Shown here piece by piece: positions 1 through 64,000 of a stretch of 64,000 nt of DNA. The stretch is taken from positions 434,001-498,000 of the forward strand of contig NZ_CP013655.1 of assembly GCF_001465345.1 (NCBI RefSeq), given 5' to 3'. This stretch comes from Enterococcus rotai (GTDB lineage: Bacteria > Bacillota > Bacilli > Lactobacillales > Enterococcaceae). Under the pieces are notes generated by a model that ran no database searches, had not been told where the DNA came from, and was given only the letters and a program-made list of their open reading frames with translations. The translations under genes and the position numbers were made by a program. The first letter of the stretch is position 1, and every line of letters starts with the position of its first letter.

Positions 1-223
1 CTACCATTTCTCTGTCAGCCATCGTTTTCACTACAGAAACTAACACATCATAACCAATATATTTCGCTGTATCCACACTGGTTTGAATAATAATCGGAGC
101 ACCCATTTCTTTCGCTGCCCGAATCATTTCCGGCAACATTTCTAAATTATGAGCGTTAAAAGCACCTACGGTAAAATTTAATTCTTCTGCTATTTTTGTG
201 ACTTCTTTTAAGGTTGTATACAT
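1..223 (-). CDS. Class II ketose-bisphosphate aldolase (partial)
   Basis: Only the first 74 codons are present; the gene runs off the left edge. The N-terminus matches class II fructose/tagatose-bisphosphate aldolases: an LKEVT start, then VGAFNAHNLEM and a GAPIIIQTS strand. These zinc enzymes cleave a ketose bisphosphate into dihydroxyacetone phosphate and an aldehyde in the cytosol. A GGGGAGA ribosome binding site precedes the ATG. It is the last visible gene of a PTS operon, so it probably cleaves the phosphorylated product of the imported sugar. The exact substrate cannot be told, and the metal ligands lie outside the window. Confidence 0.85.
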   Translation of the reverse strand, partial: MYTTLKEVTKIAEELNFTVGAFNAHNLEMLPEMIRAAKEMGAPIIIQTSVDTAKYIGYDVLVSVVKTMADREMV

Positions 224-248
224 GTGTTTCTCCCCAATCTTTTCAATT

Positions 249-650
249 TTACTGACCGCTGATCGTAACTTGTTTAGCGATTTTTCGCATGTCATCCATT
301 TTATTCATCCATTTATCAATGCCGGCATCATCCCCATTTTTTGCTGCTTCTGCACGTTTTTGATTGTACAAACTCATTAATTTTTTATAACCTGCGCCAA
401 TACTATTTTTATAGGACTGACTTTTCTCTAACGCTACGATTGCTTCGTCTATTTCACTAAGTTGTGCCAATAACAAGCCGACTTCTTCATATTTTTCAGC
501 GAACACACTATCTATTGGTTCTGATGATGCAATTTCTACAGTAAGTTGTTCTATTTCTTGGCGTAATTCTTCTTTTTGTTCTTCTGTTAAAGTCTCGTCT
601 ACTTCTAGTTTGACAGGCTTTGTTTTTTTCTTTTTTAGAAAATCAAACAT
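249..650 (-). CDS. Conserved hypothetical protein of PTS operon
   Basis: I do not recognise this 133-residue protein. It is soluble, highly charged and predicted mostly helical: a lysine-rich N-terminus (MFDFLKKKKTK), an acidic helix at about residues 15-45, then helices resembling degenerate TPR-like pairs (YEEVGLLLAQL, AGYKKLMSLYNQKRAEA). There is no signal peptide or membrane segment. A good AAGGAG site precedes the ATG, and the gene sits 15 bp after the IIC gene and 25 bp before the aldolase, so it belongs to the operon. A scaffolding or regulatory role is only a guess. Confidence 0.75.
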   Translation of the reverse strand: MFDFLKKKKTKPVKLEVDETLTEEQKEELRQEIEQLTVEIASSEPIDSVFAEKYEEVGLLLAQLSEIDEAIVALEKSQSYKNSIGAGYKKLMSLYNQKRAEAAKNGDDAGIDKWMNKMDDMRKIAKQVTISGQ

Positions 651-665
651 CGTTTCACTCCTTTC

Positions 666-1955
666 CTAAAAGGCCTTCATGATCGGGCTAATGATCCAAG
701 CATATAAAAGTGCTGCCGTAACTGTATCCACATCTGTTGCTGTAGCATTGACAAAGCCCATGCTATTGAAAATCGTCACTAATAATGCAGGCAATAATGT
801 GATAAAGAATCCATGTGCGATTCCGCCGATGATCGCACCACGTCTACCACCCACTGCATTCCCGAAAATCCCTGCAGTGCCGCCTGCAAAAAAGTTCGTT
901 AGCATTCCAGGTAAAATCATCGCTAAGCCAAATGTTGGTAAAATAAACATCGCAAAAACGGCACCGATTGTTGTCGTAATAAATCCTAAAATCACAGCAT
1001 TTGGGCTATATGGAAAAAACACTGGACAATCTAAAGCTGGAATAGCGTTTGGCACTAGTTTCATTGCAATCCCTCTAAAGGCTGGAACGATTTCTCCAAG
1101 TAGTAAACGAACACCTGCTAACAAAACATATACGCCGACGACAAATTGAATCGCTTGTAAGAAAGCAAACATGATATAGTTTTGATTGCCAGACAAGGTT
1201 GCTGCAAATGTTTCACCTGCAAATAATACGGTCACGATATATAATGGCACCATCACAACCATCACAGATAAATACGTATCTTGAAGAAACTCAAAGGATT
1301 TCGGCAACTTAAGATCTTCCACAGACTTCTTATTTTCACCACGTTCGCCAAAAATCCAGGCAACGCCTGCTTCAAATAGATACCCAATCGTACAAAAATG
1401 ACCTAGTGCAATATCATCTGATCCTGTTATTTTCCGGATGAACGGCTGTGCGATTGCTGGCATTGCCACCGCAAAAACACCACCAATAAATCCACCAACC
1501 ACAATCAACGCAATCCCGCGAAGTCCAGCAAAGTAACCAAATACTGTTGTCATCGTTGCCATCCACAAAATAGCTTGCCCTGTTAAAAAGATATATTTCC
1601 ATTTTGTAAAGCGGGCAATTAAAATGTTGAATACAAAAATTGCTAAAAATGTTAATGCGATATCCCGACCGAGTCCAAGTTCATTCATTGCTTGTCCATT
1701 AATCGCTTCAATGGAAGGAATGATTCCTTGCATATGAAATCCTTTAGTAAAAATCTCACCAAAATAAGTCAAACTTCCTACAATAATACTAGAACCTGCA
1801 CTTAACACTTGAAACCCTAACAACGTTTTTAATGAACCAGATAACACTTGACCAATCGATTTCTTTTGTAAAATCAAGCCCAACATAGCAATCAAGCTGA
1901 TCGTAATCGATGCCTGCGTCAAGATATTCTCGATGATAAAATTAACTACCCCCAT
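666..1955 (-). CDS. PTS system IIC component, UlaA/SgaT (ascorbate) family
   Basis: A 429-residue polytopic membrane protein, the normal length for UlaA-type IIC permeases. Family-typical stretches are visible, including LPKSFEFL in the cytoplasmic loop, PALDCPVFFPYSPNAV in the re-entrant region and FFAGGTAGIFGNAVGG near the C-terminus. It would translocate and help phosphorylate a sugar acid or related pentose-like substrate with the IIB encoded 31 bp upstream. IIA is supplied by the C-terminal domain of the regulator upstream. The substrate may be ascorbate or another compound; the aldolase downstream argues for a pathway other than classical ulaDEF ascorbate degradation. Confidence 0.88.
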   Translation of the reverse strand: MGVVNFIIENILTQASITISLIAMLGLILQKKSIGQVLSGSLKTLLGFQVLSAGSSIIVGSLTYFGEIFTKGFHMQGIIPSIEAINGQAMNELGLGRDIALTFLAIFVFNILIARFTKWKYIFLTGQAILWMATMTTVFGYFAGLRGIALIVVGGFIGGVFAVAMPAIAQPFIRKITGSDDIALGHFCTIGYLFEAGVAWIFGERGENKKSVEDLKLPKSFEFLQDTYLSVMVVMVPLYIVTVLFAGETFAATLSGNQNYIMFAFLQAIQFVVGVYVLLAGVRLLLGEIVPAFRGIAMKLVPNAIPALDCPVFFPYSPNAVILGFITTTIGAVFAMFILPTFGLAMILPGMLTNFFAGGTAGIFGNAVGGRRGAIIGGIAHGFFITLLPALLVTIFNSMGFVNATATDVDTVTAALLYAWIISPIMKAF

Positions 1956-1986
1956 GATATAAGTCCCTCCATTTATATTTTAGTCG

Positions 1987-2292
1987 CTAAATAGCGCCTT
2001 TTGCTTGTAAAACTGGTGTGATTTTTTCATCTATTTCAGCTTTTGACACAATATTTTTCAGATAAATGATGGCTGTTTTTTCTTCGTCAATCGTAAATTT
2101 TTCAAATTGTGTTTGAAAGTTTTGAGCTGTAATAATAATATCGGGATTCATCGAAACTGCCGATGAAATATCTGTATGCTCCAGTTTCGCTTCGACTCCT
2201 TTCTGGTTTAATACATCTTCCGCTGCCATTTGTGCTGCAAAACTACTGCCTAATCCTGCTCCGCAAACAAATAAAATCGTTAGTTTTTTCAT
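1987..2292 (-). CDS. PTS system IIB component, lactose/ascorbate type
   Basis: A 101-residue cytosolic phosphocarrier. The phosphorylation-site loop CGAGLGSSF is at residues 10-18, with Cys10 as the expected phospho-cysteine. Length and loop match the UlaB/SgaB family. It relays phosphate from an IIA domain to the sugar bound by the IIC encoded just downstream. Its gene starts 21 bp after the antiterminator gene ends, so both are in one transcript. Confidence 0.88.
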   Translation of the reverse strand: MKKLTILFVCGAGLGSSFAAQMAAEDVLNQKGVEAKLEHTDISSAVSMNPDIIITAQNFQTQFEKFTIDEEKTAIIYLKNIVSKAEIDEKITPVLQAKGAI

Positions 2293-2313
2293 AATAATTC
2301 GCTCCTGTCATTT

Positions 2314-4413
2314 TTATTGTTTAGTTTCATTTAGCGCATCTTCATATAAAATTGTTTCAAAATCAGCTACAGTGGTGCATTGAGCCAAGCGATCGATTTT
2401 CGTTTCATCGTTGATCAATTCGATCAAGCTTTTCATAATATTTAAGTGGGAAAAAGAGTCCACTGCTGCGAGACAAAAAATGATTTTCACTGGATCATTT
2501 TCTTCATTGCCAAACACAACTGGTTCTGCCAATGTCGCCACGCTAATTCCTAATTTGTTTACCCCATCTTCGGGTCTTGCATGGGCTAGCGCTAGATGTT
2601 TTCCCATCACGATATATGGACCAAATTCTTTAACAGAGGCGATCATCGCGTCTATATACGATTCTTCAATAGCGTTTTCTTTCAATAAAGGACATGCTAC
2701 TCGTTGAATCGCACTCTCCCAATCAGGACATTTTTCTAATAACAAAATATCACTTTTCTTTAAGACATCTTTTAGCATTGGCTGCAGCTCCCTTTTATTT
2801 ATCTTTAAATGATTCTGATCAAAGGTTTTTTCTAGATTTTTATAAATTTCATTGGAGATCATTCCCCCACTTTCTTTGATCAAGTCAAGGACACGGTAAA
2901 ACAATTCAGTAGAATCAGTGTCATTATTTATCAAGCGCTTATATTGTTTATTTTGTTCTAAAAAAGCTTGGATATTTTTTCGACTCTCTACTTTGATGAT
3001 TGGATCGACGACTAATATTGGTTTTTCAGGATAGGTTAAACTCAGCGTTGAAAAAATCAAATCAACATCTAACTTTTTGATCAAGTCCATTTCTCCTGTA
3101 CTTAAAACAGCTAGCACGTCAATATTGAATAGTTCTTTTAAATGCTCGGCTAATAATCGACCCGTTGCCGTACCATGATTACAAATGACAACCGCTTTAT
3201 AGGTATAGGTCAACTCTTGATTGATCGCACTTACAGAGGTAGAAAAATGAATAGTTAAAAAGGCCATTTCGTCCTCACTTAGCTCATTTTTAGTAATGGC
3301 TTCAATCGTTGGTGCAAATTTCTCAATCGCAAAATAGATATTGCCGTAATATCGTTTTACCGTTTCCTTTAAAGGATTTAAAATTTGAATTTCACTTTTT
3401 ACCCGACTAATCAGGCCCGCCATATGCCGATATAATCCCTCATGGAGTGATTCTTCTTTTTTGGAAAAAGGAATTTTAGTCGTTTGTTCCACAAATTGAA
3501 TGAGTTGAATCGATAATACTTGTGCTTGGACCCACTCTACAGAATTTCTGATACTTCCAGTGTTGAAGGTTTCCAGCATGAAACTAATATAGTTTATTTC
3601 AGAACTGGGCGGTCTCACTGCAAGCGTGCGGCAAAGCCGATCGATAAAAGTGTGAAGCTTATTTTGACCGTTCTCGACTACTTCCCAAGAAGAATTCACA
3701 ATCAATTCCTGTCTTAAATAACGGCTTAGCCAAATCGCTGTAAACATGACTAGTTGATTTCGGTAAAGGTCTTCTCGTGAAGAAATCGTCTGATGATAGA
3801 TCTGGTCGATTTTTTTCAATATCTGCTTAGGGATATACCGAAATAGATGTTTTTCTGAATTACTCAAGCCTGATTCATTTCCCTCAAGAAATCGTAAACT
3901 ATCAATGGATTGGTTGATCACATCGTAAATCATGGTTCGAATAGTCCGTTCAGATCCTTTTAAAATAATTCCTTGTTTCGGAATGCTCAACACCTCGATA
4001 CCGTATTCCAAAAGAATCGTTCTAACTCTACGCATGTCTTCATCCATTGTACTTTTCGAAATTTGATAGTCTGATTCTTTTTGATATAAAAACACAGGCT
4101 GTTCTGATAACGAAAAAGCTAAGATCAAGTCAAAAATTCGTTCTTCTCGATTTAAATAGTTGAATTCATTTTTTTCATCAAGACATGCATCCAACAATTC
4201 ACGTTCCTTTTGTTCAAGGTTTAAACGCATCCCTCTGTTTCGAATCGTTTTGATTTCGGGCAAGTTTCGTTCATCAAGAAATGCGTTGATTTCTTTGATT
4301 TCATTTCTAAGTGTTCTATTACTGATGCGAAAATCTTCGCTTAACTCGCTAAGAGTCAAAGGATAATCCGACCAAATAAAGCGCTTAAATATTTGGATTG
4401 TTCGATCTTTCAT
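2314..4413 (-). CDS. BglG-family PRD transcriptional regulator with EIIB and EIIA domains
   Basis: A 699-residue multidomain regulator. In order: N-terminal helix-turn-helix DNA-binding domains (about 1-150), two PRD domains (about 170-390), a GatB-like EIIB domain (AVVICNHGTATGRLL) and a C-terminal EIIA domain of the mannitol/fructose class with the active-site His in LALAHARPEDG. PRD regulators of this architecture activate their PTS operon according to phosphorylation by HPr and the PTS; the EIIA domain may also serve the downstream IIB/IIC. An in-frame upstream start exists (4485), but only the ATG at 4411-4413 has a good GGAGAG site, so I chose that. It heads the operon running left to the aldolase. 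Confidence 0.85.
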   Translation of the reverse strand: MKDRTIQIFKRFIWSDYPLTLSELSEDFRISNRTLRNEIKEINAFLDERNLPEIKTIRNRGMRLNLEQKERELLDACLDEKNEFNYLNREERIFDLILAFSLSEQPVFLYQKESDYQISKSTMDEDMRRVRTILLEYGIEVLSIPKQGIILKGSERTIRTMIYDVINQSIDSLRFLEGNESGLSNSEKHLFRYIPKQILKKIDQIYHQTISSREDLYRNQLVMFTAIWLSRYLRQELIVNSSWEVVENGQNKLHTFIDRLCRTLAVRPPSSEINYISFMLETFNTGSIRNSVEWVQAQVLSIQLIQFVEQTTKIPFSKKEESLHEGLYRHMAGLISRVKSEIQILNPLKETVKRYYGNIYFAIEKFAPTIEAITKNELSEDEMAFLTIHFSTSVSAINQELTYTYKAVVICNHGTATGRLLAEHLKELFNIDVLAVLSTGEMDLIKKLDVDLIFSTLSLTYPEKPILVVDPIIKVESRKNIQAFLEQNKQYKRLINNDTDSTELFYRVLDLIKESGGMISNEIYKNLEKTFDQNHLKINKRELQPMLKDVLKKSDILLLEKCPDWESAIQRVACPLLKENAIEESYIDAMIASVKEFGPYIVMGKHLALAHARPEDGVNKLGISVATLAEPVVFGNEENDPVKIIFCLAAVDSFSHLNIMKSLIELINDETKIDRLAQCTTVADFETILYEDALNETKQ

Positions 4414-4497
4414 CTGTTTCTCTCCTTGCTTGATTTCATTATATAGTGGTGTGACACAATTGATTAGTGGAGATTGTTGCAACATTTATCGGCAAAA

Positions 4498-4512
4498 ATG
4501 TAAGCGTGAACA
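4498..4512. promoter_or_regulatory. Candidate cre (CcpA) site
   Basis: ATGTAAGCGTGAACA fits the catabolite-responsive-element consensus WTGNAANCGNWNNCW with one mismatch. It lies about 85 bp upstream of the chosen start of the PTS regulator, where CcpA repression would be expected. Supported only by motif match and position. Confidence 0.45.
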
Positions 4513-4552
4513 TTTTTTGAAAAATAACTAGTTGCAATTTTAGTATACAAAA

Positions 4553-4591
4553 AAGAGTGATACAAAACTGATTTAGTTTTGTATCACTCTT
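4553..4591 (-). terminator. Rho-independent terminator of copYZ
   Basis: A perfect 17-bp inverted repeat (AAGAGTGATACAAAACT and its complement) around a 5-nt loop, followed on the minus strand by a T-run. It lies 39 bp beyond the copZ stop codon. Confidence 0.88.
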
Positions 4592-4629
4592 CAAGTTAGG
4601 ATCAATATTCTTTTGCCGTAGCTAGCTTT

Positions 4630-4830
4630 TTAAGCCACAGTAAATTTAGTTTCTGATAATGCATTTTGTAACTCATTATTTGAGATTTCTCTATCACTTG
4701 TGACAGATGCTGATTTTTTTTCTAAGTCAACTGTTGCAGATTGAACACCTGCAATTTTTTCAAAATTTTCTTTGACGATGTTTACACATCCATCACATTT
4801 CATTCCGTTGATCGTTACTGTTTTTTCCAT
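4630..4830 (-). CDS. copZ: Copper chaperone CopZ
   Basis: A 66-residue heavy-metal-associated domain protein with the Cu(I)-binding motif MKCDGC at residues 10-15 and the usual beta-alpha-beta-beta-alpha-beta pattern. In enterococci CopZ carries Cu(I) in the cytosol and donates it to CopY, releasing the repressor. It lies 38 bp downstream of copY and is followed at once by a strong terminator, so the copA and copB ATPase genes of the classical copYZAB operon are absent here. Confidence 0.92.
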   Translation of the reverse strand: MEKTVTINGMKCDGCVNIVKENFEKIAGVQSATVDLEKKSASVTSDREISNNELQNALSETKFTVA

Positions 4831-4868
4831 TGTAAAACACTCCTTATTGTTGTTTGTATGTTAATGGT

Positions 4869-5315
4869 TTAATGAACAAGGTGACACTGACATTGGCCAG
4901 GTGTACAGTTACAAGGTACGACATCGACTGCTGACTTGCGTTTTTCTTTCAGTAGTGCTTCCAGTTCATCAATGTCGTCAAAGCTTAATAAACTTTCAGC
5001 GATGATTGATTCAAGAACCTTCCCTACTTTTTTACTGCAAACTTTCGTCAACATTTCTTCCGAAAGTACTTCGATACTTTTACGCTCTTCGACTAAAGGA
5101 AAGTAAGTAAATTTATTGCCATTACGTTTCGTTCCAAGCATCCCTTTATCAACTAAGCGACTTAATAATGTTTTGACCGTGGTACTTTTCCATTCAGTCT
5201 TTTCATTTAGGATATCGGTCACTTCTTTACTCGTCGTCTCCTCTGTGGCCCATGCAACGCGCATGACTTCCCACTCTGCGTCAGTGATGTTCAAAGCTTT
5301 TTTCTTCTCTGACAT
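4869..5315 (-). CDS. copY: CopY/TcrY-family copper-responsive repressor
   Basis: A 148-residue BlaI/CopY-type winged-helix repressor. The N-terminal helix-turn-helix covers about residues 10-75 (ITDAEWEVMRVAWA, TVKTLLSRLVDKGML). The C-terminus carries CNCTPGQCQC, the CxCx4CxC motif in which Zn(II) is exchanged for Cu(I). In this family zinc-CopY blocks transcription and copper donated by CopZ causes release. A sigma-A promoter with an overlapping cop-box-like operator lies upstream, consistent with autoregulation. Confidence 0.93.
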   Translation of the reverse strand: MSEKKKALNITDAEWEVMRVAWATEETTSKEVTDILNEKTEWKSTTVKTLLSRLVDKGMLGTKRNGNKFTYFPLVEERKSIEVLSEEMLTKVCSKKVGKVLESIIAESLLSFDDIDELEALLKEKRKSAVDVVPCNCTPGQCQCHLVH

Positions 5316-5358
5316 AAAAAGTCTCCTTTTTATTGTTTTCTCGTTGTAGCGTCAGAAC

Positions 5359-5374
5359 AACTACACACGTAGTC
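5359..5374. promoter_or_regulatory. Cop-box-like CopY operator
   Basis: AACTACACACGTAGTC matches the enterococcal cop-box consensus (RNYKACANNTGTMRNY) at all but one fixed position and is internally palindromic (CTAC/GTAG). It lies just downstream of the copY -10 box, around the expected transcription start, where bound CopY would block initiation. Confidence 0.65.
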
Positions 5375-5387
5375 GAACCTTGTATTT

Positions 5388-5416
5388 ATAATAGCTCTTT
5401 TTTTGGTCTTTGTCAA
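5388..5416 (-). promoter_or_regulatory. copYZ promoter
   Basis: On the minus strand TTGACA (5411-5416) and TATTAT (5388-5393) are separated by exactly 17 bp, about 75 bp upstream of the copY start. It is close to the sigma-A consensus. Confidence 0.8.
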
Positions 5417-5442
5417 AGAGAAAATTTTAAGATGAAATAAAA

Positions 5443-5478
5443 TAAGTGTGCAGCTATCTAAATAGCCACACACACTTA
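5443..5478 (-). terminator. Terminator of DHFR-like gene
   Basis: An interrupted hairpin just after the stop codon at 5486: outer arms AAGTGTG/CACACTT and inner arms GCTAT/ATAGC, followed by a T-rich tract on the minus strand. Confidence 0.65.
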
Positions 5479-5485
5479 TCTCACT

Positions 5486-6019
5486 TTATCTAGTTTTATA
5501 TGTTGTATACACCATATCATTCTTCACATAAACCTGATCTACTTTCAAATTGACCGGTCCATTGAATTCATTAAATAAACGAATCCCTTTCCCTAAAAAC
5601 GTCGGAATTGTCGTAAGAATATAAGTATCAATCAAATTGGCTTCCACTAAAGGTGCAATAATACTTGCTCCGCCAACGACCCAAATCGCTTCACCTTCTT
5701 GCTCTTTCAATTCTTGAATCAGCTCAACAGGTCCTTGACTTGTAAAGAATAGCTTTTCGGTATTTTCATCTGGATGACTTGTGATAATATAAGATGATTG
5801 TTCTTCATATGGATATTGATCGACCGCCAATTCATTTACTACTTGATCATAAGTCGTTCGGCCCATCACCACTGTATCGATCTTTTCCATCAATTCTTGA
5901 TAACTAGTATCCTCTTCCACTAATTCAATCCCGCCACCTAAAAAATCAATACTGCCATCTGCTTCAGCAATATACCCATCAACGCTTGCTGCAATGTATA
6001 AAATAACTTCTCTACTCAT
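5486..6019 (-). CDS. Dihydrofolate reductase-like (RibD C-terminal family) protein
   Basis: A 177-residue cytosolic protein of the RibD_C/DHFR-like superfamily. It shows the N-terminal strand VILYIAASVDGYIA, the nucleotide-binding stretch MGRTTYDQV, the IWVVGGASIIAPLV glycine motif and a C-terminal TYIL-TTIPTFLGKGIRLF segment typical of YyaP/YwjB-like proteins. These bind NADPH and are presumed reductases; their substrates are not established and most are not the cell's main DHFR. Its own RBS and terminator suggest a single-gene transcript. Confidence 0.82.
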   Translation of the reverse strand: MSREVILYIAASVDGYIAEADGSIDFLGGGIELVEEDTSYQELMEKIDTVVMGRTTYDQVVNELAVDQYPYEEQSSYIITSHPDENTEKLFFTSQGPVELIQELKEQEGEAIWVVGGASIIAPLVEANLIDTYILTTIPTFLGKGIRLFNEFNGPVNLKVDQVYVKNDMVYTTYKTR

Positions 6020-6035
6020 AAAAAACCTCCTAATT

Positions 6036-6080
6036 TTAAAAAGCTGAACGAGCTCGTGAAGCTAGATAATACTAAAATAC
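6036..6080. repeat. Short derivative of the intergenic repeat seen at 8.6-8.85 kb
   Basis: The segment AAAAGCTGAACGAGCTCGT, followed by AGCTAGATAATACTAAAA, resembles the start and end of the longer repeats at 8617 and 8737 with the middle missing. Like the 8617 copy it begins immediately next to the RBS of the gene on its left (the shared string is TACCTCCTAATT-like with A-rich flanks). No coding function is visible. Confidence 0.5.
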
Positions 6081-6140
6081 GTCACTTCCTCGAACTATCT
6101 ATTCTACCTGTTTTATCACTTTCGTCAACTAGTTTGTTTA

Positions 6141-6179
6141 AAAAAGAAGCATAATTGAAAAGAATAATATTTCTTCTTT
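6141..6179 (-). terminator. Probable hemD terminator
   Basis: An imperfect hairpin with arms AAGAAG/CTTCTT plus an AT-rich inner stem. It starts about 4 bp after the hemD stop and is followed by a T-run on the minus strand. Confidence 0.55.
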
Positions 6180-6182
6180 CAA

Positions 6183-6863
6183 CTATACTTCGTTTCTTAA
6201 CATTGCTTCGTATCCATCTTTTAAAATAGCCTGTCTTGTTGTTTCGCCTAAACAGTATAGCGTCGGCATTTCCCTTAAATCAACTTCTCTAAATACCGAT
6301 AAAAATCGTTCCCACAAAGACGGACTTGCTAGATAAACTGCCGGTAGTTTTTTATCCATTAAACGTTTTTGCAGCAACAATTGATTTTCTTTTGGAAAGC
6401 AATTATCGTAAAGGATTGGCGTGAATAACCGATGTCCTTTATTGACTAGTTCTGCTTCACCAAAGCGATTGGCTAAATTGCTTTTGGGGTAAAATATCAT
6501 AGTTGGTTTTAAATAACAAGCTGACCAAGTCTCAAACAAGTTTTTTTTCGTTGCATATGGGGCTTGGAACGTTGTCTCTATATCATTAGCTAAGAGAACT
6601 TGAGCAGTCTTCTTTCCAATTACAGCGAACTTTTTCATTTCAACATCTTTTCTACTGATTTGCTGAAAAAAAAATTTGGCTGCGTGTTGACTCGTTAAAA
6701 AAATCCACTCACTTTGTTTCACCATCGTTTTAAATGATTGATCTAACGTTCTCTTTTCCAGCGCAATCAATGGGATTTCAACCGTTTCAAATCCTCTTGC
6801 CTGAAAGTATGACCGATCCTCCGCATTGTCTTCTACCAAACGAGTTAAAAGAATCGTATTCAT
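6183..6863 (-). CDS. hemD: Uroporphyrinogen-III synthase
   Basis: A 226-residue HemD-family protein, slightly shorter than the usual 240-260. Family features include the N-terminal ILLTRLVEDN strand with ARGFETVEIPLIAL, the middle EWIFLTSQHAAKFFF, and the late YLASPSLWERFL (the SPS region). It cyclises and inverts ring D of hydroxymethylbilane to give uroporphyrinogen III. Its start overlaps the hemC end by 4 bp, indicating translational coupling. HemD proteins diverge widely, so context adds weight: hemC precedes it and siroheme genes are nearby. Confidence 0.88.
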   Translation of the reverse strand: MNTILLTRLVEDNAEDRSYFQARGFETVEIPLIALEKRTLDQSFKTMVKQSEWIFLTSQHAAKFFFQQISRKDVEMKKFAVIGKKTAQVLLANDIETTFQAPYATKKNLFETWSACYLKPTMIFYPKSNLANRFGEAELVNKGHRLFTPILYDNCFPKENQLLLQKRLMDKKLPAVYLASPSLWERFLSVFREVDLREMPTLYCLGETTRQAILKDGYEAMLRNEV

Positions 6864-7768
6864 AGTGAATCCCGCTCCATTTCATTTAGTAACGCTATCG
6901 CTATCTGCTTTCCAATGCCGTTTATATCTTGGACAGTTATACTTTTGATAAAGGACTGTTCTAACTCTTTATCTCCTAAAAATCCTGAAAACTGATAGCC
7001 ATTTTGTTTTTGAACAGCGAAAGCTCCAATAGGAATATCGCAATTTCCATTTAACATCGCCAAAAAATCACGCTCTTCCATGACTAATTTTCTTGTTAAC
7101 GAATCATCGATTGGGTTTAAAAAATCGTTCATCTCTTGATCTTGACTACGACATTCTACAGCTAAAGCGCCTTGTCCTACAGCTGGAATACACTGCTCAC
7201 AGCTTAAAACAAGATAAGGATGTGTAGGTTCATCAAACCAATTCAATCGTTTTAAACCAGCTACTGCTAAAACAATGCCATCTAGATTTTGTTCTTCCAT
7301 CCGTTTCAAACGCGTTCCTACGTTCCCTCGAATCGATTCCACTTGAATATCTTCCCGTAAATTTTTCATTTGAAATTCTCGCCGCAAACTACTCGTTCCA
7401 ATTCTAGCACCGTTGGGCAACGCCTCTAAAGAATTCACTTCTCTAAAAATCAAACAATCAGCCGGATCGCTTCTCTCTGGAATCGCAGCTAACGTCAATC
7501 CATCCGCGACTTTTGCTGGCATGTCTTTTAAACTATGGACCGCAAAATCGATTGAGCCTCTCAATAAAGCCTGTTCTACTTCATTGATGAATAATCCCTT
7601 CCCGCCAATTTTAGACAAACTGACTGAAAGCATTTGGTCTCCTTTGGTCGTCATCGGGACGATCTCAACTGGAAAATCACCATGAACTTCTTTCAGTAAA
7701 TCTATTACGATCATGGTTTGCTTCATTGCTAAAGGACTATTTCTGGTGCCGACACAGACGGTTTTCAT
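6860..7768 (-). CDS. hemC: Hydroxymethylbilane synthase (porphobilinogen deaminase)
   Basis: A 302-residue protein, full length for HemC. It contains the substrate-binding stretch GTRNSPLAMKQ, HSLKDMP, the signature RGNVGTRLKRM and LNGNCDIPIGAFA, whose Cys carries the dipyrromethane cofactor. It polymerises four porphobilinogens into hydroxymethylbilane in the cytosol. It is coupled to hemD and follows the nitrite-transporter gene by 47 bp. Together with the siroheme genes nearby this is best read as a dedicated siroheme branch. Genes making porphobilinogen (hemA, hemL, hemB) are not in the window. Confidence 0.95.
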   Translation of the reverse strand: MKTVCVGTRNSPLAMKQTMIVIDLLKEVHGDFPVEIVPMTTKGDQMLSVSLSKIGGKGLFINEVEQALLRGSIDFAVHSLKDMPAKVADGLTLAAIPERSDPADCLIFREVNSLEALPNGARIGTSSLRREFQMKNLREDIQVESIRGNVGTRLKRMEEQNLDGIVLAVAGLKRLNWFDEPTHPYLVLSCEQCIPAVGQGALAVECRSQDQEMNDFLNPIDDSLTRKLVMEERDFLAMLNGNCDIPIGAFAVQKQNGYQFSGFLGDKELEQSFIKSITVQDINGIGKQIAIALLNEMERDSL

Positions 7769-7815
7769 TCAACTTACTTCCTTTTTCTTTTCTTATCTTT
7801 TCATCATACTAGATT

Positions 7816-8601
7816 TTATTTTTTTGACAACTGCCCTGTACCAACTTTATATGCTAAGAAATAAAGTCCTGCCACAAAAAAGCCGCCACCAATAATATTA
7901 CCTAAATACACACTGACCATATTTTGCCCAAACGCTGACCACGTATTGCCTCCTAATAAAATCCCCATCGGAATCAAGAACATATTGGCTACAACGTGTT
8001 GGAAGCCACAAATCACAAAACCCATGATTGGCAGAAAAATCCCGACGATTTTACCAATAAAATCTTTTGCTGCAAAGTTCAAATACACTGCGGTACTCAC
8101 TAAAAAGTTACAAGCGACCCCCGAAAGAAATCCTTGTAAAAAAGTATCTTTAGTTCTCCCTAAAGAAACTTGAATCGCGCGCTCTGCAAAGTCTCCTTGT
8201 AACGCCCCACTTAAATAGCCAAAGAAATAAGCCACAAATAAGGAACCAATCAAATTAAAAATCGTCACGATCACAATGTTTCTAAGCCATTCTTTGCCAC
8301 TGATTTTTCTAGCAAACAACGCCATTGAAACAACCATCATGTTTCCTGTAACTAACTCTCCTCCAGCTAACAATAAACAAATCAGTCCAAACGGAAAAAC
8401 AGCTGCTCCGATCACATTAACCAGTGTCCCCCATTCCTTTGGCATTGTTCCCATTGCGCGAATCATCGCAATCCCTGCAACAGCAATAAAAACACCTGCT
8501 AAAAATCCCAATACCGCTAAAGTCAAAAAACTACCCCGCGCCTTTTGAACCCCTTTTTCAATTGTAACATCAACTATTTCTGGTGGTTGAAATGACCCCA
8601 T
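7816..8601 (-). CDS. nirC: Formate/nitrite transporter family channel (NirC-like)
   Basis: A 261-residue membrane protein with about six transmembrane helices and the FNT-family features GELVTGNMMVVSMAL (the second FNT signature) and GFQHVVANMFLIPMG. FNT proteins form pentameric channels for formate, nitrite or hydrosulfide. Its position between cobA and hemCD, close to nirBD, favours nitrite. The channel motifs alone do not separate NirC from FocA, so the substrate is inferred. A clear AGGAGG site precedes the ATG. Confidence 0.85.
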   Translation of the reverse strand: MGSFQPPEIVDVTIEKGVQKARGSFLTLAVLGFLAGVFIAVAGIAMIRAMGTMPKEWGTLVNVIGAAVFPFGLICLLLAGGELVTGNMMVVSMALFARKISGKEWLRNIVIVTIFNLIGSLFVAYFFGYLSGALQGDFAERAIQVSLGRTKDTFLQGFLSGVACNFLVSTAVYLNFAAKDFIGKIVGIFLPIMGFVICGFQHVVANMFLIPMGILLGGNTWSAFGQNMVSVYLGNIIGGGFFVAGLYFLAYKVGTGQLSKK

Positions 8602-8616
8602 ATTTTACCTCCTAAT

Positions 8617-8736
8617 TTAAAAGCGGAACAAATCGGCTAATCCTGTAGAAAATTAGGAAATTGACATTGAAACGCTCTTTGTTTCACTGACAATTTATCT
8701 ATTTTCATAAGGATTGATTTGTGCAGCTAGATAATA
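8617..8736. repeat. Intergenic repeat unit A
   Basis: This roughly 120-bp non-coding unit starts TTTAAAAGCGGAAC and ends AGCTAGATAATATT. It aligns end to end, with many substitutions, to the unit immediately following it; shared blocks include AAAAGC, TAGGAAA, ACGCT-TTTGT and CAGATTTATC-like strings. It separates cobA from the nitrite channel gene and reaches to the RBS of the latter. It looks like a dispersed intergenic repeat; no ORF is present. Confidence 0.55.
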
Positions 8737-8852
8737 TTAAAAGCCAAGCGGGCTCGTTTAGCTCTGACAGAAAAATAGGAAAATATGTTTGTGACGCTTT
8801 CTGTCACAGGCAGATTTTATCTTTTTTCCGAAAGGTTAGCCCACAAAACTAA
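8737..8852. repeat. Intergenic repeat unit B
   Basis: A second, tandem copy of the unit to its left (TAAAAGCCAAGCGGGCTCG through GGTTAGCCCAC). Internally it contains inverted segments such as CTGACAGAAA with TTTCTGTCA, and GGGCT with AGCCC near its ends, so the transcript could fold into a long hairpin. Confidence 0.55.
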
Positions 8853-8857
8853 CTAAT

Positions 8858-9832
8858 TTACTTATCTAAAATATCCCTTTGATTCTTATACATCATCGTT
8901 AGATTGGGATCTAAATACACGACCTCATCAAAATAATGATCATTTAAGTACTGTTTATGCACCTCATCAAACCGTTTATCACGCTCTTCACCAACTTGAA
9001 TCGCATAAACATCTGCCCCTTGTTGTGTATAAGTGAGAATCGTTTCAAAATCGATGGTTTCAGTATCCATCAATAACATTTTATGTCCAAACAATGGCAA
9101 TTGTTCAAACCAATCCGCTCCCTCTCGACAAGATACAACCTCTCCTACAATAATCAATGCAGGATTTTGAATGTGTTGTTCATTGATTGCATCGATCATC
9201 GTTTGAACTGTTGCGGTAATTGTATGTTGCCGTCCTAAGCTCCCCCATTCGATGATCGCCACTGGCAGTTTAGGTGACACATTTTGTTCTAAGAGCTTTT
9301 TCTGTGTACTCTCCACTTTTTCTACGCCCATATATAAACAAATCGTTCCATTATCTGTCAGCCCTTTAAAATCGATGGTTTCCCCCACTTGACGATGAGC
9401 GGTTGCTAGCGTAACTTTACTGCTATATTCACGATGCGTGAGCGGAATACCGCTATAACTACTAGCAGCTGAAGCAGCCGTAACTCCTGGAACGATTTCA
9501 TAGCAGATTCCTTCGCTTTGAAGTGTTTCGATTTCTTCCCCCACACGACCAAAAATACCGGGATCACCGCCTTTTAATCTGACTACAGTCTGATTTTGAT
9601 GACCTTCTTTCACCAACAGCTGATTAATGTTTTTTTGCTTCAACACATGATTCTTGGGATATTTACCACTATAAATAAAACGAGCTGAATCTTTGGCAAG
9701 GTACAACAGAACTGGGTTGACTAGCCGATCGTAAATAATCACATCTGCTGATTCTATTACTCTCTTCCCCTTTAGTGTCAATAGTTCTGGATCACCTGAA
9801 CCGGCTCCGACAAAATAGACTGTTCCCATCAC
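8858..9832 (-). CDS. cobA: Uroporphyrinogen-III C-methyltransferase with C-terminal HemD-like remnant
   Basis: A 324-residue SAM-dependent methyltransferase. Residues 1-245 are a standard SUMT: VYFVGAGSGDPELLTLKG, the VVRLKGGDPGIFGRVGEE signature and EIVPGVTAASA. It converts uroporphyrinogen III to precorrin-2, the first siroheme-specific step. About 75 extra residues follow (from LFGHKMLLMDTETIDF). They begin like the junction of CobA-HemD fusion proteins and stop early, suggesting a truncated, decayed synthase domain; a full HemD is encoded at 6183. The start overlaps the nirD stop by 1 bp, so it is in the nirBD operon. Confidence 0.92.
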   Translation of the reverse strand: MMGTVYFVGAGSGDPELLTLKGKRVIESADVIIYDRLVNPVLLYLAKDSARFIYSGKYPKNHVLKQKNINQLLVKEGHQNQTVVRLKGGDPGIFGRVGEEIETLQSEGICYEIVPGVTAASAASSYSGIPLTHREYSSKVTLATAHRQVGETIDFKGLTDNGTICLYMGVEKVESTQKKLLEQNVSPKLPVAIIEWGSLGRQHTITATVQTMIDAINEQHIQNPALIIVGEVVSCREGADWFEQLPLFGHKMLLMDTETIDFETILTYTQQGADVYAIQVGEERDKRFDEVHKQYLNDHYFDEVVYLDPNLTMMYKNQRDILDK

Positions 9833-10137
9833 TACACCATGACATAAACGAGGTCTTCTTCAACAATCGTTTCATAGGCACGAACACAACCTTCATCTGG
9901 CTCTTGCACTTGACCGTCATTTAAATTGATTTTGTAGTCATGTAGGGGACAAAATACATATTCACCTGAAACAGTTCCCTCAGCTAATGGACCTTGTTTA
10001 TGAGGACAAACATTTTCAATTGCTTTAACACGATTATCACTTAAACGAAAAACAGCGATTTTTTGCTCTCCAACAATAATTTCTTTCCCCATTCTAGGAG
10101 CTAGCTCAGCTAATTGACCCACTAAAATTTTTTCCAT
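9832..10137 (-). CDS. nirD: Nitrite reductase small subunit, Rieske-type
   Basis: A 101-residue Rieske [2Fe-2S] domain protein. The metal-binding loops CPHKQGPLAEG (about residue 44) and CPLHDYKINL (about 63) keep both Cys-His pairs. NirD is the small subunit of NADH-dependent nitrite reductase. It lies 1 bp after nirB and overlaps cobA, so the three are co-translated. Keeping the Rieske ligands is typical of one NirD subgroup; others have lost them. Confidence 0.93.
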   Translation of the reverse strand: MEKILVGQLAELAPRMGKEIIVGEQKIAVFRLSDNRVKAIENVCPHKQGPLAEGTVSGEYVFCPLHDYKINLNDGQVQEPDEGCVRAYETIVEEDLVYVMV

Positions 10138-10138
10138 G

Positions 10139-12541
10139 TTATGCTCTCCCCACTGTATATAATTCTTGGCGTGTTTTATTATCTTCTACAACTTCATCCC
10201 AAGGATTACCACGACGTCCTTCGACCGCTTGATCTAAGGCAGCTAATAGTTCTTGACGTTTTTCAGGATTTAACAAAACTTCCTTCACTACTTCAAAGCC
10301 TATGCGCTCGATCCACGGCGCAGTCCGTTCTGCATAAATTCCTGTTTCACGATAATACTGTAACATTGCTCCGCAAATATCGATGACTTCCTGTTCTGTT
10401 TCAACCGTGGTCAGTAAAACAGCCTCTTTCACTTCCGTTCCACCATTTCCACCAATATAGATTTGGAAGCCATTCTCTACGCCGATGATTCCAAAATCTT
10501 TCACGCCACTTTCCACACAGCTTCTTGGGCAAGCAGAAACACCCATTTTAAATTTGTGTGGTGTATCGATAAACTCGTATCGTTGTTCCAATTTGATTCC
10601 AAGACCCATTGAATCTTGTGTACCAAATCGACAGAAATTAGCACCTACACATGTTTTGACCGAGCGAACCGCTTTCGCATAGGCTCCTGCAGCCTTCATA
10701 TCCAATTCTTCCCAAATTTTTGGTAAGTCTTCTTTTTTCACACCATACAAACCAATTCTTTGGCTCCCTGTTACTTTGACCATCGGTACATCGTATTTTT
10801 CTGCAACTTTGGCAATCAACAGTAATTGTTGAGGGTTAGTTTTTCCACCGCGCATTCTTGGAATCACAGAAAACGTACCATCGTTTTGAATGTTCGCGTA
10901 TAGTCGTTCATTCACATAACGAGACTCTTTTTCATCTTCGTGTTCCTTAGGCCAAGCAACATTTAAATAGAAGTTGATTGCAGGTCGACACTTAGGACAC
11001 CCTTCTGGATTGGTAAAATTCAATTCTCGGTAAACTTCATCTGATGAGGTCAATTTTTTCGCATAGATTTGTGTGACGATTTGATCTCTGGTTAAATCCG
11101 TACAACCACAAATTCCTGTTGGTGCAGACACTACTTCACCACCTAATGCATAAGCTAAAACATCGCCAATCACTGATTTACACTTCCCACAAGATCCGCC
11201 AGCTTTGGTATGTTTGGTCACATCTGCCACTGAGGTCAAGTCTTTTTCATTGATTGCCGTCATGATGGTTCCTTTATCGATTCCGTTACAGCCACAGATC
11301 ACTTCATCATCCGGCCATTCGCTAACATCAGCACTCGCTTCTTCACCAACCATATGTAGTAAAGAGACAGGCGTATATTCTTCAATACTTTCATTTTTCT
11401 TCAAAATATTATAATACCGATTTCCTTCACTTGTATCGCCATAAAGAACAACACCGACCACTTGATTTTCTCTCACAAAAATCTTTTTATACGTATAATT
11501 GATGCCGTCAAACGCTTCGATACTGTTGATCCCTTCTGTTTCTCTGATATTCCCAGCTGAATACAAATCACAGCCAGATACTTTTAACGAAGTAAAAGTG
11601 GTACTACCTTGATAAGGTTTCGCCTCTTTACCTGTCAACACATCCGCTAAGACTTTTCCTTGTTCAAATAAGGGTGCGACTAACCCATACACATTGCCGT
11701 TATGCTCCGCACATTCCCCTACAGCAAAAACATCTGGGACATTTGTTTTCATAAAGTCATCCACAACGATTCCACGGTTCACTTCGATCGTTGTTGTTCT
11801 TGCTAGTGTTGTTTCTGAGCGAATCCCGATCGACATTACGACCATATCCGTTTCAATCGTCGTTCCGTCACTAAAAGCTAAACCAGTAACACGATTGTCA
11901 CCAAGGATTTTTTGGGTAGCTTTTTCCATCAAGAACTTCAACCCTTGTTTTTCTAAATCGGCTTGCAGCATTTTACCTGCTTTTTCATCTAATTGTGTTT
12001 CCATCAACCATTTTTCCAAGTGGACAACTGTCACGTCCATTCCTTGATCTAGCAATCCTTTGGCCGCTTCTAAGCCAAGTAGACCGCCACCGATCACGAC
12101 GGCTTTTTGGTATTTTTGAGATGCTTCAAGCATATTTTCTGTGTCATCGATTGTTCTAAATCCAACAACACCAGGTAGTTGAGCACCGTCAACAGGTAAG
12201 ATAAATGCTCTAGAACCTGTAGCTAAAATACATTTATCATAAGAAATTTCTTTCCCTGATTGTGTCGTGATCTTTTTATTCGTCGTATCCATATGAACGG
12301 CTGGATCATGATTGATCAACTCAATCTGATTTTCTTCATACCATTCAAGCGGATTCGTGATGATTTCTGAAACGGTCATTTTCTTTTGTAAGACATTACT
12401 GAGCATGATCCGGTTGTAATTCGGGTATTTTTCTTCTCCGATGATCGTGATTTGATAGCGATCAGGATCTCGGTCTAGGATTTCTTCGATCGTACGGACA
12501 CCAGCCATTCCATTACCAATTAAGACAAGCTTTTCTTTCAT
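10139..12541 (-). CDS. nirB: NADH-dependent nitrite reductase large subunit
   Basis: An 800-residue cytosolic enzyme of normal NirB length. Domains in order: FAD/NAD(P)H-binding pyridine nucleotide-disulfide oxidoreductase (LIGNGMAGVRTIEEIL at the N-terminus, VVIGGGLLGLEAA near 150), two BFD-like [2Fe-2S] regions (CGCNG with CGKC near 415-455, then CGCTD with CPKC), a sulfite/nitrite reductase ferredoxin-like half domain, and the siroheme/[4Fe-4S] domain with CVGANFCRFG and SACPRSC, whose four cysteines bind the cluster. It reduces nitrite to ammonium with NADH. It is first in nirB-nirD-cobA, with a GGAGAG site before the ATG. Confidence 0.97.
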   Translation of the reverse strand: MKEKLVLIGNGMAGVRTIEEILDRDPDRYQITIIGEEKYPNYNRIMLSNVLQKKMTVSEIITNPLEWYEENQIELINHDPAVHMDTTNKKITTQSGKEISYDKCILATGSRAFILPVDGAQLPGVVGFRTIDDTENMLEASQKYQKAVVIGGGLLGLEAAKGLLDQGMDVTVVHLEKWLMETQLDEKAGKMLQADLEKQGLKFLMEKATQKILGDNRVTGLAFSDGTTIETDMVVMSIGIRSETTLARTTTIEVNRGIVVDDFMKTNVPDVFAVGECAEHNGNVYGLVAPLFEQGKVLADVLTGKEAKPYQGSTTFTSLKVSGCDLYSAGNIRETEGINSIEAFDGINYTYKKIFVRENQVVGVVLYGDTSEGNRYYNILKKNESIEEYTPVSLLHMVGEEASADVSEWPDDEVICGCNGIDKGTIMTAINEKDLTSVADVTKHTKAGGSCGKCKSVIGDVLAYALGGEVVSAPTGICGCTDLTRDQIVTQIYAKKLTSSDEVYRELNFTNPEGCPKCRPAINFYLNVAWPKEHEDEKESRYVNERLYANIQNDGTFSVIPRMRGGKTNPQQLLLIAKVAEKYDVPMVKVTGSQRIGLYGVKKEDLPKIWEELDMKAAGAYAKAVRSVKTCVGANFCRFGTQDSMGLGIKLEQRYEFIDTPHKFKMGVSACPRSCVESGVKDFGIIGVENGFQIYIGGNGGTEVKEAVLLTTVETEQEVIDICGAMLQYYRETGIYAERTAPWIERIGFEVVKEVLLNPEKRQELLAALDQAVEGRRGNPWDEVVEDNKTRQELYTVGRA

Positions 12542-12628
12542 TTTATGTAAACTCTCCTTTGTGATTTTTTGAGCAATATAGTCGATGATTTGTCTTTTTT
12601 AGAATAGCAAGAATGACAGATGGTGGCT

Positions 12629-12646
12629 ATTAGGGAATTACCTAAT
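12629..12646. promoter_or_regulatory. Inverted repeat upstream of nirB (candidate NreC site)
   Basis: ATTAGGGAATTACCTAAT has 6-bp perfect arms (ATTAGG/CCTAAT) about 90 bp upstream of the nirB start, where a response regulator would activate transcription. NreC is encoded nearby and is the obvious candidate. The link is inferred from position only. Confidence 0.4.
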
Positions 12647-12708
12647 AACTTTGCTAATTTACCAATACTGTTTGAATTGATGGCTATGCTGCTTTTCCAA
12701 CAAAAAAA

Positions 12709-12757
12709 TCAACTGTCCTAAACTAAGTAAATTCCTCCTCTTAGTTAAGACAATTGA
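12709..12757 (-). terminator. Terminator after the NAD(P)H oxidoreductase gene
   Basis: Hairpin with near-perfect arms (CAATTGTCTTAACTAAG on the minus strand, pairing across a 12-nt loop) followed by seven Ts. It lies 26 bp beyond the stop codon and insulates nirB from the MerR pair. Confidence 0.85.
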
Positions 12758-12782
12758 TTGCTATTTTCACTATGATCACCGT

Positions 12783-13343
12783 TTAAATATTGGCTAGAAA
12801 TTGTTCTCTTTTGTTTTTTGATGCAGTCTTTACATCGATGTATTTCCATTTCACATTTTTAATACCAACATCTTTCAGTGTTCCTTTAATAAAAACAGAC
12901 TTAACATAATTCCCTTTTACAACTGTTAGATACCATTTGGGCGCTGTTCCTGTATTGAGTATCGTCGTTTTTTTTATATTAGTAAACAACCCTTTTAAAC
13001 TTAGTCCTGAGTCATCATATGCACTATTTTTCAACATCACTTTATCGAAAAAACCTTTGATGATTGCAGGAAATTCATACCACCATGTCGGAGCAATAAT
13101 GTATAGCTCGCTCGTTTCTCCCAGCATTTTTTGATACTGTTTAACAAGAGGATCTGTTGTGTCTCCTTTAGAAAATAAGGCGAGATCTTTTTCCGAAAAA
13201 ACAGGATTAAACTGGTCTTTATTTAAATCAATTAATTGATATTCTTTTTGCTCGTTTTTTAAACGTGTTATTAAGTTGCTCAAAATGGCATGATTAAAAC
13301 TACCTTCCCATGGATGAGCATAAATAATGGTTGTTATCATCAC
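12783..13343 (-). CDS. NAD(P)H dehydrogenase (quinone), flavodoxin-like fold
   Basis: A 186-residue protein of the NQO1/MdaB/YwrO-type Flavodoxin_2 family: the N-terminal AHPWEGSFNHAIL nucleotide-binding loop, then IIAPTWWYEFPAIIKGFFDKV, the FMN and partner-binding region. It would reduce quinones or other electrophiles with two electrons from NAD(P)H. It overlaps the MerR gene by 4 bp and ends in a terminator, so the pair forms its own operon inside the nitrite island. The inducer is probably an electrophile or oxidant (inference). Confidence 0.85.
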   Translation of the reverse strand: MMITTIIYAHPWEGSFNHAILSNLITRLKNEQKEYQLIDLNKDQFNPVFSEKDLALFSKGDTTDPLVKQYQKMLGETSELYIIAPTWWYEFPAIIKGFFDKVMLKNSAYDDSGLSLKGLFTNIKKTTILNTGTAPKWYLTVVKGNYVKSVFIKGTLKDVGIKNVKWKYIDVKTASKNKREQFLANI

Positions 13344-13777
13344 TTCTCTCCTAACTTCGACTGCTTGATTTCTTGATAAATATCACTGATTTTCTTGTTG
13401 ATTTCTGGTTCATACTGTTCATATTCTTTCGCAATGATCTTAGGCTTCAACTCTTTGATCAATGTTAAAACCATTTTTTCGTGTTTGATCTTTTGTTTGA
13501 TTTCAGCTTCTTTTTTAGTCAAAAGCTGTTCAGAGCGTTCACTGCATTCATCGTTTTCTGGAAATTTCAAAAAATTCAATAATTCTTTCATTTCTTCTAC
13601 GGAAAAACCTACGTGCTTCATAACGATTAAGTACTCTAATAAAATTTTATCTGCTTCATCAAAAATTCGATAGCCATTTTCTTGCCGTTTTCCTATAACA
13701 ATTCCTTGACGTTCATAATATCTGATCGTCGAAAGTGGAATAGTCATTTCGCTGGTTACATCCTTCATTTTGTACAT
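13340..13777 (-). CDS. MerR-family transcriptional regulator
   Basis: A 145-residue MerR-type activator: winged helix-turn-helix at residues 1-70 (MTIPLSTIRYYERQGI, NGYRIFDEADKILLEYLI) followed by a long dimerisation coiled coil. The only cysteine is in the CSERSEQ linker, so the metal-binding type is unlikely; it resembles electrophile or small-molecule MerR proteins. It is coupled to the quinone reductase downstream and has a MerR-type promoter with a 19-bp spacer. Confidence 0.88.
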   Translation of the reverse strand: MYKMKDVTSEMTIPLSTIRYYERQGIVIGKRQENGYRIFDEADKILLEYLIVMKHVGFSVEEMKELLNFLKFPENDECSERSEQLLTKKEAEIKQKIKHEKMVLTLIKELKPKIIAKEYEQYEPEINKKISDIYQEIKQSKLGEK

Positions 13778-13810
13778 TCTCTCAACTCCTTTTTTTATTG
13801 ATCTAACTGC

Positions 13811-13841
13811 ATCTTAACATTGCACTAAAGAACAATGTCAA
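13811..13841 (-). promoter_or_regulatory. MerR-type promoter with dyad operator
   Basis: On the minus strand TTGACA (13836-13841) and TAAGAT (13811-13816) are separated by 19 bp, the lengthened spacer that MerR proteins untwist. An inverted repeat ACATTG/CAATGT (13817-13838) sits in the spacer and just into the -35 box, about 35 bp upstream of the merR start. Confidence 0.75.
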
Positions 13842-13842
13842 C

Positions 13843-13878
13843 AAAAAAAGCCACTTCGCTAAAATAAGCAAAGTAGCC
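13843..13878 (-). terminator. Terminator of nreABC-sirBC
   Basis: Minus-strand hairpin GGCTACTTTGCT/AGCGAAGTGGC with a 6-nt loop and a seven-T tail, 20 bp after the sirC stop. It abuts the -35 box of the merR promoter. Confidence 0.85.
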
Positions 13879-13897
13879 TAGTACCTATAAAAACTGT

Positions 13898-14332
13898 TCA
13901 TCTTTTTTCAAGAACATTGATCAACCAGTCTCTTAATTTCTTTGTGGCTTTTGGCTGTTTTCCATAAGAAGACAACGCTATCAAATAATCTTGAGATTCG
14001 ATTGTACTCATATTATAAAAATCACTGTTCTCTTTCTGACTACAGTCATTGACCCATTGAGATTCTGATGCATCGTTAACGATTTTCTGATTGATGGCTT
14101 TGGAATCTGTGCAAGCAAAAATTAGATGGGCTTCTTTGATATACTCAGCCATGTAGGTTGCTTTAATCAGCTTTATATTTTCTAATTCATTGAATTCCTC
14201 TAAAAAAGTTGGTGCAACAAGTGTTACTTGTCCTTTAGCGTTTAAAATCGCAATGGTTTTTCGTAATGCGATTCGGCCACCGCCGATGATCACGATTTTC
14301 TTCCCCGTTAAATCAAGCATTACTGGATACAT
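13898..14332 (-). CDS. sirC: Precorrin-2 dehydrogenase
   Basis: A 144-residue protein of the SirC/Met8 N-terminal family. The NAD-binding loop IVIIGGGRIALRK is at residues 13-25, followed by ITLVAP-type and LIFACTDSKAINQKI segments. It oxidises precorrin-2 to sirohydrochlorin. It is shorter than B. megaterium SirC (about 200 residues) and lacks most of the C-terminal dimerisation region, like compact YlnF-type proteins. The start overlaps sirB by 13 bp. Confidence 0.9.
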   Translation of the reverse strand: MYPVMLDLTGKKIVIIGGGRIALRKTIAILNAKGQVTLVAPTFLEEFNELENIKLIKATYMAEYIKEAHLIFACTDSKAINQKIVNDASESQWVNDCSQKENSDFYNMSTIESQDYLIALSSYGKQPKATKKLRDWLINVLEKR

Positions 14333-15057
14333 GTAATAGCCTCTTTCACAATTCCTTCTAAATCGGTTAAAATTCGTGAATCAAATTCCAGTGTTCTTGT
14401 GAGGATAAAATCCGTTTTAGGGAACGCTTCTTTCAGTTTATTTTTCATGATCGTAATCAAATGTCCATCGAATAAAAAGAAAGGAACAATCACTATTTTT
14501 TGATCCGTTGATACTTGTTTTTTGATATCTTCTAAGTAGTCTTCCGGCCCTTTCAAACTTGTTGGGATAATGGAAAAACCGACTTGTTGTTGGATTTCAG
14601 CTGCAATCTCCGTTAATACTTGTTGTGGTTCATCCGTTTGTTTTGTACCATGCGCGACTAAAATGCCTACTAGTTGTTCATCTGGATACTCCGCCGCTAC
14701 TTCTTGGAATCGTTCCAACAATACTTGACGGCTACCACTTTTACTGCCGAAGGTTTCCGTTTGCTTGAACTGAACATCTGGATATTGCTCTTTAACTGTT
14801 TCAAGTTCATTTGGGATATCGACTAAAGCATGCTTCGCCGCAAATAATAACACGGGGACAACAATCATTTTAGTGACTCCGTTTTGGATCATTTCTTTAG
14901 CAACATTGGGAATCGTATTAGAATGATTTTCTAAAAAAGCTGTTGCTTGGTAGACCGTTGGATCGAGTTTTATTTTTAATTGATTAATAAAATCCATTGC
15001 TGCTTGATTTTTTTCAGCTTTCTGACTGCCATGAAATACATAAAGAATTCCGATCAT
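14320..15057 (-). CDS. sirB: Sirohydrochlorin ferrochelatase
   Basis: A 245-residue CbiX/SirB-type chelatase with two repeated halves: the first with YVFHGSQKAEKNQAA and VVPVLLFAAKHALVDIPNE, the second with ILVAHGTKQ and IVPFFLFDGHLI. The His residues of HGS and of the KHALVDIP/GHL region are the metal-handling positions in this family. It inserts iron into sirohydrochlorin to give siroheme. It follows nreC by 11 bp and overlaps sirC; iron rather than cobalt is inferred because the only nearby client is NirB. Confidence 0.9.
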   Translation of the reverse strand: MIGILYVFHGSQKAEKNQAAMDFINQLKIKLDPTVYQATAFLENHSNTIPNVAKEMIQNGVTKMIVVPVLLFAAKHALVDIPNELETVKEQYPDVQFKQTETFGSKSGSRQVLLERFQEVAAEYPDEQLVGILVAHGTKQTDEPQQVLTEIAAEIQQQVGFSIIPTSLKGPEDYLEDIKKQVSTDQKIVIVPFFLFDGHLITIMKNKLKEAFPKTDFILTRTLEFDSRILTDLEGIVKEAITCIQ

Positions 15058-15068
15058 TTTTTCTCACC

Positions 15069-15716
15069 TCATAAGTCGATTAATTGATGTTTCATACTAT
15101 ATTGCAATAATTTGCTAAACGTTTCAAACTCTAGTTTTTTCATTACATGAGATTTATGCACTTCAACTGTTTTCACAGATATAAATAAACGCTCTGCAAT
15201 TTCTTTGTTACTATAACCTAAAGCAACCAGAGGCAAGACTTCTCGTTCTCTTTTTGATAGACGTTCATACTTTGCATCTTTTTCAGCTATATCTGTATTA
15301 TTATACCAACGTTCCTTATTATACTCACCGAACAAAGGATCGATTGCAATATTTCCATTGATTACTTGTTGGATTGCTTCTAATAAGACAATATCCTGTG
15401 AACTTTTAAGAATGTAACCTTTTGCGCCGTATTCTAATGCTGTGCGAACATATTCTTCTTCATCATGCATGCTTAAAATAATCGTTTTTATTTCTGGAAA
15501 ATGCTCTTTGATACGACGGGTTGTCTGAAGACCATTTTCTCCAGGCGGCATACGCATATCCATCAACACGACATCGACTGGATATTTTTCAAGGAGCAAA
15601 AAAGCCTCAGTACCGTCTGCCGCATCGCCTACAACCGTAATACCTTTTTGGGATTCAAGTAATAACCGTAACCCACTTCTAACCACGGCATGGTCATCCG
15701 CTATTATAATATTCAT
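15069..15716 (-). CDS. nreC: NreC-type response regulator
   Basis: A 215-residue NarL/LuxR-family regulator. The receiver domain has Asp7/Asp8, the phosphoacceptor Asp53 (VVLMDMRMP) and Lys near 103. The C-terminal helix-turn-helix reads LSKREREVLPLVALGYSNKEI. In staphylococci NreC activates nitrate and nitrite reductase operons when phosphorylated by NreB. Here it lies 11 bp after nreB in an nreA-nreB-nreC-sirB-sirC operon; the probable target is the nirB promoter. Confidence 0.9.
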   Translation of the reverse strand: MNIIIADDHAVVRSGLRLLLESQKGITVVGDAADGTEAFLLLEKYPVDVVLMDMRMPPGENGLQTTRRIKEHFPEIKTIILSMHDEEEYVRTALEYGAKGYILKSSQDIVLLEAIQQVINGNIAIDPLFGEYNKERWYNNTDIAEKDAKYERLSKREREVLPLVALGYSNKEIAERLFISVKTVEVHKSHVMKKLEFETFSKLLQYSMKHQLIDL

Positions 15717-15727
15717 CTTCCCGCCTC

Positions 15728-16732
15728 CTATTGGATAGGCAACCCTAACGTCACCGTCGTTCCTTCCATTTCTTCTGACTGAATACTTAAATGACCACCG
15801 ATTGATTCAGCTCTTTCTTGCATATGTAAAAGACCTAATCCACGACTGTGCGCATTTACTTTGTGGAGATCAAATCCTTTGCCATGATCTCGAACAGTAA
15901 GTACTAAGTGATTGTCTTGTACACTTAATGTTACCCACAATTCATTTACATCAGCATGCTTCACACTGTTCATCACACTTTCTTGCAATACGCGATAGGT
16001 GATAACTTCCACACTTTCCGCAAATCGCCTATTTTCGATTATCGGAATAAAATGAATTTCCACACCAGTTGTCTCTGTTAAGCGATGTAATAACGCTTCA
16101 ATCGCTGGAATCAGACCTAAATCGTCCAAAGCAGTTGGACGTAAATCAACCGCGAGTTGTTTCACTTCACCAAGTAACGCAACAAAATCTTCATCGATTT
16201 TTTGTAATTTAGCGGATAAATCATCTGATTCTCCACTCCACTGTAACTGCCTAGTTTCCAGCATCAAACTATAAATACTTTGGGCTAATCCATCATGTAA
16301 TTCTTGTGAAATCGCACGACGTTCATTTTCATGAGCCTGATTGACATATTCGATCAACCGTTTATTTTGAATGACCTGCTGCAAACGATCTTGAACAGCG
16401 ACACGGCGGATACTTAATAAGGATGCTTGGTGGTCAATCACAGTGTAGCTGCCGCTAAATTGTTCTTGTTTGCCTTTGATATCTTCTAAAACTAAGGGAA
16501 AAGCAGTCTGATCCCAATCCGTTTTGACTTCACAATCAAGGCATTTTTCCATGGTGGTATGAAGCATGCAGCCTTCACCTCTAGCAATATCCAAGACTTT
16601 TTCTATAGTAAATGAATAGTCTATCTTTAGTTTAGCCGCCGCTTTGTTATATCTGACACAGTTGTTTTCTTCAATTAGAAATAAACTATCTTTTGCTTCT
16701 TCAAAAAGTGTTTCCATTGCATTTTTTTCCAT
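15728..16732 (-). CDS. nreB: NreB-type oxygen-sensing histidine kinase
   Basis: A 334-residue soluble HisKA_3/NarX-type kinase: a PAS-like sensor domain (1-110), a dimerisation helix with the phospho-His at about 146 (ISQELHDGLAQSIY) and a HATPase domain (VLTVRDHGKGFDL, GLGLLHMQERAESIGG). Staphylococcal NreB binds an oxygen-labile [4Fe-4S] cluster with four PAS cysteines spaced CX2C...CX2C. Here Cys25, Cys55, Cys64 and Cys67 are present, so four are available but in a different arrangement. It is 9 bp downstream of nreA. Confidence 0.9.
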   Translation of the reverse strand: MEKNAMETLFEEAKDSLFLIEENNCVRYNKAAAKLKIDYSFTIEKVLDIARGEGCMLHTTMEKCLDCEVKTDWDQTAFPLVLEDIKGKQEQFSGSYTVIDHQASLLSIRRVAVQDRLQQVIQNKRLIEYVNQAHENERRAISQELHDGLAQSIYSLMLETRQLQWSGESDDLSAKLQKIDEDFVALLGEVKQLAVDLRPTALDDLGLIPAIEALLHRLTETTGVEIHFIPIIENRRFAESVEVITYRVLQESVMNSVKHADVNELWVTLSVQDNHLVLTVRDHGKGFDLHKVNAHSRGLGLLHMQERAESIGGHLSIQSEEMEGTTVTLGLPIQ

Positions 16733-16741
16733 CTTTTTCCC

Positions 16742-17170
16742 CTATAAATAAACAATGAGTTCATTTGCTTTACCTTTAGCAGCACTCAAAAATTCTTCTG
16801 TAACAGTCGTTTTTTTACGGTAGCCAAGTAATAGAACACCTTTTACTTCCCCTTTTTCCACTACTGGAAATGCCATGATCGTTTCTAACTTTTCCATTCG
16901 TGTGATTGGCAGTTCTACTAATTTTTCTGGTTGTTTTTGTAAGTCTGTTGCTTGATACGGTCGACCTGTTCGCCAAACGATTCCACCGATGCCTTTGCCA
17001 ACTTGTAAGCGAATTTTTTTGTAATTCTGATTCGTATTTCCCGCTACATACCTCCAGCGGATCACTCGAATTTTAGTGATTTCATTCACAGTAGAAAGAG
17101 CTAATGCGACAAAGTCCACTTTTAAATCTACTTTGATTTGATCGATTGCTTGTTGCATCTGATCCGTCAT
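16742..17170 (-). CDS. nreA: NreA-type GAF-domain nitrate receptor
   Basis: A 142-residue single GAF-domain protein. Features include the IRWRYVAGNTNQNYKKI segment, VGKGIGGIVWRTGRPY, and VMAFPVVEKGEVKGVLLLGYR as the last strands. In S. carnosus NreA binds nitrate and restrains the NreB kinase, so nitrate relieves inhibition. Being first in an nreABC operon strongly supports that role here. No nitrate reductase genes are in the window. Confidence 0.88.
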   Translation of the reverse strand: MTDQMQQAIDQIKVDLKVDFVALALSTVNEITKIRVIRWRYVAGNTNQNYKKIRLQVGKGIGGIVWRTGRPYQATDLQKQPEKLVELPITRMEKLETIMAFPVVEKGEVKGVLLLGYRKKTTVTEEFLSAAKGKANELIVYL

Positions 17171-17272
17171 TTGACTACTCCTATTCCCTAATTATTAATA
17201 AAAAGGTTGTTTTCTGTTGGAACTTCTCTTATTCTTAAGCCAACATCAACTTAATTTTAGAAGGATTTTTAT

Positions 17273-18781
17273 ATGAAAACAACCACTACTTTTAGTCCTA
17301 AACGTTTGGTCATGATCATTACCATGACTGTTTTTTCTTTTTCTAGTATGACAACAGCGTTTTTCTTGATGGGAATCAAGGCGTTTCCTTATTTTATCGG
17401 CGCTGCTCTTTTTTACTTTATTCCTTACGCTATCATTATAGCAGAATTTACAGGGGTTTATAAAAATCATATCGGTGGATTATACCAATGGTTAGCGGAA
17501 CATCTTTCAGAAAAAGTTGCGTTTATCGCTGCTTTTTTATGGTACTGTAGTTATTTTATCTGGATGATCAGTTTATTTATGAAATTATGGATTCCTTCAT
17601 CTATTTTACTTTTCGGTCAAGATTTAACGAAAAAAAGTAGTTTGCTTCCTTATTTTTCTACACCTGTTTTGATAGGTCTCTTATCGATTCTAGCCGTTTT
17701 GGCAACCTTATTTTTCGTCAGTAAAGGCTTTAAAGGTATTGCTTCTGTGTTATATTTGAGCGGTGTCTTGATGTCGATTTTGATTCTCGTTAGTTTGGGT
17801 AGTAATTTATGGTTATGGCTTAATCATCAGGGAGCCATTCTGCCCAATTTAGCCTCTAGCTTTAAAGGTGGTCAAACTAACTCCTCATCAGGTCAAACAC
17901 TAATTGAGCAATTTGCCTTTTTGATTTTTGCGATCACAGCTTTTGGTGGGTTGGATACGATCGCAAGTCTGGTTGATAAAACGGGGAAACAAAAAACACG
18001 ATTTCCAAAATTATTGATCCTAAGCAGTATTTTAGTAGTCACTTGTTATTTTTTAGGGATTCTTTTATGGAGTGGCAGTACTGATTTAGCTAGTTTAAAA
18101 GAGAATAGCAGTATTCATTTAGGAAATTTAATGTATGAATTGATGGAAAATCTGGGTATTTCTGTTGGTCACTCTTTGGCGTTATCACCGATCCAAACAC
18201 AATGGTTGTCCCAATTATTTATTCGGTTTACAGCCTTAACTTTATTGCTCTCTTATATCAGCTTATTATCGACGATTTTTTATTTGCCGATTCGAACGCT
18301 AGTAGAAGGCACGCCAAAACATTATTGGCATCCTCGTCTGAAACAAAAAAACAAACATGATATGCCGATTTACGCCTTGTTGATTCAGGGTGTATTGATC
18401 AGTTTGTTTATTTTAGGAATCAGTTTTGGCAGCAACTATGTGGTGTTGTTGTATAATCAATTGACATTGATGACCAATATTTCTAGAGCGATTCCTTATT
18501 TATTAGTCGCACTTGCCTATCCTGCTTTTAAGAAAAAACAATTGGAACAAGAACCGACCTCTGCTTTGATCCAGTCAAAACGCAACGGTTCATTGATCAG
18601 CCGTAGCGTGATCATCAGTATTACCTTAGCGATTGGGTTTCAACTCTATCAACCTATTTCTCAAGGAAATTACCTGCAAAGTCTGACATTATTGGTCGGG
18701 CCATTGTTATTTGCATTAATTGGTTACTTGCTTTATCAGCGATTTCATAAGAAAAACAGAAAACACTATGTTGATGCTTAA
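17273..18781 (+). CDS. APC-superfamily amino acid permease, YjeM-like
   Basis: A 502-residue membrane protein with about twelve hydrophobic helices. The N-terminal half resembles E. coli YjeM: FFLMGIKAFPYFIGAALF, YAIIIAEF, and GGLYQWLAEHLSEKVAF followed by YCSYFIWMISL. YjeM sits with the glutamate/GABA-type antiporters of the APC family; its substrate is not known. It is divergent from nreA across about 100 bp, with AAGGA seven bases before the ATG. No partner decarboxylase is adjacent, so the substrate stays open. Confidence 0.82.
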   Translation: MKTTTTFSPKRLVMIITMTVFSFSSMTTAFFLMGIKAFPYFIGAALFYFIPYAIIIAEFTGVYKNHIGGLYQWLAEHLSEKVAFIAAFLWYCSYFIWMISLFMKLWIPSSILLFGQDLTKKSSLLPYFSTPVLIGLLSILAVLATLFFVSKGFKGIASVLYLSGVLMSILILVSLGSNLWLWLNHQGAILPNLASSFKGGQTNSSSGQTLIEQFAFLIFAITAFGGLDTIASLVDKTGKQKTRFPKLLILSSILVVTCYFLGILLWSGSTDLASLKENSSIHLGNLMYELMENLGISVGHSLALSPIQTQWLSQLFIRFTALTLLLSYISLLSTIFYLPIRTLVEGTPKHYWHPRLKQKNKHDMPIYALLIQGVLISLFILGISFGSNYVVLLYNQLTLMTNISRAIPYLLVALAYPAFKKKQLEQEPTSALIQSKRNGSLISRSVIISITLAIGFQLYQPISQGNYLQSLTLLVGPLLFALIGYLLYQRFHKKNRKHYVDA

Positions 18782-18896
18782 AAAAATAGTAATAACAAGC
18801 GAAATGCCGTCCTTTCCTGTACAATATAAGATAAGTTATTTTCTGTTTTTTCTCTAAAAAGAAAGAATGGCTATCTTTTGTGCAGGAGGGATTTTT

Positions 18897-19670
18897 TTGT
18901 TCGATTTAGAAAAAGTTCAATCTTTGAATGAACTAGAAATGTTAGTTTATCAATACATCTTAGAACATATGAACAGTGTTCCTAAATTAACGATTCGGCA
19001 ACTTTCTGCTGATTGTCATGTGTCTACCTCAACTATTTTGCGATTCTGTTCTAAGATGGGTTTTGATGGTTTCTCAGAATTAAAATACGCCTTAAAAAAG
19101 GATGAAAAACTGCAAGAACAATCGTTTGAACAGTATTATGATGCTACGATCCATGTTGATTCTTTTTTAAAACGGATCAATCAGCAAACCTATTTCGAAA
19201 CACTAAAACCTGCGATCACGATGATTGCTTCTGCCCGCCACATTGTTTTTTCAGGCATTGGCACAAGTGGTATTCTCGGTACTTACGGCAGCCGCTATTT
19301 TGCGAATATGGGAATCAATGCTTACAGTATCGGAGATCCATTTACACCGATCCCCCAACGTGGCTTTGAAAATACGTTAGCCATTATTCTGTCCGTTTCA
19401 GGAGAAACGACGGAAGTGATCAAACAAGTCACTGACTTCAAACGATCCGGAGCTAAAATTTTAAGTATTACGAACGATGAACATTCCACTATTTCGCGTT
19501 TAGCGGATTACAATATTTCGTATTATATGCCAGACGAGCGCTCCGTTTATGCTGATCCATATATTAATATCACTACACAGATTCCTGTGATTGCATTGAT
19601 TGAATTGCTTGCTCATCAAGCAAGTAAAGAATTTGCTGAAAAGAATCCGCTAAAAGACGATGCTCAATAA
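18897..19670 (+). CDS. MurR/RpiR-family transcriptional regulator
   Basis: A 257-residue regulator: N-terminal HTH_6 domain (LTIRQLSADCHVSTSTILRFCSKMG, residues 30-55) and a C-terminal SIS sugar-phosphate-binding domain (VFSGIGTSGILGTYGS, ILSVSGETTEVIKQV). An ATG lies 30 bp upstream in frame (18867), but AGGAGGG stands six bases before the TTG at 18897, so I chose TTG. RpiR proteins sense phosphosugars; it precedes a CelB-type permease and a phospho-beta-glucosidase, its likely targets (inference). Confidence 0.88.
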   Translation: MFDLEKVQSLNELEMLVYQYILEHMNSVPKLTIRQLSADCHVSTSTILRFCSKMGFDGFSELKYALKKDEKLQEQSFEQYYDATIHVDSFLKRINQQTYFETLKPAITMIASARHIVFSGIGTSGILGTYGSRYFANMGINAYSIGDPFTPIPQRGFENTLAIILSVSGETTEVIKQVTDFKRSGAKILSITNDEHSTISRLADYNISYYMPDERSVYADPYINITTQIPVIALIELLAHQASKEFAEKNPLKDDAQ

Positions 19671-19794
19671 ACACCCGCTATCAATTCTTTTTTATGCTGA
19701 AACTTTGACAAAATGTACGGGCATTGCTATTGTTTGTTCAAAGGTCTGTCTTACTTTCAAGACGAATGACCCCGATGAAAGGGCGTGACGATTC

Positions 19795-20214
19795 ATGACA
19801 TTTACTATCGAACATTTGGACAATGAAGTCCTCACTGGAAGACAATACAAATTTGCTATTCCTAAAACACCTGAAGATTTTATTGAGGTGAATAATCAGA
19901 AGCTAGAAATATTACCGACTGAATTAAATAGTGTACGAGCCATCATTATCAATGATCCTGATGGAAGTAATGGAACGTATAAGTACTTGATCGAAAATAG
20001 CGAAGGCAATCGAACATTTGAGATAGCAGCTGGCGACTATGCTGTTTTCGTCGGACCTTGGGAAACATTAGCAGACATCGATCAATTTATCGGCGCATGC
20101 TACGGTGAACTTTACCAATCAAGCGAGTATGGAATCGGCGGAACAAATAATATTCAGCTGATCGATTTTGAACATGGGAAAATCACACTAAAATTACCTG
20201 CAATTAGTAAATAA
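19795..20214 (+). CDS. Conserved hypothetical, possibly GyrI-like effector-binding domain
   Basis: A 139-residue soluble protein. The second half (TFEIAAGDYAVFVGPWE, then IDQFIGACYGELYQSSEYGIGG and IQLIDFEHGKITLKLPA) resembles the GyrI/AraC effector-binding fold, in which a strand reads like AGxYAVF and is followed by a helix. There is no DNA-binding domain. It has its own RBS and is followed by a hairpin terminator. The assignment rests on pattern recognition and is tentative; no function is proposed. Confidence 0.6.
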   Translation: MTFTIEHLDNEVLTGRQYKFAIPKTPEDFIEVNNQKLEILPTELNSVRAIIINDPDGSNGTYKYLIENSEGNRTFEIAAGDYAVFVGPWETLADIDQFIGACYGELYQSSEYGIGGTNNIQLIDFEHGKITLKLPAISK

Positions 20215-20227
20215 AATAGCAACTTGA

Positions 20228-20356
20228 GTGCGGGACAAAACTTGATAAAAGGCAGCCAAAAGTCAGGTTCTTCGACGATTTCATAAAAAGCGAGCAATAC
20301 AAAAGATGTATTGTTCGCTTTTTGTATTGCTCAAATCTAATCGACTTTTGTCTCAA
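20228..20356 (+). repeat. Nested inverted repeat around a terminator
   Basis: Outside the terminator hairpin at 20285-20323 a second pair of arms, GGGACAAAA near 20233 and TTTTGTCTC near 20346, can pair, giving a roughly 120-nt nested structure. A similar GGACAAAA string occurs in the terminator near 61.8 kb, so this may be a recurrent terminator-associated repeat. Confidence 0.4.
20285..20323 (+). terminator. Terminator hairpin
   Basis: Arms AAAAAGCGAGCAATACA and TGTATTGTTCGCTTTTT (one G-T pair) around a 5-nt loop, with a T-run. About 70 bp downstream of the stop at 20214. Confidence 0.85.
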
Positions 20357-20449
20357 CTACTTTTTTATCTATTTTGTTTTTTTACTTGGTACATGTTTCT
20401 CAACATGCTCAAGCTATAGGAATTTAGTTGAAATTCTTTTATATTAAAT

Positions 20450-20464
20450 ATGTAAACGTATTCA
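20450..20464. promoter_or_regulatory. Cre (CcpA) site upstream of celB-type IIC
   Basis: ATGTAAACGTATTCA fits every position of the cre consensus WTGNAANCGNWNNCW. It lies 90 bp upstream of the IIC start; a TTGAAA hexamer at 20428-20433 may be the -35 box, so the cre would overlap the -10 region and repress. Confidence 0.6.
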
Positions 20465-20477
20465 GTAGATTAAAATC

Positions 20478-20491
20478 AGAGCGGCCGCTCT
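20478..20491. promoter_or_regulatory. 14-bp GC-rich perfect palindrome
   Basis: AGAGCGGCCGCTCT is a perfect palindrome with a GC core in an otherwise AT-rich leader, 64 bp upstream of the celB-type start and just after the cre. It could be an operator for the RpiR regulator upstream or a leader hairpin; neither is shown. Confidence 0.4.
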
Positions 20492-20554
20492 ATTGAAATA
20501 CTACTACAAGCACTTATTTTCCGTTACTTTAGTTAACCAAAGGAGAGGTTTAGA

Positions 20555-21886
20555 ATGAATGAATGGATCAATGAAAAAGTTCTACCACCCGTGTTAAAAT
20601 TCGTTAATACTAAAGCGATTACAGCATTAAGAAATGGTATGTTATACACGATGCCCTTTACGATCGTCGGTTCGATTTTTCTATTATTAGCAAACTTACC
20701 TATTGAATCTGTAGCAAAATGGATCACAGATAGTGGTCTAGTTGTTTACTTTAATCAGGCGTATGGTGCCTCTTTTGCGATCATGTCTATCTTTGCCGTG
20801 ATCGGGATCGCTTATTCTTATGTTAAAACAGAAGGCTTTGAAGGATTACCTGCCGGAATGATTTCACTCGTTGTCTTTATTTTATTTATGGCACCAGGTG
20901 TTACTGATTTAGACAGTGGTGTAACAATTGGCAATGTTATCAATAAAGACTGGACTGCTGGTAAAGGGATGATCACAGCGATCATCGTTGGATTGATCGT
21001 CGGCTGGGTTTACAGCTGGTTCTTACGTCACGATATTCGGATCAAATTACCTGAAGCAGTTCCTGAAAATGTTGCGAACTCATTTACAGCTTTAATTCCA
21101 GCGGCAGCATTAATTACTGGCGCAATGTTTGTTTATATTTTCTTTGATAAAGTCTTTAACACAACGTTCTTTGATTTCATTTACGATGTTTTACAATCTC
21201 CACTTCAAGGTGTGACGGACTCATTAGGCGGCGCCTTAGTCCTTGGTTTCTTAGTTCCCTTATTCTGGTTCTTTGGTGTTCACGGTTCAACCATTGTTGG
21301 TGGGATCATGGGACCGATCTTACAAGCGAACTCTTTAGAAAACACAGATATTTTAAAAGCTGGGAAAGAATTAACTGTTGCCAATGGTGGTCATATCGTA
21401 ACCCAACAATTTTTAGATCAATTTTTAACGGTGACTGGTGCTGGGATGACACTTGGCTTAGTCGTTTATATGGTGTTCTTTGCTAAATCTGCGCAGTTCA
21501 AACAATTAGGTCGTTTATCGATTGGTCCTGCTGTATTCAATATCAATGAACCAATTACTTTTGCGACACCGATCGTTATGAACCCAATTATGGCGATTCC
21601 GTTTATCTTAACACCTGTTGTTTCATCTGTTATTACGTATTTTGCACTCTATACTGGTTTAGTTCCACTATTTACAGCGGTTCAAGTCCCTTGGACAACG
21701 CCTCCAATCATTTCCGGATTATTAGTCGGAGGTTGGCAAGCAGCGTTACTACAAGCATTTGTCTTAACGTTAGGTTTCTTCATCTACTTACCATTTGCTA
21801 GAAAAATGGATGCAATCAATTATGCACAAGAAACAAATCAACCCATTACAGAAGAAGTCTTAGAAGAAATTGAAGCAGAAGCTTAA
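20555..21886 (+). CDS. celB: PTS system IIC component, lactose/cellobiose (CelB) family
   Basis: A 443-residue permease of the lactose/cellobiose family: N-terminal LRNGMLYTMPFTIVGSIFLLLANLP, a FWFFGVHGSTIVGGIM loop, GRLSIGPAVFNINEPITFATPIVMNP, and a late VPWTTPPIISG. It imports a beta-glucoside and phosphorylates it together with separate IIA and IIB proteins. Neither is encoded in the window, so the partners must come from elsewhere. Downstream is a 6-phospho-beta-glucosidase that would hydrolyse the product. Confidence 0.9.
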   Translation: MNEWINEKVLPPVLKFVNTKAITALRNGMLYTMPFTIVGSIFLLLANLPIESVAKWITDSGLVVYFNQAYGASFAIMSIFAVIGIAYSYVKTEGFEGLPAGMISLVVFILFMAPGVTDLDSGVTIGNVINKDWTAGKGMITAIIVGLIVGWVYSWFLRHDIRIKLPEAVPENVANSFTALIPAAALITGAMFVYIFFDKVFNTTFFDFIYDVLQSPLQGVTDSLGGALVLGFLVPLFWFFGVHGSTIVGGIMGPILQANSLENTDILKAGKELTVANGGHIVTQQFLDQFLTVTGAGMTLGLVVYMVFFAKSAQFKQLGRLSIGPAVFNINEPITFATPIVMNPIMAIPFILTPVVSSVITYFALYTGLVPLFTAVQVPWTTPPIISGLLVGGWQAALLQAFVLTLGFFIYLPFARKMDAINYAQETNQPITEEVLEEIEAEA

Positions 21887-21916
21887 AAAAAATCCGTTCT
21901 AAACTGACTTAAACAT

Positions 21917-21962
21917 TCCTGCACAGCTGATTCCGTTCAAATGATTCCTCCTAGCTGTGCAG
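21917..21962 (+). other. Intercistronic hairpin between IIC and glucosidase genes
   Basis: Perfect 11-bp arms CCTGCACAGCT/AGCTGTGCAGG around a 24-nt loop in the 129-bp gap. There is no T-run, so it is more likely an mRNA stabilising or processing element than a terminator. Confidence 0.5.
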
Positions 21963-22003
21963 GGATAATAAAGTATTTCGTCAAAAAAATAGTAAGGTTG
22001 TAA

Positions 22004-23446
<1,443 letters not shown>

Positions 23447-23467
23447 GAAGGTTAGGATGTAAAAATA

Positions 23468-23505
23468 GGGTAAACTAAATTGTGCTTATACACTTTAGTT
23501 TACCC
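23468..23505. terminator. Bidirectional terminator
   Basis: Perfect arms GGGTAAACTAAA/TTTAGTTTACCC around a 14-nt loop, between the convergent glucosidase gene and the gene ending at 23571. Runs of T/A on both sides. Confidence 0.8.
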
Positions 23506-23570
23506 TTTCATTTAATTAAAGTTTTAATCCTTTATTTTTTAGTGGAGAATAGCTTTTACATAGTATATTT

Positions 23571-24092
23571 CTAATCAACTTCTTTATTCTCAATTATATT
23601 AGGAGATAGTTCGTCACTCATTAAGACTCCTACAGGTTCTATAAACTGGTGAAGATCATCTCCAAAGAAAACCCCTTCACCTTTTCTTAATTGGTGAAAA
23701 CGAACAGTTAAAATGTCATCATTAAAATCAAATAAATATACTAGTTTATTATTTGTCATCAGCGATATCCTATTATTTAAACATTGTACATATAGCCGTC
23801 CAATTTTATACTGCTCACTTACAGTTAGTGGGATATCAAAAAAATCAATTATTCTCCGCTCATTGATACTTGCTTCATATCCTGTCTTATCTCCGTATGA
23901 AAGTACCGCTTGGTTAAATTGTTCTTTTGATATAGCCGTTTTTTTATCTGATAATATTAAACAACCATAGAGTTTTTCTATTGAAATATTAAAAGCTTCC
24001 TGCAATTCTTTGACAGATACACTGACTTTTTCTTCGTTACTTTTATTGTTTACATTTTTAATTATTTTCTTCATTACATTATTTGTTATCAT
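23571..24092 (-). CDS. Hypothetical protein downstream of LXG cassette
   Basis: I do not recognise this 173-residue protein. It is soluble and AT-rich in codon use, with a helical N-terminal half (VSVSVKELQEAFNISIEKLYGCLIL looks helix-turn-helix-like) and a beta-rich C-terminal half (IGRLYVQCLNNRISLM, LVYLFDFNDDILTVRFHQL). A TTG lies 12 bp upstream, but GGAG stands just before the ATG at 24092. It follows the immunity candidate at 24181 by about 90 bp and may be a second immunity protein or an orphan regulator. Confidence 0.6.
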   Translation of the reverse strand: MITNNVMKKIIKNVNNKSNEEKVSVSVKELQEAFNISIEKLYGCLILSDKKTAISKEQFNQAVLSYGDKTGYEASINERRIIDFFDIPLTVSEQYKIGRLYVQCLNNRISLMTNNKLVYLFDFNDDILTVRFHQLRKGEGVFFGDDLHQFIEPVGVLMSDELSPNIIENKEVD

Positions 24093-24180
24093 TTTATTCT
24101 CCAAAATTCTTTTTCCAATTAGAAATTGCTTTGTACCACTAGCTAAAAATCAAATTTCCCCACCTATTTAAAGATTTTCT

Positions 24181-24528
24181 CTAAGCCAACGAAATAAATT
24201 TAATTTTCAATAAAAAACCCTTTTTATTATTGTTATAAGAGGTTACTTCATAGCTTATTTCACCAACACCTTGATTGAATGTGTAAAATGTTGCATGTGA
24301 ATATTCAATAAATAGCATTAGCTGAAAAAAGAGCTGTTTAACTGCTATTTTATTTAAATTGGCTAAAGTTATATCTAGGGAAAAGTATTCTTCGTTTTCA
24401 TTAAAGCTTAACTGATAATCATTTATATTTTCTTTTTGATATGTCATAAACGAATTAATCTCTGCACCAATTCCAGATTCATATCCATGATCTATTTCTT
24501 TTACGATTTTTTTAAAAATCTGATCCAT
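24181..24528 (-). CDS. Candidate immunity protein for the LXG toxin
   Basis: A 115-residue acidic protein, not matched to a known family. The ATG at 24528 has AAAGGAGC before it; an open frame extends further up into the toxin gene but lacks an RBS. It predicts as N-terminal helix, then alternating strands (YQLSFNENEEYFSLDITLA, GEISYEVTSYNNNKKGFLLKIKF). Position 17 bp after the toxin gene, small size and separate RBS are typical of cognate immunity genes in LXG loci. The role is inferred from synteny alone. Confidence 0.6.
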   Translation of the reverse strand: MDQIFKKIVKEIDHGYESGIGAEINSFMTYQKENINDYQLSFNENEEYFSLDITLANLNKIAVKQLFFQLMLFIEYSHATFYTFNQGVGEISYEVTSYNNNKKGFLLKIKFISLA

Positions 24529-24545
24529 TTTTTTAGCTCCTTTTA

Positions 24546-25913
24546 CTATTTGGGTATATATACTCCTCCTGGAGCAGGTGAGTGAACTGAGATTATTCCT
24601 CCCCATTCATTAGTTACAACTTTATTCCCCCTAGGATCTATATATTCCCATGTTTTTCTACCAAGCTCGTCTATTCTAGATGACCTATTCTTCATATTAT
24701 TATCAATGATAGAATCAATTGTTTCCGGAGTAAACCCTCTTTCGTTAGCTCGCTCTGCTCCATGTGTAGAAAGTGATCTACCTCCTGGAGTCAAATCACC
24801 TGTACTCAGTTCGCCAAAAGCATTAACAGTTATTCCAGTAACAACCTGCGCTACACCCGCCGACACAGATTGAATCACCTCAGAAATAACCAATCCATCC
24901 GTTCTAACAAGAACAGGAATCAGTTGCCCAGTTGCCGCATCCATTCCATATGCCATAGCTAGACCATTCCCTAAGTCTACGATTCCTTTAACAATAATTT
25001 TAGCTCCACCATAGAGAAATGACATCCCTAAAACCGTTGTGTAAACTCTTCCAATAGGACTGTTCAAGAAATTATCTAACTCTCTTAAACGAAGTTCCGC
25101 CATCAATGCAATATACTCTAACGTTGCCTCAGAATCAAGTTTACCATTTTTATACACTTCATAAGTAGGGTTTCCAAATTCATCCATCCTAATTTTTACT
25201 TCATAGTTCGTATTCTTGAATTCTCGCTCTGTCCATCTTAGATTAACGTCTTTGATCCAAGAGGTATCATTTAATGAGAAGCCTTTGCCATTCCAACTCC
25301 CAGGACCAATACTGCCGTTTCCATTCGCACCTAAAGCTTGCATTCCTTTTGCTAACAGGTTTCCTGTATCATTCAAGCCATCAAAATAGCTCGTGGACTG
25401 GTCACAAAACGCAAGAAATTTTTGAAGTTTTTCCTCTATCTTAGCTTTTTTGGCTTGATTACGGGTTATTCCTGCATCCATGCTATTGATCGCAGCTTGA
25501 AAAATCATTCCCATTAATTTGTCTTTGTCGTCCGATAAATTTCGTTTGGCTCGGGCATAGCTATCTTTTGAGGATTGAAACCCTTGGATCAGTTTGTCAG
25601 CTTCATCGATTTGCTCTTGTAATTCTTCTGAATCTAAATCTTCGCTACCACATTGAGAGATGTAGGCTTCTACATATTGTTCATTCGCTTGTACAACTGC
25701 CTCACTATGAAGAATCGCTGCTTTACATAAGGCTGGATAAACGCTTGAGAGATAAGATTTTATGGCGTCCATTTCTTCTCCACTCATTCCTACGGCTAAC
25801 TGAATCCCTTGCGTTGCAGTTGAAACTGATTCCAAGGCCTGACTATAAGTTTTACCATAGGACTTTATCTGCTCTGTCTGAGTTTGAACTTCACCAATCA
25901 CCATTTTGACCAT
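24546..25913 (-). CDS. LXG-domain type VII-secreted toxin with DUF4258-like C-terminus
   Basis: A 455-residue polymorphic toxin. Residues 1-200 form the long helical LXG targeting domain (ending near KIEEKLQKFLAFCDQSTSYFDGL). A middle region contains Gly/Ala-rich hydrophobic segments (VYTTVLGMSFLYGGAKIIVKGI). The last 65 residues read STHGAERANERGFTPETIDSII...YIDPRGNKVV...GGIISVH, resembling the DUF4258/BECR-like fold predicted to be RNase in toxins; the His and ER/RG residues would be catalytic. LXG toxins are exported by the T7SS of Firmicutes. The second in-frame ATG (25913) has the better RBS spacing. The gene overlaps the partner upstream. Confidence 0.82.
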   Translation of the reverse strand: MVKMVIGEVQTQTEQIKSYGKTYSQALESVSTATQGIQLAVGMSGEEMDAIKSYLSSVYPALCKAAILHSEAVVQANEQYVEAYISQCGSEDLDSEELQEQIDEADKLIQGFQSSKDSYARAKRNLSDDKDKLMGMIFQAAINSMDAGITRNQAKKAKIEEKLQKFLAFCDQSTSYFDGLNDTGNLLAKGMQALGANGNGSIGPGSWNGKGFSLNDTSWIKDVNLRWTEREFKNTNYEVKIRMDEFGNPTYEVYKNGKLDSEATLEYIALMAELRLRELDNFLNSPIGRVYTTVLGMSFLYGGAKIIVKGIVDLGNGLAMAYGMDAATGQLIPVLVRTDGLVISEVIQSVSAGVAQVVTGITVNAFGELSTGDLTPGGRSLSTHGAERANERGFTPETIDSIIDNNMKNRSSRIDELGRKTWEYIDPRGNKVVTNEWGGIISVHSPAPGGVYIPK

Positions 25914-26256
25914 TGGCATCTTCCTCCTCTCTGATCACTTGCAATTCTTTTTCATAAAGTACTTCTGAATAATCTTCTAATTGTCGTTTTTCCTTTGTTA
26001 TTATTTCCTGTCCCTCATTCATTTCATCAAAAAATCGACGTTCTTCTATGCGAGCATCTTCAACGATATCTTCAAAAAAAGAAAATTCTTCTTGTTTTTG
26101 AAAATAAGAAATAACTCGTTCATTATGTATTCGCTCACTTGCATATAATTGTCCGCACTCTTCTATTTTTCGATCTAACAGTCTATTTATCTGAGAATTT
26201 TCCTCTTGCTTTTCTTCGTTTTCAATTCGTTTCTTTCTAATTTCATCCTCTTTCAT
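25891..26256 (-). CDS. LXG-associated helical partner (Lap2/DUF3958-like)
   Basis: A 121-residue, very charged, almost wholly helical protein (repeated KKRIENEEKQEEN and RRFFDEMNEGQEIITKEKRQLEDY segments), probably a helical hairpin. LXG effectors are commonly encoded after two small helical partners, Lap1 (DUF3130) and Lap2 (DUF3958), which bind the LXG domain and target it for export. Size, order and composition fit Lap2. It overlaps the toxin start and has AAGGAG before the ATG. Confidence 0.75.
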   Translation of the reverse strand: MKEDEIRKKRIENEEKQEENSQINRLLDRKIEECGQLYASERIHNERVISYFQKQEEFSFFEDIVEDARIEERRFFDEMNEGQEIITKEKRQLEDYSEVLYEKELQVIREEEDANGQNGDW

Positions 26257-26293
26257 ACAATCTACTCCTTAATTTAAAAGCTTCAATAGCTAG

Positions 26294-26581
26294 CTATTTC
26301 ATCAAACCTGTAAACGGCATATCAAACAATTTTTTAGTCTGAGAATCTGCTCGTTCAAACGCTGCAACAGCGCTGTGAATATTCGCTACATCACGATTTA
26401 ACAGTTGTTGGATTGTTGCGGAAGATGTTTTAAATTCTTCAAAAATACTAGTTGCTGTAGCATTTCCTGGCACTGTCGTACCAGAGGAAAATGTAACAGT
26501 TTGCGAAATCGTTAATTTATCATTGGCTTGACCAATCTTAGTTGCCTGATTTTGTGCTTCTGCGCCATTAACATCAATCAT
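26294..26581 (-). CDS. LXG-associated WXG100-like partner (Lap1/DUF3130 family)
   Basis: A 95-residue WXG100-sized helical hairpin protein of the DUF3130/SACOL2603-like family: MIDVNGAEAQNQATKIGQAN, a turn around SSGTTVPGNATA, then a second helix with AAFERADSQTKKLFD. The FERAD string fits the FxxxD-type export motif reported for Lap1 proteins. It is first in the cassette lap1-lap2-LXG-immunity. T7SS core genes are not in the window. Confidence 0.78.
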   Translation of the reverse strand: MIDVNGAEAQNQATKIGQANDKLTISQTVTFSSGTTVPGNATATSIFEEFKTSSATIQQLLNRDVANIHSAVAAFERADSQTKKLFDMPFTGLMK

Positions 26582-26756
26582 TCCATTAATACCCCTTTAT
26601 TATTTTTAATTCCTAAAATAAATTATATCTTATAATAATAATTAAGTATATAACATTTTATACATTTAAATTATATGGAAAATCAACTATTTTTCTCCCT
26701 TGTTCGTATTGACCATTCATGTTAAGTTCTTTATACTTATTGGTATAGGATAGCAA

Positions 26757-26795
26757 CGAAAAAAGCTTTACGAACTAGGAAAAGTTCATAAAGCT
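26757..26795 (-). terminator. Terminator-like hairpin upstream of the LXG cassette
   Basis: Minus-strand arms AGCTTTATGAACT/AGTTCGTAAAGCT (one G-U pair), a 6-nt loop and a six-T tail, 175 bp upstream of lap1. It could end the RNA from the structured element at 26818-26932, or act as a leader attenuator for the cassette. Confidence 0.75.
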
Positions 26796-26817
26796 CCATC
26801 ACATATAAATAACCATT

Positions 26818-26932
26818 GGCACCTCAAGTATCTGGCGGGAACCTTATACTTGAAGTCCTTGTAAAGTCAGCAGTAACTGCCCAAACAAGTCGCCAATAGT
26901 CACTAGCATTACAACTAGCTTCTTTCATTGTA
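26818..26932 (-). ncRNA. Structured intergenic element, copy 1
   Basis: This 115-bp non-coding element is paralogous to 27103-27215. Shared parts on the minus strand are a TACAAT box, GGCNACTTG, CAGTTACTGCTG, CTTTACA and a hairpin with the conserved loop TTCCCGCC. The hairpin stem differs between copies but stays paired (CAAGTAT/ATACTTG here). It could be a small RNA, a leader element or a type I toxin-antitoxin RNA; the minus strand also carries a 21-codon hydrophobic reading frame (MLVTIGDLFGQLLL...). Confidence 0.5.
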
Positions 26933-27102
26933 CAAAAATCAAGTGCCATTGATCGCTTCTTTTTTGTCGTGTTTTATTTGATGAGAAGTGAAATAGTAAA
27001 GTTAGTTCATACTATTGATGAACAGGTATTGGGAAATTTTCCCGATATCTTTTTTTGTTGCTATCCTATTATGTAACAACAACCTGATAGAACATAAAAA
27101 AC

Positions 27103-27215
27103 GGCACCTCACAATTTTGGCGGGAACCAAAATTATGAGGCCCTGTAAAGACAGCAGTAACTGCCAATACAAGTTGCCGATAGCCAATACCGAAGTACCA
27201 GCATATTTTATTGTA
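27103..27215 (-). ncRNA. Structured intergenic element, copy 2
   Basis: Second copy of the element. Its hairpin has 14-bp arms (CCTCATAATTTTGG and CCAAAATTGTGAGG, one G-T pair) around TTCCCG and is followed on the minus strand by GTGCCG and six Ts, so here it is itself a good terminator. The upstream TACAAT box (27210-27215) is at the same distance as in copy 1. The corresponding reading frame contains LYWQLLLSLQGL, similar to LFGQLLLTLQGL in copy 1. Confidence 0.5.
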
Positions 27216-27383
27216 CCCAATTTTAGCCTGAATTTCTACCTTATGTGAGAAATTCTTTTAGATTGTGTCAAGATGTTTGCGGTGGTTTTTGTCTATTGAA
27301 AACGATGAGGCGCGGGTCTGATTGTTTTTTATTTACCTATCTAGTTAGGTTTTGAATAAAATTTAGACTAGGAGAATGTAGAC

Positions 27384-27632
27384 ATGGGAAAGTCACAGGA
27401 ATCTAACACAATCACTTATCAGGAGATTTTGGCTGTAAAAGCTACTTTGCGTGAGCTAAAATCATGGCATGAAGCATTGCATTTTATGCGTCATTTTCTT
27501 GATGGGAAGAAAACAAGAACTTCTGGAGAGATGCAGGCTTGTGCTGAAATGTTTGAAGTGGTTTATCAAAAATTTGGCGCGTTATTGTCAGAAACCGAGG
27601 GATATTTGAGTAAACTAGTGCAGTCAAAATAA
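27384..27632 (+). CDS. Small helical hypothetical protein
   Basis: An 82-residue protein I do not recognise. Two predicted helices (YQEILAVKATLRELKSWHEALHFMRHFL and SGEMQACAEMFEVVYQKFGALLSETEGYLSKLV) are joined by a charged turn, GKKTRT, a WXG100-like size and shape but without a clear WxG motif. AGGAG lies nine bases before the ATG and a strong terminator follows. It faces away from the LXG cassette; any link to it is speculation. Confidence 0.65.
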   Translation: MGKSQESNTITYQEILAVKATLRELKSWHEALHFMRHFLDGKKTRTSGEMQACAEMFEVVYQKFGALLSETEGYLSKLVQSK

Positions 27633-27650
27633 GTAATGCCTCTAAAAAAA

Positions 27651-27692
27651 CAACTTGTGTAGGTCGTAACAGTTTACACAAGTTGCTTTTAT
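27651..27692 (+). terminator. Terminator
   Basis: Perfect arms CAACTTGTGTA/TACACAAGTTG with a 13-nt loop followed by a T-rich tail, about 20 bp after the small gene. Confidence 0.85.
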
Positions 27693-27820
27693 TTTTATTC
27701 CGAGTTCTCAGAAAAACTGTTGCACCACTTTTCTTAGTTGATTCACCGACTCTTCATTTACTCATGATACTGCTGACTGATTGATTCTAACTTAGGATTA
27801 ATACTTATTAAAGGTAAAAA

Positions 27821-28354
27821 CTATTTTAATTCCCGATTCAACACCTCATCTTGAATCATGCCACTAGCTTTCATAAACATATACGTCACAACGGGGCCGA
27901 CAAAGGTAAAACCGTGTTTCTTCATATCTTTGGCTACATTTTTAGATAACGGTGTGACATTTGGAACCTCATATGCTTCTTCATATACATTCAAATGAGG
28001 CACACCACCAACAAAATCCCACATATATTCAGCAAAACTGCCATATTCTTTTTGCACAGCTAAAATCGCTTGAGCATTTTGAATCGTCGCATTGATTTTT
28101 CTCGGATTGCGGATCATTTCGGGATCTTGCATGATTTTCTCCACATCGTCTGGCATCATACCAGCCACCTTTTGAATGTCCATATTGTGGAAGTTTCTCA
28201 AAAACACATCCAGCTTACCTGCTGCTGCTTTCCAACTTAATCCAGCTTGGAAGGTTCCTACTGTTAATAAGATAAAAAGTAAACGATCATCATGAGTAGG
28301 TTTGCCCCATTGGTTATGATACCAATCAAATTTCGATGGTTGGTTCTTTTTCAT
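27821..28354 (-). CDS. DNA-3-methyladenine glycosylase I-like protein (diverged Tag)
   Basis: A 177-residue protein clearly related to Tag: DWYHNQWGKPTHDDRLLF, the FQAGLSWKAAAGKLDVFLRNFHNMD core, and KKHGFTFVGPVVTYMFMKASGMIQD. Tag removes 3-methyladenine from DNA. Unlike E. coli Tag there is no N-terminal Cys and no C-terminal His/Cys pair, so the structural zinc site is lost, and the Glu expected before the QAGLSW stretch appears to be Gly. It may be a variant with altered activity. It has its own RBS and no close partner gene. Confidence 0.82.
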   Translation of the reverse strand: MKKNQPSKFDWYHNQWGKPTHDDRLLFILLTVGTFQAGLSWKAAAGKLDVFLRNFHNMDIQKVAGMMPDDVEKIMQDPEMIRNPRKINATIQNAQAILAVQKEYGSFAEYMWDFVGGVPHLNVYEEAYEVPNVTPLSKNVAKDMKKHGFTFVGPVVTYMFMKASGMIQDEVLNRELK

Positions 28355-28404
28355 CTGTTTCTCCTATCCTGACATTGTTTCATTTATCATAACACAAAAA
28401 AATA

Positions 28405-28442
28405 TGGCTAAGAAAAAAACGTTATTGTTTTTCTCTTAGCCA
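28405..28442 (-). terminator. Terminator of the transketolase/PTS operon
   Basis: Arms TGGCTAAGA/TCTTAGCCA extended by an A/T stem, with a seven-T tail on the minus strand, 15 bp after the stop codon at 28457. Confidence 0.82.
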
Positions 28443-28456
28443 TTCTATTCATCTAA

Positions 28457-29380
28457 TCAACTCAGCAAGTCAGACATCGCCTTCGAAATATCAGCAGCTT
28501 TCAAACCATAAACTTCTTTCAAATACTCTAGTTTACCCACTTGACCAAATTGCTCTTTTACACCGATTCGTTTCATTTTTACTGGATGATTTTCCGTAAC
28601 GATTTCCGCTACAGCACTTCCTAAACCACCGATCACATTATGATTTTCTGCGGTTACGATAGGACCCATTTTAGCTGCTTCAATCACGATTTCTTCATTC
28701 ATCGGCTTGATTCTAAACAAATCGATTACTTGAACTGATATCCCCAGTTTCTCTAAATCAGTCGCTGCCTGAAGTGCTTCTTCTACCATGATCCCACTCG
28801 CAAAAATCGTCCCAGCTGTTCCTTCTTTCAGTTTAACGTATCCTTTAGAGAAATCTTCTTCTCCAGTATAAAGTGATGTTGCTTGTTTACGTATCGTCCG
28901 AATGTAGAACAGCCCTTTTGCTGTATGCGCATACTCTAAAATCGCTTTAAACTGATACGGATCTGACACCTCATAAATATGATTTCCTGGAATCACCCGC
29001 ATCAACGCAACATCTTCAAACGGCATATGCGTTCCGCCATTCATTTCAGCTGTAACACCTGGATCTGTCCCAACGATGACAGCATGATTTTTGGCATACC
29101 CTAACGAAAGAAACACTTGATCGAAAGAGCGTCTAGTCGCAAATGGCGCAAAGGTATGGATAAATGGTGTGAAGCCAGTAACCGCCAAACCAGCAGCTGC
29201 CCCCATTTCTTCTGCTTCCATAATTCCCACATTGATATAGCGTTCCCCCAGCTGTTCTTTTAATTTGCTCGTTCCCATCGAACTCGCTAGGTCTGCTTCT
29301 AAAGCGACAACTTTCTGATTTTTTTCTGCTAATGCTAAAATGGTTTCTGTATAAACTTGCCGCATTTCTAAGTCCTTCAT
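28457..29380 (-). CDS. Transketolase, C-terminal subunit
   Basis: A 307-residue protein matching the pyrimidine-binding and C-terminal domains of transketolase: VGIMEAEEMGAAAGLAVTGFTPFIHTFAPFATRR, DPGVTAEMNGGTHMPFEDVALMRVIP and AENHNVIGGLGSAVAEIV. It combines with the separately encoded N-terminal half to transfer two-carbon ketol units using thiamine diphosphate. The 4-bp overlap with its partner gene indicates coupling. Split transketolases of this kind often accompany ascorbate-type PTS genes, pointing to pentose phosphate intermediates as the fate of the sugar. Confidence 0.92.
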   Translation of the reverse strand: MKDLEMRQVYTETILALAEKNQKVVALEADLASSMGTSKLKEQLGERYINVGIMEAEEMGAAAGLAVTGFTPFIHTFAPFATRRSFDQVFLSLGYAKNHAVIVGTDPGVTAEMNGGTHMPFEDVALMRVIPGNHIYEVSDPYQFKAILEYAHTAKGLFYIRTIRKQATSLYTGEEDFSKGYVKLKEGTAGTIFASGIMVEEALQAATDLEKLGISVQVIDLFRIKPMNEEIVIEAAKMGPIVTAENHNVIGGLGSAVAEIVTENHPVKMKRIGVKEQFGQVGKLEYLKEVYGLKAADISKAMSDLLS

Positions 29381-30210
29381 TGTGGATTCACCTCGATTTT
29401 TCCAGCCAATGTTACAATGGCTTTTTTGATTGCTACTTTGGCTGCTTCATCTGGACGTATATGGTGATTATCAGCTAACTCCTCCAAATAAGGAACGCCT
29501 TGTCCTTTTACAGTATCTAAAACGATCGCTGTTGGTTTTCCCTTTACCTGTTTTGCTTGATCGATTGCTGCTTCAATGGCATCAACATCACTGCCATCTA
29601 CCCGCCAACTGCTAAAACCAAACGCCTGCATTTTTTCAACAAAATCAAATGGATCACAAATATCTGTGGTATAACCATCTAACTGCTTCTTGTTATCATC
29701 GATCAACACAATCAAATGATCTAACTTTTGATGAGCTGCAAACTGAAACGCTTCCCAGCATTGACCCTCATTTAATTCTCCATCTCCAACGATCGCATAG
29801 GTATAATTACTTTTACCTAACAATTGATTGCCTTTTGCAATACCTGTTGCAGCGGAAATCCCTTGCCCAAGTGAACCTGTGGTCATATCGACACCAGGTG
29901 TTTTGATTCGATCAGGATGTGAAGGGAGATTGGTTCCATTTTGATTTAGACTGTAAAGAAATCCTTCATCAAAATATCCCTTTAAAAATAAGGTAGCATA
30001 TAGTGCAGGTCCAGCATGTCCTTTCGACAGAACAAAATAATCACGGTCTGGATTATTTTTCTTTTCTGGCGATACATTCATGACGTTTCCATATAGAACC
30101 GCTAATGTTTCTACAATAGATAAGCTCCCTCCAAAATGACCAAAGCCTAGATTGTCTAATTCCTTCATCGTATAAAAACGAATCTGATCCGCAAACTTCT
30201 GTGTATTCAT
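29377..30210 (-). CDS. Transketolase, N-terminal subunit
   Basis: A 277-residue protein equal to the thiamine-diphosphate-binding domain of transketolase: LGFGHFGGSLSIVETL, SKGHAGPALYATLF, TGSLGQGISAATGIA and the GDGELNEGQCWEA diphosphate/Mg motif. It pairs with the C-terminal subunit encoded next. It follows the IIC gene with a 1-bp overlap, so sugar uptake and the transketolase are strictly co-expressed. Confidence 0.93.
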   Translation of the reverse strand: MNTQKFADQIRFYTMKELDNLGFGHFGGSLSIVETLAVLYGNVMNVSPEKKNNPDRDYFVLSKGHAGPALYATLFLKGYFDEGFLYSLNQNGTNLPSHPDRIKTPGVDMTTGSLGQGISAATGIAKGNQLLGKSNYTYAIVGDGELNEGQCWEAFQFAAHQKLDHLIVLIDDNKKQLDGYTTDICDPFDFVEKMQAFGFSSWRVDGSDVDAIEAAIDQAKQVKGKPTAIVLDTVKGQGVPYLEELADNHHIRPDEAAKVAIKKAIVTLAGKIEVNPQ

Positions 30211-31577
30211 TATGCTGCCTCCTTTGTTTCAGTGGTCTTTTTCTTGCCGAAAACAGTTAAACCGATCAGTAACGCCAACACAGCCAACACTCCTGCAACG
30301 ACTGCGATTTGACCGCCCATATCTGCTAGTTTCCCAAGAAAAATCCCGGTCACACCATAATCTGTATCGGAGAATGTTGATCCTTGAAAGCCTAGATCAC
30401 CCATAACTGGCATCAATAAAATCGGCATAAAACTGATAATCACGCCATGAATAAATGAACCGACAACAGCGCCACGTACACCGCCTGTAGCATTTCCGAA
30501 AACACCGGCCGTCGCGCCACAGAAGAAATGTGGCACCACACCTGGAATAATTACGGTCGTACCTGTTGCGATCATAATAAACAAGCTTACGATTCCGCCA
30601 ACAAAACTAGTTAAGAAACCGATCAACACAGCATTTGGCGCATAAGGAAAAACAATTGGACAATCTAAAGCCGGAATCGAATTCGGCACTAATTTTTCTG
30701 AGATTCCTTTAAACGCTGGTACAATTTCTGCTAAAATCAAACGAACCCCAGCCAAGATTACGAAAACACCCGCTGCAAACATCCCTGCTTGTTGTAAGGC
30801 ATAAATAATATAATTTGTTCCATTGCTAAGGTTTTTAGAAATAAAGTCATTTCCTGCAAACAACGCGACAATTGTATACACAATCCCCATCGTCAATGTA
30901 ATACTAACGGTTGAATCTCGTAAAAAAGATAACCCTTTTGGAAAATTGATATCTTCTGTTGATTTTTCTTTATTGCCTACATATTTTCCGATAAATCCAC
31001 TTAGAGCATAGCCAAAGTTCCCTGTATGGCCTAAAGCCACTGAATCATTTTTCGTGATTTGTTTGGTAAATGGCTGAGCGATCGCTGGAAAAATCGTATT
31101 AGCCAATCCTAACGCCAAACCACCAACTAAAACTAACGGTACTGCACTCATTTTTGTCACACTCATGATCACAGCGATCATACACGCCATATAAAGTGTA
31201 GCGTGACCCGTTAAATAGATATATTTAAACTTTGTAATACGTGCAATCAAAATATTAAACGCCATTCCTGCTAACATAATAAGTGCTGTATATGTGCCAT
31301 ATTTTGTCAAAGCCAAGGCAACGATCGCTTCATTATTCGGTACTACACCTTGCATATTAAAGGCATGTTGGAACATTTCGCCAAACGGTGCCAGTGACCC
31401 TTCGATCACGCCAGCTCCTGCTGTTACCACTAAAAATCCAACAAACGTTTTGATTCCGCCGCGGACAACATCTGAAATTGGCTTTTTCTGCAAACCTAAC
31501 CCAAGCACTGCGATCAACGCCACCAAAATTGCTGGGGTACTTGCAATATCGATCAATATATTTAAAACGCTATTCAT
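30210..31577 (-). CDS. PTS system IIC component, UlaA/SgaT family
   Basis: A 455-residue membrane permease homologous to the one at 666-1955; both share PxLDCPxxFPYxPNAV and FFxGxxAGxFGNAxGG. It has a longer C-terminal tail ending in a basic GKKKTTETKEAA. It imports and phosphorylates a sugar acid or pentose-like substrate with the IIB at 31603. The linked split transketolase, instead of an aldolase, shows that the two UlaA-type systems in this window feed different pathways. Confidence 0.88.
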   Translation of the reverse strand: MNSVLNILIDIASTPAILVALIAVLGLGLQKKPISDVVRGGIKTFVGFLVVTAGAGVIEGSLAPFGEMFQHAFNMQGVVPNNEAIVALALTKYGTYTALIMLAGMAFNILIARITKFKYIYLTGHATLYMACMIAVIMSVTKMSAVPLVLVGGLALGLANTIFPAIAQPFTKQITKNDSVALGHTGNFGYALSGFIGKYVGNKEKSTEDINFPKGLSFLRDSTVSITLTMGIVYTIVALFAGNDFISKNLSNGTNYIIYALQQAGMFAAGVFVILAGVRLILAEIVPAFKGISEKLVPNSIPALDCPIVFPYAPNAVLIGFLTSFVGGIVSLFIMIATGTTVIIPGVVPHFFCGATAGVFGNATGGVRGAVVGSFIHGVIISFMPILLMPVMGDLGFQGSTFSDTDYGVTGIFLGKLADMGGQIAVVAGVLAVLALLIGLTVFGKKKTTETKEAA

Positions 31578-31602
31578 ATTTTTCTCCCACCTTCTTTAGA
31601 CT

Positions 31603-31884
31603 TTAAAGTAACCCTTCTTTGCCACAAACGGCTTTCACTTTTTCTCTCAATTCGTCCATATCGATAATACTGTCTAAAATAACTACATTTCCTAAATGCT
31701 GCGCACTATCTGCTAAATCTCCACCGACAAAAAAGACATCTGCCAAATCCGGTGTGGCACTTCCCATATCATAATGGGCCACCTCAACTCCTGTTACCCC
31801 TAATTCGTTCAACACACTGTTAATATTCATTTCCACCATAAAACTAGATCCTAATCCAGATCCACAAACTGCTGCCATTTTCAT
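31603..31884 (-). CDS. PTS system IIB component, ascorbate type
   Basis: A 93-residue phosphocarrier with the P-loop VCGSGLGSSF starting at Cys7, the expected phosphorylated residue. It overlaps the regulator gene by 4 bp and precedes the IIC gene. Its IIA partner is most likely the C-terminal domain of that regulator. Confidence 0.87.
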   Translation of the reverse strand: MKMAAVCGSGLGSSFMVEMNINSVLNELGVTGVEVAHYDMGSATPDLADVFFVGGDLADSAQHLGNVVILDSIIDMDELREKVKAVCGKEGLL

Positions 31885-33932
31885 AATGATTCTCCTTCCT
31901 TTAATAACTGAATAATTGTTTCTTGGTCTTTTGCTGCTAATAGTTTTTCTAAATTCTCTTTGTTGGATAAAATCTTCGTTAAACTTGCCAATGCTTTTAA
32001 ATGCATTTCATTATCTACCGCTGCTAAACAGATAAAAATCGTGATTTCATGCTTCGGGTCATCTAAAAGCAGCACAGGTTCTTCCACTTTTAAAAGCGAC
32101 ATCCCTAATTGTTTCACCCCATCTTCTGGTCTTGCATGAGGTAAGGCGATTCCTTTCCCAATATGAATAAAGGCTCCGTAATCTTTCACCTTTTGAATCA
32201 TTGCGTCAATATAATTCTCTGTAATCTTCCCCTGTTCTTTTAGAGGTTGTGCCACATAAGCAATCGCTTCTTCCCACGTTAATGTTTTATCCGTCAACTG
32301 GATCATTTCTGTCGTTAGCAACTCCGATAGCATTGGCTTCTCATCTTCTTTCACTTTTAGTTTTTTGATCATTTTTCGATTTAAGATTCTGTATATTTTT
32401 TCTTTGGTGATGCCTTTTTTTAACTCGATATACGGTAATAACGTTTCAATAATTTCATCTATAGAAGGAACAACGATTCCTGGTATCAATAATTCTTCTT
32501 GCACATGACGGATCAAGTTATTTTTTTCTAACTGCGTCATGATTGGATTGATCAAATACGTTTTCTTTGGTGTATTTAACGGAACACTCGAAAAAATCAC
32601 ATCGTATTCAGATTCGGCAATACTTTCTAATTGATCAACCGTTGTTGTTAAACTGAAGTCAATCGTTGGAAAAAGCTCCTTCAACTCTGATTGCATGATT
32701 AGACTAGAACTGATTCCACTTGGACATAAAACCAATGCTTTATAACGGATCACCCGATTTAACTCCCGCTGATTCCCAATTTCACCACCAAATAGAATCG
32801 TAAAATACCCCACTTCTTCATCAGGGGTCGCTTGACCTGTCAGCATCTCTAATGGGTGTAGCGCTATTTTTGTCAAAGCGAATAGTTCGTCATATTGTTC
32901 TTTGATTTCTTCTATCAACACATTGGTTAGCGAAAAATGATACTTGATTCTAAAAAAAGCTGGCACCAAATGATAAAAAAGATCGAGTAGTAATTTTCGA
33001 TAATCTTTAAATTCGATTGCTGCTAAACGTTCCATCTCATGAATGATTTGGCTTCCACATTCTAATAAAAATTCCAGCGCAGTATCGCGGATTTCTCCTT
33101 GTGTGATCGTCATAAAAATGAGTGTGAAATAAAATTGTTCACTTTCAGGCTCTAAGATAGTAGAGAATTTAGCTAAAAACAACTGACTTCCATGGAACGC
33201 ATTCAGCTCTTTTAACGTCTCTTTTGCTTGTCTATCCAACTTAATTGAATGTGATTTTGCACGCCTTAAAACATATGCCATAAAATAAATCGTCTCTTCA
33301 ATTCGGCTTGGTACAATCACTAACTCACTTGCTTTGATTGTTTCAAAAAGATATGAACGAACGTCTGCTTCAAACGTTCTTGAATACTTGATCAAGCCTT
33401 TTTTCAAGCCCCATTTCCCTGAAACCGATGTAATGACTTTGGCAACCATCTGATGTGCTTGAATCCGAATCTGCTCTTCATTCCCCGATAAATAAAACCC
33501 TTTTTTTCGTGAATAGTCTAAACTGATTTGCTGCATAGCTAAGTGTTTCCGTAACTTTTTGATATCCGCTAAAATCGTATTCTTACTGACTTGAAAAAAT
33601 TCTTGATAATGAAACACAGATAAATCCTCATCTGCAGTAAACGTCAACAGATAAAGCAGCGCTTGTCTTTCATATTCTAAATAGAAAATCTCTGTTTCCA
33701 ACTTACCAAAATGAAGTTCCAACCATTTATCAGCTACTTGCTTTGGAAAAGAGAGTTTCCCTTCTTCCCAATAAATCGGTTCGTAGGAAAATTTCTGCAG
33801 CTGCTCATCAATTTTTCCTAACTGATCAATCACGGTTTCAGTAGGTAATCCTGTCATTTCGCTCAGTTCTTGAATGGAGTGCCCTACACTGTGCGACATG
33901 TCGATAAGATAACTCATTCGATAATCAATCAT
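31881..33932 (-). CDS. BglG-family PRD regulator with EIIB and EIIA domains
   Basis: A 683-residue regulator of the same architecture as the one at 2314-4413: N-terminal helix-turn-helix domains, two PRDs (about 180-390), a GatB-like EIIB domain (KALVLCPSGISSSLIM) and an EIIA domain with the active His in GIALPHARPEDG. It heads the operon and is expected to activate it when phosphorylated appropriately by the PTS. A GGAGGA site precedes the ATG. Confidence 0.88.
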   Translation of the reverse strand: MIDYRMSYLIDMSHSVGHSIQELSEMTGLPTETVIDQLGKIDEQLQKFSYEPIYWEEGKLSFPKQVADKWLELHFGKLETEIFYLEYERQALLYLLTFTADEDLSVFHYQEFFQVSKNTILADIKKLRKHLAMQQISLDYSRKKGFYLSGNEEQIRIQAHQMVAKVITSVSGKWGLKKGLIKYSRTFEADVRSYLFETIKASELVIVPSRIEETIYFMAYVLRRAKSHSIKLDRQAKETLKELNAFHGSQLFLAKFSTILEPESEQFYFTLIFMTITQGEIRDTALEFLLECGSQIIHEMERLAAIEFKDYRKLLLDLFYHLVPAFFRIKYHFSLTNVLIEEIKEQYDELFALTKIALHPLEMLTGQATPDEEVGYFTILFGGEIGNQRELNRVIRYKALVLCPSGISSSLIMQSELKELFPTIDFSLTTTVDQLESIAESEYDVIFSSVPLNTPKKTYLINPIMTQLEKNNLIRHVQEELLIPGIVVPSIDEIIETLLPYIELKKGITKEKIYRILNRKMIKKLKVKEDEKPMLSELLTTEMIQLTDKTLTWEEAIAYVAQPLKEQGKITENYIDAMIQKVKDYGAFIHIGKGIALPHARPEDGVKQLGMSLLKVEEPVLLLDDPKHEITIFICLAAVDNEMHLKALASLTKILSNKENLEKLLAAKDQETIIQLLKEGESL

Positions 33933-33958
33933 CTTGTTCCTCCTGTATTCACTATATA

Positions 33959-33973
33959 ATGTAACCGCTACAA
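33959..33973. promoter_or_regulatory. Candidate cre (CcpA) site
   Basis: ATGTAACCGCTACAA matches the cre consensus with one mismatch; the core TGTAACCGCTACA is nearly palindromic. It lies 27 bp upstream of the regulator gene, in the probable promoter. Confidence 0.45.
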
Positions 33974-34039
33974 ATTAAAGAAACGTTGGGTCTAATCTAT
34001 TTTTGAGTTTTCAAAATGATTGGACTCAATTAAAAAAAT

Positions 34040-34091
34040 AACAAAATAGCTATGGAAGTCAAATGATTACTGACTCCATAGCTATTTTGTT
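34040..34091 (-). terminator. Terminator of the SDR/YdaT pair
   Basis: Long stem with arms AACAAAATAGCTATGG and its complement extended by TCA/TGA pairs around a short loop. Seven As on the plus-strand left side form the T-tail of minus-strand transcripts. Confidence 0.82.
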
Positions 34092-34120
34092 ATTTTATCT
34101 AAAAATCTACTCTTACATGA

Positions 34121-34555
34121 TCAAGCATTAGGCTCTTCATCTTTCTTATAGGCAATAACATTTGAGTCTTTGTTCTTAGCGATTTCTTTGGCTCTTTCCA
34201 TCGCTTGTTCTTTCGTTTCAAATGAATCAACTGCTTTTTCAGCATGTTTTGTCTGAACATACCATCGATTTTCTTGATAGTAAACTAAGACATCATTGTC
34301 TAGTAAATCTGTATTGATTTTTTTAGTACCGTGTTTGTCTGTCTTTTTAGGGTCAGTCGCTTTCTTAAAATCGGCTTTTTCAGTGTCCGTTGCTTCATCT
34401 AGCCACCTTTTAGATTGAGAAATCGCAATCGGGATCGCCCTGTCATCCGGATACCCTTCACTGACTAACGCGTTGGCAATCTCAATGGCTTTCTTTTTTA
34501 ACAAAGGTTCAAAATTTTTAAACGAACTCGGATAATCCTTTAAATCCCAAGGCAT
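34121..34555 (-). CDS. YdaT-like stress protein (DUF2188 C-terminal domain)
   Basis: A 144-residue soluble protein. The N-terminal half MPWDLKDYPSSFKNFEPLLKKKAIEIANAL with EGYPDDRAIPIAISQSKRW resembles B. subtilis YdaT, a general stress protein. The C-terminal half (YYQENRWYVQTKHAEKAVDSFETKEQAMERAKEIA) fits DUF2188. The molecular function is not known. It follows the dehydrogenase gene by 31 bp; the homologues ydaD and ydaT are also linked in Bacillus, so the pair is a conserved stress unit. Confidence 0.8.
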   Translation of the reverse strand: MPWDLKDYPSSFKNFEPLLKKKAIEIANALVSEGYPDDRAIPIAISQSKRWLDEATDTEKADFKKATDPKKTDKHGTKKINTDLLDNDVLVYYQENRWYVQTKHAEKAVDSFETKEQAMERAKEIAKNKDSNVIAYKKDEEPNA

Positions 34556-34586
34556 TGTGACTCATCTCCTTAAATACTAAACTCAA

Positions 34587-35474
34587 TTAAGCAAAGAAAC
34601 TACCACCTGTGATGGAGTAGACTTGTCCAGTAACATAACTTGCATCATTAGAAGCTAGGAACACATAAACAGCAGCCAATTCAACTGGTTGTCCAGCTCG
34701 GCCAATCGATTCTTTTTGTCCAAACTCAGGAATTTTTTCTGATGGTTGTCCGCCACAAATTTGTAACGCTGTCCAAATAGGGCCTGGCGCAACGGTATTG
34801 ACACGAATGCCAGAAGAAGCTAATTGCGCTGATAATCCTTTACTGAAAGAAGTGATCGCACCTTTTGTTGCGGCATAATCTAATAAATTTGCACTTGGCT
34901 CAGCACTTTGAATGGACGTCGTGGTAATGATACTACCGCCTTTTGGCAGATAATCTAACGCTTCTTGCACTGCCCAATACATTGAAATAATATTTGTCGT
35001 ATACGTATCCATGATTTGTTGTGTGGATAAGTCTTTGATGTTCTCCACAGCTTGCTGCATACCTGCATTTAGGACTAGAATATCCAAGCCATCTAATTCT
35101 TTAGCAGCTTCATGAACAAGTTTTCGCGTAAATGCTTCATCTTTTAAATCACCTGGCAACAAAATGGCTTTGCGCCCTTCTGCTTCAATCAACTCTTTAA
35201 CTTCCTTTGCATCGGCTTCTTCAAAAGGTAAGTAATTGATTGCGACGTCGGCACCTTCTCTTGCATACGCAATAGCTGCAGCACGCCCGATTCCAGAATC
35301 TCCACCTGTGATCAAGGCTTTACGCCCAGTTAATTTGCCTGATCCTTTATAGGATGTTTCTCCACAATCAGGTACAGGTATCATTTTTTGTTGTAACGCG
35401 GGTGCTTCTTGTGATTGTTTTTCAAATTTCCCATCGTAGAATCTTGTTAACGGATTTTCGATTTTTTCTATCAT
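34587..35474 (-). CDS. Short-chain dehydrogenase/reductase (YdaD/YhdF-like)
   Basis: A 295-residue classical SDR: NAD(P)-binding [15 protein letters not shown] near residue 50, LVLNAGMQ, a catalytic Ser near [10 protein letters not shown] and the YAATKGA catalytic Tyr/Lys. The N-terminal extension ([26 protein letters not shown]) is typical of general stress SDRs of the YdaD/YhdF/YhxC type. The substrate is unknown. It is first in a two-gene operon with the YdaT-like gene. Confidence 0.88.
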
Positions 35475-35603
35475 CTTGATTCCTCCTATGAATTTGCTGC
35501 CAATAAAAAACGACCAGCTTACTCTTTTACCCTAATACAAACGATAACTGCTGACAAATCATTTGTTTATACGCTGAGTAACTGCTCATAAAAGTCGGTT
35601 TCT

Positions 35604-35632
35604 TTGGCTTATCACTTAAAAATCCTTATAAT
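35604..35632 (+). promoter_or_regulatory. Probable lemA-TPM promoter
   Basis: TTGGCT and TATAAT with a 17-bp spacer, 146 bp upstream of the lemA start. The rest of the gap 35475-35777 holds only the divergent leaders; a short frame there has no good start. Confidence 0.6.
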
Positions 35633-35777
35633 TAACAGTATAAATCCATCTGTTTATAAAAAATAGGTCTTAAGTTGGATGTCAAAACATTGCAGAAACA
35701 TTACAATATCATTACATCGAGTTTAAAAGGCTCGTTTCACGAGCTCACTCAGTTTTCAAATTTTAGGAGGAAAAGAC

Positions 35778-36377
35778 ATGAAAAACAACAAAACAAGATT
35801 TGGCTTGATCGCTGTAATCGTCATTGTTTTATTAGGCGTTTTCGGGGTCAGTCAATACAACGGATTAGCAAAAAAAGAACAATCAGTAGAGTCTCAATGG
35901 AGTCAAGTAGAAAACGTGATGCAGCGTAGGGCCGATCTCGTGCCAAACTTAGTCAACAGCGTAAAGGGCAGCATGCAGCAAGAACAAAAAGTCTTTGGTG
36001 ATATTGCTAAAGCTCGTGAGGCTTATGGTTCTGCTAACAATGATTCAGATAAAATCAAAGCCAGTCAAGAGTTGGATCAATCTGTAGGGACGTTGATCAA
36101 TGTCATCAATGAAAATTATCCTGAACTAAAATCAAATGATAATGTGCAAACATTAATGACACAATTAGAAGGCACTGAAAACCGTATCTCGGTTGAACGT
36201 AAACGTTACAATGAAGTCGTGAAAGAATACAACGAACAAGTAGTTTCTTTCCCTAAAAATATCTTTGCAAATATGATGGGTCTAGGTAAGAAGGATTACT
36301 TTAAAGCTGATCCAACAGCTAGCACTGTACCTTCCGTGAATTTTGATAATTCAACTAGTTCATCCAGTGGGAAGTGA
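35778..36377 (+). CDS. LemA-family membrane protein
   Basis: A 199-residue LemA protein: a short cytosolic tail, one transmembrane helix (FGLIAVIVIVLLGVFGV, residues 8-24) and an extracellular helical bundle with the family stretch WSQVENVMQRRADLVPNLV and a RISVERKRYNEVVKEYN segment. LemA proteins have no agreed biochemical role but are regularly encoded next to TPM-domain proteins, as here. AGGAGG lies before the ATG; the TPM gene starts 6 bp later. Confidence 0.9.
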   Translation: MKNNKTRFGLIAVIVIVLLGVFGVSQYNGLAKKEQSVESQWSQVENVMQRRADLVPNLVNSVKGSMQQEQKVFGDIAKAREAYGSANNDSDKIKASQELDQSVGTLINVINENYPELKSNDNVQTLMTQLEGTENRISVERKRYNEVVKEYNEQVVSFPKNIFANMMGLGKKDYFKADPTASTVPSVNFDNSTSSSSGK

Positions 36378-36383
36378 TGAACC

Positions 36384-37193
36384 ATGAAATGGTTTAGACG
36401 TAGTTTATTATCTGGCGTATTGTTATTTCTTGTCACCTTTTTCGTCAGCTTTCAAACAACTGCATTGGCTGAATCATTACCAGCTTCACCAGATTATTTT
36501 TATTTAGATCAGCCAGGAATCCTTGATGACACAACTAAAAATTTAGTCGAGCAAAAAGGTAAGCTATACAAGGAAAAAACAGAAGCACCACAAGTTGTTT
36601 TAGCTGTAATCGACTCGACTGACGGTGACAGTATTGATAGTTATGCACCCGATTTATTTAAAAAATGGAAAATTGGTAATCAAAAAGAAGATAATGGCGT
36701 TTTAATTCTTTATGCAGTTAATGATGGCGATCGGAATGTCCGAATCGAAGTCGGTTATGGCTTGGAAGATGTAATCACAGATAGTATTGCTGGAAATATT
36801 TTGCAACACGCCAAAGATGACCTGAAATCTAGTGATAACACTTCGATCAATAAAGGGCTGCAATATACATTTAAAGCAGTCACTACTTTGATCGATAAAC
36901 ATTATGGCTATCCTGCTGATCAAAATGCGTTATCAGACGATGAAATAGACCAAGTGTCCTCAGATGATAGCTCTGATGGAGAAGGCTTTTTCAGCATTTT
37001 CTTCGTTCTTCTCATTGTCCTTCCTTTTATACTTTTTGGAGGTCGTGGCGGTCGCGGTGGCCGTGGCGGAGGTCCTTGGTATTGGGGCGGCGGTTTTGGC
37101 GGCGGCTCTTCAAGTGGAGGTGGCGGCTTCGGTGGTGGCGGTGGCTTCTCTGGTGGTGGTGGTTCCTCTGGAGGCGGAGGCGCCAGCATTTAG
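36384..37193 (+). CDS. TPM-domain membrane protein, YgcG-like
   Basis: A 269-residue protein: signal peptide (residues 1-29, cleavage near ALA), an extracellular TPM_phosphatase domain (about 35-175, with YLDQPGILDD, VLILYAVNDGDRNVRIEVGYGLEDVITD), a transmembrane helix (FFSIFFVLLIVLPFILF) and a 45-residue Gly/Ser-rich tail preceded by RGGRGGRGG. TPM domains bind metal and are implicated in membrane-protein assembly or repair; the role here is unproven. It forms an operon with lemA and is followed by a strong terminator. Confidence 0.88.
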   Translation: MKWFRRSLLSGVLLFLVTFFVSFQTTALAESLPASPDYFYLDQPGILDDTTKNLVEQKGKLYKEKTEAPQVVLAVIDSTDGDSIDSYAPDLFKKWKIGNQKEDNGVLILYAVNDGDRNVRIEVGYGLEDVITDSIAGNILQHAKDDLKSSDNTSINKGLQYTFKAVTTLIDKHYGYPADQNALSDDEIDQVSSDDSSDGEGFFSIFFVLLIVLPFILFGGRGGRGGRGGGPWYWGGGFGGGSSSGGGGFGGGGGFSGGGGSSGGGGASI

Positions 37194-37226
37194 AATTAGA
37201 AGCTCTCACTCAAAAGCTATAGAAAC

Positions 37227-37266
37227 AAAAAAGAAGCAAAATCTGTATAGGTTTTGCTTCTTTTTG
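37227..37266 (+). terminator. Terminator of lemA-TPM operon
   Basis: Perfect stem AAAAAGAAGCAAAA/TTTTGCTTCTTTTT with a short loop and T-run, about 35 bp after the stop. Confidence 0.88.
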
Positions 37267-37331
37267 TGTCCTCCCGTCAAAACCAATCTTTCCAAAACAA
37301 AAGTATATACTTTTTAAAAATAAGATGGTAT

Positions 37332-37361
37332 ATTCTATTTGTAATCGATTACAAATAGAAT
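37332..37361. promoter_or_regulatory. 30-bp perfect palindromic operator of the GntR/PTS unit
   Basis: A perfect 30-bp palindrome centred on GTAATCGATTAC with flanks ATTCTATTT and AAATAGAAT. It overlaps a likely -10 (TATATT at 37329-37334) and ends 17 bp before the IIC start. It is the natural operator for the GntR/UTRA regulator encoded next; a related half-strength copy precedes that regulator gene (38724-38739). Confidence 0.8.
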
Positions 37362-37378
37362 GTAAAGGACTGATTATT

Positions 37379-38647
37379 ATGAATGGTTTTATGGATTCTC
37401 TTGGAGAAAAAATCATGCCGCTCGCTAATAAACTAGGGCAAAACAGATATCTCGCTGTATTAAGAGATGCATTTATGCTTTCATTTCCATTAACAATGTT
37501 CGGATCAATCATCGTCGTCATCAATAACTTACCTTTTTTCAATGATGCTACGAAAGGGACTCTTTCTTCTTTATTTGGTAACGGTCAAAATGCAACAATG
37601 AGCATCATGGCTGTATTTGTTACGTTTGGTATTGGCTATTATTTATCTAAATCGTATGATGTTGAAGGGATTTTTGGCGGCGCCGTTTCGTTTGCTAGTT
37701 TCTTACTTTTGACACCTTTTGTGATGACACTTGAAGATGGTACTGAAGTTTCTGGGGTCTTATCCTTAGATCGCTTAGGTGCTAAAGGGATGTTTATCGG
37801 GATGATCGCTGCGTTTTTAGCCGCTGAGATTTACTGTAGAATAACTAAAAAAGGCTGGCAAATCAAAATGCCTGATGGGGTTCCGCCTGCTGTGGCGAAA
37901 TCATTTGCTGCACTGATTCCCGCTATTTTAACTTTATCTGTTTTTCTAATTATCAATGCAATCGTTACTGGTCTATTCAACACGAACCTTCATGACGTTA
38001 TTTATGATGTGATTCAAAAACCATTAGTTGGTTTAGGCAGTAGTCTACCCGCAACTTTGATCGCTCTATTCTTTGTGCAATTCTTATGGTTCTTTGGTTT
38101 GCATGGGCAAATCATTGTGAATTCTGTAATGGACCCGATTTGGAATACCTTGATGTTAGAAAATCTAGACGCCTACAAAGCAGGCGAAAAATTACCCCAT
38201 ATCATTACAAAACCGTTTATGGAAACATTCACTGTAGGACTTGGTGGCTCTGGTATGACATTAGCTGTTATCTTGATCATGGCTTTTGTCATGAAAAAAA
38301 AACAATACCGAGATATCGGTCGATTAAGTTTAGCCCCTGGAATTTTCAATGTAAATGAACCTGTGATTTTTGGGTTACCGATTGTTTTAAATGCCACGAT
38401 TTTGATTCCTTGGGTCATAGCACCTTTGATTGTTACGGTCCTTAATTATCTTGTGATGGCAGCGGGGATCGTTCCACCTCCAACTGGTGTGTCCGTTCCG
38501 TGGACTGTTCCGATTTTCTTTAGCGGCATGTTAGCAACGAATTCGATCCTAGGTGGTCTATTGCAACTTGTCGATTTACTTATTGTCGGTCTACTTTGGT
38601 TCCCATTCCTACGTTTATTAGATAAAGAAAAAGAAAGTGCGATTTAA
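37379..38647 (+). CDS. PTS system IIC component, lactose/cellobiose (CelB) family
   Basis: A 422-residue permease of the same family as that at 20555: LRDAFMLSFPLTMFGSIIVVINNLPF, LWFFGLHGQIIVNSVM, GRLSLAPGIFNVNEPVIFGLPIV and VPWTVPIFFSG. The ATG at 37379 has AAAGGA at good spacing; the frame extends 18 codons upstream through the operator but lacks an RBS there. As with the first copy, no IIA or IIB gene is adjacent. A GH1 phospho-glucosidase lies convergently downstream of the regulator. Confidence 0.88.
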   Translation: MNGFMDSLGEKIMPLANKLGQNRYLAVLRDAFMLSFPLTMFGSIIVVINNLPFFNDATKGTLSSLFGNGQNATMSIMAVFVTFGIGYYLSKSYDVEGIFGGAVSFASFLLLTPFVMTLEDGTEVSGVLSLDRLGAKGMFIGMIAAFLAAEIYCRITKKGWQIKMPDGVPPAVAKSFAALIPAILTLSVFLIINAIVTGLFNTNLHDVIYDVIQKPLVGLGSSLPATLIALFFVQFLWFFGLHGQIIVNSVMDPIWNTLMLENLDAYKAGEKLPHIITKPFMETFTVGLGGSGMTLAVILIMAFVMKKKQYRDIGRLSLAPGIFNVNEPVIFGLPIVLNATILIPWVIAPLIVTVLNYLVMAAGIVPPPTGVSVPWTVPIFFSGMLATNSILGGLLQLVDLLIVGLLWFPFLRLLDKEKESAI

Positions 38648-38723
38648 TCGTGCTTTCTTTTTCTACTAAACATCGAGAGCAAAAACTAACACTCTTGTTT
38701 CAAACTCTCAATTGTCTATACAT

Positions 38724-38739
38724 TCATAATCAGTTACAA
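38724..38739. promoter_or_regulatory. Second, imperfect GntR operator
   Basis: TCATAATCAGTTACAA (read on the minus strand as TTGTAACTGATTATGA) matches the 16-bp core of the palindrome at 37332-37361 at 12 of 16 positions. It lies 25 bp upstream of the gntR start, suggesting weaker autoregulation. Confidence 0.55.
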
Positions 38740-38763
38740 TACATATGAGGAGGTTGTAACGAT

Positions 38764-39486
38764 ATGAAGCCAAAATATGAAGAAATCGCAGATACCTTGC
38801 GTGAACGGATAAAAAATAATGTGTATAAAACAGATACTCTGATTCCAAACCAAACAGATTTAGTAAAAGAATTTGATGTGAGCCGAATGACTGTCAAAAA
38901 AGCAATCGGCATTTTAGTTATGGAAGGTCTCTTATACTCGCAAAGAGGTTCTGGTACCAAAGTATTAAATCGTTCATTTTGGGACAAAGATACCTCACCA
39001 GCCAATGAATATGATGGACTTAGCAAGCAAATGCACGATCGCCATAAAAAATTAAAGAGCCAGGTCATTTTATTTGAAGTTGAATTTCCTTCAAAAGAAG
39101 TCCAAGAACGTTTAGCCATTTCTGAAGAACAGCCAGTTTATAAAATTATTCGTCTTAGAATTCTTGAAGATGAGCCGTTTATTTTAGAGCATACGTATAT
39201 GCCTTGCGACTTGGTGCCAGGTCTAACAACTGATATCTTGAAAGACTCTATTTATACGTATATTAAAGAACAATTATCTCTCGATTTTGCGGGTGCTTAC
39301 CGAAATATTCAAGCAGATAAATCTGATGAATACGATCAACAATATCTTAATTGTAAAAAAGATGACCCTGTGCTTGAAGTACAACAAGTGGTTTATTCAA
39401 AGAATGGACGTCCTATTGAGTTTTCATGTAGTCGAAACCGATATGACCAAAGAAGCTATTCTATTTTAAATGTTGATTATGCCTAG
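38764..39486 (+). CDS. GntR-family regulator, HutC/UTRA subfamily
   Basis: A 240-residue regulator: N-terminal GntR winged helix (YEEIADTLRERIKNNVYKTDTLIPNQTDLVKEFDVSRMTVKKAI) and a UTRA effector domain (PVYKIIRLRILEDEPFILEHTYMP, DPVLEVQQVVYSKNGRPIEFSCSRNRYDQ). This subfamily represses sugar-uptake operons and is released by phosphosugars. It follows the PTS IIC gene by 116 bp. The palindromes upstream of both genes are probable binding sites. Confidence 0.9.
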   Translation: MKPKYEEIADTLRERIKNNVYKTDTLIPNQTDLVKEFDVSRMTVKKAIGILVMEGLLYSQRGSGTKVLNRSFWDKDTSPANEYDGLSKQMHDRHKKLKSQVILFEVEFPSKEVQERLAISEEQPVYKIIRLRILEDEPFILEHTYMPCDLVPGLTTDILKDSIYTYIKEQLSLDFAGAYRNIQADKSDEYDQQYLNCKKDDPVLEVQQVVYSKNGRPIEFSCSRNRYDQRSYSILNVDYA

Positions 39487-39490
39487 TTTA

Positions 39491-39540
39491 AAAAATGTGA
39501 AGCAAAACAGATGTCTCGTTTTGCTTCACATTTTTCTTTT
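39491..39540. terminator. Bidirectional terminator between gntR and the GH1 gene
   Basis: Perfect arms AAAAATGTGAAGCAAAAC and complement, 9-nt loop, T-run on the plus strand and A-run on the left. It lies between convergent genes and abuts the stop codon of the minus-strand glucosidase. Confidence 0.85.
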
Positions 39541-40940
39541 TATTTATCGGTTAGGGTATTGGTTTGAGCAACTGTTTTAAACCAATGCCCAGATTTTTTG
39601 ATTGTCTTGATTTGCGTATGGATATTGGTAGAGATAAAGCCGTAGCGGTTCTTATAGGCATTCGCCCAAGACCAACAATCGATTGGTGTCCATAAATGGT
39701 AGCCAAAACAGTTCGATCCTTCTTCGATCCCTTGATGAACCCATTCTAAATGCTCCCGAATAAAATCAATACGATAGTCGTCTTCGACAACACCTACTTC
39801 ATTCATAAATCGTTCCTCGCCTGAAATCCCCATACCATTTTCAGAAACAAACCATGGAATATTTTTATAATTATCACGAATATTGATAGCAATATCATAT
39901 AACGCTTTTGGATAGATTTCCCAGCCTCGATCAATATTCATGCGACGTCCTGGCATATTGTATTCATCAAAATAGCGATTCGGTAACCAAGCACCAACAC
40001 TATTTGGTGCAATATCAGGTGCTTTTACACGATTAGGATGATAGAAGTTAACACCCAATACATCGATCGTATTCTCTTTGATCAAAGCTAATTCTTCTGG
40101 TGTACTTTCCCAAAGGACACCATCTTTTCTGAATAACTCAACCAACTCTTGCGGAAATTCCCCATGAACAGCCGTATCTAAAAACATCCGATTATTAAAT
40201 AACTCTGCACTATTCGCTGCAGCTAAATCTTCTGGACTATCAGAAGCTGGATAAGTCGGTGTTAGGTTTAAAATGATCCCAATTCTTCCCCCATCGTTTT
40301 GCAAGCCCATTTTTCTGAACGCTTGGATTACTTTTGCAGAAGCTAAATTCAAATTATACGCTACTTGAACTGCCTTTTTTCCATCAACGATTTTGGGATA
40401 GTGAAATTGGTGTAAGTATTCTCCTTCAACCACAACGATTGGCTCATTATGTGTAAACCAGTCTTTGACACGATCGCCAAATAGCTCAAAGCATCTTTCA
40501 GCAAATTTCACATATAAATCAACCACATGTTTTGATTCCCAACCACCATATTTGTGATACAATTCCACAGGCAAATCAAAATGATGTAAGTTCATGACAG
40601 GTCTGATTCCCGCTGCAATAAACTCATCGATCACATCATTATAAAAACGAACAGCTTCTTCATTGACCGTTCCTGTTTCAAAATCGTCGATCAAACGTGT
40701 CCATTGGATCGATGTCCGAACGCTATTTAACCCAATTTCTTTCATCAACGCAATATCTTCTTTATAGCTGTTGTAAAAATTAGAGGTAACATCCGGTCCT
40801 ACTTGATCATAAAAATCTGTTGGCTCAATTTCATACCAATAATCGAACATATTCGCATGTTTTTTATTAAATCGCCCTTCACTTTGTGGTCCTGATGTCG
40901 CAGCACCCCACCAAAAATCCTCTTTAAATGTTCGTTGCAT
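39540..40940 (-). CDS. 6-phospho-beta-glucosidase, GH1
   Basis: A 466-residue GH1 enzyme: FWWGAATSGPQSEG at the N-terminus, VKDWFTHNEPIVVVEG with the acid/base Glu, PWFVSENGMGI with the nucleophile Glu, and NRYGFISTNIHTQ near the end. It resembles the second group of bacterial phospho-beta-glucosidases rather than BglA at 22016. I chose the ATG at 40940 because AGGGA stands six bases upstream; an earlier TTG (40973) has poor spacing. It probably hydrolyses the product of the neighbouring CelB-type permease. Confidence 0.88.
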   Translation of the reverse strand: MQRTFKEDFWWGAATSGPQSEGRFNKKHANMFDYWYEIEPTDFYDQVGPDVTSNFYNSYKEDIALMKEIGLNSVRTSIQWTRLIDDFETGTVNEEAVRFYNDVIDEFIAAGIRPVMNLHHFDLPVELYHKYGGWESKHVVDLYVKFAERCFELFGDRVKDWFTHNEPIVVVEGEYLHQFHYPKIVDGKKAVQVAYNLNLASAKVIQAFRKMGLQNDGGRIGIILNLTPTYPASDSPEDLAAANSAELFNNRMFLDTAVHGEFPQELVELFRKDGVLWESTPEELALIKENTIDVLGVNFYHPNRVKAPDIAPNSVGAWLPNRYFDEYNMPGRRMNIDRGWEIYPKALYDIAINIRDNYKNIPWFVSENGMGISGEERFMNEVGVVEDDYRIDFIREHLEWVHQGIEEGSNCFGYHLWTPIDCWSWANAYKNRYGFISTNIHTQIKTIKKSGHWFKTVAQTNTLTDK

Positions 40941-41042
40941 AACGGTCCCTACTTTCATCGAATTATTTTTCAATCCTCGTATTCCCCATCATTATAAAGC
41001 CAAAAACGACAAATGTCTATACTTTTAATTTAAAAAACATAC

Positions 41043-41077
41043 AAAAAAAGACAAGACTGATTTCATCTTATCTTTTT
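41043..41077 (-). terminator. Terminator of alk-fetAB operon
   Basis: Minus-strand arms AAAGATAAGA/TCTTGTCTTT (one G-U pair) with a 9-nt loop and a T-run, just after the fetB stop. Confidence 0.75.
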
Positions 41078-41087
41078 AACAAATTTA

Positions 41088-41846
41088 TTAAAGAATCAAT
41101 TGTTTGCGCTCATTATAATATTCTTTATAAGCTAAATAAGTTGCAATAACCGAGCCAATACTAGTTGCCGAAAGTAGCATAAACGTTACCATAATCTGAT
41201 ACTTGATTGCATGTACTGGATCGACTCCAGCAAAAATCAGTCCAGACATCATCCCAGGTAAACTAACGATACCAACTGTTTTGGCGGAATCAATCGTCGG
41301 TGCCATCCCCGTTCGGATACTTGCTCTAACAATTGAACGAGAAGCTAACTTAATATCTGCACCTAACGCCAATTTTTCAAGCACAGCTTGCCTTTGATCA
41401 TGGAACAAACTATCCATATTTCGATAACATAAGCCAATCGCAATCATTGAATTACTTGCAATCATCCCACTGATGGGAATGATTTGCGAAGGAATAAAAC
41501 GAATTGCACCTGATAAAACTAAGACACCGATCGTCACTCCCGTACTACAAGAAATCGCTAATAATGAAATCCAAAAACCATTTTTCAAATGATTGCTACG
41601 TTTCCCCGCATTTAACGCGGCATTAACAATAATGATCCCAGCCATGACGATGGTCAAAATCACATTATCTAGTTGAAAAACATATTTAAGGAGATACCCA
41701 ACTAAAACAAGTTGAATGATCGCTCGACACACACTAATAATGATATCCTTGGTAAAACCTAATTTTTCTTTATAACTGATCAGTAATGCTACTATCACTA
41801 GCATTCCAGCAAATAAAAGCGACAAATCATTCACGGCTAAGTTCAT
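41088..41846 (-). CDS. fetB: ABC exporter permease FetB (UPF0014)
   Basis: A 252-residue membrane protein with about seven helices of the FetB/YbbM family: RAIIQLVLVGYLLKYVF, the ALNAGKRSNHL loop and LPGMMSGLIFAGVDPVHAIKYQIMVTFML. FetAB is reported to export iron and help oxidative stress resistance in E. coli. The start overlaps fetA by 4 bp. Confidence 0.88.
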   Translation of the reverse strand: MNLAVNDLSLLFAGMLVIVALLISYKEKLGFTKDIIISVCRAIIQLVLVGYLLKYVFQLDNVILTIVMAGIIIVNAALNAGKRSNHLKNGFWISLLAISCSTGVTIGVLVLSGAIRFIPSQIIPISGMIASNSMIAIGLCYRNMDSLFHDQRQAVLEKLALGADIKLASRSIVRASIRTGMAPTIDSAKTVGIVSLPGMMSGLIFAGVDPVHAIKYQIMVTFMLLSATSIGSVIATYLAYKEYYNERKQLIL

Positions 41847-42484
41847 TCAGTTTCCTCCAATCTACCTGCTACGATTTTTTTAACGATCGTGGCTTGGGCA
41901 ATCTCCTCTGGATCATGCGTTACGCGAATCAGTGTAATGTTTTTCTCCTGATTTAGTTGCAGTAACCAGTTATTAACAATTGCTTTACTCTCTTCATCTA
42001 ACCCCGCTGTCACTTCGTCCAACAGTAACACTTCAGGTAGAAAAATCACATTGCGGATCAAAGCTACACGTTGTTTTTCACCCCCTGATAATTCAGTGAT
42101 TTTTTTATCAAGATAACTTTCAGGTAGTTTGACTTCTTTTAACAAGTTCAATACATGACTTTCTTGAAATTCTTTTTTACGTACTTCATAAGGAAACATA
42201 AAATTATCCCGTACGGTTTCGCCAAATAGTGAAGGTTGTTGAAAACAGTAGGAAACCTGCATGCGGTAATTTTCTGGAGTTAGCGTTTCAATGTCTTGAT
42301 CTTTGAAGCATATCTTTCCTTTAGTTGGTGTTAGCAAGGACGCTAAGATCTTGAGTAAAGTGCTTTTCCCACTGCCGGATGGTCCTGTGATGGTTGTGTG
42401 GCTGCCTTTTTCAAACGATGTGGTGATATCGTTTAGGATTAATTGTTTTTGGTGTTGAAAAGAGATATGTTCAGTTTTTAACAA
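41843..42484 (-). CDS. fetA: ABC exporter ATPase FetA
   Basis: A 213-residue ATP-binding subunit with Walker A GPSGSGKST (about 36-44), the signature LSGGEKQRVALIRN and Walker B VLLLDEVTAGLDE. It energises the FetB permease encoded 4 bp into its end. It follows the HEAT-repeat gene by 6 bp, suggesting one transcript. Confidence 0.88.
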   Translation of the reverse strand: MLKTEHISFQHQKQLILNDITTSFEKGSHTTITGPSGSGKSTLLKILASLLTPTKGKICFKDQDIETLTPENYRMQVSYCFQQPSLFGETVRDNFMFPYEVRKKEFQESHVLNLLKEVKLPESYLDKKITELSGGEKQRVALIRNVIFLPEVLLLDEVTAGLDEESKAIVNNWLLQLNQEKNITLIRVTHDPEEIAQATIVKKIVAGRLEETE

Positions 42485-42490
42485 GTTTAA

Positions 42491-43135
42491 TCATTCCTTT
42501 TGATTGTTATTAAGAAAATGTCCTAAATTCTTATTTTTAAAAATAATTTTTTCTATTTGAAGCTCTTCCTTACTACCTTGCCATAACGATAATTCATCCA
42601 TAATTTTTTCAGGATATTTTTTACTGATATCCCTTAGCGCATTTCCGCATGATTTTCTGACGTATTCACTGTCGTCATTTTTAAGTGTTGACAGCAAACG
42701 GATAGCACTATCAGGATTATCTTTAAAATAAGGACGGCTCGTCCAAATTCTTAACCCTTCTGAAACAGCTCTTCTAGTATTACTATTTTCAAAGTTTAAC
42801 CATTCTTTTATCGTCACTAGCGCTTCTTCATAGCCTATTTCTTTACAAAAATGATCAAATGCCATCCCTAAAATTTCTTGCACTCGCCAATTGTCATCTT
42901 TTGAGACATTCTTTTTCAAGAAATTTAATACCTCACGATTGTTTGATGCACGCTTTCCAAACAGAAAAACAGCAACCATTCGTATTTGATAAATTTCAGA
43001 TGCATATAACGTAAATGCTAGCTCCTCTAATTCCTTTTCTGTCCGCTCTTTTTCAAGTGAATCGGCTAAGTGTTCCATTGGTTTAAATCCATTAGGAACG
43101 TTGGCTATTTCTTTCAACTCTTCTTCTAACGTCAT
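42491..43135 (-). CDS. AlkC/AlkD-like HEAT-repeat DNA glycosylase
   Basis: A 214-residue all-helical HEAT-like repeat protein. DNWRVQEILGMAFDHFC, EWLNFENSNTRRAVSEGLRIW followed by RPYF, and DDSEYVRKSCGNALRDISKKYPE correspond to AlkC-type repeats (WRVRE, RRxxSEGxR, YVRxSxxNxLxDI). These glycosylases remove positively charged alkylated bases without base flipping. It is somewhat shorter than full AlkC proteins. Its linkage to fetAB suggests a stress setting (iron and DNA damage); that is inference. Confidence 0.72.
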   Translation of the reverse strand: MTLEEELKEIANVPNGFKPMEHLADSLEKERTEKELEELAFTLYASEIYQIRMVAVFLFGKRASNNREVLNFLKKNVSKDDNWRVQEILGMAFDHFCKEIGYEEALVTIKEWLNFENSNTRRAVSEGLRIWTSRPYFKDNPDSAIRLLSTLKNDDSEYVRKSCGNALRDISKKYPEKIMDELSLWQGSKEELQIEKIIFKNKNLGHFLNNNQKE

Positions 43136-43513
43136 TTTATGCTCCTTTCACTTTTCTGGTTACTTTGAGAAAAAATCAGTTCAACTATATTTTCTGACAG
43201 TTTGCTTGTCTTCATGCTATTCACTCACTACCAAAGAATCGCTCCTAAAATAGTTTATATAATTAGTATAAAACAAAAAAACTGTAAACAAAACTCCCGA
43301 TTTAGAAGTTTGTCTACAGTATGATGCTACACAGTGTCTACTTAGCTCTCGGAGTTTAACTCTTTTCTACCAAAAGCATCGCTGTTGCCCTTAAACTATC
43401 AAGTTCCTTTTACAAATACTTATCTTCTTTCCAAAATTCACTTTCTCTAAATAAAAAATTTCTCTATCTTTGGAATCCACTTGATGACTCTGTATATAAA
43501 TGCTTTTTCATAT
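43136..43513. other. Non-coding gap between mga and alk operon
   Basis: 378 bp with no credible gene. It holds the leader of the minus-strand operon to its left and the terminator at 43273-43320. The remainder, to the Mga-type stop, is AT-rich without clear structure. Confidence 0.6.
43273..43320 (-). terminator. Terminator of Mga-type regulator
   Basis: Minus-strand arms ACTGTAGACAAACT and AGTTTTGTTTACAGT (one bulge) with an 11-nt loop and a seven-T tail. About 190 bp past the stop at 43514. Confidence 0.75.
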
Positions 43514-45031
43514 TTAAGTATGAGGATATCTAATCTTCATTTTATATTTTTGGGTGTAAATTGTATCTAGATATGTAGTGAGTCGATTAATTTTTTCTTG
43601 ATCAATCGTTGAATCCCAAACAAAAGTAGGGATATCTTTTTTTAGCCATCTAGTCAAGCTAACATCCGTAACCAAAAAGTCAACCTTGTTAGAAGTGTAA
43701 GGTAGGAAAGTCACTGGAAATGAAAGGTTCTTAATCAACATCTCTTCAAAAAATTCTTTTTGAAACACACTAGAGTGAGAATAGAGCGCAATATTTAAAG
43801 CTGGACGTTTACTTTTCATTAATTCCGAAATAAGTAGCAAATAGAACGTACATAGCGCATCTTTTTGAGCATATAAAGGCTCTATAATAGTAACAGAAAA
43901 GAGCGTATCCAAAAAAGATAGAATAAGTTTATACTCGATAAATAAATCTATTTTCCCATAAGACGTATTCGTAAAACAAGGGACCGTTTCCACAGGACCA
44001 GGTAAATACAAATATCTACTATGGAGTGAAAGTAAATTGTAATAAAGATAAAAATATTCATTAACATCTAAAGCAATCTCGAGTTCAGCCATAAATCTCT
44101 CTATCCATTTTTCAGTAATCAAAGTAGCAGTATTTATTTTTAATCCAGAAAAGGCAGTTAATTTCAAAGTTGAAATTTGTTTTAATGGATAGATTTGGCT
44201 TGTAATGAGCGAAAAATATAAAAAGTTGGCTTCATAATGCCAAGTTTCCTCATCTAGCGTCAATAAAATCTGAAAATCTTTAGAAAAACCAAAAAAAAGA
44301 GAATAAAATTGTTCTTTGGAGAGCATAGGAAAAGCTGGCTCATTAAATTCATATTCTTCAGTAATGAAATAGCCCTTGTCGATACGGGACAATGTGACCG
44401 CAAGCCAAATAATTACCATGTTTGGCTTTGCTAAAAAAGTTTTTAGTTCCTCGTCACTTTTTTCAATTACCTCTTTTAGTTTATTAAATTCAATTTCCTC
44501 GAATGGCCATTTTAATACCTTGTAAGATTCCCAAAATAATGTGAAGTAAAAAAACCGAATGTTCTGTTCTTTACCCACGATACTATTAGACGTTTTTAAA
44601 TCTAAACTTAAATTGTATTGCTGTAAAATTTGGTTTAGTTTTTTTGTTTGTCGATAAACAGTCGAGTAACTGTAAAAATACTTTGTCGCAAAACTATGTA
44701 AATCAAAGAAAGTACTATTGTAAATTTCAAGACAAAGATTAAATAAAATCGACTTTTCCAAATAATAAAGTAGAAAGTAATTGATATCGAAATCCTGTGC
44801 AACCGTCACAGTCAACGTATTATCATCATTTAAAACAATAGATATGTATTTTTCACACTCTAATTGTTTACTATCATTTACTAAAGACTTTAGGTTTTTG
44901 ATAATAGTTCGTCTGTCTTTCGATAATTTGTTTGTGAAATCCGAAATAGACATAACCATATTATTCCCTCGTGGAAAGCTATTTAATATCTCTAAGCGAA
45001 AGACAAATTCCTTATTTAGTAGTACTTTCAT
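43514..45031 (-). CDS. Mga-family transcriptional regulator
   Basis: A 505-residue protein: two N-terminal helix-turn-helix segments (SISDFTNKLSKDRRTIIKNLKSL and FATKYFYSYSTVYRQTKKLNQIL, as in Mga), a PRD-like middle and a C-terminal EIIB-like Mga domain (IALYSHSSVFQKEFFEEMLI). Mga-type regulators control surface proteins in streptococci and enterococci. The ATG at 45031 has AAGGGGAT upstream; a TTG two codons earlier is less likely. It sits just beyond the WxL operon end, so that operon is a plausible target (inference). Confidence 0.8.
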   Translation of the reverse strand: MKVLLNKEFVFRLEILNSFPRGNNMVMSISDFTNKLSKDRRTIIKNLKSLVNDSKQLECEKYISIVLNDDNTLTVTVAQDFDINYFLLYYLEKSILFNLCLEIYNSTFFDLHSFATKYFYSYSTVYRQTKKLNQILQQYNLSLDLKTSNSIVGKEQNIRFFYFTLFWESYKVLKWPFEEIEFNKLKEVIEKSDEELKTFLAKPNMVIIWLAVTLSRIDKGYFITEEYEFNEPAFPMLSKEQFYSLFFGFSKDFQILLTLDEETWHYEANFLYFSLITSQIYPLKQISTLKLTAFSGLKINTATLITEKWIERFMAELEIALDVNEYFYLYYNLLSLHSRYLYLPGPVETVPCFTNTSYGKIDLFIEYKLILSFLDTLFSVTIIEPLYAQKDALCTFYLLLISELMKSKRPALNIALYSHSSVFQKEFFEEMLIKNLSFPVTFLPYTSNKVDFLVTDVSLTRWLKKDIPTFVWDSTIDQEKINRLTTYLDTIYTQKYKMKIRYPHT

Positions 45032-45037
45032 GAACAA

Positions 45038-45686
45038 TTATCCCCTTAATATGTGCTGGAAACTTATTATTATTAATTATTACTTTTAGAACAAATTTAG
45101 CTCTTTGAAAAATAACTCCATCAAATAGAGTAAGAAATGACTATGATTGTGTAAAGACAAGAAAATTTTCTTACAACAATTACTAGAATTTAGTCTGTTG
45201 CTGATGAAGTTAACATGTTATACATTGAAACTATTCCTCAGTTTGGAACGATCCAATCAACTCCGTTTTCTCAGAACTAGATACCTCTATCCATAAATCT
45301 AGTTATTTTTTAGGTACTAAAAATCATCTTTCCAAAAGAGACTCACCTTATTTATATCTAGTTATTTGTTAGACTGCTTTCGTTGCTTTTCAAAGAAATC
45401 CTACGTTATCTGCTTATTACCCATCGCAGAACATCCCATATTGATGTTGTTAATCTCAAATTGGTGAGTATCATTTTCGCAATTTGGGTAACAGATAAAC
45501 TTTATGAAGTAAAATTATCTGCTAAAACTGGCGCCTAATTTTTTTCTATGCAGCTAGCTAGGCTTATTTGTGTTACTCTAAAATTGAAGAATAAATACCA
45601 TTAGAAATAATCAACTATTCACTTTAGTTTTTTTATAGCGGACTATTTTCCAAAGAGTCAAGTAAGTATCTATGCTAGTTTTTTAC
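45038..45686. other. Non-coding gap between WxL operon and Mga-type gene
   Basis: About 650 bp, AT-rich, with no gene I can support. It contains a near-direct repeat, ATCTAGTTATTT (about 45297 and 45356). A 57-codon plus-strand open stretch ending at about 45538 lacks a start and RBS; I treat it as chance or decayed sequence. The Mga-type promoter must lie at its left end. No strong hairpin terminator for the WxL operon was found here. Confidence 0.5.
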
Positions 45687-46373
45687 TCAAACATTCAATA
45701 TATACCCTTTTGACCGCACCGTACGAATTGTTTCTGCGGTACCGATCTCTTGTTCAAATTTTTGCCGGATATGAAAAATTAAATTGCTGATACGATAAAA
45801 ATTTCGTTCTTTGTTCTCCTCTTCCCAAATTACTTTGTACATCTCTTCATAAGTAACGGTTTTACCAATATTTTTATACAGTAATTCCATGGCTTTATAC
45901 TCAAGATTAGTTAATTGAACCTCTTCATTCTCATTCATAATGACACTTCTATTTCTATGATTTAAAATAATTCCCTCACAACTATGTTCTTGTACTGTTC
46001 TTTCAGGCTCTAATTTTACCGTTACCCTTTTTCGTTTTAACGAATTAGAGACGATCAACTGCCATTCTTCTAGTTTCAAACTCTCTGTTTTTACACCATC
46101 TGCTCCTAGTTTCAAATACACTATTCGATTCATCTCATTTTGAAATGCAGACCACACCCAAATCAATGAATCTGCTTCGTTTTTTACTTGTATCAACTGT
46201 CCGCAAACTTCACCAACTTGTTCTAAGCTATTTTCTATTAAAATGATCAAATCACAAAAGGTCTTGTTATCATTATCAATCTGAATTAATTCCCATTCAT
46301 TTGGTATGACCGCTTGTAACTGTTCCCATTCCGTTGTTGCTCCTTCAAAATTTACTACGCCAATACGATACAT
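45687..46373 (-). CDS. Winged-helix regulator with degenerate receiver domain
   Basis: A 228-residue protein shaped like an OmpR-family response regulator. The C-terminal 100 residues are a good Trans_reg_C winged helix (EEVQLTNLEYKAMELLYKNIGKTVTYEEMYKVIW, IRTVRSKGYIL). The N-terminal domain has receiver-like strands but no acidic pocket; where the phospho-Asp is expected it reads CDLIILIEN. It would therefore act without phosphorylation. It is the last gene of the WxL operon, 45 bp after the signal-peptidase homologue, and no kinase is nearby. Confidence 0.82.
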   Translation of the reverse strand: MYRIGVVNFEGATTEWEQLQAVIPNEWELIQIDNDNKTFCDLIILIENSLEQVGEVCGQLIQVKNEADSLIWVWSAFQNEMNRIVYLKLGADGVKTESLKLEEWQLIVSNSLKRKRVTVKLEPERTVQEHSCEGIILNHRNRSVIMNENEEVQLTNLEYKAMELLYKNIGKTVTYEEMYKVIWEEENKERNFYRISNLIFHIRQKFEQEIGTAETIRTVRSKGYILNV

Positions 46374-46418
46374 GTCTACCCCTCCAATAGAAATTTTTTC
46401 TTTTGATTTATCGCTACT

Positions 46419-47027
46419 TTAGTAAGCTCTAATCTGGTAAAATGGCCACCAGCGTAATTCCACAATCCCTATCACAGCTCGCTCATCAACCAAACCATAG
46501 TAACGACTATCAGTGGCATAATGACGATTGTCTCCAAGTACGAGATACTTCCCTTTCGGAATTATCCCATCTTTTGTTTCTAATATATCAGTTGAATCAA
46601 AATCCTCAGTAATTACTTCATCTTCTATTTTTGCTTGTGCCAACTTTCTCTGAAAAAAACGCTCTACAACCAACCGATCATCAATATAAAGTTCGTCATT
46701 ACGGTAACTGACTTGTTCTTGCGGTAAGCCTATGACCCTACGAATTGAAGTCCCCTTTCCATTTGGCTGCTTAAAATAAATCAGCGAGAAACGCTTTGGC
46801 TTACCTAGGCGATCAACATAAACACGGTCTCCGTCATTGAGTGCTTCCCGCATGCCATAGCCTTCATTTTTAGGCAACACAAAGATCACTTTAGATAAAA
46901 CGAATAATAACAACAACACAATCAACAATGTTATCCCAAGTTCTTTACTGATTTCTTGAAGAAAGTGTTTTTTCTTATTTTTCTTCCTACGTTTTCTCCT
47001 ATTATTAGATATTTTTTTATTACTCAT
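46419..47027 (-). CDS. Signal peptidase I homologue lacking the Ser-Lys catalytic dyad
   Basis: A 202-residue type I signal-peptidase-like protein: a basic N-terminus, one transmembrane helix (about 31-51) and an extracellular domain. Boxes C (GDRVYVDR), D (RRVIGLPQEQV, DELYIDDRLV) and E (GDNRHYATDSRYYGLV) are intact. In box B the usual Ser-Met reads Gly58-Met59 (EGYGMREAL), and the Lys of the usual KRVIG is Arg96. Both catalytic residues are thus missing, recalling the non-catalytic SipA proteins of streptococcal pilus loci. It is probably a secretion or assembly factor for the WxL proteins. Confidence 0.88.
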   Translation of the reverse strand: MSNKKISNNRRKRRKKNKKKHFLQEISKELGITLLIVLLLLFVLSKVIFVLPKNEGYGMREALNDGDRVYVDRLGKPKRFSLIYFKQPNGKGTSIRRVIGLPQEQVSYRNDELYIDDRLVVERFFQRKLAQAKIEDEVITEDFDSTDILETKDGIIPKGKYLVLGDNRHYATDSRYYGLVDERAVIGIVELRWWPFYQIRAY

Positions 47028-47055
47028 TTAGCCTCACAATCATTCCTTAAATCCT

Positions 47056-47721
47056 TTATTTCTTTTGTTTTAGTGCCGTTTCATTCACATTGAAATAGGT
47101 AAACACTTTTTTCTGGATTGTTTGAACTTTTTTGATATCTGCTAAGTAATTTTCATAGGTTGTTTTTTCTTGCAGGCTTTCGACTGATTGATTGTTCAGA
47201 TTCAATCCCAGTTCCTTCATCTGCGAATAGTATCGGTTTAGTAGCTGTTGTCCTTCTACCGTTAATCTGGGGTCAGCGTAGCGAATGCCAAAACCTGATA
47301 GTTTAGCAGCTAGTTCCCGCATGTTTTTTCTCGTTTTCTCAACATTTTGTGTCCCTTCGATCGATTCTAATTGTTCGAATGTCTTATTTAATAAATAGTA
47401 ACCTTCTACAATGCCATCTGAATCACGATCTCCTAAATTTGTTGCTTGGTGGTAGCGGGAAAAGGCAGCTCCACCTGCTAAGGCTATGCCTAAAAGTAAG
47501 AATGTTAGCCCTAATTGAATTTGTTTTTTACCTTTTTTCATTAACATATGCACTTTTTTTTTAAGAATTCTGCGCTTTTTCCTATTTTTCGGTCGACGTT
47601 GTTTTATCTTTAGACGCTCTTTTTTTGTTAAAAAATAAGAAATCAAACAAACGATCGAGAAAATAATACAGAGGATAGCCGTTGAAAGTATCCCAATGAA
47701 TAGCCAATCTAGTATCGACAT
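47056..47721 (-). CDS. WxL-operon membrane protein with DxDxDG loop
   Basis: A 221-residue protein I cannot name. Two transmembrane helices (WLFIGILSTAILCIIFSIVCL, residues 6-26, and IQLGLTFLLLGIALAGGAAF near 69-88) flank a very basic cytosolic loop rich in Lys/Arg. The outer domain of about 130 residues starts with an EF-hand-like GDRDSDG calcium loop and is helical. The ATG at 47721 follows GGGGGAT at proper spacing. Proteins of this type recur in WxL operons; a role as membrane partner in surface assembly is inferred. Confidence 0.72.
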   Translation of the reverse strand: MSILDWLFIGILSTAILCIIFSIVCLISYFLTKKERLKIKQRRPKNRKKRRILKKKVHMLMKKGKKQIQLGLTFLLLGIALAGGAAFSRYHQATNLGDRDSDGIVEGYYLLNKTFEQLESIEGTQNVEKTRKNMRELAAKLSGFGIRYADPRLTVEGQQLLNRYYSQMKELGLNLNNQSVESLQEKTTYENYLADIKKVQTIQKKVFTYFNVNETALKQKK

Positions 47722-47825
47722 TTTTCTATCCCCCAAAGATTGGCAGTTTTAGCAATTGCCTGCTTTTAAGCTGCCATTTTTTTAATCACTAAACAACGTT
47801 GTTCGTTTAACGTTATTTAATTACA

Positions 47826-48890
47826 CTATCTTTTTTTACCTGATTTCTTTTTCTTCCTAGCTTTCTTCTTGTTCTTTTTTCTAAAGAAGCGAACTACAAA
47901 AAATAAGATCACAACGATACCTAAAACACCCAACACGATCAAAATGATCGTCATCCAATTCACTCGACTTTCTTGCAGTAAACTGACATCTTCTTGGTTA
48001 AATTTATCAGCTTCTTCATCCGTGATTTTAAATTCTTGCTCCCATTCCCACTTACCATTATTTTCCGCTGTAACTAAAATATGAGCGCGATAGTCCCCAG
48101 CTTGCATTTTCTCGCCATTCATCAACACAGGAAAATTAATTTGCGAGTTTGGTGCCATTCTCATTTTATTTTGCTTGGTATCATATAATACTTCATCCGA
48201 CTCTTTTTTCATGACTTGAACATCTACAGTCATATCATCAAGGTAGACAGGTGTTACATTTGAATAATTGATAAATACTGCGTTGCGGTAATTCTGCTGC
48301 TCTGCGAATACTGTATTAAGTTTTAACTCTGGCGTTATCACTGCGTCTGTTTCCGTTAAAATCATCCCAACTAAATAGCCGTATTCATTTTTGATCATCG
48401 CTTCTTGGCTTTCTGTTTGGCCTTTTTGGATCATGTAGATACCACCAGAAATCACTCCGTCGTATTGGGAATCCGGCATTTTTATATTTAATTTATAATC
48501 GATACTTTGGTTAGCTGGAATTTTAACCGTTTTTTCGCCTTTTACGAGATCTGCAAAATCATATTTTAGCGACTTATCTTTCTCTAGTTTTGAAGGGCCA
48601 TATTCGATGACACCGTTTGTATTGGTTTTAGCACTATTCAATGCGACTTCTACGGTGATTTCTTCTGAGGAACTATTATTCATTTTGATTGTGACTGTTT
48701 GCTCTTGACCTGGTGTCATTTTTAGGTCGTAATAACCAACTTCCTTATTATGTTGATTTTCTGGCTGAATTACTTTATATGTGAAACCACTACCGTCATC
48801 TTCTGCTGCTAATCCCGTTGTGAATAAAAAAGTACTGTTCATCCCTATGTATAGAATAATTGCCAACCACGTTAAGATTCTTTTTTTCAT
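47826..48890 (-). CDS. WxL-interacting protein (DUF916 and DUF3324)
   Basis: A 354-residue protein: signal peptide (1-29), DUF916 domain (about 35-160; FTYKVIQPENQ, GYYDLKMTPGQEQTVTIKMNN), DUF3324 domain (about 170-300; IPAN-type start, GYLVGMILTET, NYSNVTPVYLDDM, MAPNSQINFPVLMNGEKMQAGDYRAHI), a transmembrane helix (TIILIVLGVLGIVVILFFVV) and a strongly basic tail. WxLIP proteins bind WxL proteins and peptidoglycan and hold them at the surface. It lies 93 bp downstream of a WxL gene, with a hairpin in the gap. Confidence 0.93.
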   Translation of the reverse strand: MKKRILTWLAIILYIGMNSTFLFTTGLAAEDDGSGFTYKVIQPENQHNKEVGYYDLKMTPGQEQTVTIKMNNSSSEEITVEVALNSAKTNTNGVIEYGPSKLEKDKSLKYDFADLVKGEKTVKIPANQSIDYKLNIKMPDSQYDGVISGGIYMIQKGQTESQEAMIKNEYGYLVGMILTETDAVITPELKLNTVFAEQQNYRNAVFINYSNVTPVYLDDMTVDVQVMKKESDEVLYDTKQNKMRMAPNSQINFPVLMNGEKMQAGDYRAHILVTAENNGKWEWEQEFKITDEEADKFNQEDVSLLQESRVNWMTIILIVLGVLGIVVILFFVVRFFRKKNKKKARKKKKSGKKR

Positions 48891-48914
48891 GCCATACTGC
48901 CTTTCTTTTTATAT

Positions 48915-48952
48915 TAAGAACAAGTACGCCACTAATGGCGGACTTGTTCTTA
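48915..48952 (-). other. Intercistronic hairpin in WxL operon
   Basis: Arms TAAGAACAAGT/ACTTGTTCTTA with inner GCCA/TGGC pairs. There is no T-run on the minus strand, so it is likely an attenuating or mRNA-protecting hairpin that lets the upstream WxL gene be made in excess over the downstream genes. Confidence 0.6.
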
Positions 48953-48983
48953 CACTTCATTTTACTTTTACGTGTAACTTAGA

Positions 48984-49757
48984 TTATCTTGCGTCAGCGA
49001 TTGTCCATGTGATTGTTGAAGAATAGCCACTGCTTGTTGATAATTTATTGCCTGCTGAAGGAACCCATAATTTTACAGAATCTGCTTCAGTACTATCGGC
49101 CTTATCTCCAAATTGTAGGATAAATTGACCGAATCCTTTATCTGCTGCATCTTGTGTAACAAAGGTTGTTGGTGTTGTCCCATCGGTTTCAACAACTTGT
49201 GTTGCAGGAACTCCTGCAGCGTTCACTTGATTTTGATCTGCTGCATTGATTAGTTTCACATGACCAAATTTTAATTGAGCTGATTTTAATTCTTGTTTTT
49301 CTGTGTTTGTAAATTTTGTCGCTTTTGCTGTCACTGTGTGTTTATTGGGTTGGTTATCTGCACGCGTATCTTTAAATTGGACAAAGTTTGGACTTACTAC
49401 TTTTGTTCCATTTTTGTATACAATTTCAGCTGCTTGGGCTGTATATTCCCATCCATTACCAGAAGCTGGCGCTACTTTATTATCACCAAAATTCAAATCA
49501 GTTACGGCAATCACTTTTAATGGCCCTTTAGCTGGGTTAACAGTTGGCTCTGTAATTGGATTTTCAGGATCGATCGGTTTTGTTGGGTCTGTTGGATCGA
49601 TAGTGTTATCCCCACCGTCATCTTCAGTAAATTTAATTGTTCCTTTTCCGCTCCAGTTCAATGGATCCTCTGCCGCTTGAACAGCGTTTGGTAATGCTAC
49701 CGCTGCTCCTAATACTGCTAATAGCGTAGCTGCGCATAATTTGTGTGTTAATTTCAT
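48984..49757 (-). CDS. WxL-domain cell-surface protein, small
   Basis: A 257-residue secreted protein: signal peptide (1-29, ending VQAAE), a Pro/Asp-rich spacer (DPTDPTKPIDPENPITEPT) and a C-terminal WxL-type domain (VTDLNFGDNKVAP, VQFKDTRADNQ, STITWTIADAR). WxL domains attach non-covalently to peptidoglycan. The distal motif reads WTI rather than WxL, and the first motif, normally GWxL after the DTR segment, is replaced by KHTVTAKA. Binding may therefore differ from classic members. Confidence 0.88.
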   Translation of the reverse strand: MKLTHKLCAATLLAVLGAAVALPNAVQAAEDPLNWSGKGTIKFTEDDGGDNTIDPTDPTKPIDPENPITEPTVNPAKGPLKVIAVTDLNFGDNKVAPASGNGWEYTAQAAEIVYKNGTKVVSPNFVQFKDTRADNQPNKHTVTAKATKFTNTEKQELKSAQLKFGHVKLINAADQNQVNAAGVPATQVVETDGTTPTTFVTQDAADKGFGQFILQFGDKADSTEADSVKLWVPSAGNKLSTSSGYSSTITWTIADAR

Positions 49758-49785
49758 GTGTGTTTCCTCCTAAAATTTGGTTTAT

Positions 49786-50574
49786 TTATGGTAGCTCGGA
49801 TAATATCCAAGTTAACACCGTTTGGTAGTTTCCTGGTTCTTTTGCTGCTTTACCAGGTACAAATAAAGAGATAGCTTGGTTCTCATAGATTGGCTGATTA
49901 TTAAACCTTGGATCTACAATTGCATTGTTCTGTTCATCCAATTTTGGCTTTAGTGTATCTGGTCGTTTTTTATCATTGTTCACAGATGCACCGAAGATAA
50001 TCGCCCAAGTTCCATCACCCATAGTTGGTTTTGCTTCAGCTAAGTTATAAACTTCACCGATATTCAACAACCGAATGACTTCTTTAGATACTGTAGGTGC
50101 CATTGCTGGATCATTTATTGAGTTCGCCCATGATTGGTCAAACGATAACACCGTACCCTTTAATTCTTTACCTTTTTCTATATTCTGAAATTGAGTCTCT
50201 TGTTTTAATTGTAATGTCCAACCAGGACTGTCGTTTCTAAAATCCGACACTTGAATAAAATTTCCTCGCGCGCCAGTATCATCCTTGAACAGTTGCGCAT
50301 TTCCATAATATGTTTGATCTTGATTGGACATTTTTGCTTCCCCAAAATCGATTTGAGGAACAAAATCAAAACGCAATAGATTATTTGTCTTAGGGCTCTC
50401 CCCAGGATCAGCTGGTGTCCCTGGACGTTCTGGGTCCATCACTTGCACTGGATGTTTTCCATAAAATTCGATTGTGCCTTTATCAGAATAATTAGTAACA
50501 TCTGCTTTCGCTATTAGTGGACTTGTAAACACAGCTAACAACATTAGGTAACTGATGAGTGTTTTTCTTTTCAT
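49786..50574 (-). CDS. WxL-domain cell-surface protein
   Basis: A 262-residue secreted protein: signal peptide (cleavage near AKA), a short spacer with PERPGTPADPGESP, and a full WxL domain with both motifs, GWTL (FRNDSPGWTLQLKQ) and TWIL (YQTVLTWILSELP at the C-terminus). RFDFVPQIDFGEAKM is the usual domain start. An in-frame GTG lies three codons upstream, nearer the AAGGAG; the true start is one of the two. The 5' end meets the stop of the LPXTG gene. Confidence 0.9.
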   Translation of the reverse strand: MKRKTLISYLMLLAVFTSPLIAKADVTNYSDKGTIEFYGKHPVQVMDPERPGTPADPGESPKTNNLLRFDFVPQIDFGEAKMSNQDQTYYGNAQLFKDDTGARGNFIQVSDFRNDSPGWTLQLKQETQFQNIEKGKELKGTVLSFDQSWANSINDPAMAPTVSKEVIRLLNIGEVYNLAEAKPTMGDGTWAIIFGASVNNDKKRPDTLKPKLDEQNNAIVDPRFNNQPIYENQAISLFVPGKAAKEPGNYQTVLTWILSELP

Positions 50575-50575
50575 C

Positions 50576-50914
50576 TCAATCACGCTCTCCTTTCACAATG
50601 CTCCTCTTCCTAAGAAAGAAAAAAATTGCTGCAAGTATACTTAAAAAAATACCTGCGAAAAGAAAACTGATTGTTATTAAATCTCCTGTATTCGGCAACC
50701 GACCCACTGGCTTTTTCTCTCTAATTGAAGATTCATTTGTGGTTGATTCACTTGTCTGTTCTGTTTCAGTATTAGATTTTTTTAAAACGATCCCAGCGTT
50801 TGTCTGTACCTGTCCACCTTCCTCAGCTGCCCAGCCTCTATTATTCGTACCGAAAGACACGGCAAGAAAAATCAAAGGAATTAGAATAAAACGAATAATT
50901 CGATGCTTTTTCAT
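50576..50914 (-). CDS. Small LPXTG-anchored surface protein
   Basis: A 112-residue protein: signal peptide (1-30, ending GWAAE), a 45-residue Ser/Thr/Glu-rich stalk, the sortase motif LPNTGD, a hydrophobic helix (ISFLFAGIFLSILAAIFFFL) and a basic tail. Sortase A would attach it covalently to the wall. It has almost no folded ectodomain, as usual for the mini-LPXTG proteins of WxL clusters, which may act as wall anchors for partner proteins. Confidence 0.92.
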   Translation of the reverse strand: MKKHRIIRFILIPLIFLAVSFGTNNRGWAAEEGGQVQTNAGIVLKKSNTETEQTSESTTNESSIREKKPVGRLPNTGDLITISFLFAGIFLSILAAIFFFLRKRSIVKGERD

Positions 50915-50930
50915 AACAGTCTTCCCTCCA

Positions 50931-53378
50931 TTAATAGGCTTCTTCTATTTGCCAAGTCAGTGTTGTTTCGTATTTTCCTACTTGTTTAACAGACCCGACT
51001 GGTACATTCAGACGTAACCCTTGTTTTTCAGGTCCCCACGTTTCTTCACTAATATCATATTTTCCAGAAGACTGGTGTTTTGAACGGAAGACTTCTTGGG
51101 CTTCTGTCGAAATTACTTTCTCTCCATTAGTTGTCTGGTAGCTTAGGGCGTTTGGTAGTCGGTTTGACGGATCCCCTGGAATACTAAAATCTTGTGATTG
51201 CTTTAACGTGATTTTCCACGTTCCTAATGATGAACGGTTGTCCCAAATAACTAAGTGTTGATCATAATTTGGATCGTCGAATTTTTTATTTCTACTACTT
51301 ACTTTTTGATCCCCAAAATCAATTGCATTAGGGGCTGACTCAATAAACAAAGTTCCTCTAAAGGTATATTTCCTTGTGACTCCTTCTGGCACAACCAAGA
51401 GATCTTTTTCATCTAATGGCGGTGTGTTTAACATGTAATTCATCCCTTTGACTGCGCTAAGTTTTTCAAGGACTTGAACATTTTGGCTTAAATCGATACG
51501 ATCATTAATCGCTGCTTCAAAGGATAGATCATCAATGATTGGTTGATCTTTTTCATCGACAAAAGAAATTTTTACTGTTGCAAAACTTTGAGTGACAGTA
51601 ACGTGAATTGTCTTGTCTACTTTTGCGCTGTCTGCGCCATAAGACACGATTGCTTCATAGATGCCTAAGCCCGCAAGTTCAGGTGGTTTCGGTAATGTCC
51701 CAATTGTTACATTCAACTTATTTTTGTCTAGTGAATTTGCAGATACTTCATTATAATCCCACAGTTGTAACTCGGCTTTCTCCTTAATCAGAGTCAACAG
51801 TGCTGCTTCTGTTTTAGGATAATCCTTTACCCCAACACTAAAGTCTTTTCCATAGATAATATATTGACTGCTTTTAACAACTTCCTGATTTTGAATAAAA
51901 ATTGGAATCGTTACGTCACGTACGTTTCCTTTTTCATCTGTAAGAGTAACTTGGAAACTACTTGAACCGACTGCTTTCACAATATTTGTTATATCTTGTC
52001 CCGTTGTTAAATCGATCTTTATCTTATCTTTTGGTGAAAAATCATCTTCATAGTTGGATAAAAAGATACTATAGTCGGCAACTTCCGTGATTGCTTTTGT
52101 GTCCCCGATATCAATAAACGTCAATTTACCCGTTCCAACTGGTGCAGTTTTATCATACGTGATATCGTAAGCAGCCTCTTTATCTGAGATAAAGTTTTCA
52201 GCAACTGCTTGTGCTGTCAGTGTTAACTTTTTATCACCCGTTACCTCGGTATCTTTTACTTTAAACTGAATATCAACAACGGGATCTCCAACTGTTAAAT
52301 CTTTAGACAACGGAATAACTAACTCATTGTTACTATACGTTGGGGTTACAGAAATACCATTCAAAAGAAAGGTTCCTTGCTGGTATACTTGATTGGGTGA
52401 CAAGGCAAACTTAAAGCTTGGTTGAATCATGTTTTGTTTACCACCTGTATATTTCCCAGAATAACGAACGGTCACCTCTGAATCTTGGGTAGTACTTTCG
52501 ATTTTTTTCCCTTCAGTATTCATAAACTCAACATTCTCGGTGTAATTTACTAATCCTGGAACTGATTTAAACGCCACAACAGCTTTTTCAAATTCTTCAC
52601 CCGTAGAACCTGTGAATCCCCAATACACACTATCAGTACCAAAAGTACTTTTAGAAATCTCTGCTGTTACAGGATCCAAGCCTTCAAGAGCGTAGGTCAC
52701 ATATCCTTTACCAGAAGAATCAAACGCTTTCCATTCCATACTAAACAATCGCCAACGAGCATCACCTAATTTAAATTTCGGATATTGCAATCCATAATGC
52801 TCAATAGCTAAGCCATAGGCTGGCAGAAGCATATATGAACTTCTTTGATCTGGAAAACTATATGCAACATGGCCATTTCCATCATTGATAAGAACATACT
52901 TGTCATTAGACGTATTGTTATAGTAGCTATCAAACTCTATAGCAAAACTTTTCTTGAGTTGCTTTCCGTCCAGTGCAGAAGGGTTAGTAGTATAATATCT
53001 ACCTGAATAGATTCCAAAATATTCACCTACCCGACCTGAGAAATTTGATATAGCATTTTTATCGTTATGCATGACAAAAGTCATACCATCCGCTGCACCG
53101 TCAATATACAAATACATCTCTGACTTAAAATCTTGTGTCAAATCCATTTTATTTAGCTCTGTAGAAAAAATACTACCTATTTGATTCGTTTTTTTGTCTG
53201 TAATCACAACATTATTTCCCTCAACATAACTATTAGCTCCTTTGGGAGTGACAAAAATCTGATCCAAAGGAATACTATGAGGTGGTTGAACATAGTCTGA
53301 AGCCTCTGCTATTAATGGAACACAGCTTATACCAACAACTAAAGTCGTAAAAATAAGTTTTTTTACTTTACCTAACAT
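50931..53378 (-). CDS. Large WxL-domain surface protein with lectin-like domain
   Basis: An 815-residue secreted protein: signal peptide (1-26), an L-type lectin-like domain (about 45-285; DGAADGMTFVMHND, KKSFAIEFDSYYNNTSND, YWGFTGSTG), a series of beta-sandwich or bacterial-Ig-like modules, and a C-terminal WxL domain (APNAIDFGDQKVS, IWDNRSSLGTWKITL, ETTLTWQIEEAY). The EFDSYYN and GMTFVMH strings are where this fold binds Ca/Mn and sugar, so adhesion to glycans is likely. It is first in the eight-gene operon, with a GGAGGTG site. Confidence 0.9.
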   Translation of the reverse strand: MLGKVKKLIFTTLVVGISCVPLIAEASDYVQPPHSIPLDQIFVTPKGANSYVEGNNVVITDKKTNQIGSIFSTELNKMDLTQDFKSEMYLYIDGAADGMTFVMHNDKNAISNFSGRVGEYFGIYSGRYYTTNPSALDGKQLKKSFAIEFDSYYNNTSNDKYVLINDGNGHVAYSFPDQRSSYMLLPAYGLAIEHYGLQYPKFKLGDARWRLFSMEWKAFDSSGKGYVTYALEGLDPVTAEISKSTFGTDSVYWGFTGSTGEEFEKAVVAFKSVPGLVNYTENVEFMNTEGKKIESTTQDSEVTVRYSGKYTGGKQNMIQPSFKFALSPNQVYQQGTFLLNGISVTPTYSNNELVIPLSKDLTVGDPVVDIQFKVKDTEVTGDKKLTLTAQAVAENFISDKEAAYDITYDKTAPVGTGKLTFIDIGDTKAITEVADYSIFLSNYEDDFSPKDKIKIDLTTGQDITNIVKAVGSSSFQVTLTDEKGNVRDVTIPIFIQNQEVVKSSQYIIYGKDFSVGVKDYPKTEAALLTLIKEKAELQLWDYNEVSANSLDKNKLNVTIGTLPKPPELAGLGIYEAIVSYGADSAKVDKTIHVTVTQSFATVKISFVDEKDQPIIDDLSFEAAINDRIDLSQNVQVLEKLSAVKGMNYMLNTPPLDEKDLLVVPEGVTRKYTFRGTLFIESAPNAIDFGDQKVSSRNKKFDDPNYDQHLVIWDNRSSLGTWKITLKQSQDFSIPGDPSNRLPNALSYQTTNGEKVISTEAQEVFRSKHQSSGKYDISEETWGPEKQGLRLNVPVGSVKQVGKYETTLTWQIEEAY

Positions 53379-54152
53379 CTTTTATTTTCACCTCCTCATA
53401 AAATAAATTTAGGTTTTTCTTTCGGGATAACCTATAACCCAATAACATCTATGTGACACTCATTGTATTAATCGAAAATCACTAATCACCTCCTTATTTA
53501 AAATTCTTTTGAAAGAGTAGTTAGTCTGTCTAATAAGGAACTATTTAATTTGCCCGCTATTCAAATATGTTTTAATAACAACATAGCTGACATAAAAAAA
53601 CATTTCGCAATTATTTAACGAGATTACAACGATAAAAATGAGATGTTTTTGAAATCCACTTTTTTATTATACTTTTTTTTCAAGAAAAGTAATGATCAAT
53701 CTGTGTAAAGAGTGGAAGCATTTTTTGAAAAAAGCAGTATTCCCTGTTTAATTATGCTAGATTTTACTATTTTTTTCTTTTTTTTGGACTTTTTCGGTAT
53801 AAAATCATATTAAAAAAAAAGGCATATATCCATAAAAAAAACATTTTTTTACTTTTCTTATTTCTATCGTTTTTTCACTTTTCTTGAGTTTTTTTCATAT
53901 GCTCTTTTGTATAACAAAATATTTCTTTGAATTTAGACTTAAAAATAGTTCATGAGTACCAGCCTCAAAAAATAGGGGGAAAGTACTAGATAAATAAGAA
54001 ATAGATAGATGTGTATAATGAATTTTTGCTGAAGAAAAGTTTCTCCATAGTCGAAAAAGCTAGGATTACTCTGTTCAATTTAAGTTAAAGGTGGTAGAGG
54101 GACATGTAACAACAGAATCATCCCATCGAGAAGTAACAAATTGTCACAAAAT
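53379..54152. other. AT-rich leader upstream of WxL operon
   Basis: About 770 bp, strongly AT-rich with long A/T runs, without a supportable gene on either strand. It must contain the WxL operon promoter; a minus-strand TATAAT occurs at 53666-53671 but without a good -35 at normal spacing, which would suit activator dependence. The unusual length and AT content would suit several regulators. Confidence 0.5.
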
Positions 54153-54187
54153 CAAAAAAAAGCCAACCTCAATCAAGAAGTTGACCT
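54153..54187 (-). terminator. Terminator of glyoxalase-type gene
   Basis: Minus-strand GTCAACTTC/GAGGTTGGC arms with a short loop and a seven-T tail, 8 bp past the stop at 54195. Confidence 0.75.
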
Positions 54188-54194
54188 TTATAAT

Positions 54195-55040
54195 TTAATA
54201 CCCAAATTTAATCTGCATTCCGTTTGGATCTTTTATCATGATTTGCTCTTGTTCTTTCACGTATTCAACAGAAGCTTCATCAAGCTGCTTGTTCAAAAGC
54301 TCAAATGCATCTCTGGATAGTAACTGGAATGTATACCACGCCAAGCCTAACTGATTCTCACCAATTAAAGCCACATGTTCGCCATTCCAAGTGTTCGTCC
54401 CTATATGATGATGATACTCGCCTGCTGCGAAGAATTTCGCACGGTTGCCGAAATTCGATTTCAAAGAAAAACCAAGTTTTTCATAAAACTTCTCAGTTTC
54501 CTCTAAATCTGCAACCTGTAGATGAACATGTCCGATTCTTGAGCCTGGCGCCATACCTAACCACTTGCCATCCGCTTCTGCGACAACCCCATCTCCATCC
54601 AACTCTTCCGTCACACCAATGATTTCTCCATCTGCTCGAATATCCCAATCCGTCATCGGTTTATCCCGATAGATTTCGATCCCATTGTCTTCTGGATCCG
54701 TTAGATAGATAGCTTCGCTGTAGCCATGATCAGCGGCACCAACTTCAATCTTGTTTTGCAATAGCCACAATAACGTATTGCCTAAATCTTTACGAGTAGG
54801 TAAGAGAAAAGCCGTATGATACAATCCTGTCGTTTTGTTACTTACCACAGGATCAACAAGTTCTTCTAAAACCACAATGGCTTCAGAAGCATCTTGTGTA
54901 CCTAAGAAGGCTATCTTTCCTTCTTTTTTCAGTAAAACAAGTCCAATCATATGCGTATAAAATTCTATCATTGCTTCTAGATTTCTAACTTTTAATTTCA
55001 CTTGTTTTACGATCGTTGTTTTCGGTAATGTAAACACCAT
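54195..55040 (-). CDS. VOC-family dioxygenase/glyoxalase (CatE-like)
   Basis: A 281-residue protein of two tandem vicinal-oxygen-chelate modules: LKVRNLEAMIEFYTHMIGLVLL (residues 17-38) with YHTAFLLPTRKDL, then IGHVHLQVADLEETEKFYEKLGFSL with GEYHHHIGTNTW. The His/Glu metal positions of catechol 2,3-dioxygenase-like enzymes are present (GHVHL, YHHHIG, a later IKDPNG). Substrate unknown. The ATG at 55040 follows GGAGGAG; a start five codons upstream lacks an RBS. It follows the nitroreductase gene by about 25 bp, suggesting joint detoxification. Confidence 0.82.
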   Translation of the reverse strand: MVFTLPKTTIVKQVKLKVRNLEAMIEFYTHMIGLVLLKKEGKIAFLGTQDASEAIVVLEELVDPVVSNKTTGLYHTAFLLPTRKDLGNTLLWLLQNKIEVGAADHGYSEAIYLTDPEDNGIEIYRDKPMTDWDIRADGEIIGVTEELDGDGVVAEADGKWLGMAPGSRIGHVHLQVADLEETEKFYEKLGFSLKSNFGNRAKFFAAGEYHHHIGTNTWNGEHVALIGENQLGLAWYTFQLLSRDAFELLNKQLDEASVEYVKEQEQIMIKDPNGMQIKFGY

Positions 55041-55065
55041 ACATTTCTCCTCCATTTGCTCGTAA

Positions 55066-55662
55066 TTAGTTAAATTCTAAGAAACGTGCGCTATCTTCCA
55101 TGTATTCTTTTTCGCCAGCTTCAGCTTCGATCGAACCAAAAACAAGTTGTGCTCTTAATTTCCAGCTACTTGGAATAGACCATTCTTTTGCTACTGCTTC
55201 ATCGATTACTGGGTTGTAATGTTGTAAGTTAGCACCGATATTTTTTTGAGCTAATGCAGTCCAAACGTTTGCTTGAGTCAAACCACTTGCTTGTTCTGAC
55301 CATACTGGGAAGTTATCCGCATATAATTCAAATTGTTCTTGTAGATTTTTCACGATATCCATATCTTCGAAGAAAAGTAATGTCCCTGTTCCAGCTGCAA
55401 AACTTTGTAATTTCGCTTGTGTATTTGGGAAAGCTTCTGCAGGTGTTAAAGGTTTCAACGCTTCTTCTGTCATTGACCATAATTTTTTATGCGCATCGCC
55501 GAATAAGAAAACCACACGTTGTGTTTGTGAATTGAAAGATGTTGGGCTTTCTCTAACAACTTCCTTGACTAAGGCTTTGATTTCTTCTTGTGATTGTGGA
55601 AGATTATCTCCTAAAGAGTAGATTGAACGGCGTTTTTTTAAAGCTTGAATAAATTCTGTCAT
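55066..55662 (-). CDS. Nitroreductase-family protein (Frm2/Hbn1-like)
   Basis: A 198-residue FMN-binding nitroreductase-fold protein. KKRRSIYSLGDNLPQSQEEI, ESPTSFNSQTQRVVFLFGDAHKKLW and QKNIGANLQHYNPVIDEAVAKEW are characteristic of the Frm2/Hbn1-like branch. Such enzymes reduce nitroaromatics or other electrophiles with NAD(P)H. It is co-transcribed with the glyoxalase-type gene. Confidence 0.85.
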   Translation of the reverse strand: MTEFIQALKKRRSIYSLGDNLPQSQEEIKALVKEVVRESPTSFNSQTQRVVFLFGDAHKKLWSMTEEALKPLTPAEAFPNTQAKLQSFAAGTGTLLFFEDMDIVKNLQEQFELYADNFPVWSEQASGLTQANVWTALAQKNIGANLQHYNPVIDEAVAKEWSIPSSWKLRAQLVFGSIEAEAGEKEYMEDSARFLEFN

Positions 55663-55777
55663 GTGTATTGCTCCTTTTCGTTTTCCATTAATTTTTTTAG
55701 ATCACTTTTACAGTATATAGTCTTACTAAAAGTAAGTAAAGAGATTTGGCTTACTTTTTATAAGTTTTTTTCACACT

Positions 55778-55806
55778 AAAAAAAAAAAGCCTAAAATAAA
55801 GGCTTT
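55778..55806 (-). terminator. Terminator of DUF1304 gene
   Basis: Minus-strand AAAGCCT/AGGCTTT arms around an 8-nt loop, followed by a T-run of more than ten, 20 bp past the stop. Confidence 0.78.
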
Positions 55807-55827
55807 CTTATCTTGAACTTTTTCGGT

Positions 55828-56193
55828 TTATTTAAACACTAGTAGCGTAATGAATGTAATAATTGCAGGAATCCCTTGCTTTATCAAAATTGATTTAGAT
55901 GAAGTCAGTCCGCCATATACCGCTGCAACAATCACACAAAGGATAAAGAACATTACAACACTCCAACTGTTTGCTGCAAAAAAAGCGCCCCATAAAATTC
56001 CTGTAGCTAAAAAGCCGTTATATAGTCCTTGATTTTTGAATAAAGTCTGCACTCTTGGATCATCCAAAAATTCTTTATCCAGACCAAAGCTACGTTGTGC
56101 CGCAGGTGAAGTTGTTTGAAACATTTCTAGATATAAAATGTAATAATGTTCAACTGCAACGATCACAGCTAAAACTAAAGGAACAATATGCAT
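55828..56193 (-). CDS. DUF1304 membrane protein
   Basis: A 121-residue membrane protein with four hydrophobic helices. VPLVLAVIVAVEHYYILYLEMF, LFKNQGLYNGFLATGILWG and ILIKQGIPAIITFITLLVF match DUF1304. Function unknown. It follows the second nitroreductase gene by 12 bp and shares its transcript, ending at a terminator. Confidence 0.88.
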   Translation of the reverse strand: MHIVPLVLAVIVAVEHYYILYLEMFQTTSPAAQRSFGLDKEFLDDPRVQTLFKNQGLYNGFLATGILWGAFFAANSWSVVMFFILCVIVAAVYGGLTSSKSILIKQGIPAIITFITLLVFK

Positions 56194-56205
56194 GGTCTTC
56201 TCCTC

Positions 56206-56844
56206 CTATTTCCACGTTGTGATATCAGTTGCTGGTAAACGATAAGACGGATAGCCTTCTTCATTGGCTTTACCAATGGACACAATCATAACTGGATAAT
56301 AACGTTCTTTATCCATATCTAATGATTCAGCTATTTTTTCGCGTTCAAAACCACCGATAGGATTGGTATCATAACCATAAGCACGAGCAACTAACATTAA
56401 ATTCATTGCAGCTAACGCTCCGTCGATAATGGCCATTTCTTTTTTATCTTCTGTGGCCATATGCTCGAATAAAGGGCTCAGTGCTTCTAATTGACGCTCT
56501 TTTACTTCTGGAGGCATTAGGTTTTGTTCAACAGCCGTACCATAAATTTTTTCAGCATGTTCAAAGCTATTTAAATCACCAAAAATCACGATCATAGCAG
56601 AAGAGGTTTCATTTTGTACTTTATTAAAACGAACTAAAGGAGCTAAGACATCTTTTCCTGCATCACTTTCAACAACAACAAAGCGCCAAGGTTGCATATT
56701 CACTGAAGAGGGTGCTTTCACTGTATCGTTGATGATTTGTTCCATTTCTTCACGACTGATTTTAACTGTTGGATCGTAATTACGAATTGATCTTCTACCT
56801 TTCATGATCGTCTCAAAATTGTTTTCTTTATATGTGTTTTCCAT
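56206..56844 (-). CDS. Nitroreductase-family protein
   Basis: A 212-residue FMN-dependent nitroreductase: MKGRRSIRNYDPTVKISREEMEQII, APSSVNMQPWRFVVVE (the FMN region), DGALAAMNLMLVARAYGYDTNPIGGF and a C-terminal MIVSIGKANEEGYPSYRLP. It would reduce nitro or quinone substrates. GAGGG lies five bases before the ATG at 56844. It is divergent from the ArsR regulator; a perfect inverted repeat sits between them, so it is probably that repressor's target. Confidence 0.88.
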   Translation of the reverse strand: MENTYKENNFETIMKGRRSIRNYDPTVKISREEMEQIINDTVKAPSSVNMQPWRFVVVESDAGKDVLAPLVRFNKVQNETSSAMIVIFGDLNSFEHAEKIYGTAVEQNLMPPEVKERQLEALSPLFEHMATEDKKEMAIIDGALAAMNLMLVARAYGYDTNPIGGFEREKIAESLDMDKERYYPVMIVSIGKANEEGYPSYRLPATDITTWK

Positions 56845-56866
56845 TATATCCCTCATCTCTTTCTGT

Positions 56867-56886
56867 TGTTCGATTATTTTCGAACA
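56867..56886. promoter_or_regulatory. Inverted-repeat operator between nitroreductase and arsR
   Basis: TGTTCGATTATTTTCGAACA: perfect 7-bp arms TGTTCGA/TCGAACA with a 6-bp centre, 22 bp from the nitroreductase start and 61 bp before the regulator. Typical size and symmetry for an ArsR-family operator. Confidence 0.65.
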
Positions 56887-56932
56887 TTAAAAATATAGCA
56901 CGCTCTAAGCAATATGTAAAGTAGAAAGTTTA

Positions 56933-56941
56933 TGTTATAAT
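56933..56941 (+). promoter_or_regulatory. Extended -10 promoter of arsR, probably leaderless
   Basis: TGTTATAAT is an ideal extended -10 (TGnTATAAT) ending only six bases before the ATG at 56948. No ribosome binding site is seen, so transcription would start at or next to the ATG. Confidence 0.55.
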
Positions 56942-56947
56942 CTGTTT

Positions 56948-57259
56948 ATGAAAAATAAAATGCCTACTGACCACAATGATCCTGTTCTTCAAGCGCTACA
57001 AGCAATTAGTGATCCGATCCGTTTAAACATTGTGACTTGTTTACTGATTGATGGTGAAAAACGACTAACGTCAGAAAAATATAATATTGTAAAATCCACC
57101 TTATCTCACCACATAAAGTTACTCAAAGATGCTCAGCTGATTCAAGAGATCAAAACTGGCACAACTAAAACCTATGTTTTAAATCAAGCTTATATCCAGC
57201 AAGAATTACCAGGATTACTAGAACTAGTTCGCTTTAGAGCAGGAAAAACAACGAAATAA
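56948..57259 (+). CDS. ArsR-family transcriptional regulator
   Basis: A 103-residue winged-helix protein: VLQALQAISDPIRLNIVTCLLIDG, YNIVKSTLSHHIKLLKDAQLIQEIKTGTTKTYVLNQ (recognition helix and wing). No metal-binding cysteines are present, so it is not a metal sensor of the classical type; it may respond to an electrophile or redox signal. It is divergent from the nitroreductase gene, and its mRNA is probably leaderless. Confidence 0.88.
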   Translation: MKNKMPTDHNDPVLQALQAISDPIRLNIVTCLLIDGEKRLTSEKYNIVKSTLSHHIKLLKDAQLIQEIKTGTTKTYVLNQAYIQQELPGLLELVRFRAGKTTK

Positions 57260-57303
57260 ACCATCCTCAACACACGCATGGGTTGAGGATGGTTTATTTC
57301 GTT
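57250..57303. terminator. Bidirectional terminator overlapping both stop codons
   Basis: Perfect 22-bp arms (from AACGAAATAAACC, 57250-57271, to its complement, 57282-57303) with a 10-nt loop. The left arm contains the arsR stop and the right arm part of the stop of the minus-strand oxidoreductase gene. Confidence 0.85.
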
Positions 57304-58243
57304 AGTCAGCCATTTTCACAACGATTTTTCCAACGGCATGATGTGTTTCACTTAATGCATGAGCATCGTAAATACCTTGTCTAGAGAATGGGAAGACCTC
57401 ACCAATCACTGAAATTACTTTACCTGAAGCCATTAAATCAGCAATTTCTTGAAGCTGTTTGCCATTTGTTTGAAGCCAGATGCTTTCGGCATGGATATTT
57501 TTTTCTTTAGCCAACACTTCATCTGCGATGCCAACGATTGAAATCAAACGTCCTGTATTTGGTTTAAGTACAGAAAAACTTGATTTTTGGATATCGCCAC
57601 CCATCGTATCAAAGACTAAATCGATATCTGTCAGCACTTCAGCAAAATTGGTTGTATGATAATCGATGATTTCATCTGCCCCTAATTTTTCTAACAGAGC
57701 ATGATTTTTTTCACTGGCCGTCGTAATGACATAAGCGCCTGCTTGTTTTGCTAATTGGATTGCATACGTACCAACACCACCAGCTCCTGCATGGATCAAA
57801 ACTTTTTCGCCACTTTGAAGTTTGCCATGGTCAAAAAGTGCTTGTAAAGCTGTTAATCCAGCTAAAGGAACAGCTGCGGCTTCTTCGAAACTAATATTTT
57901 CTGGAATTTTCGCTAATAAGCTTTCGTCAACGATTGTTTCTTCAGCATACGTGCCAAAACGGGTTGTTTCAGGACGAGCAAATACTTTATCGCCCACTTT
58001 CCAGTCAGTCACTGAGCTACCCACTTCGGTGATCACACCTGCCACATCCCAGCCTAAAATAATTGGAAACGGCCAGTCAAACATTTGTTTTAAATATCCT
58101 TCTCTTAATTTCCAGTCGATTGGATTGATCGATGTTGCCTGCTCTTTGACAAGCACTTGGTTTTCTTTTAATTCAGGTAATGTTACGTCTTGCTCAATTA
58201 ATTCATCTTTGCTGCCATATTGATTGATTACTACTGCTTTCAT
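57302..58243 (-). CDS. NADP-dependent alcohol/quinone oxidoreductase (MDR family)
   Basis: A 313-residue zinc-independent MDR enzyme: GroES-like N-terminal domain (ATSINPIDWKLREGYLKQMF, WDVAGVITEVGSSVTDWKVGDKVF) and a Rossmann domain (VLIHAGAGGVGTYAIQLAKQAGAYVITTAS). The lack of the Cys/His zinc ligands and the AGAGGVG motif mark the quinone oxidoreductase branch. It probably reduces quinones or enones with NADPH, in keeping with the nitroreductases nearby. It is monocistronic. Confidence 0.88.
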   Translation of the reverse strand: MKAVVINQYGSKDELIEQDVTLPELKENQVLVKEQATSINPIDWKLREGYLKQMFDWPFPIILGWDVAGVITEVGSSVTDWKVGDKVFARPETTRFGTYAEETIVDESLLAKIPENISFEEAAAVPLAGLTALQALFDHGKLQSGEKVLIHAGAGGVGTYAIQLAKQAGAYVITTASEKNHALLEKLGADEIIDYHTTNFAEVLTDIDLVFDTMGGDIQKSSFSVLKPNTGRLISIVGIADEVLAKEKNIHAESIWLQTNGKQLQEIADLMASGKVISVIGEVFPFSRQGIYDAHALSETHHAVGKIVVKMAD

Positions 58244-58327
58244 ATTTATAAATCCTCCGTTTTTGACTAAATGTGAACTTAGTATACTCCTTATTTTTTA
58301 TTTAGGTAAAAAATATGCTTACAAAAA

Positions 58328-58360
58328 ATAAGAACAAGACATTTTAAGCCTTGTTCTTAT
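58328..58360 (-). terminator. Terminator of ABC exporter operon
   Basis: Arms ATAAGAACAAG/CTTGTTCTTAT with an 11-nt loop and T-run on the minus strand, just after the stop at 58371. Confidence 0.85.
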
Positions 58361-58370
58361 CCTTTAACGC

Positions 58371-59654
58371 CTATTCATAACGTAATGATTCAATTGGATC
58401 TAATTTAGCTGCTCTTCTAGCTGGCAATGTTCCTGCAAGGAAGGCAATTCCCATGATCACTAGAATAATCACAGCAGATGATGATGCTGAAAATTGAATC
58501 AATGTAAAGCCTGTTAATGATTTTAAGAAGGAATCAGCTGCGATTTGATTGATCAAAGCACCTGCTCCGACTGCTCCTAAAATTCCTAATAAAGAACCTA
58601 AAAATCCAATCAATGCCGCTTCTACACTGAAAATCGTAAAGACTTTCCCACTGCTAAGTCCCATGGCTTTCATCAAACCGATTTCTCTAGTACGTTCTTG
58701 CACTGACATATATAATGTATTGATGATCCCGAAACTTGCTGCTAATAAGGCAATGGCACCAAACATCGTTAGAACACCTGTGATTGCATTGATCACGTTT
58801 CTGATCATACCAATCTGGTCTTCAACTGTTTGTCCCATATAACCCGCTTTATCTAAGCGTTCTTTCACATCTGCAATTTCTGTTTTGGTTACATCTTTGC
58901 TCATTTCCCCCATGATCAGACCGTATTGTCCTTTCATCGCTTCAGGTAACCCTTCTTCGTTGATTTTCGAGATTTCATCAGCAAGAGAACGGTTCATTAA
59001 CGACATTCCGCCTTGGATCAAGCTTGTATTACGGACACCAACGATGGTTGCTTCCACTACTTTTTCTTCTCCAGTAGCAGCTGAAGGTGCTGCAATTTTA
59101 ACGGTTTTCCCAATTGCTTCTTCACTTGATTTATAGCCTAAAGATTTTACATATTCTGGTGCTAAATTGATTTGAAACTCTGAACTATTTTGATCTGCCG
59201 CTTTACCTGCTTCCAAATCTACACTCAATTCTTCTACCATCGGCATTCCTGAAAAGACATATTTTTCATCATTCTTTCCTGAAATATAACTTGTTGAAAC
59301 AGATTTCATTGCTTCCGCATTTTTGATTCCTTTAATCTCTTTGATTTTTTCAAGATCTTTGCTATCTAAAGCTTCTTGTTGCTGCATAGAACTTGTTTTT
59401 TTGTCCTCATCATATTTCTGTGGTTCGCCTTCTTCACCAGTGCTCCCACTCATTTTTGGTTGGATCATGATTTGATTTTGACCACCGACACTACCAACTT
59501 GTTTATCGATATAATCATTGACCCCAATATTGACTCCGGTTGTCAGTGAAATTGTAAATGCTCCTATAAAGATGGCTACGATCGTTAGAATCGTACGCCC
59601 TTTGTTACGCATTAAATTTGAACTAGCTGATTTTAAAATATCACTAAATTTCAT
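58371..59654 (-). CDS. ABC transporter permease, FtsX/MacB type
   Basis: A 427-residue permease: N-terminal helix (TILTIVAIFIGAFTISLTTGV), a large extracellular MacB_PCD domain (about 45-290; MIQPKMSGSTGEEGEP, SEFQINLAPEYVKSLGY), three C-terminal helices (LTMFGAIALLAASFGIINTLYM, the VQERTREIGLMKAMGLSSGKVFTIF loop, ARRAAKLDPIESLRYE). Such transporters move peptides or lipids outward by mechanotransmission. It begins directly after the ATPase stop. Confidence 0.88.
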   Translation of the reverse strand: MKFSDILKSASSNLMRNKGRTILTIVAIFIGAFTISLTTGVNIGVNDYIDKQVGSVGGQNQIMIQPKMSGSTGEEGEPQKYDEDKKTSSMQQQEALDSKDLEKIKEIKGIKNAEAMKSVSTSYISGKNDEKYVFSGMPMVEELSVDLEAGKAADQNSSEFQINLAPEYVKSLGYKSSEEAIGKTVKIAAPSAATGEEKVVEATIVGVRNTSLIQGGMSLMNRSLADEISKINEEGLPEAMKGQYGLIMGEMSKDVTKTEIADVKERLDKAGYMGQTVEDQIGMIRNVINAITGVLTMFGAIALLAASFGIINTLYMSVQERTREIGLMKAMGLSSGKVFTIFSVEAALIGFLGSLLGILGAVGAGALINQIAADSFLKSLTGFTLIQFSASSSAVIILVIMGIAFLAGTLPARRAAKLDPIESLRYE

Positions 59655-60335
59655 TTATTCGTCCCCTCCCACAATTAATCCGTCACGAACATGGATTTGT
59701 CGATCACAACGCGCAGCAAGTTCTGGATCATGCGTGACAATAATCAGCGTGATTCCTTTTTCTTTGTTCAAGTCAAATAGTAGCTGCTCGATCTTATCAC
59801 CTGTTGTCGAATCTAGGTTTCCTGTAGGTTCATCTGCAAAAATGATTTTAGGATTATTAACTAAAGCACGTGCAATACAAACTCGTTGTTTTTGGCCACC
59901 AGATAGGTTGTTGGCTTTATTATTGACTTTGTCATCTAATTCAACGGCTCTTAGTGCTTCAAGTGCCATTTCTTTACGTTTACTATTTGAAATACCGCCG
60001 ATTTTTAACGGTAACATGACATTATTTAAGACTGTATCTTTAGAATTCATGAAAAATTGTTGAAACACAAATCCAAATTGTTTATTTCTCGTTTTATCTA
60101 ACTCTTTTTTACTGATACTCGTTACATCTTGATTATTTAATAAAATTTCACCTGATGATGGTTTATCTAACAATGCTAAAATATGCATAAATGTTGATTT
60201 TCCTGATCCACTTTTCCCGATGATCGCAACTGATTCACCTTCTTCTACTTTTAGATCCACACCTTTTAATGCATCAAACTTTGATTCATTACGGCCATAG
60301 CTTTTCTTGATATTTCTTGCTTCAATTACAGACAT
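59655..60335 (-). CDS. ABC transporter ATP-binding protein, MacB/LolD type
   Basis: A 226-residue ATPase: Walker A GKSGSGKST (about 37-45), LSGGQKQRVCIARAL and Walker B IIFADEPTGNLDS. It powers the FtsX-type permease encoded next without a gap. GGAGGGG precedes the ATG. The cargo may be a bacteriocin, peptide or lipid; no such gene is adjacent. Confidence 0.9.
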   Translation of the reverse strand: MSVIEARNIKKSYGRNESKFDALKGVDLKVEEGESVAIIGKSGSGKSTFMHILALLDKPSSGEILLNNQDVTSISKKELDKTRNKQFGFVFQQFFMNSKDTVLNNVMLPLKIGGISNSKRKEMALEALRAVELDDKVNNKANNLSGGQKQRVCIARALVNNPKIIFADEPTGNLDSTTGDKIEQLLFDLNKEKGITLIIVTHDPELAARCDRQIHVRDGLIVGGDE

Positions 60336-60510
60336 GTTTTCCCCTCCATTGATTCTATCATTGTGTGTTTGATTACATTATTTTTTCCCAAACCAATTTT
60401 CCCTATTTTCATTTACTCCTTCCTGCTTCTTTCTCTTATCATTTTGCGGTAATTTCGCCCTCTTGTCATGGTACCTAAGACCTATATTTTTCGGACTTAA
60501 GTTTGATAAA

Positions 60511-60555
60511 AAAACAACATCCATCAGCTGTTAGCGCTAACAAACGTTGTTTTAC
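60511..60555 (-). terminator. Terminator of glycerate kinase gene
   Basis: Outer arms AAAACAAC/GTTGTTTT and an inner palindrome GTTAGCGCTAAC, with a T-run on the minus strand, about 50 bp past the stop at 60603. Confidence 0.7.
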
Positions 60556-60602
60556 AATACTTTTTATAACAAGCAACTGAGCATAAATTCATATAGGACA
60601 CC

Positions 60603-61724
60603 TCAGTTCTTCATCAACATCAATAAAGTTAAGGTTCGACTTGCTACTTTATGCAAGTTTGATTTGGCCTCATTCATCGCTTCAGCCAGTGTCGTAATAT
60701 GATCAATGATTGGAATGATCACCGAAACACCTTCTTCACTAAATCGTTTTGGATCACCAGTAAAACTACCTACGAAAGCAATCACTGGCACATTGTATTT
60801 TTGAGCGATCCGCCCAATTCCAACAGGTACCTTTCCCTGAAGGCTTTGATCATCCATCTGACCTTCACCAGTAATGACTAAATCAGCTTGTTCAATCACT
60901 GTTTCTAAATTGGTTTGTTCCGAAATAAATTCAAACCCAGAACGAATAGTTCCTTTTAAAAAGACTCTGATAGCAAAGCCAAGTCCACCAGCTGCACCAT
61001 CTCCCACAAAAGAAGCATCTGTTCCACTTACTACTTTTTGATAATGTTTCATATTGCGTTCGTAGTTGGACAATTCATCCTTCGTTAATCCCTTTTGCTG
61101 CCCAAACATGTAGACAGCGCCTGATGGACCAAGTAAAGGACTCTCCACATCAGAAGCAATCAAAAACGTAATATCTGCTAAACGTGGATCTAAACGGTGC
61201 GCCGAATAATGAGCGATTTCCCCCAGGCTACCACCATTAGCTGGCAACAGCTGGTTTTCATGATCAAAAAATTCAATACCTAAGGCACTTAGCAAACCAA
61301 GTCCGCCATCAACTGTTCCTGTTCCGCCTAACCCAATCACAATCGTTTGAGCTCCGTGATCAACCGCTGCCAAAACCAGTTCTCCAGTCCCATATGAAGA
61401 GGTATTTGTCGGATGAGTCTTTTCAGTCCCATCTAAATACTGAATACCAGAAGCTGTTGCTGATTCGATCACAGCTAATTTCTTTGAATCAAACCAACCA
61501 AAATCACCATTCACTATTTTTCCGTTTAACGCTTGAACTGGTACTGTGACTTTTTTTCCATTCCCATTTTTCACAACGGCTGAAACGGTTCCTTCACCAC
61601 CATCAGCAATCGCGATTGCTTTGACTTCGTGTCCTCTTTCAGTAAAGAGGTCCGTAATGATTTGATTCGCTTCAATACTAGACATTGACCCTTTCATAGA
61701 GTCAATCGCTGTTACAACCTTCAT
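60603..61724 (-). CDS. Glycerate kinase (GlxK/GarK family)
   Basis: A 373-residue class I glycerate kinase: VVTAIDSMKGSMSSIEANQII, AIADGGEGTVSAVV, IGLGGTGTVDGGLGLLSALG and ITGEGQMDDQSLQGKVPVGI. It phosphorylates glycerate to 2- or 3-phosphoglycerate in the cytosol. An AAGGTGG site precedes the ATG, and it appears monocistronic. The two-component genes upstream are read in the same direction but separated by a hairpin. Confidence 0.92.
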   Translation of the reverse strand: MKVVTAIDSMKGSMSSIEANQIITDLFTERGHEVKAIAIADGGEGTVSAVVKNGNGKKVTVPVQALNGKIVNGDFGWFDSKKLAVIESATASGIQYLDGTEKTHPTNTSSYGTGELVLAAVDHGAQTIVIGLGGTGTVDGGLGLLSALGIEFFDHENQLLPANGGSLGEIAHYSAHRLDPRLADITFLIASDVESPLLGPSGAVYMFGQQKGLTKDELSNYERNMKHYQKVVSGTDASFVGDGAAGGLGFAIRVFLKGTIRSGFEFISEQTNLETVIEQADLVITGEGQMDDQSLQGKVPVGIGRIAQKYNVPVIAFVGSFTGDPKRFSEEGVSVIIPIIDHITTLAEAMNEAKSNLHKVASRTLTLLMLMKN

Positions 61725-61793
61725 CTTCAGCCCACCTTTTTGTATACGTTTCTTCTCTTTATTTTATCATCAATTTTCTTAGCTGTAGAGAAA

Positions 61794-61841
61794 CAAAACA
61801 GACTAGGACAAAACATTTCTGTTTTTATCTTAGCCTGTTTT
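61794..61841 (-). terminator. Probable terminator of KdpE-type gene
   Basis: Minus-strand AACAGGCTAAGA and TCCTAGTCTGTT arms (imperfect) with a T-rich tail immediately after the stop at 61845. Its right part shares a GGACAAAA string with the structure at 20.2 kb. Confidence 0.55.
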
Positions 61842-61844
61842 ACA

Positions 61845-62531
61845 CTATTTTTCCAACATTCGATAACCGATCCCGATCTCTGTCAAAATATATTCTGGTT
61901 CAACTGGATTATCTTCGATTTTTTTGCGAATATTCGACATATTGACTCGTAAGGTTTGGCTCTCATTACTATAAGGTCCCCAAACTTTTTGCGAAATAGA
62001 CGTGTGTGTCAGCACTTTTCCAATATTTTCACCGAGAACTTGGATGATCTTGTATTCATTTGGCGTTAGGTGGATCACTTTACCTTTTTTAGTAACGGTG
62101 TGATGTTCAATATCGATGCATAACTCACCATTGATGATTTTTTTTATTTCTGCTGGAGCATTAACATTACTACTGGCATGTCTTAATGCTGTTCTGATCC
62201 TAGCAAGTAATTCTGGCGTGCCAAAAGGTTTGGTAATATAGTCATCCGCACCTAGATCCAACGCTTCAACTTTGTTATTTTCATGATCACGAGCGGAGAT
62301 AATAATGATCGGTACAGGAGATGTTTCCCGAATTTTTTTCAAGACTTCGATCCCATCTTGATCAGGTAAACCTAGGTCTAATAAAATCAGATCCATTGAC
62401 CACATCCGAAATGTCGATAGACCTTCTAACGCAGAATGAGCTAAATGAATCGTATGTTTTTCTTTTTCTAAAACAGCACCAATAAATTCAGCAATCACAT
62501 CATCGTCTTCAATAATCAAAATCGTGGCCAT
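61845..62531 (-). CDS. KdpE-type response regulator
   Basis: A 228-residue OmpR-family regulator: receiver with EDD at 8-10, phospho-Asp52 (LILLDLGLPD) and the KPFGTPELLARI segment; C-terminal winged helix (HLTPNEYKIIQVLGENIGKVLTHTSISQKVWG, RVNMSNIRKKIE). The LHDxG-like receiver and sequence resemble KdpE. It overlaps the kinase gene by 1 bp. The kdpABC potassium pump genes are not visible here. Confidence 0.88.
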   Translation of the reverse strand: MATILIIEDDDVIAEFIGAVLEKEKHTIHLAHSALEGLSTFRMWSMDLILLDLGLPDQDGIEVLKKIRETSPVPIIIISARDHENNKVEALDLGADDYITKPFGTPELLARIRTALRHASSNVNAPAEIKKIINGELCIDIEHHTVTKKGKVIHLTPNEYKIIQVLGENIGKVLTHTSISQKVWGPYSNESQTLRVNMSNIRKKIEDNPVEPEYILTEIGIGYRMLEK

Positions 62532-64000
62532 TATTTTTGCTCCTTTCTCTCAAGCGGTAAAGTAAAGGTGAAAATCGCGCCGCCTTGGGGTTTGTTTGCC
62601 GCATTAAGAGTACCATCATGCGCCATAATGATCGTTTTAACAATCGATAATCCGATACCCATTCCACTCTTAGAGTCCACTGGTGTACTTTGTTTCGCCA
62701 TCCCATTATACAATACTTTAATTTGTTCTGCGGTTAAGCCTTTCCCTTGATCCGCTACTTCAAAGATGATCTCTTTTTCGGATAATGAAACGGAAACATG
62801 AATTGGAGTGCGAGTGTCTGAATGACGAATCGCGTTTTCCATCAAATTAAACAAAACTTGTTCGATCAAAATAGAATCCATTGGAACTAAAACAAATTCA
62901 TCTGGCAACTTTACAATGATTTCACTGTCTGGATAACTTTTTCTGATCCGCTGAATCGCTGAGGTCACGACTTCTTCCGCGGCTTCTTTACTTTTGGCAA
63001 CTTTCATCGTTTCTTCATTGATCCGTGTAATCGACAATAAATTTTCGACCATGCGGATCAACCAATCTGCATCTTCTTTGATTCCGACAAGTAGTTTCCG
63101 CTTCGTTTCTTCTGGGAGTTTACTCATATCGCTGTCATCTAAAATCGTTTCTACAGAACCGGAAATTCCAGTAAGCGGTGTTCGTAAGTCATGTGAAATT
63201 GCCCGCAGTAAATTGCCCCGCATCCGTTCTTTTTCACTTTCGAATAAAATTTGCTGCCGCTCTGAGGTTAGTTTGTTCTGTTCGATAGCTAACGCCAATT
63301 GCGTAGAAATCAATTCTAGAAAGCTGATGACTTCATCTGTGATTGGATTTTCTTTACTTTTTTCGATGCCGATAACCGCTAAGGTGATTCCGTTTGATAA
63401 CACGGGTAAATAGAGTGCTTTTGCCCCCATTAATGTATCTGTTCCATAGCCTGCCTGTTTTTGATTGACAAATACCCAGTTAGCAACCGCCAATTCCTCC
63501 AAACTTCTCAAAGGTCCTTTAATTGGTGCACCTGTTGGATTTTTCAGCTCATATTCCCCATATAAAACAACTTCTCTGTCCAGCATATTCGATAAATAGT
63601 CAGCGGTTGTAGCTAAAATTTCTTTTTGATCGTGAGTAACAAGGTATTTTTTATTGAGTTCATATAAAATTTCTAATTGATGTTCACGTTTCATTGCATA
63701 AAAAGCTTGTTTTTTAATTTGCATCATCAAATTACTAACTAATAATGCCACTAAAAGCATGAAAATCAACGTCACTGGATACCCTTGTTTATAAACAGTT
63801 AAGGAGTATAGTGGCTCAACAAAAAACCAGTTGAACATCAAAACACTGGCAATCGAGGCCAACGCCGCCCACAAATAGCCTGTTGTTATTCGTGCTACTA
63901 GCAACACAAAAAGAATGTAGATCAAGATCAAATTTTGATCTCCGATGTGAAAATAAGAACCTAATTCAGATAACAACGTTGCAATTACTAGCAATCCGAT
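62531..64000 (-). CDS. KdpD-type sensor histidine kinase (partial)
   Basis: The C-terminal 489 codons are present; the 5' end is cut by the window edge, since the frame is open to base 64000. Visible parts: DUF4118-like membrane helices (about 1-95), a GAF-like region, HisKA (LLRAISHDLRTPLTGISGSVETIL) and HATPase (NLMENAIRHSD, VADQGKGL, GMGIGLSIVKTIIMAHDG). This matches KdpD, which controls potassium uptake through KdpE. The N-terminal KdpD and Usp domains cannot be seen. Confidence 0.88.
   Translation of the reverse strand: MGLLVIATLLSELGSYFHIGDQNLILIYILFVLLVARITTGYLWAALASIASVLMFNWFFVEPLYSLTVYKQGYPVTLIFMLLVALLVSNLMMQIKKQAFYAMKREHQLEILYELNKKYLVTHDQKEILATTADYLSNMLDREVVLYGEYELKNPTGAPIKGPLRSLEELAVANWVFVNQKQAGYGTDTLMGAKALYLPVLSNGITLAVIGIEKSKENPITDEVISFLELISTQLALAIEQNKLTSERQQILFESEKERMRGNLLRAISHDLRTPLTGISGSVETILDDSDMSKLPEETKRKLLVGIKEDADWLIRMVENLLSITRINEETMKVAKSKEAAEEVVTSAIQRIRKSYPDSEIIVKLPDEFVLVPMDSILIEQVLFNLMENAIRHSDTRTPIHVSVSLSEKEIIFEVADQGKGLTAEQIKVLYNGMAKQSTPVDSKSGMGIGLSIVKTIIMAHDGTLNAANKPQGGAIFTFTLPLERKEQK

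Follow-up and report, generated by a model that had tools for sequence, protein, structure and literature searches.

The gene studied here closes a WxL operon on the minus strand of a 64,000-nucleotide stretch of the Enterococcus rotai genome (the window). From upstream to downstream, the genes of this operon encode the large WxL protein, the LPXTG protein, the small WxL proteins b and a, WxLIP, TM226 and a pseudo-signal peptidase. The genes, and the codons of the pseudo-peptidase that matter for the argument, are located in the window as follows:

50931..53378, minus strand: large WxL protein with an L-type lectin domain (PF18483, 2.3e-23; PF13731, 8.5e-11)
50576..50914, minus strand: short LPXTG-anchored protein of the EF2685/EF0750 family (NF053819, 2.7e-19)
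49786..50583, minus strand: small WxL protein b (PF13731, 7.5e-41)
48984..49757, minus strand: small WxL protein a (PF13731, 7.4e-31)
47826..48890, minus strand: WxL-interacting protein (WxLIP), DUF916 plus DUF3324 (PF06030, 5.4e-39; PF11797, 1.5e-42)
47056..47736, minus strand: TM226, 226 residues, predicted to be all-helical with two long N-terminal helices and a helical domain
46419..47027, minus strand: pseudo-signal peptidase, 202 amino acids, final gene of the WxL operon
46857..46859, minus strand: codon of Tyr57, the aromatic residue adjoining the lost nucleophile (Tyr or Phe in 168 of 173 homologues)
46854..46856, minus strand: GGC codon of Gly58, at the position of the catalytic Ser in box B (GYGM)
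46740..46742, minus strand: CGT codon of Arg96, at the position of the catalytic Lys in box D (RRVIG versus KRVIG)
46518..46520, minus strand: codon of Tyr170 in box E (Tyr or Phe in 165 of 173 homologues)

The pseudo-signal peptidase begins with a basic tail and a single long N-terminal helix, which is probably a membrane span, and continues with the S26 domain. Both the N-terminal helix and the fold of type I signal peptidases are retained, and the protein belongs to their sequence family: Pfam Peptidase_S26 matches at 5e-33, and NCBIfam sigpep_I_bact at 8e-34 (116.8 bits, cut-off 47). The catalytic positions were assigned by alignment to solved signal peptidases. This alignment confirmed, at the same coordinates, what an earlier note on this DNA had claimed: Gly58 takes the place of the catalytic Ser, and Arg96 that of the catalytic Lys. 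The active enzymes EF3073 of E. faecalis (PDB 4me8) and SpsB of S. aureus (4wvj) thus differ from the window protein at both catalytic residues. Box E is intact (GDNRHYATDSR), and Ala171 is present where a supporting Ser would be expected, a point absent from the earlier note; we take position 171 to be that of Ser278 in E. coli LepB, a Ser that contacts the catalytic Lys. In box B, Pro61 is replaced by Glu, so that the cleft may be altered. The reading frame is open from the ATG to the stop codon, and GTGAGG is located four bases upstream of the ATG.

The Pfam matches bear out the presence of three WxL proteins in the operon, as had been proposed. Judged by eye, the signal peptides of the operon proteins are canonical, with Ala-X-Ala-like ends, and give therefore no hint of an unusual cutting need. 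TM226 had no match in Pfam or NCBIfam; its two N-terminal helices presumably cross the membrane, and its true start is probably the conserved Met6 at about 47721. It is likely that TM226 is a core, so far undescribed part of this type of WxL operon. No sortase family was found by the Pfam scan among the ten open reading frames around the pseudo-peptidase gene (42494-53378), consensus promoter and terminator scans of the region gave results near the shuffled expectation, and distance correlations across the operon proteins singled out no partner for the pseudo-peptidase. Directly downstream on the same strand, 45687-46373 encodes a response-regulator-like protein with an OmpR-type DNA-binding domain and, according to Pfam, no receiver domain. 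Since this gene has no match around the eight other operons of the same genome, it is probably no fixed part of the operon. A regulator of the AcpB/EbpR/MafR family with an Mga domain (43514-45037) is also encoded beside the WxL operon.

The E. rotai genome encodes 16 signal peptidase homologues. In nine of them, Arg stands in place of the catalytic Lys; all nine are encoded directly behind TM226 in WxL operons of the same architecture. The other seven have both Ser and Lys: four are stand-alone enzymes, and three are tandem enzymes encoded directly behind a pseudo-peptidase and upstream of a YfhO-family gene (loci L011, L012 and L013). In two further operons, YfhO directly follows the pseudo-peptidase. 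One of the nine pseudo-peptidase genes, the 3738k copy (6615-7180 of locus L015, about 3738.6-3739.2 kb in the genome), lacks a start codon upstream of box B, is shortened at its C-terminal end and is probably decaying; its operon is without a recognised small WxL protein b. WxLIP has 24 matches in the genome, including two fragments, as compared to nine pseudo-peptidase operons; WxL display as such therefore does not require the pseudo-peptidase.

A census of E. rotai and five relatives, all with genomes in one or two contigs, took in every signal peptidase match at the cut-off (115 of 115). All 59 homologues encoded behind TM226 are devoid of the catalytic Lys and have Arg (57), Gln (1) or Leu (1) instead (the truncated or decayed rows L015 with 145 amino acids and L165 with 160 amino acids are included), and 34 of them have lost the Ser as well (22 Gly, 7 Ala, 5 Met). 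Both residues are present in the tandem partners (32 of 32) and the stand-alone enzymes (24 of 24), and every dyad-less homologue of the six genomes is encoded directly behind TM226. There are 6 to 12 pseudo-peptidases per genome, and 91 of the 115 homologues belong to WxL operons. WxLIP and small WxL protein a are encoded upstream in all 59 operons, small WxL protein b in 57 and the LPXTG protein in 54. The six genomes hold 60 TM226 genes, one of which (in G007) apparently lacks a pseudo-peptidase, versus 145 WxLIP matches (fragments included); the operons described here therefore represent one class of WxL cluster, not all. An intact enzyme directly follows 32 of the 59 pseudo-peptidases, with YfhO next in each of the 32 cases, while 27, the window copy included, have no adjacent intact enzyme. 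This second, intact signal peptidase and the YfhO-family membrane protein (PF09586) form a fixed two-gene addition in about half of the operons, which points to dedicated processing and to some sugar chemistry linked to the membrane, the latter on our assumption that YfhO has a role in it.

The earlier note had raised the question whether signal peptidase homologues in other WxL operons lack the dyad as well. Beyond the census, this was answered by a wider set of 173 distinct homologues encoded directly behind TM226 in all 22 genomes of the genus and in some outside it. The set drew on the best-listed part of the 223 TM226 matches in the family (204 in the genus) as well as on 13 loci of another family and seven additional ones of the genus. 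Proteins count as distinct if their last 150 residues differ, a definition that merges recent duplicates (the 12 census copies of G002 become 10); the decayed L015 is included. No fewer than 172 of the 173 are without the full dyad. The single exception, L300, was placed by the tree among the partner-type enzymes, and its operon seems to be missing the pseudo-peptidase. At column 96, there are 163 Arg, 3 Lys, 2 Leu, 2 Gln and one each of Met, Val and Phe, and at column 58, 95 Ser, 51 Gly, 21 Ala and 6 Met. Two proteins, L320 and L322, have Lys but Ala instead of Ser; they grouped with Arg carriers in a four-member set, and their Lys may be a return after the loss of Ser. An adjacent partner enzyme is encoded in 90 of the 173 cases, each time with Ser and Lys; for 8 of the 83 cases without one, less than 900 bases of downstream sequence are available.

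In addition to the dyad, the surroundings of the active site set the pseudo-enzymes apart. Ser171 is present in 50 of the 173 pseudo-enzymes versus 90 of 90 partners. An aromatic residue occupies position 57 in 168 of the 173 but in none of the 90 partners and none of 76 homologues from outside, and position 170 in 165 of the 173 but in none of the partners and one of the 76; the exceptions (five at position 57, eight at position 170) come mostly from the other family. The 76 outside homologues were found with the same profiles in 71 other loci, where these profiles detected no WxL-operon gene: 70 have Ser and Lys, and the other six are staphylococcal SpsA proteins. In all 170 Lys-less members, Met59, Arg97, Leu113, Glu122, Asp166, Asp173 and Arg175 are invariant. 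The sole conserved Ser of these members is Ser174, which is also present in 89 of the 90 active partners. A different usable Ser/Lys pair would have contradicted the earlier note; we looked for one, and no column conserved to at least 93% in the Lys-less members holds Lys, His or Cys, so there is no replacement dyad. Taken together, the sequences strongly support the view that the window protein and its clade are catalytically dead. Finally, of about 187 distinct TM226 genes, 14 are not directly followed by a signal peptidase gene, which in one of these cases comes one gene later; the operon can therefore do without the pseudo-peptidase.

A 75-row maximum-likelihood tree calculated without the trait columns united the pseudo-enzymes in a single clade (SH-aLRT 99) and placed the tandem partners elsewhere, together with the stand-alone 1768k type (SH-aLRT 100). 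A tree forcing pseudo-enzymes and partners together was rejected with a p-AU of 0.033, for a group that was named after the tree had been seen. A common origin of the pseudo-enzymes and SpsA was not rejected (p-AU 0.447). On a 299-row FastTree, one label change accounts for the pseudo clade if L300 is set aside, and inside the clade position 58 switched between Ser and other residues at least 23 times, counts that give no direction. Because the Arg is near-fixed, we infer that Lys was lost first and Ser later. The window gene was compared pairwise with the paralogue nearest to it and with closely related genes from three other genomes. Nine of the ten pairs gave a dN/dS of 0.05-0.16, rough values since dS was often high; the tenth pair was saturated at synonymous sites. 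These values reveal purifying selection rather than decay. Together with the open frame, the GTGAGG motif upstream of the start and the substitutions that recur across the clade, they uphold the earlier statement that the gene is not decaying.

TM226 is present in all 22 genomes of the genus, with 5-15 copies each, and every one of these genomes has at least one dyad-less signal peptidase homologue among a total of 12 to 26 (G000-G021, E <= 1e-30). Enterococcus crotali, E. termitis, E. rivorum and Vagococcus allomyrinae are among the named carriers. In the family, TM226 was found in 32 of 105 genomes, and among 395 genomes drawn from the order in 36: 25 of the same family, 10 of one other family and one weak match (6e-6) elsewhere. 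Of 13 loci from this other family, 8 have a pseudo-peptidase gene immediately after that of TM226, with Arg at the Lys position in seven and Val in one; the remaining 5 have none. A mobilizable plasmid of Enterococcus wangshanyuanii (L325) carries a WxL cluster with BspA-type leucine-rich surface proteins near an IS21 element; no signal peptidase is annotated beside its TM226-like gene (33% identity over 60%).

Two inactive signal peptidase homologues offer themselves for comparison. Streptococcal SipA (PDB 4n31) has the S26 fold without the Ser-Lys dyad, as does the window protein. According to the available part of PMC4049620, SipA has retained its cleft, pilus polymerisation requires the protein, its mechanism is called unknown, and binding experiments gave no partner. 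The same text places SipA in a sortase pilus operon with a class B sortase, whereas the window gene belongs to a WxL operon that has no sortase gene next to it. At its dyad positions, SipA is described there as varying between species; Arg96, in contrast, is found in 163 of the 173 WxL pseudo-enzymes. That this Arg and the two aromatic residues are near-fixed, unlike in SipA, argues that the old active site still does something. By profile comparison alone, the pseudo-peptidases are nearer to active enzymes than to SipA: a profile of eight members matched SipA weakly (3e-5 over 36 positions), as compared to 5e-41 to 5e-37 for active enzymes of Gram-positive bacteria and about 1e-13 for the E. 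coli enzyme. WxL operons may have recruited the pseudo-peptidase independently, as the earlier note suggested, yet descent shared with SpsA is not rejected. The second case is staphylococcal SpsA, a dead homologue encoded directly upstream of the active SpsB and listed as inactive and dispensable in the part of PMC12445088 available to us. All six SpsA proteins lack the Lys, but it is replaced by Gly or Ser rather than Arg, and there is no aromatic residue at position 57; no WxL genes were found at the six loci. Unlike spsA, the window gene is not directly followed by the gene of an active signal peptidase.

The WxL/Csc clusters described in PMC9772566, PMC10599100 and PMC1534035 likewise contain large and small WxL proteins, DUF916-DUF3324 proteins and short LPXTG proteins; in the available portions of these papers, no TM226-like protein or signal peptidase homologue is seen among the cluster members. 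The word "peptidase" does not occur in the portions of PMC9772566 and PMC10599100, and the two occurrences in that of PMC1534035 both refer to normal signal-peptide removal. Similarly, among the open-licence PubMed Central papers listed, titles and abstract openings yielded no description of this pseudo-peptidase.

Our work suggests that the window protein belongs to a dyad-less pseudoprotease subfamily of one class of WxL operon, and that it probably serves as a membrane-bound, non-catalytic, peptide-binding assembly factor. This is the best reading of a protein that retains its fold, its N-terminal helix and strong constraint without the chemistry; the dyad-less homologues of the census are always encoded behind TM226, whereas a cutting partner is optional. 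By analogy, the pseudo-peptidase most likely works like SipA; membership in SipA is not claimed. An ancestral signal peptidase, kin of the stand-alone type rather than of the tandem partners, would have been captured behind TM226. It would have lost its general base by the exchange of Lys for Arg, probably once and early, and the nucleophile would then have drifted many times from Ser to Gly, Ala or Met. The S26 fold and the N-terminal helix were kept, and the mouth of the active site would have been rebuilt with two aromatic residues and the Arg. At the membrane next to TM226, the protein would bind without cutting a peptide segment of the secreted proteins of the operon, be it the signal-peptide end, a linker or the sorting-signal region, and these proteins would thereby be held or ordered while the complex of WxL proteins, WxLIP and the LPXTG protein forms. 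Cutting would be left to the ordinary enzymes, i. e. the four stand-alone enzymes in E. rotai and the dedicated intact tandem enzyme in about half of the operons. These enzymes have their Ser-Lys dyads; their substrates are presumably the proteins of the operon.

Alternatively, the pseudo-peptidase might be a regulatory subunit that pairs with the intact tandem or housekeeping signal peptidase and steers its choice of substrates. The frequent presence of an intact enzyme directly behind it (for 32 of the 59 census proteins and 90 of the 173 from the wider survey, all 90 with Ser and Lys) would fit this idea, as would the same order of dead and active enzyme in the staphylococcal loci. We consider it unlikely, however: 27 of the 59 and 83 of the 173, the window copy among them, have no adjacent enzyme, and in a 160-protein set Ser is lost about as often in the presence of a partner (43 of 90) as where none was seen (31 of 70). 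Moreover, the two proteins of a tandem pair come from different lineages rather than from a local duplication, as judged from the p-AU of 0.033 for the group defined post hoc. An inhibitor or decoy, which would delay the cutting of preproteins by binding them or slow the active enzyme by binding it, would agree with a fold that is kept under purifying selection without the catalytic dyad; yet nothing in the data is specific to inhibition, the idea overlaps with the assembly model, and we regard it as rather improbable.

Two further explanations have very little in their favour. The protein could still be an enzyme if Arg96 or a nearby group activated Ser58 in those members that retain it, as 95 of the 173 do. 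However, Arg is a poor general base, 78 of the 173, among them the window protein, have no Ser in the same operon context, and the supporting Ser171 is missing in 123 of the 173 but in none of the 90 tandem enzymes, so that residual catalysis is highly improbable. Just as improbable is a relic, a redundant signal peptidase that drifts after a duplication and is retained by linkage alone: even if one of the nine E. rotai copies, the 3738k copy, looks decayed, the low dN/dS of 0.05-0.16, the seven residues invariant in 170 of 170 Lys-less members and the dyad-less proteins in every one of the 22 genomes of the genus speak against it.

A dead signal peptidase as a surface-assembly factor is already known; what is unusual here is the copy number, the fixed place in the operon and the conserved new residues in the active site. 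Beside SipA and SpsA, there is now a large family of dead signal peptidases that is tied to one type of operon. As its natural members combine several replacements of the Ser with a near-fixed Arg, a non-catalytic role of the signal peptidase fold becomes readable from an alignment. Moreover, two parts are added to the WxL surface clusters, the pseudo-peptidase and TM226, for neither of which a description was found in the available portions of the literature searched. Starting from the assembly factor proposed above, it is tempting to speculate, if only tentatively, that the former active site now serves as a specific pocket for recognition without cutting, formed by Arg96, Tyr57 and Tyr170, that the protein and TM226 make up a membrane platform which receives the secreted proteins, and that about half of the operons extend this platform with an intact signal peptidase of other ancestry and YfhO. 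If this is true, these bacteria would possess a modular machine for the assembly, and perhaps the glycosylation, of WxL complexes, which would be repeated 6 to 12 times per cell with a private pseudo-peptidase for each complex.
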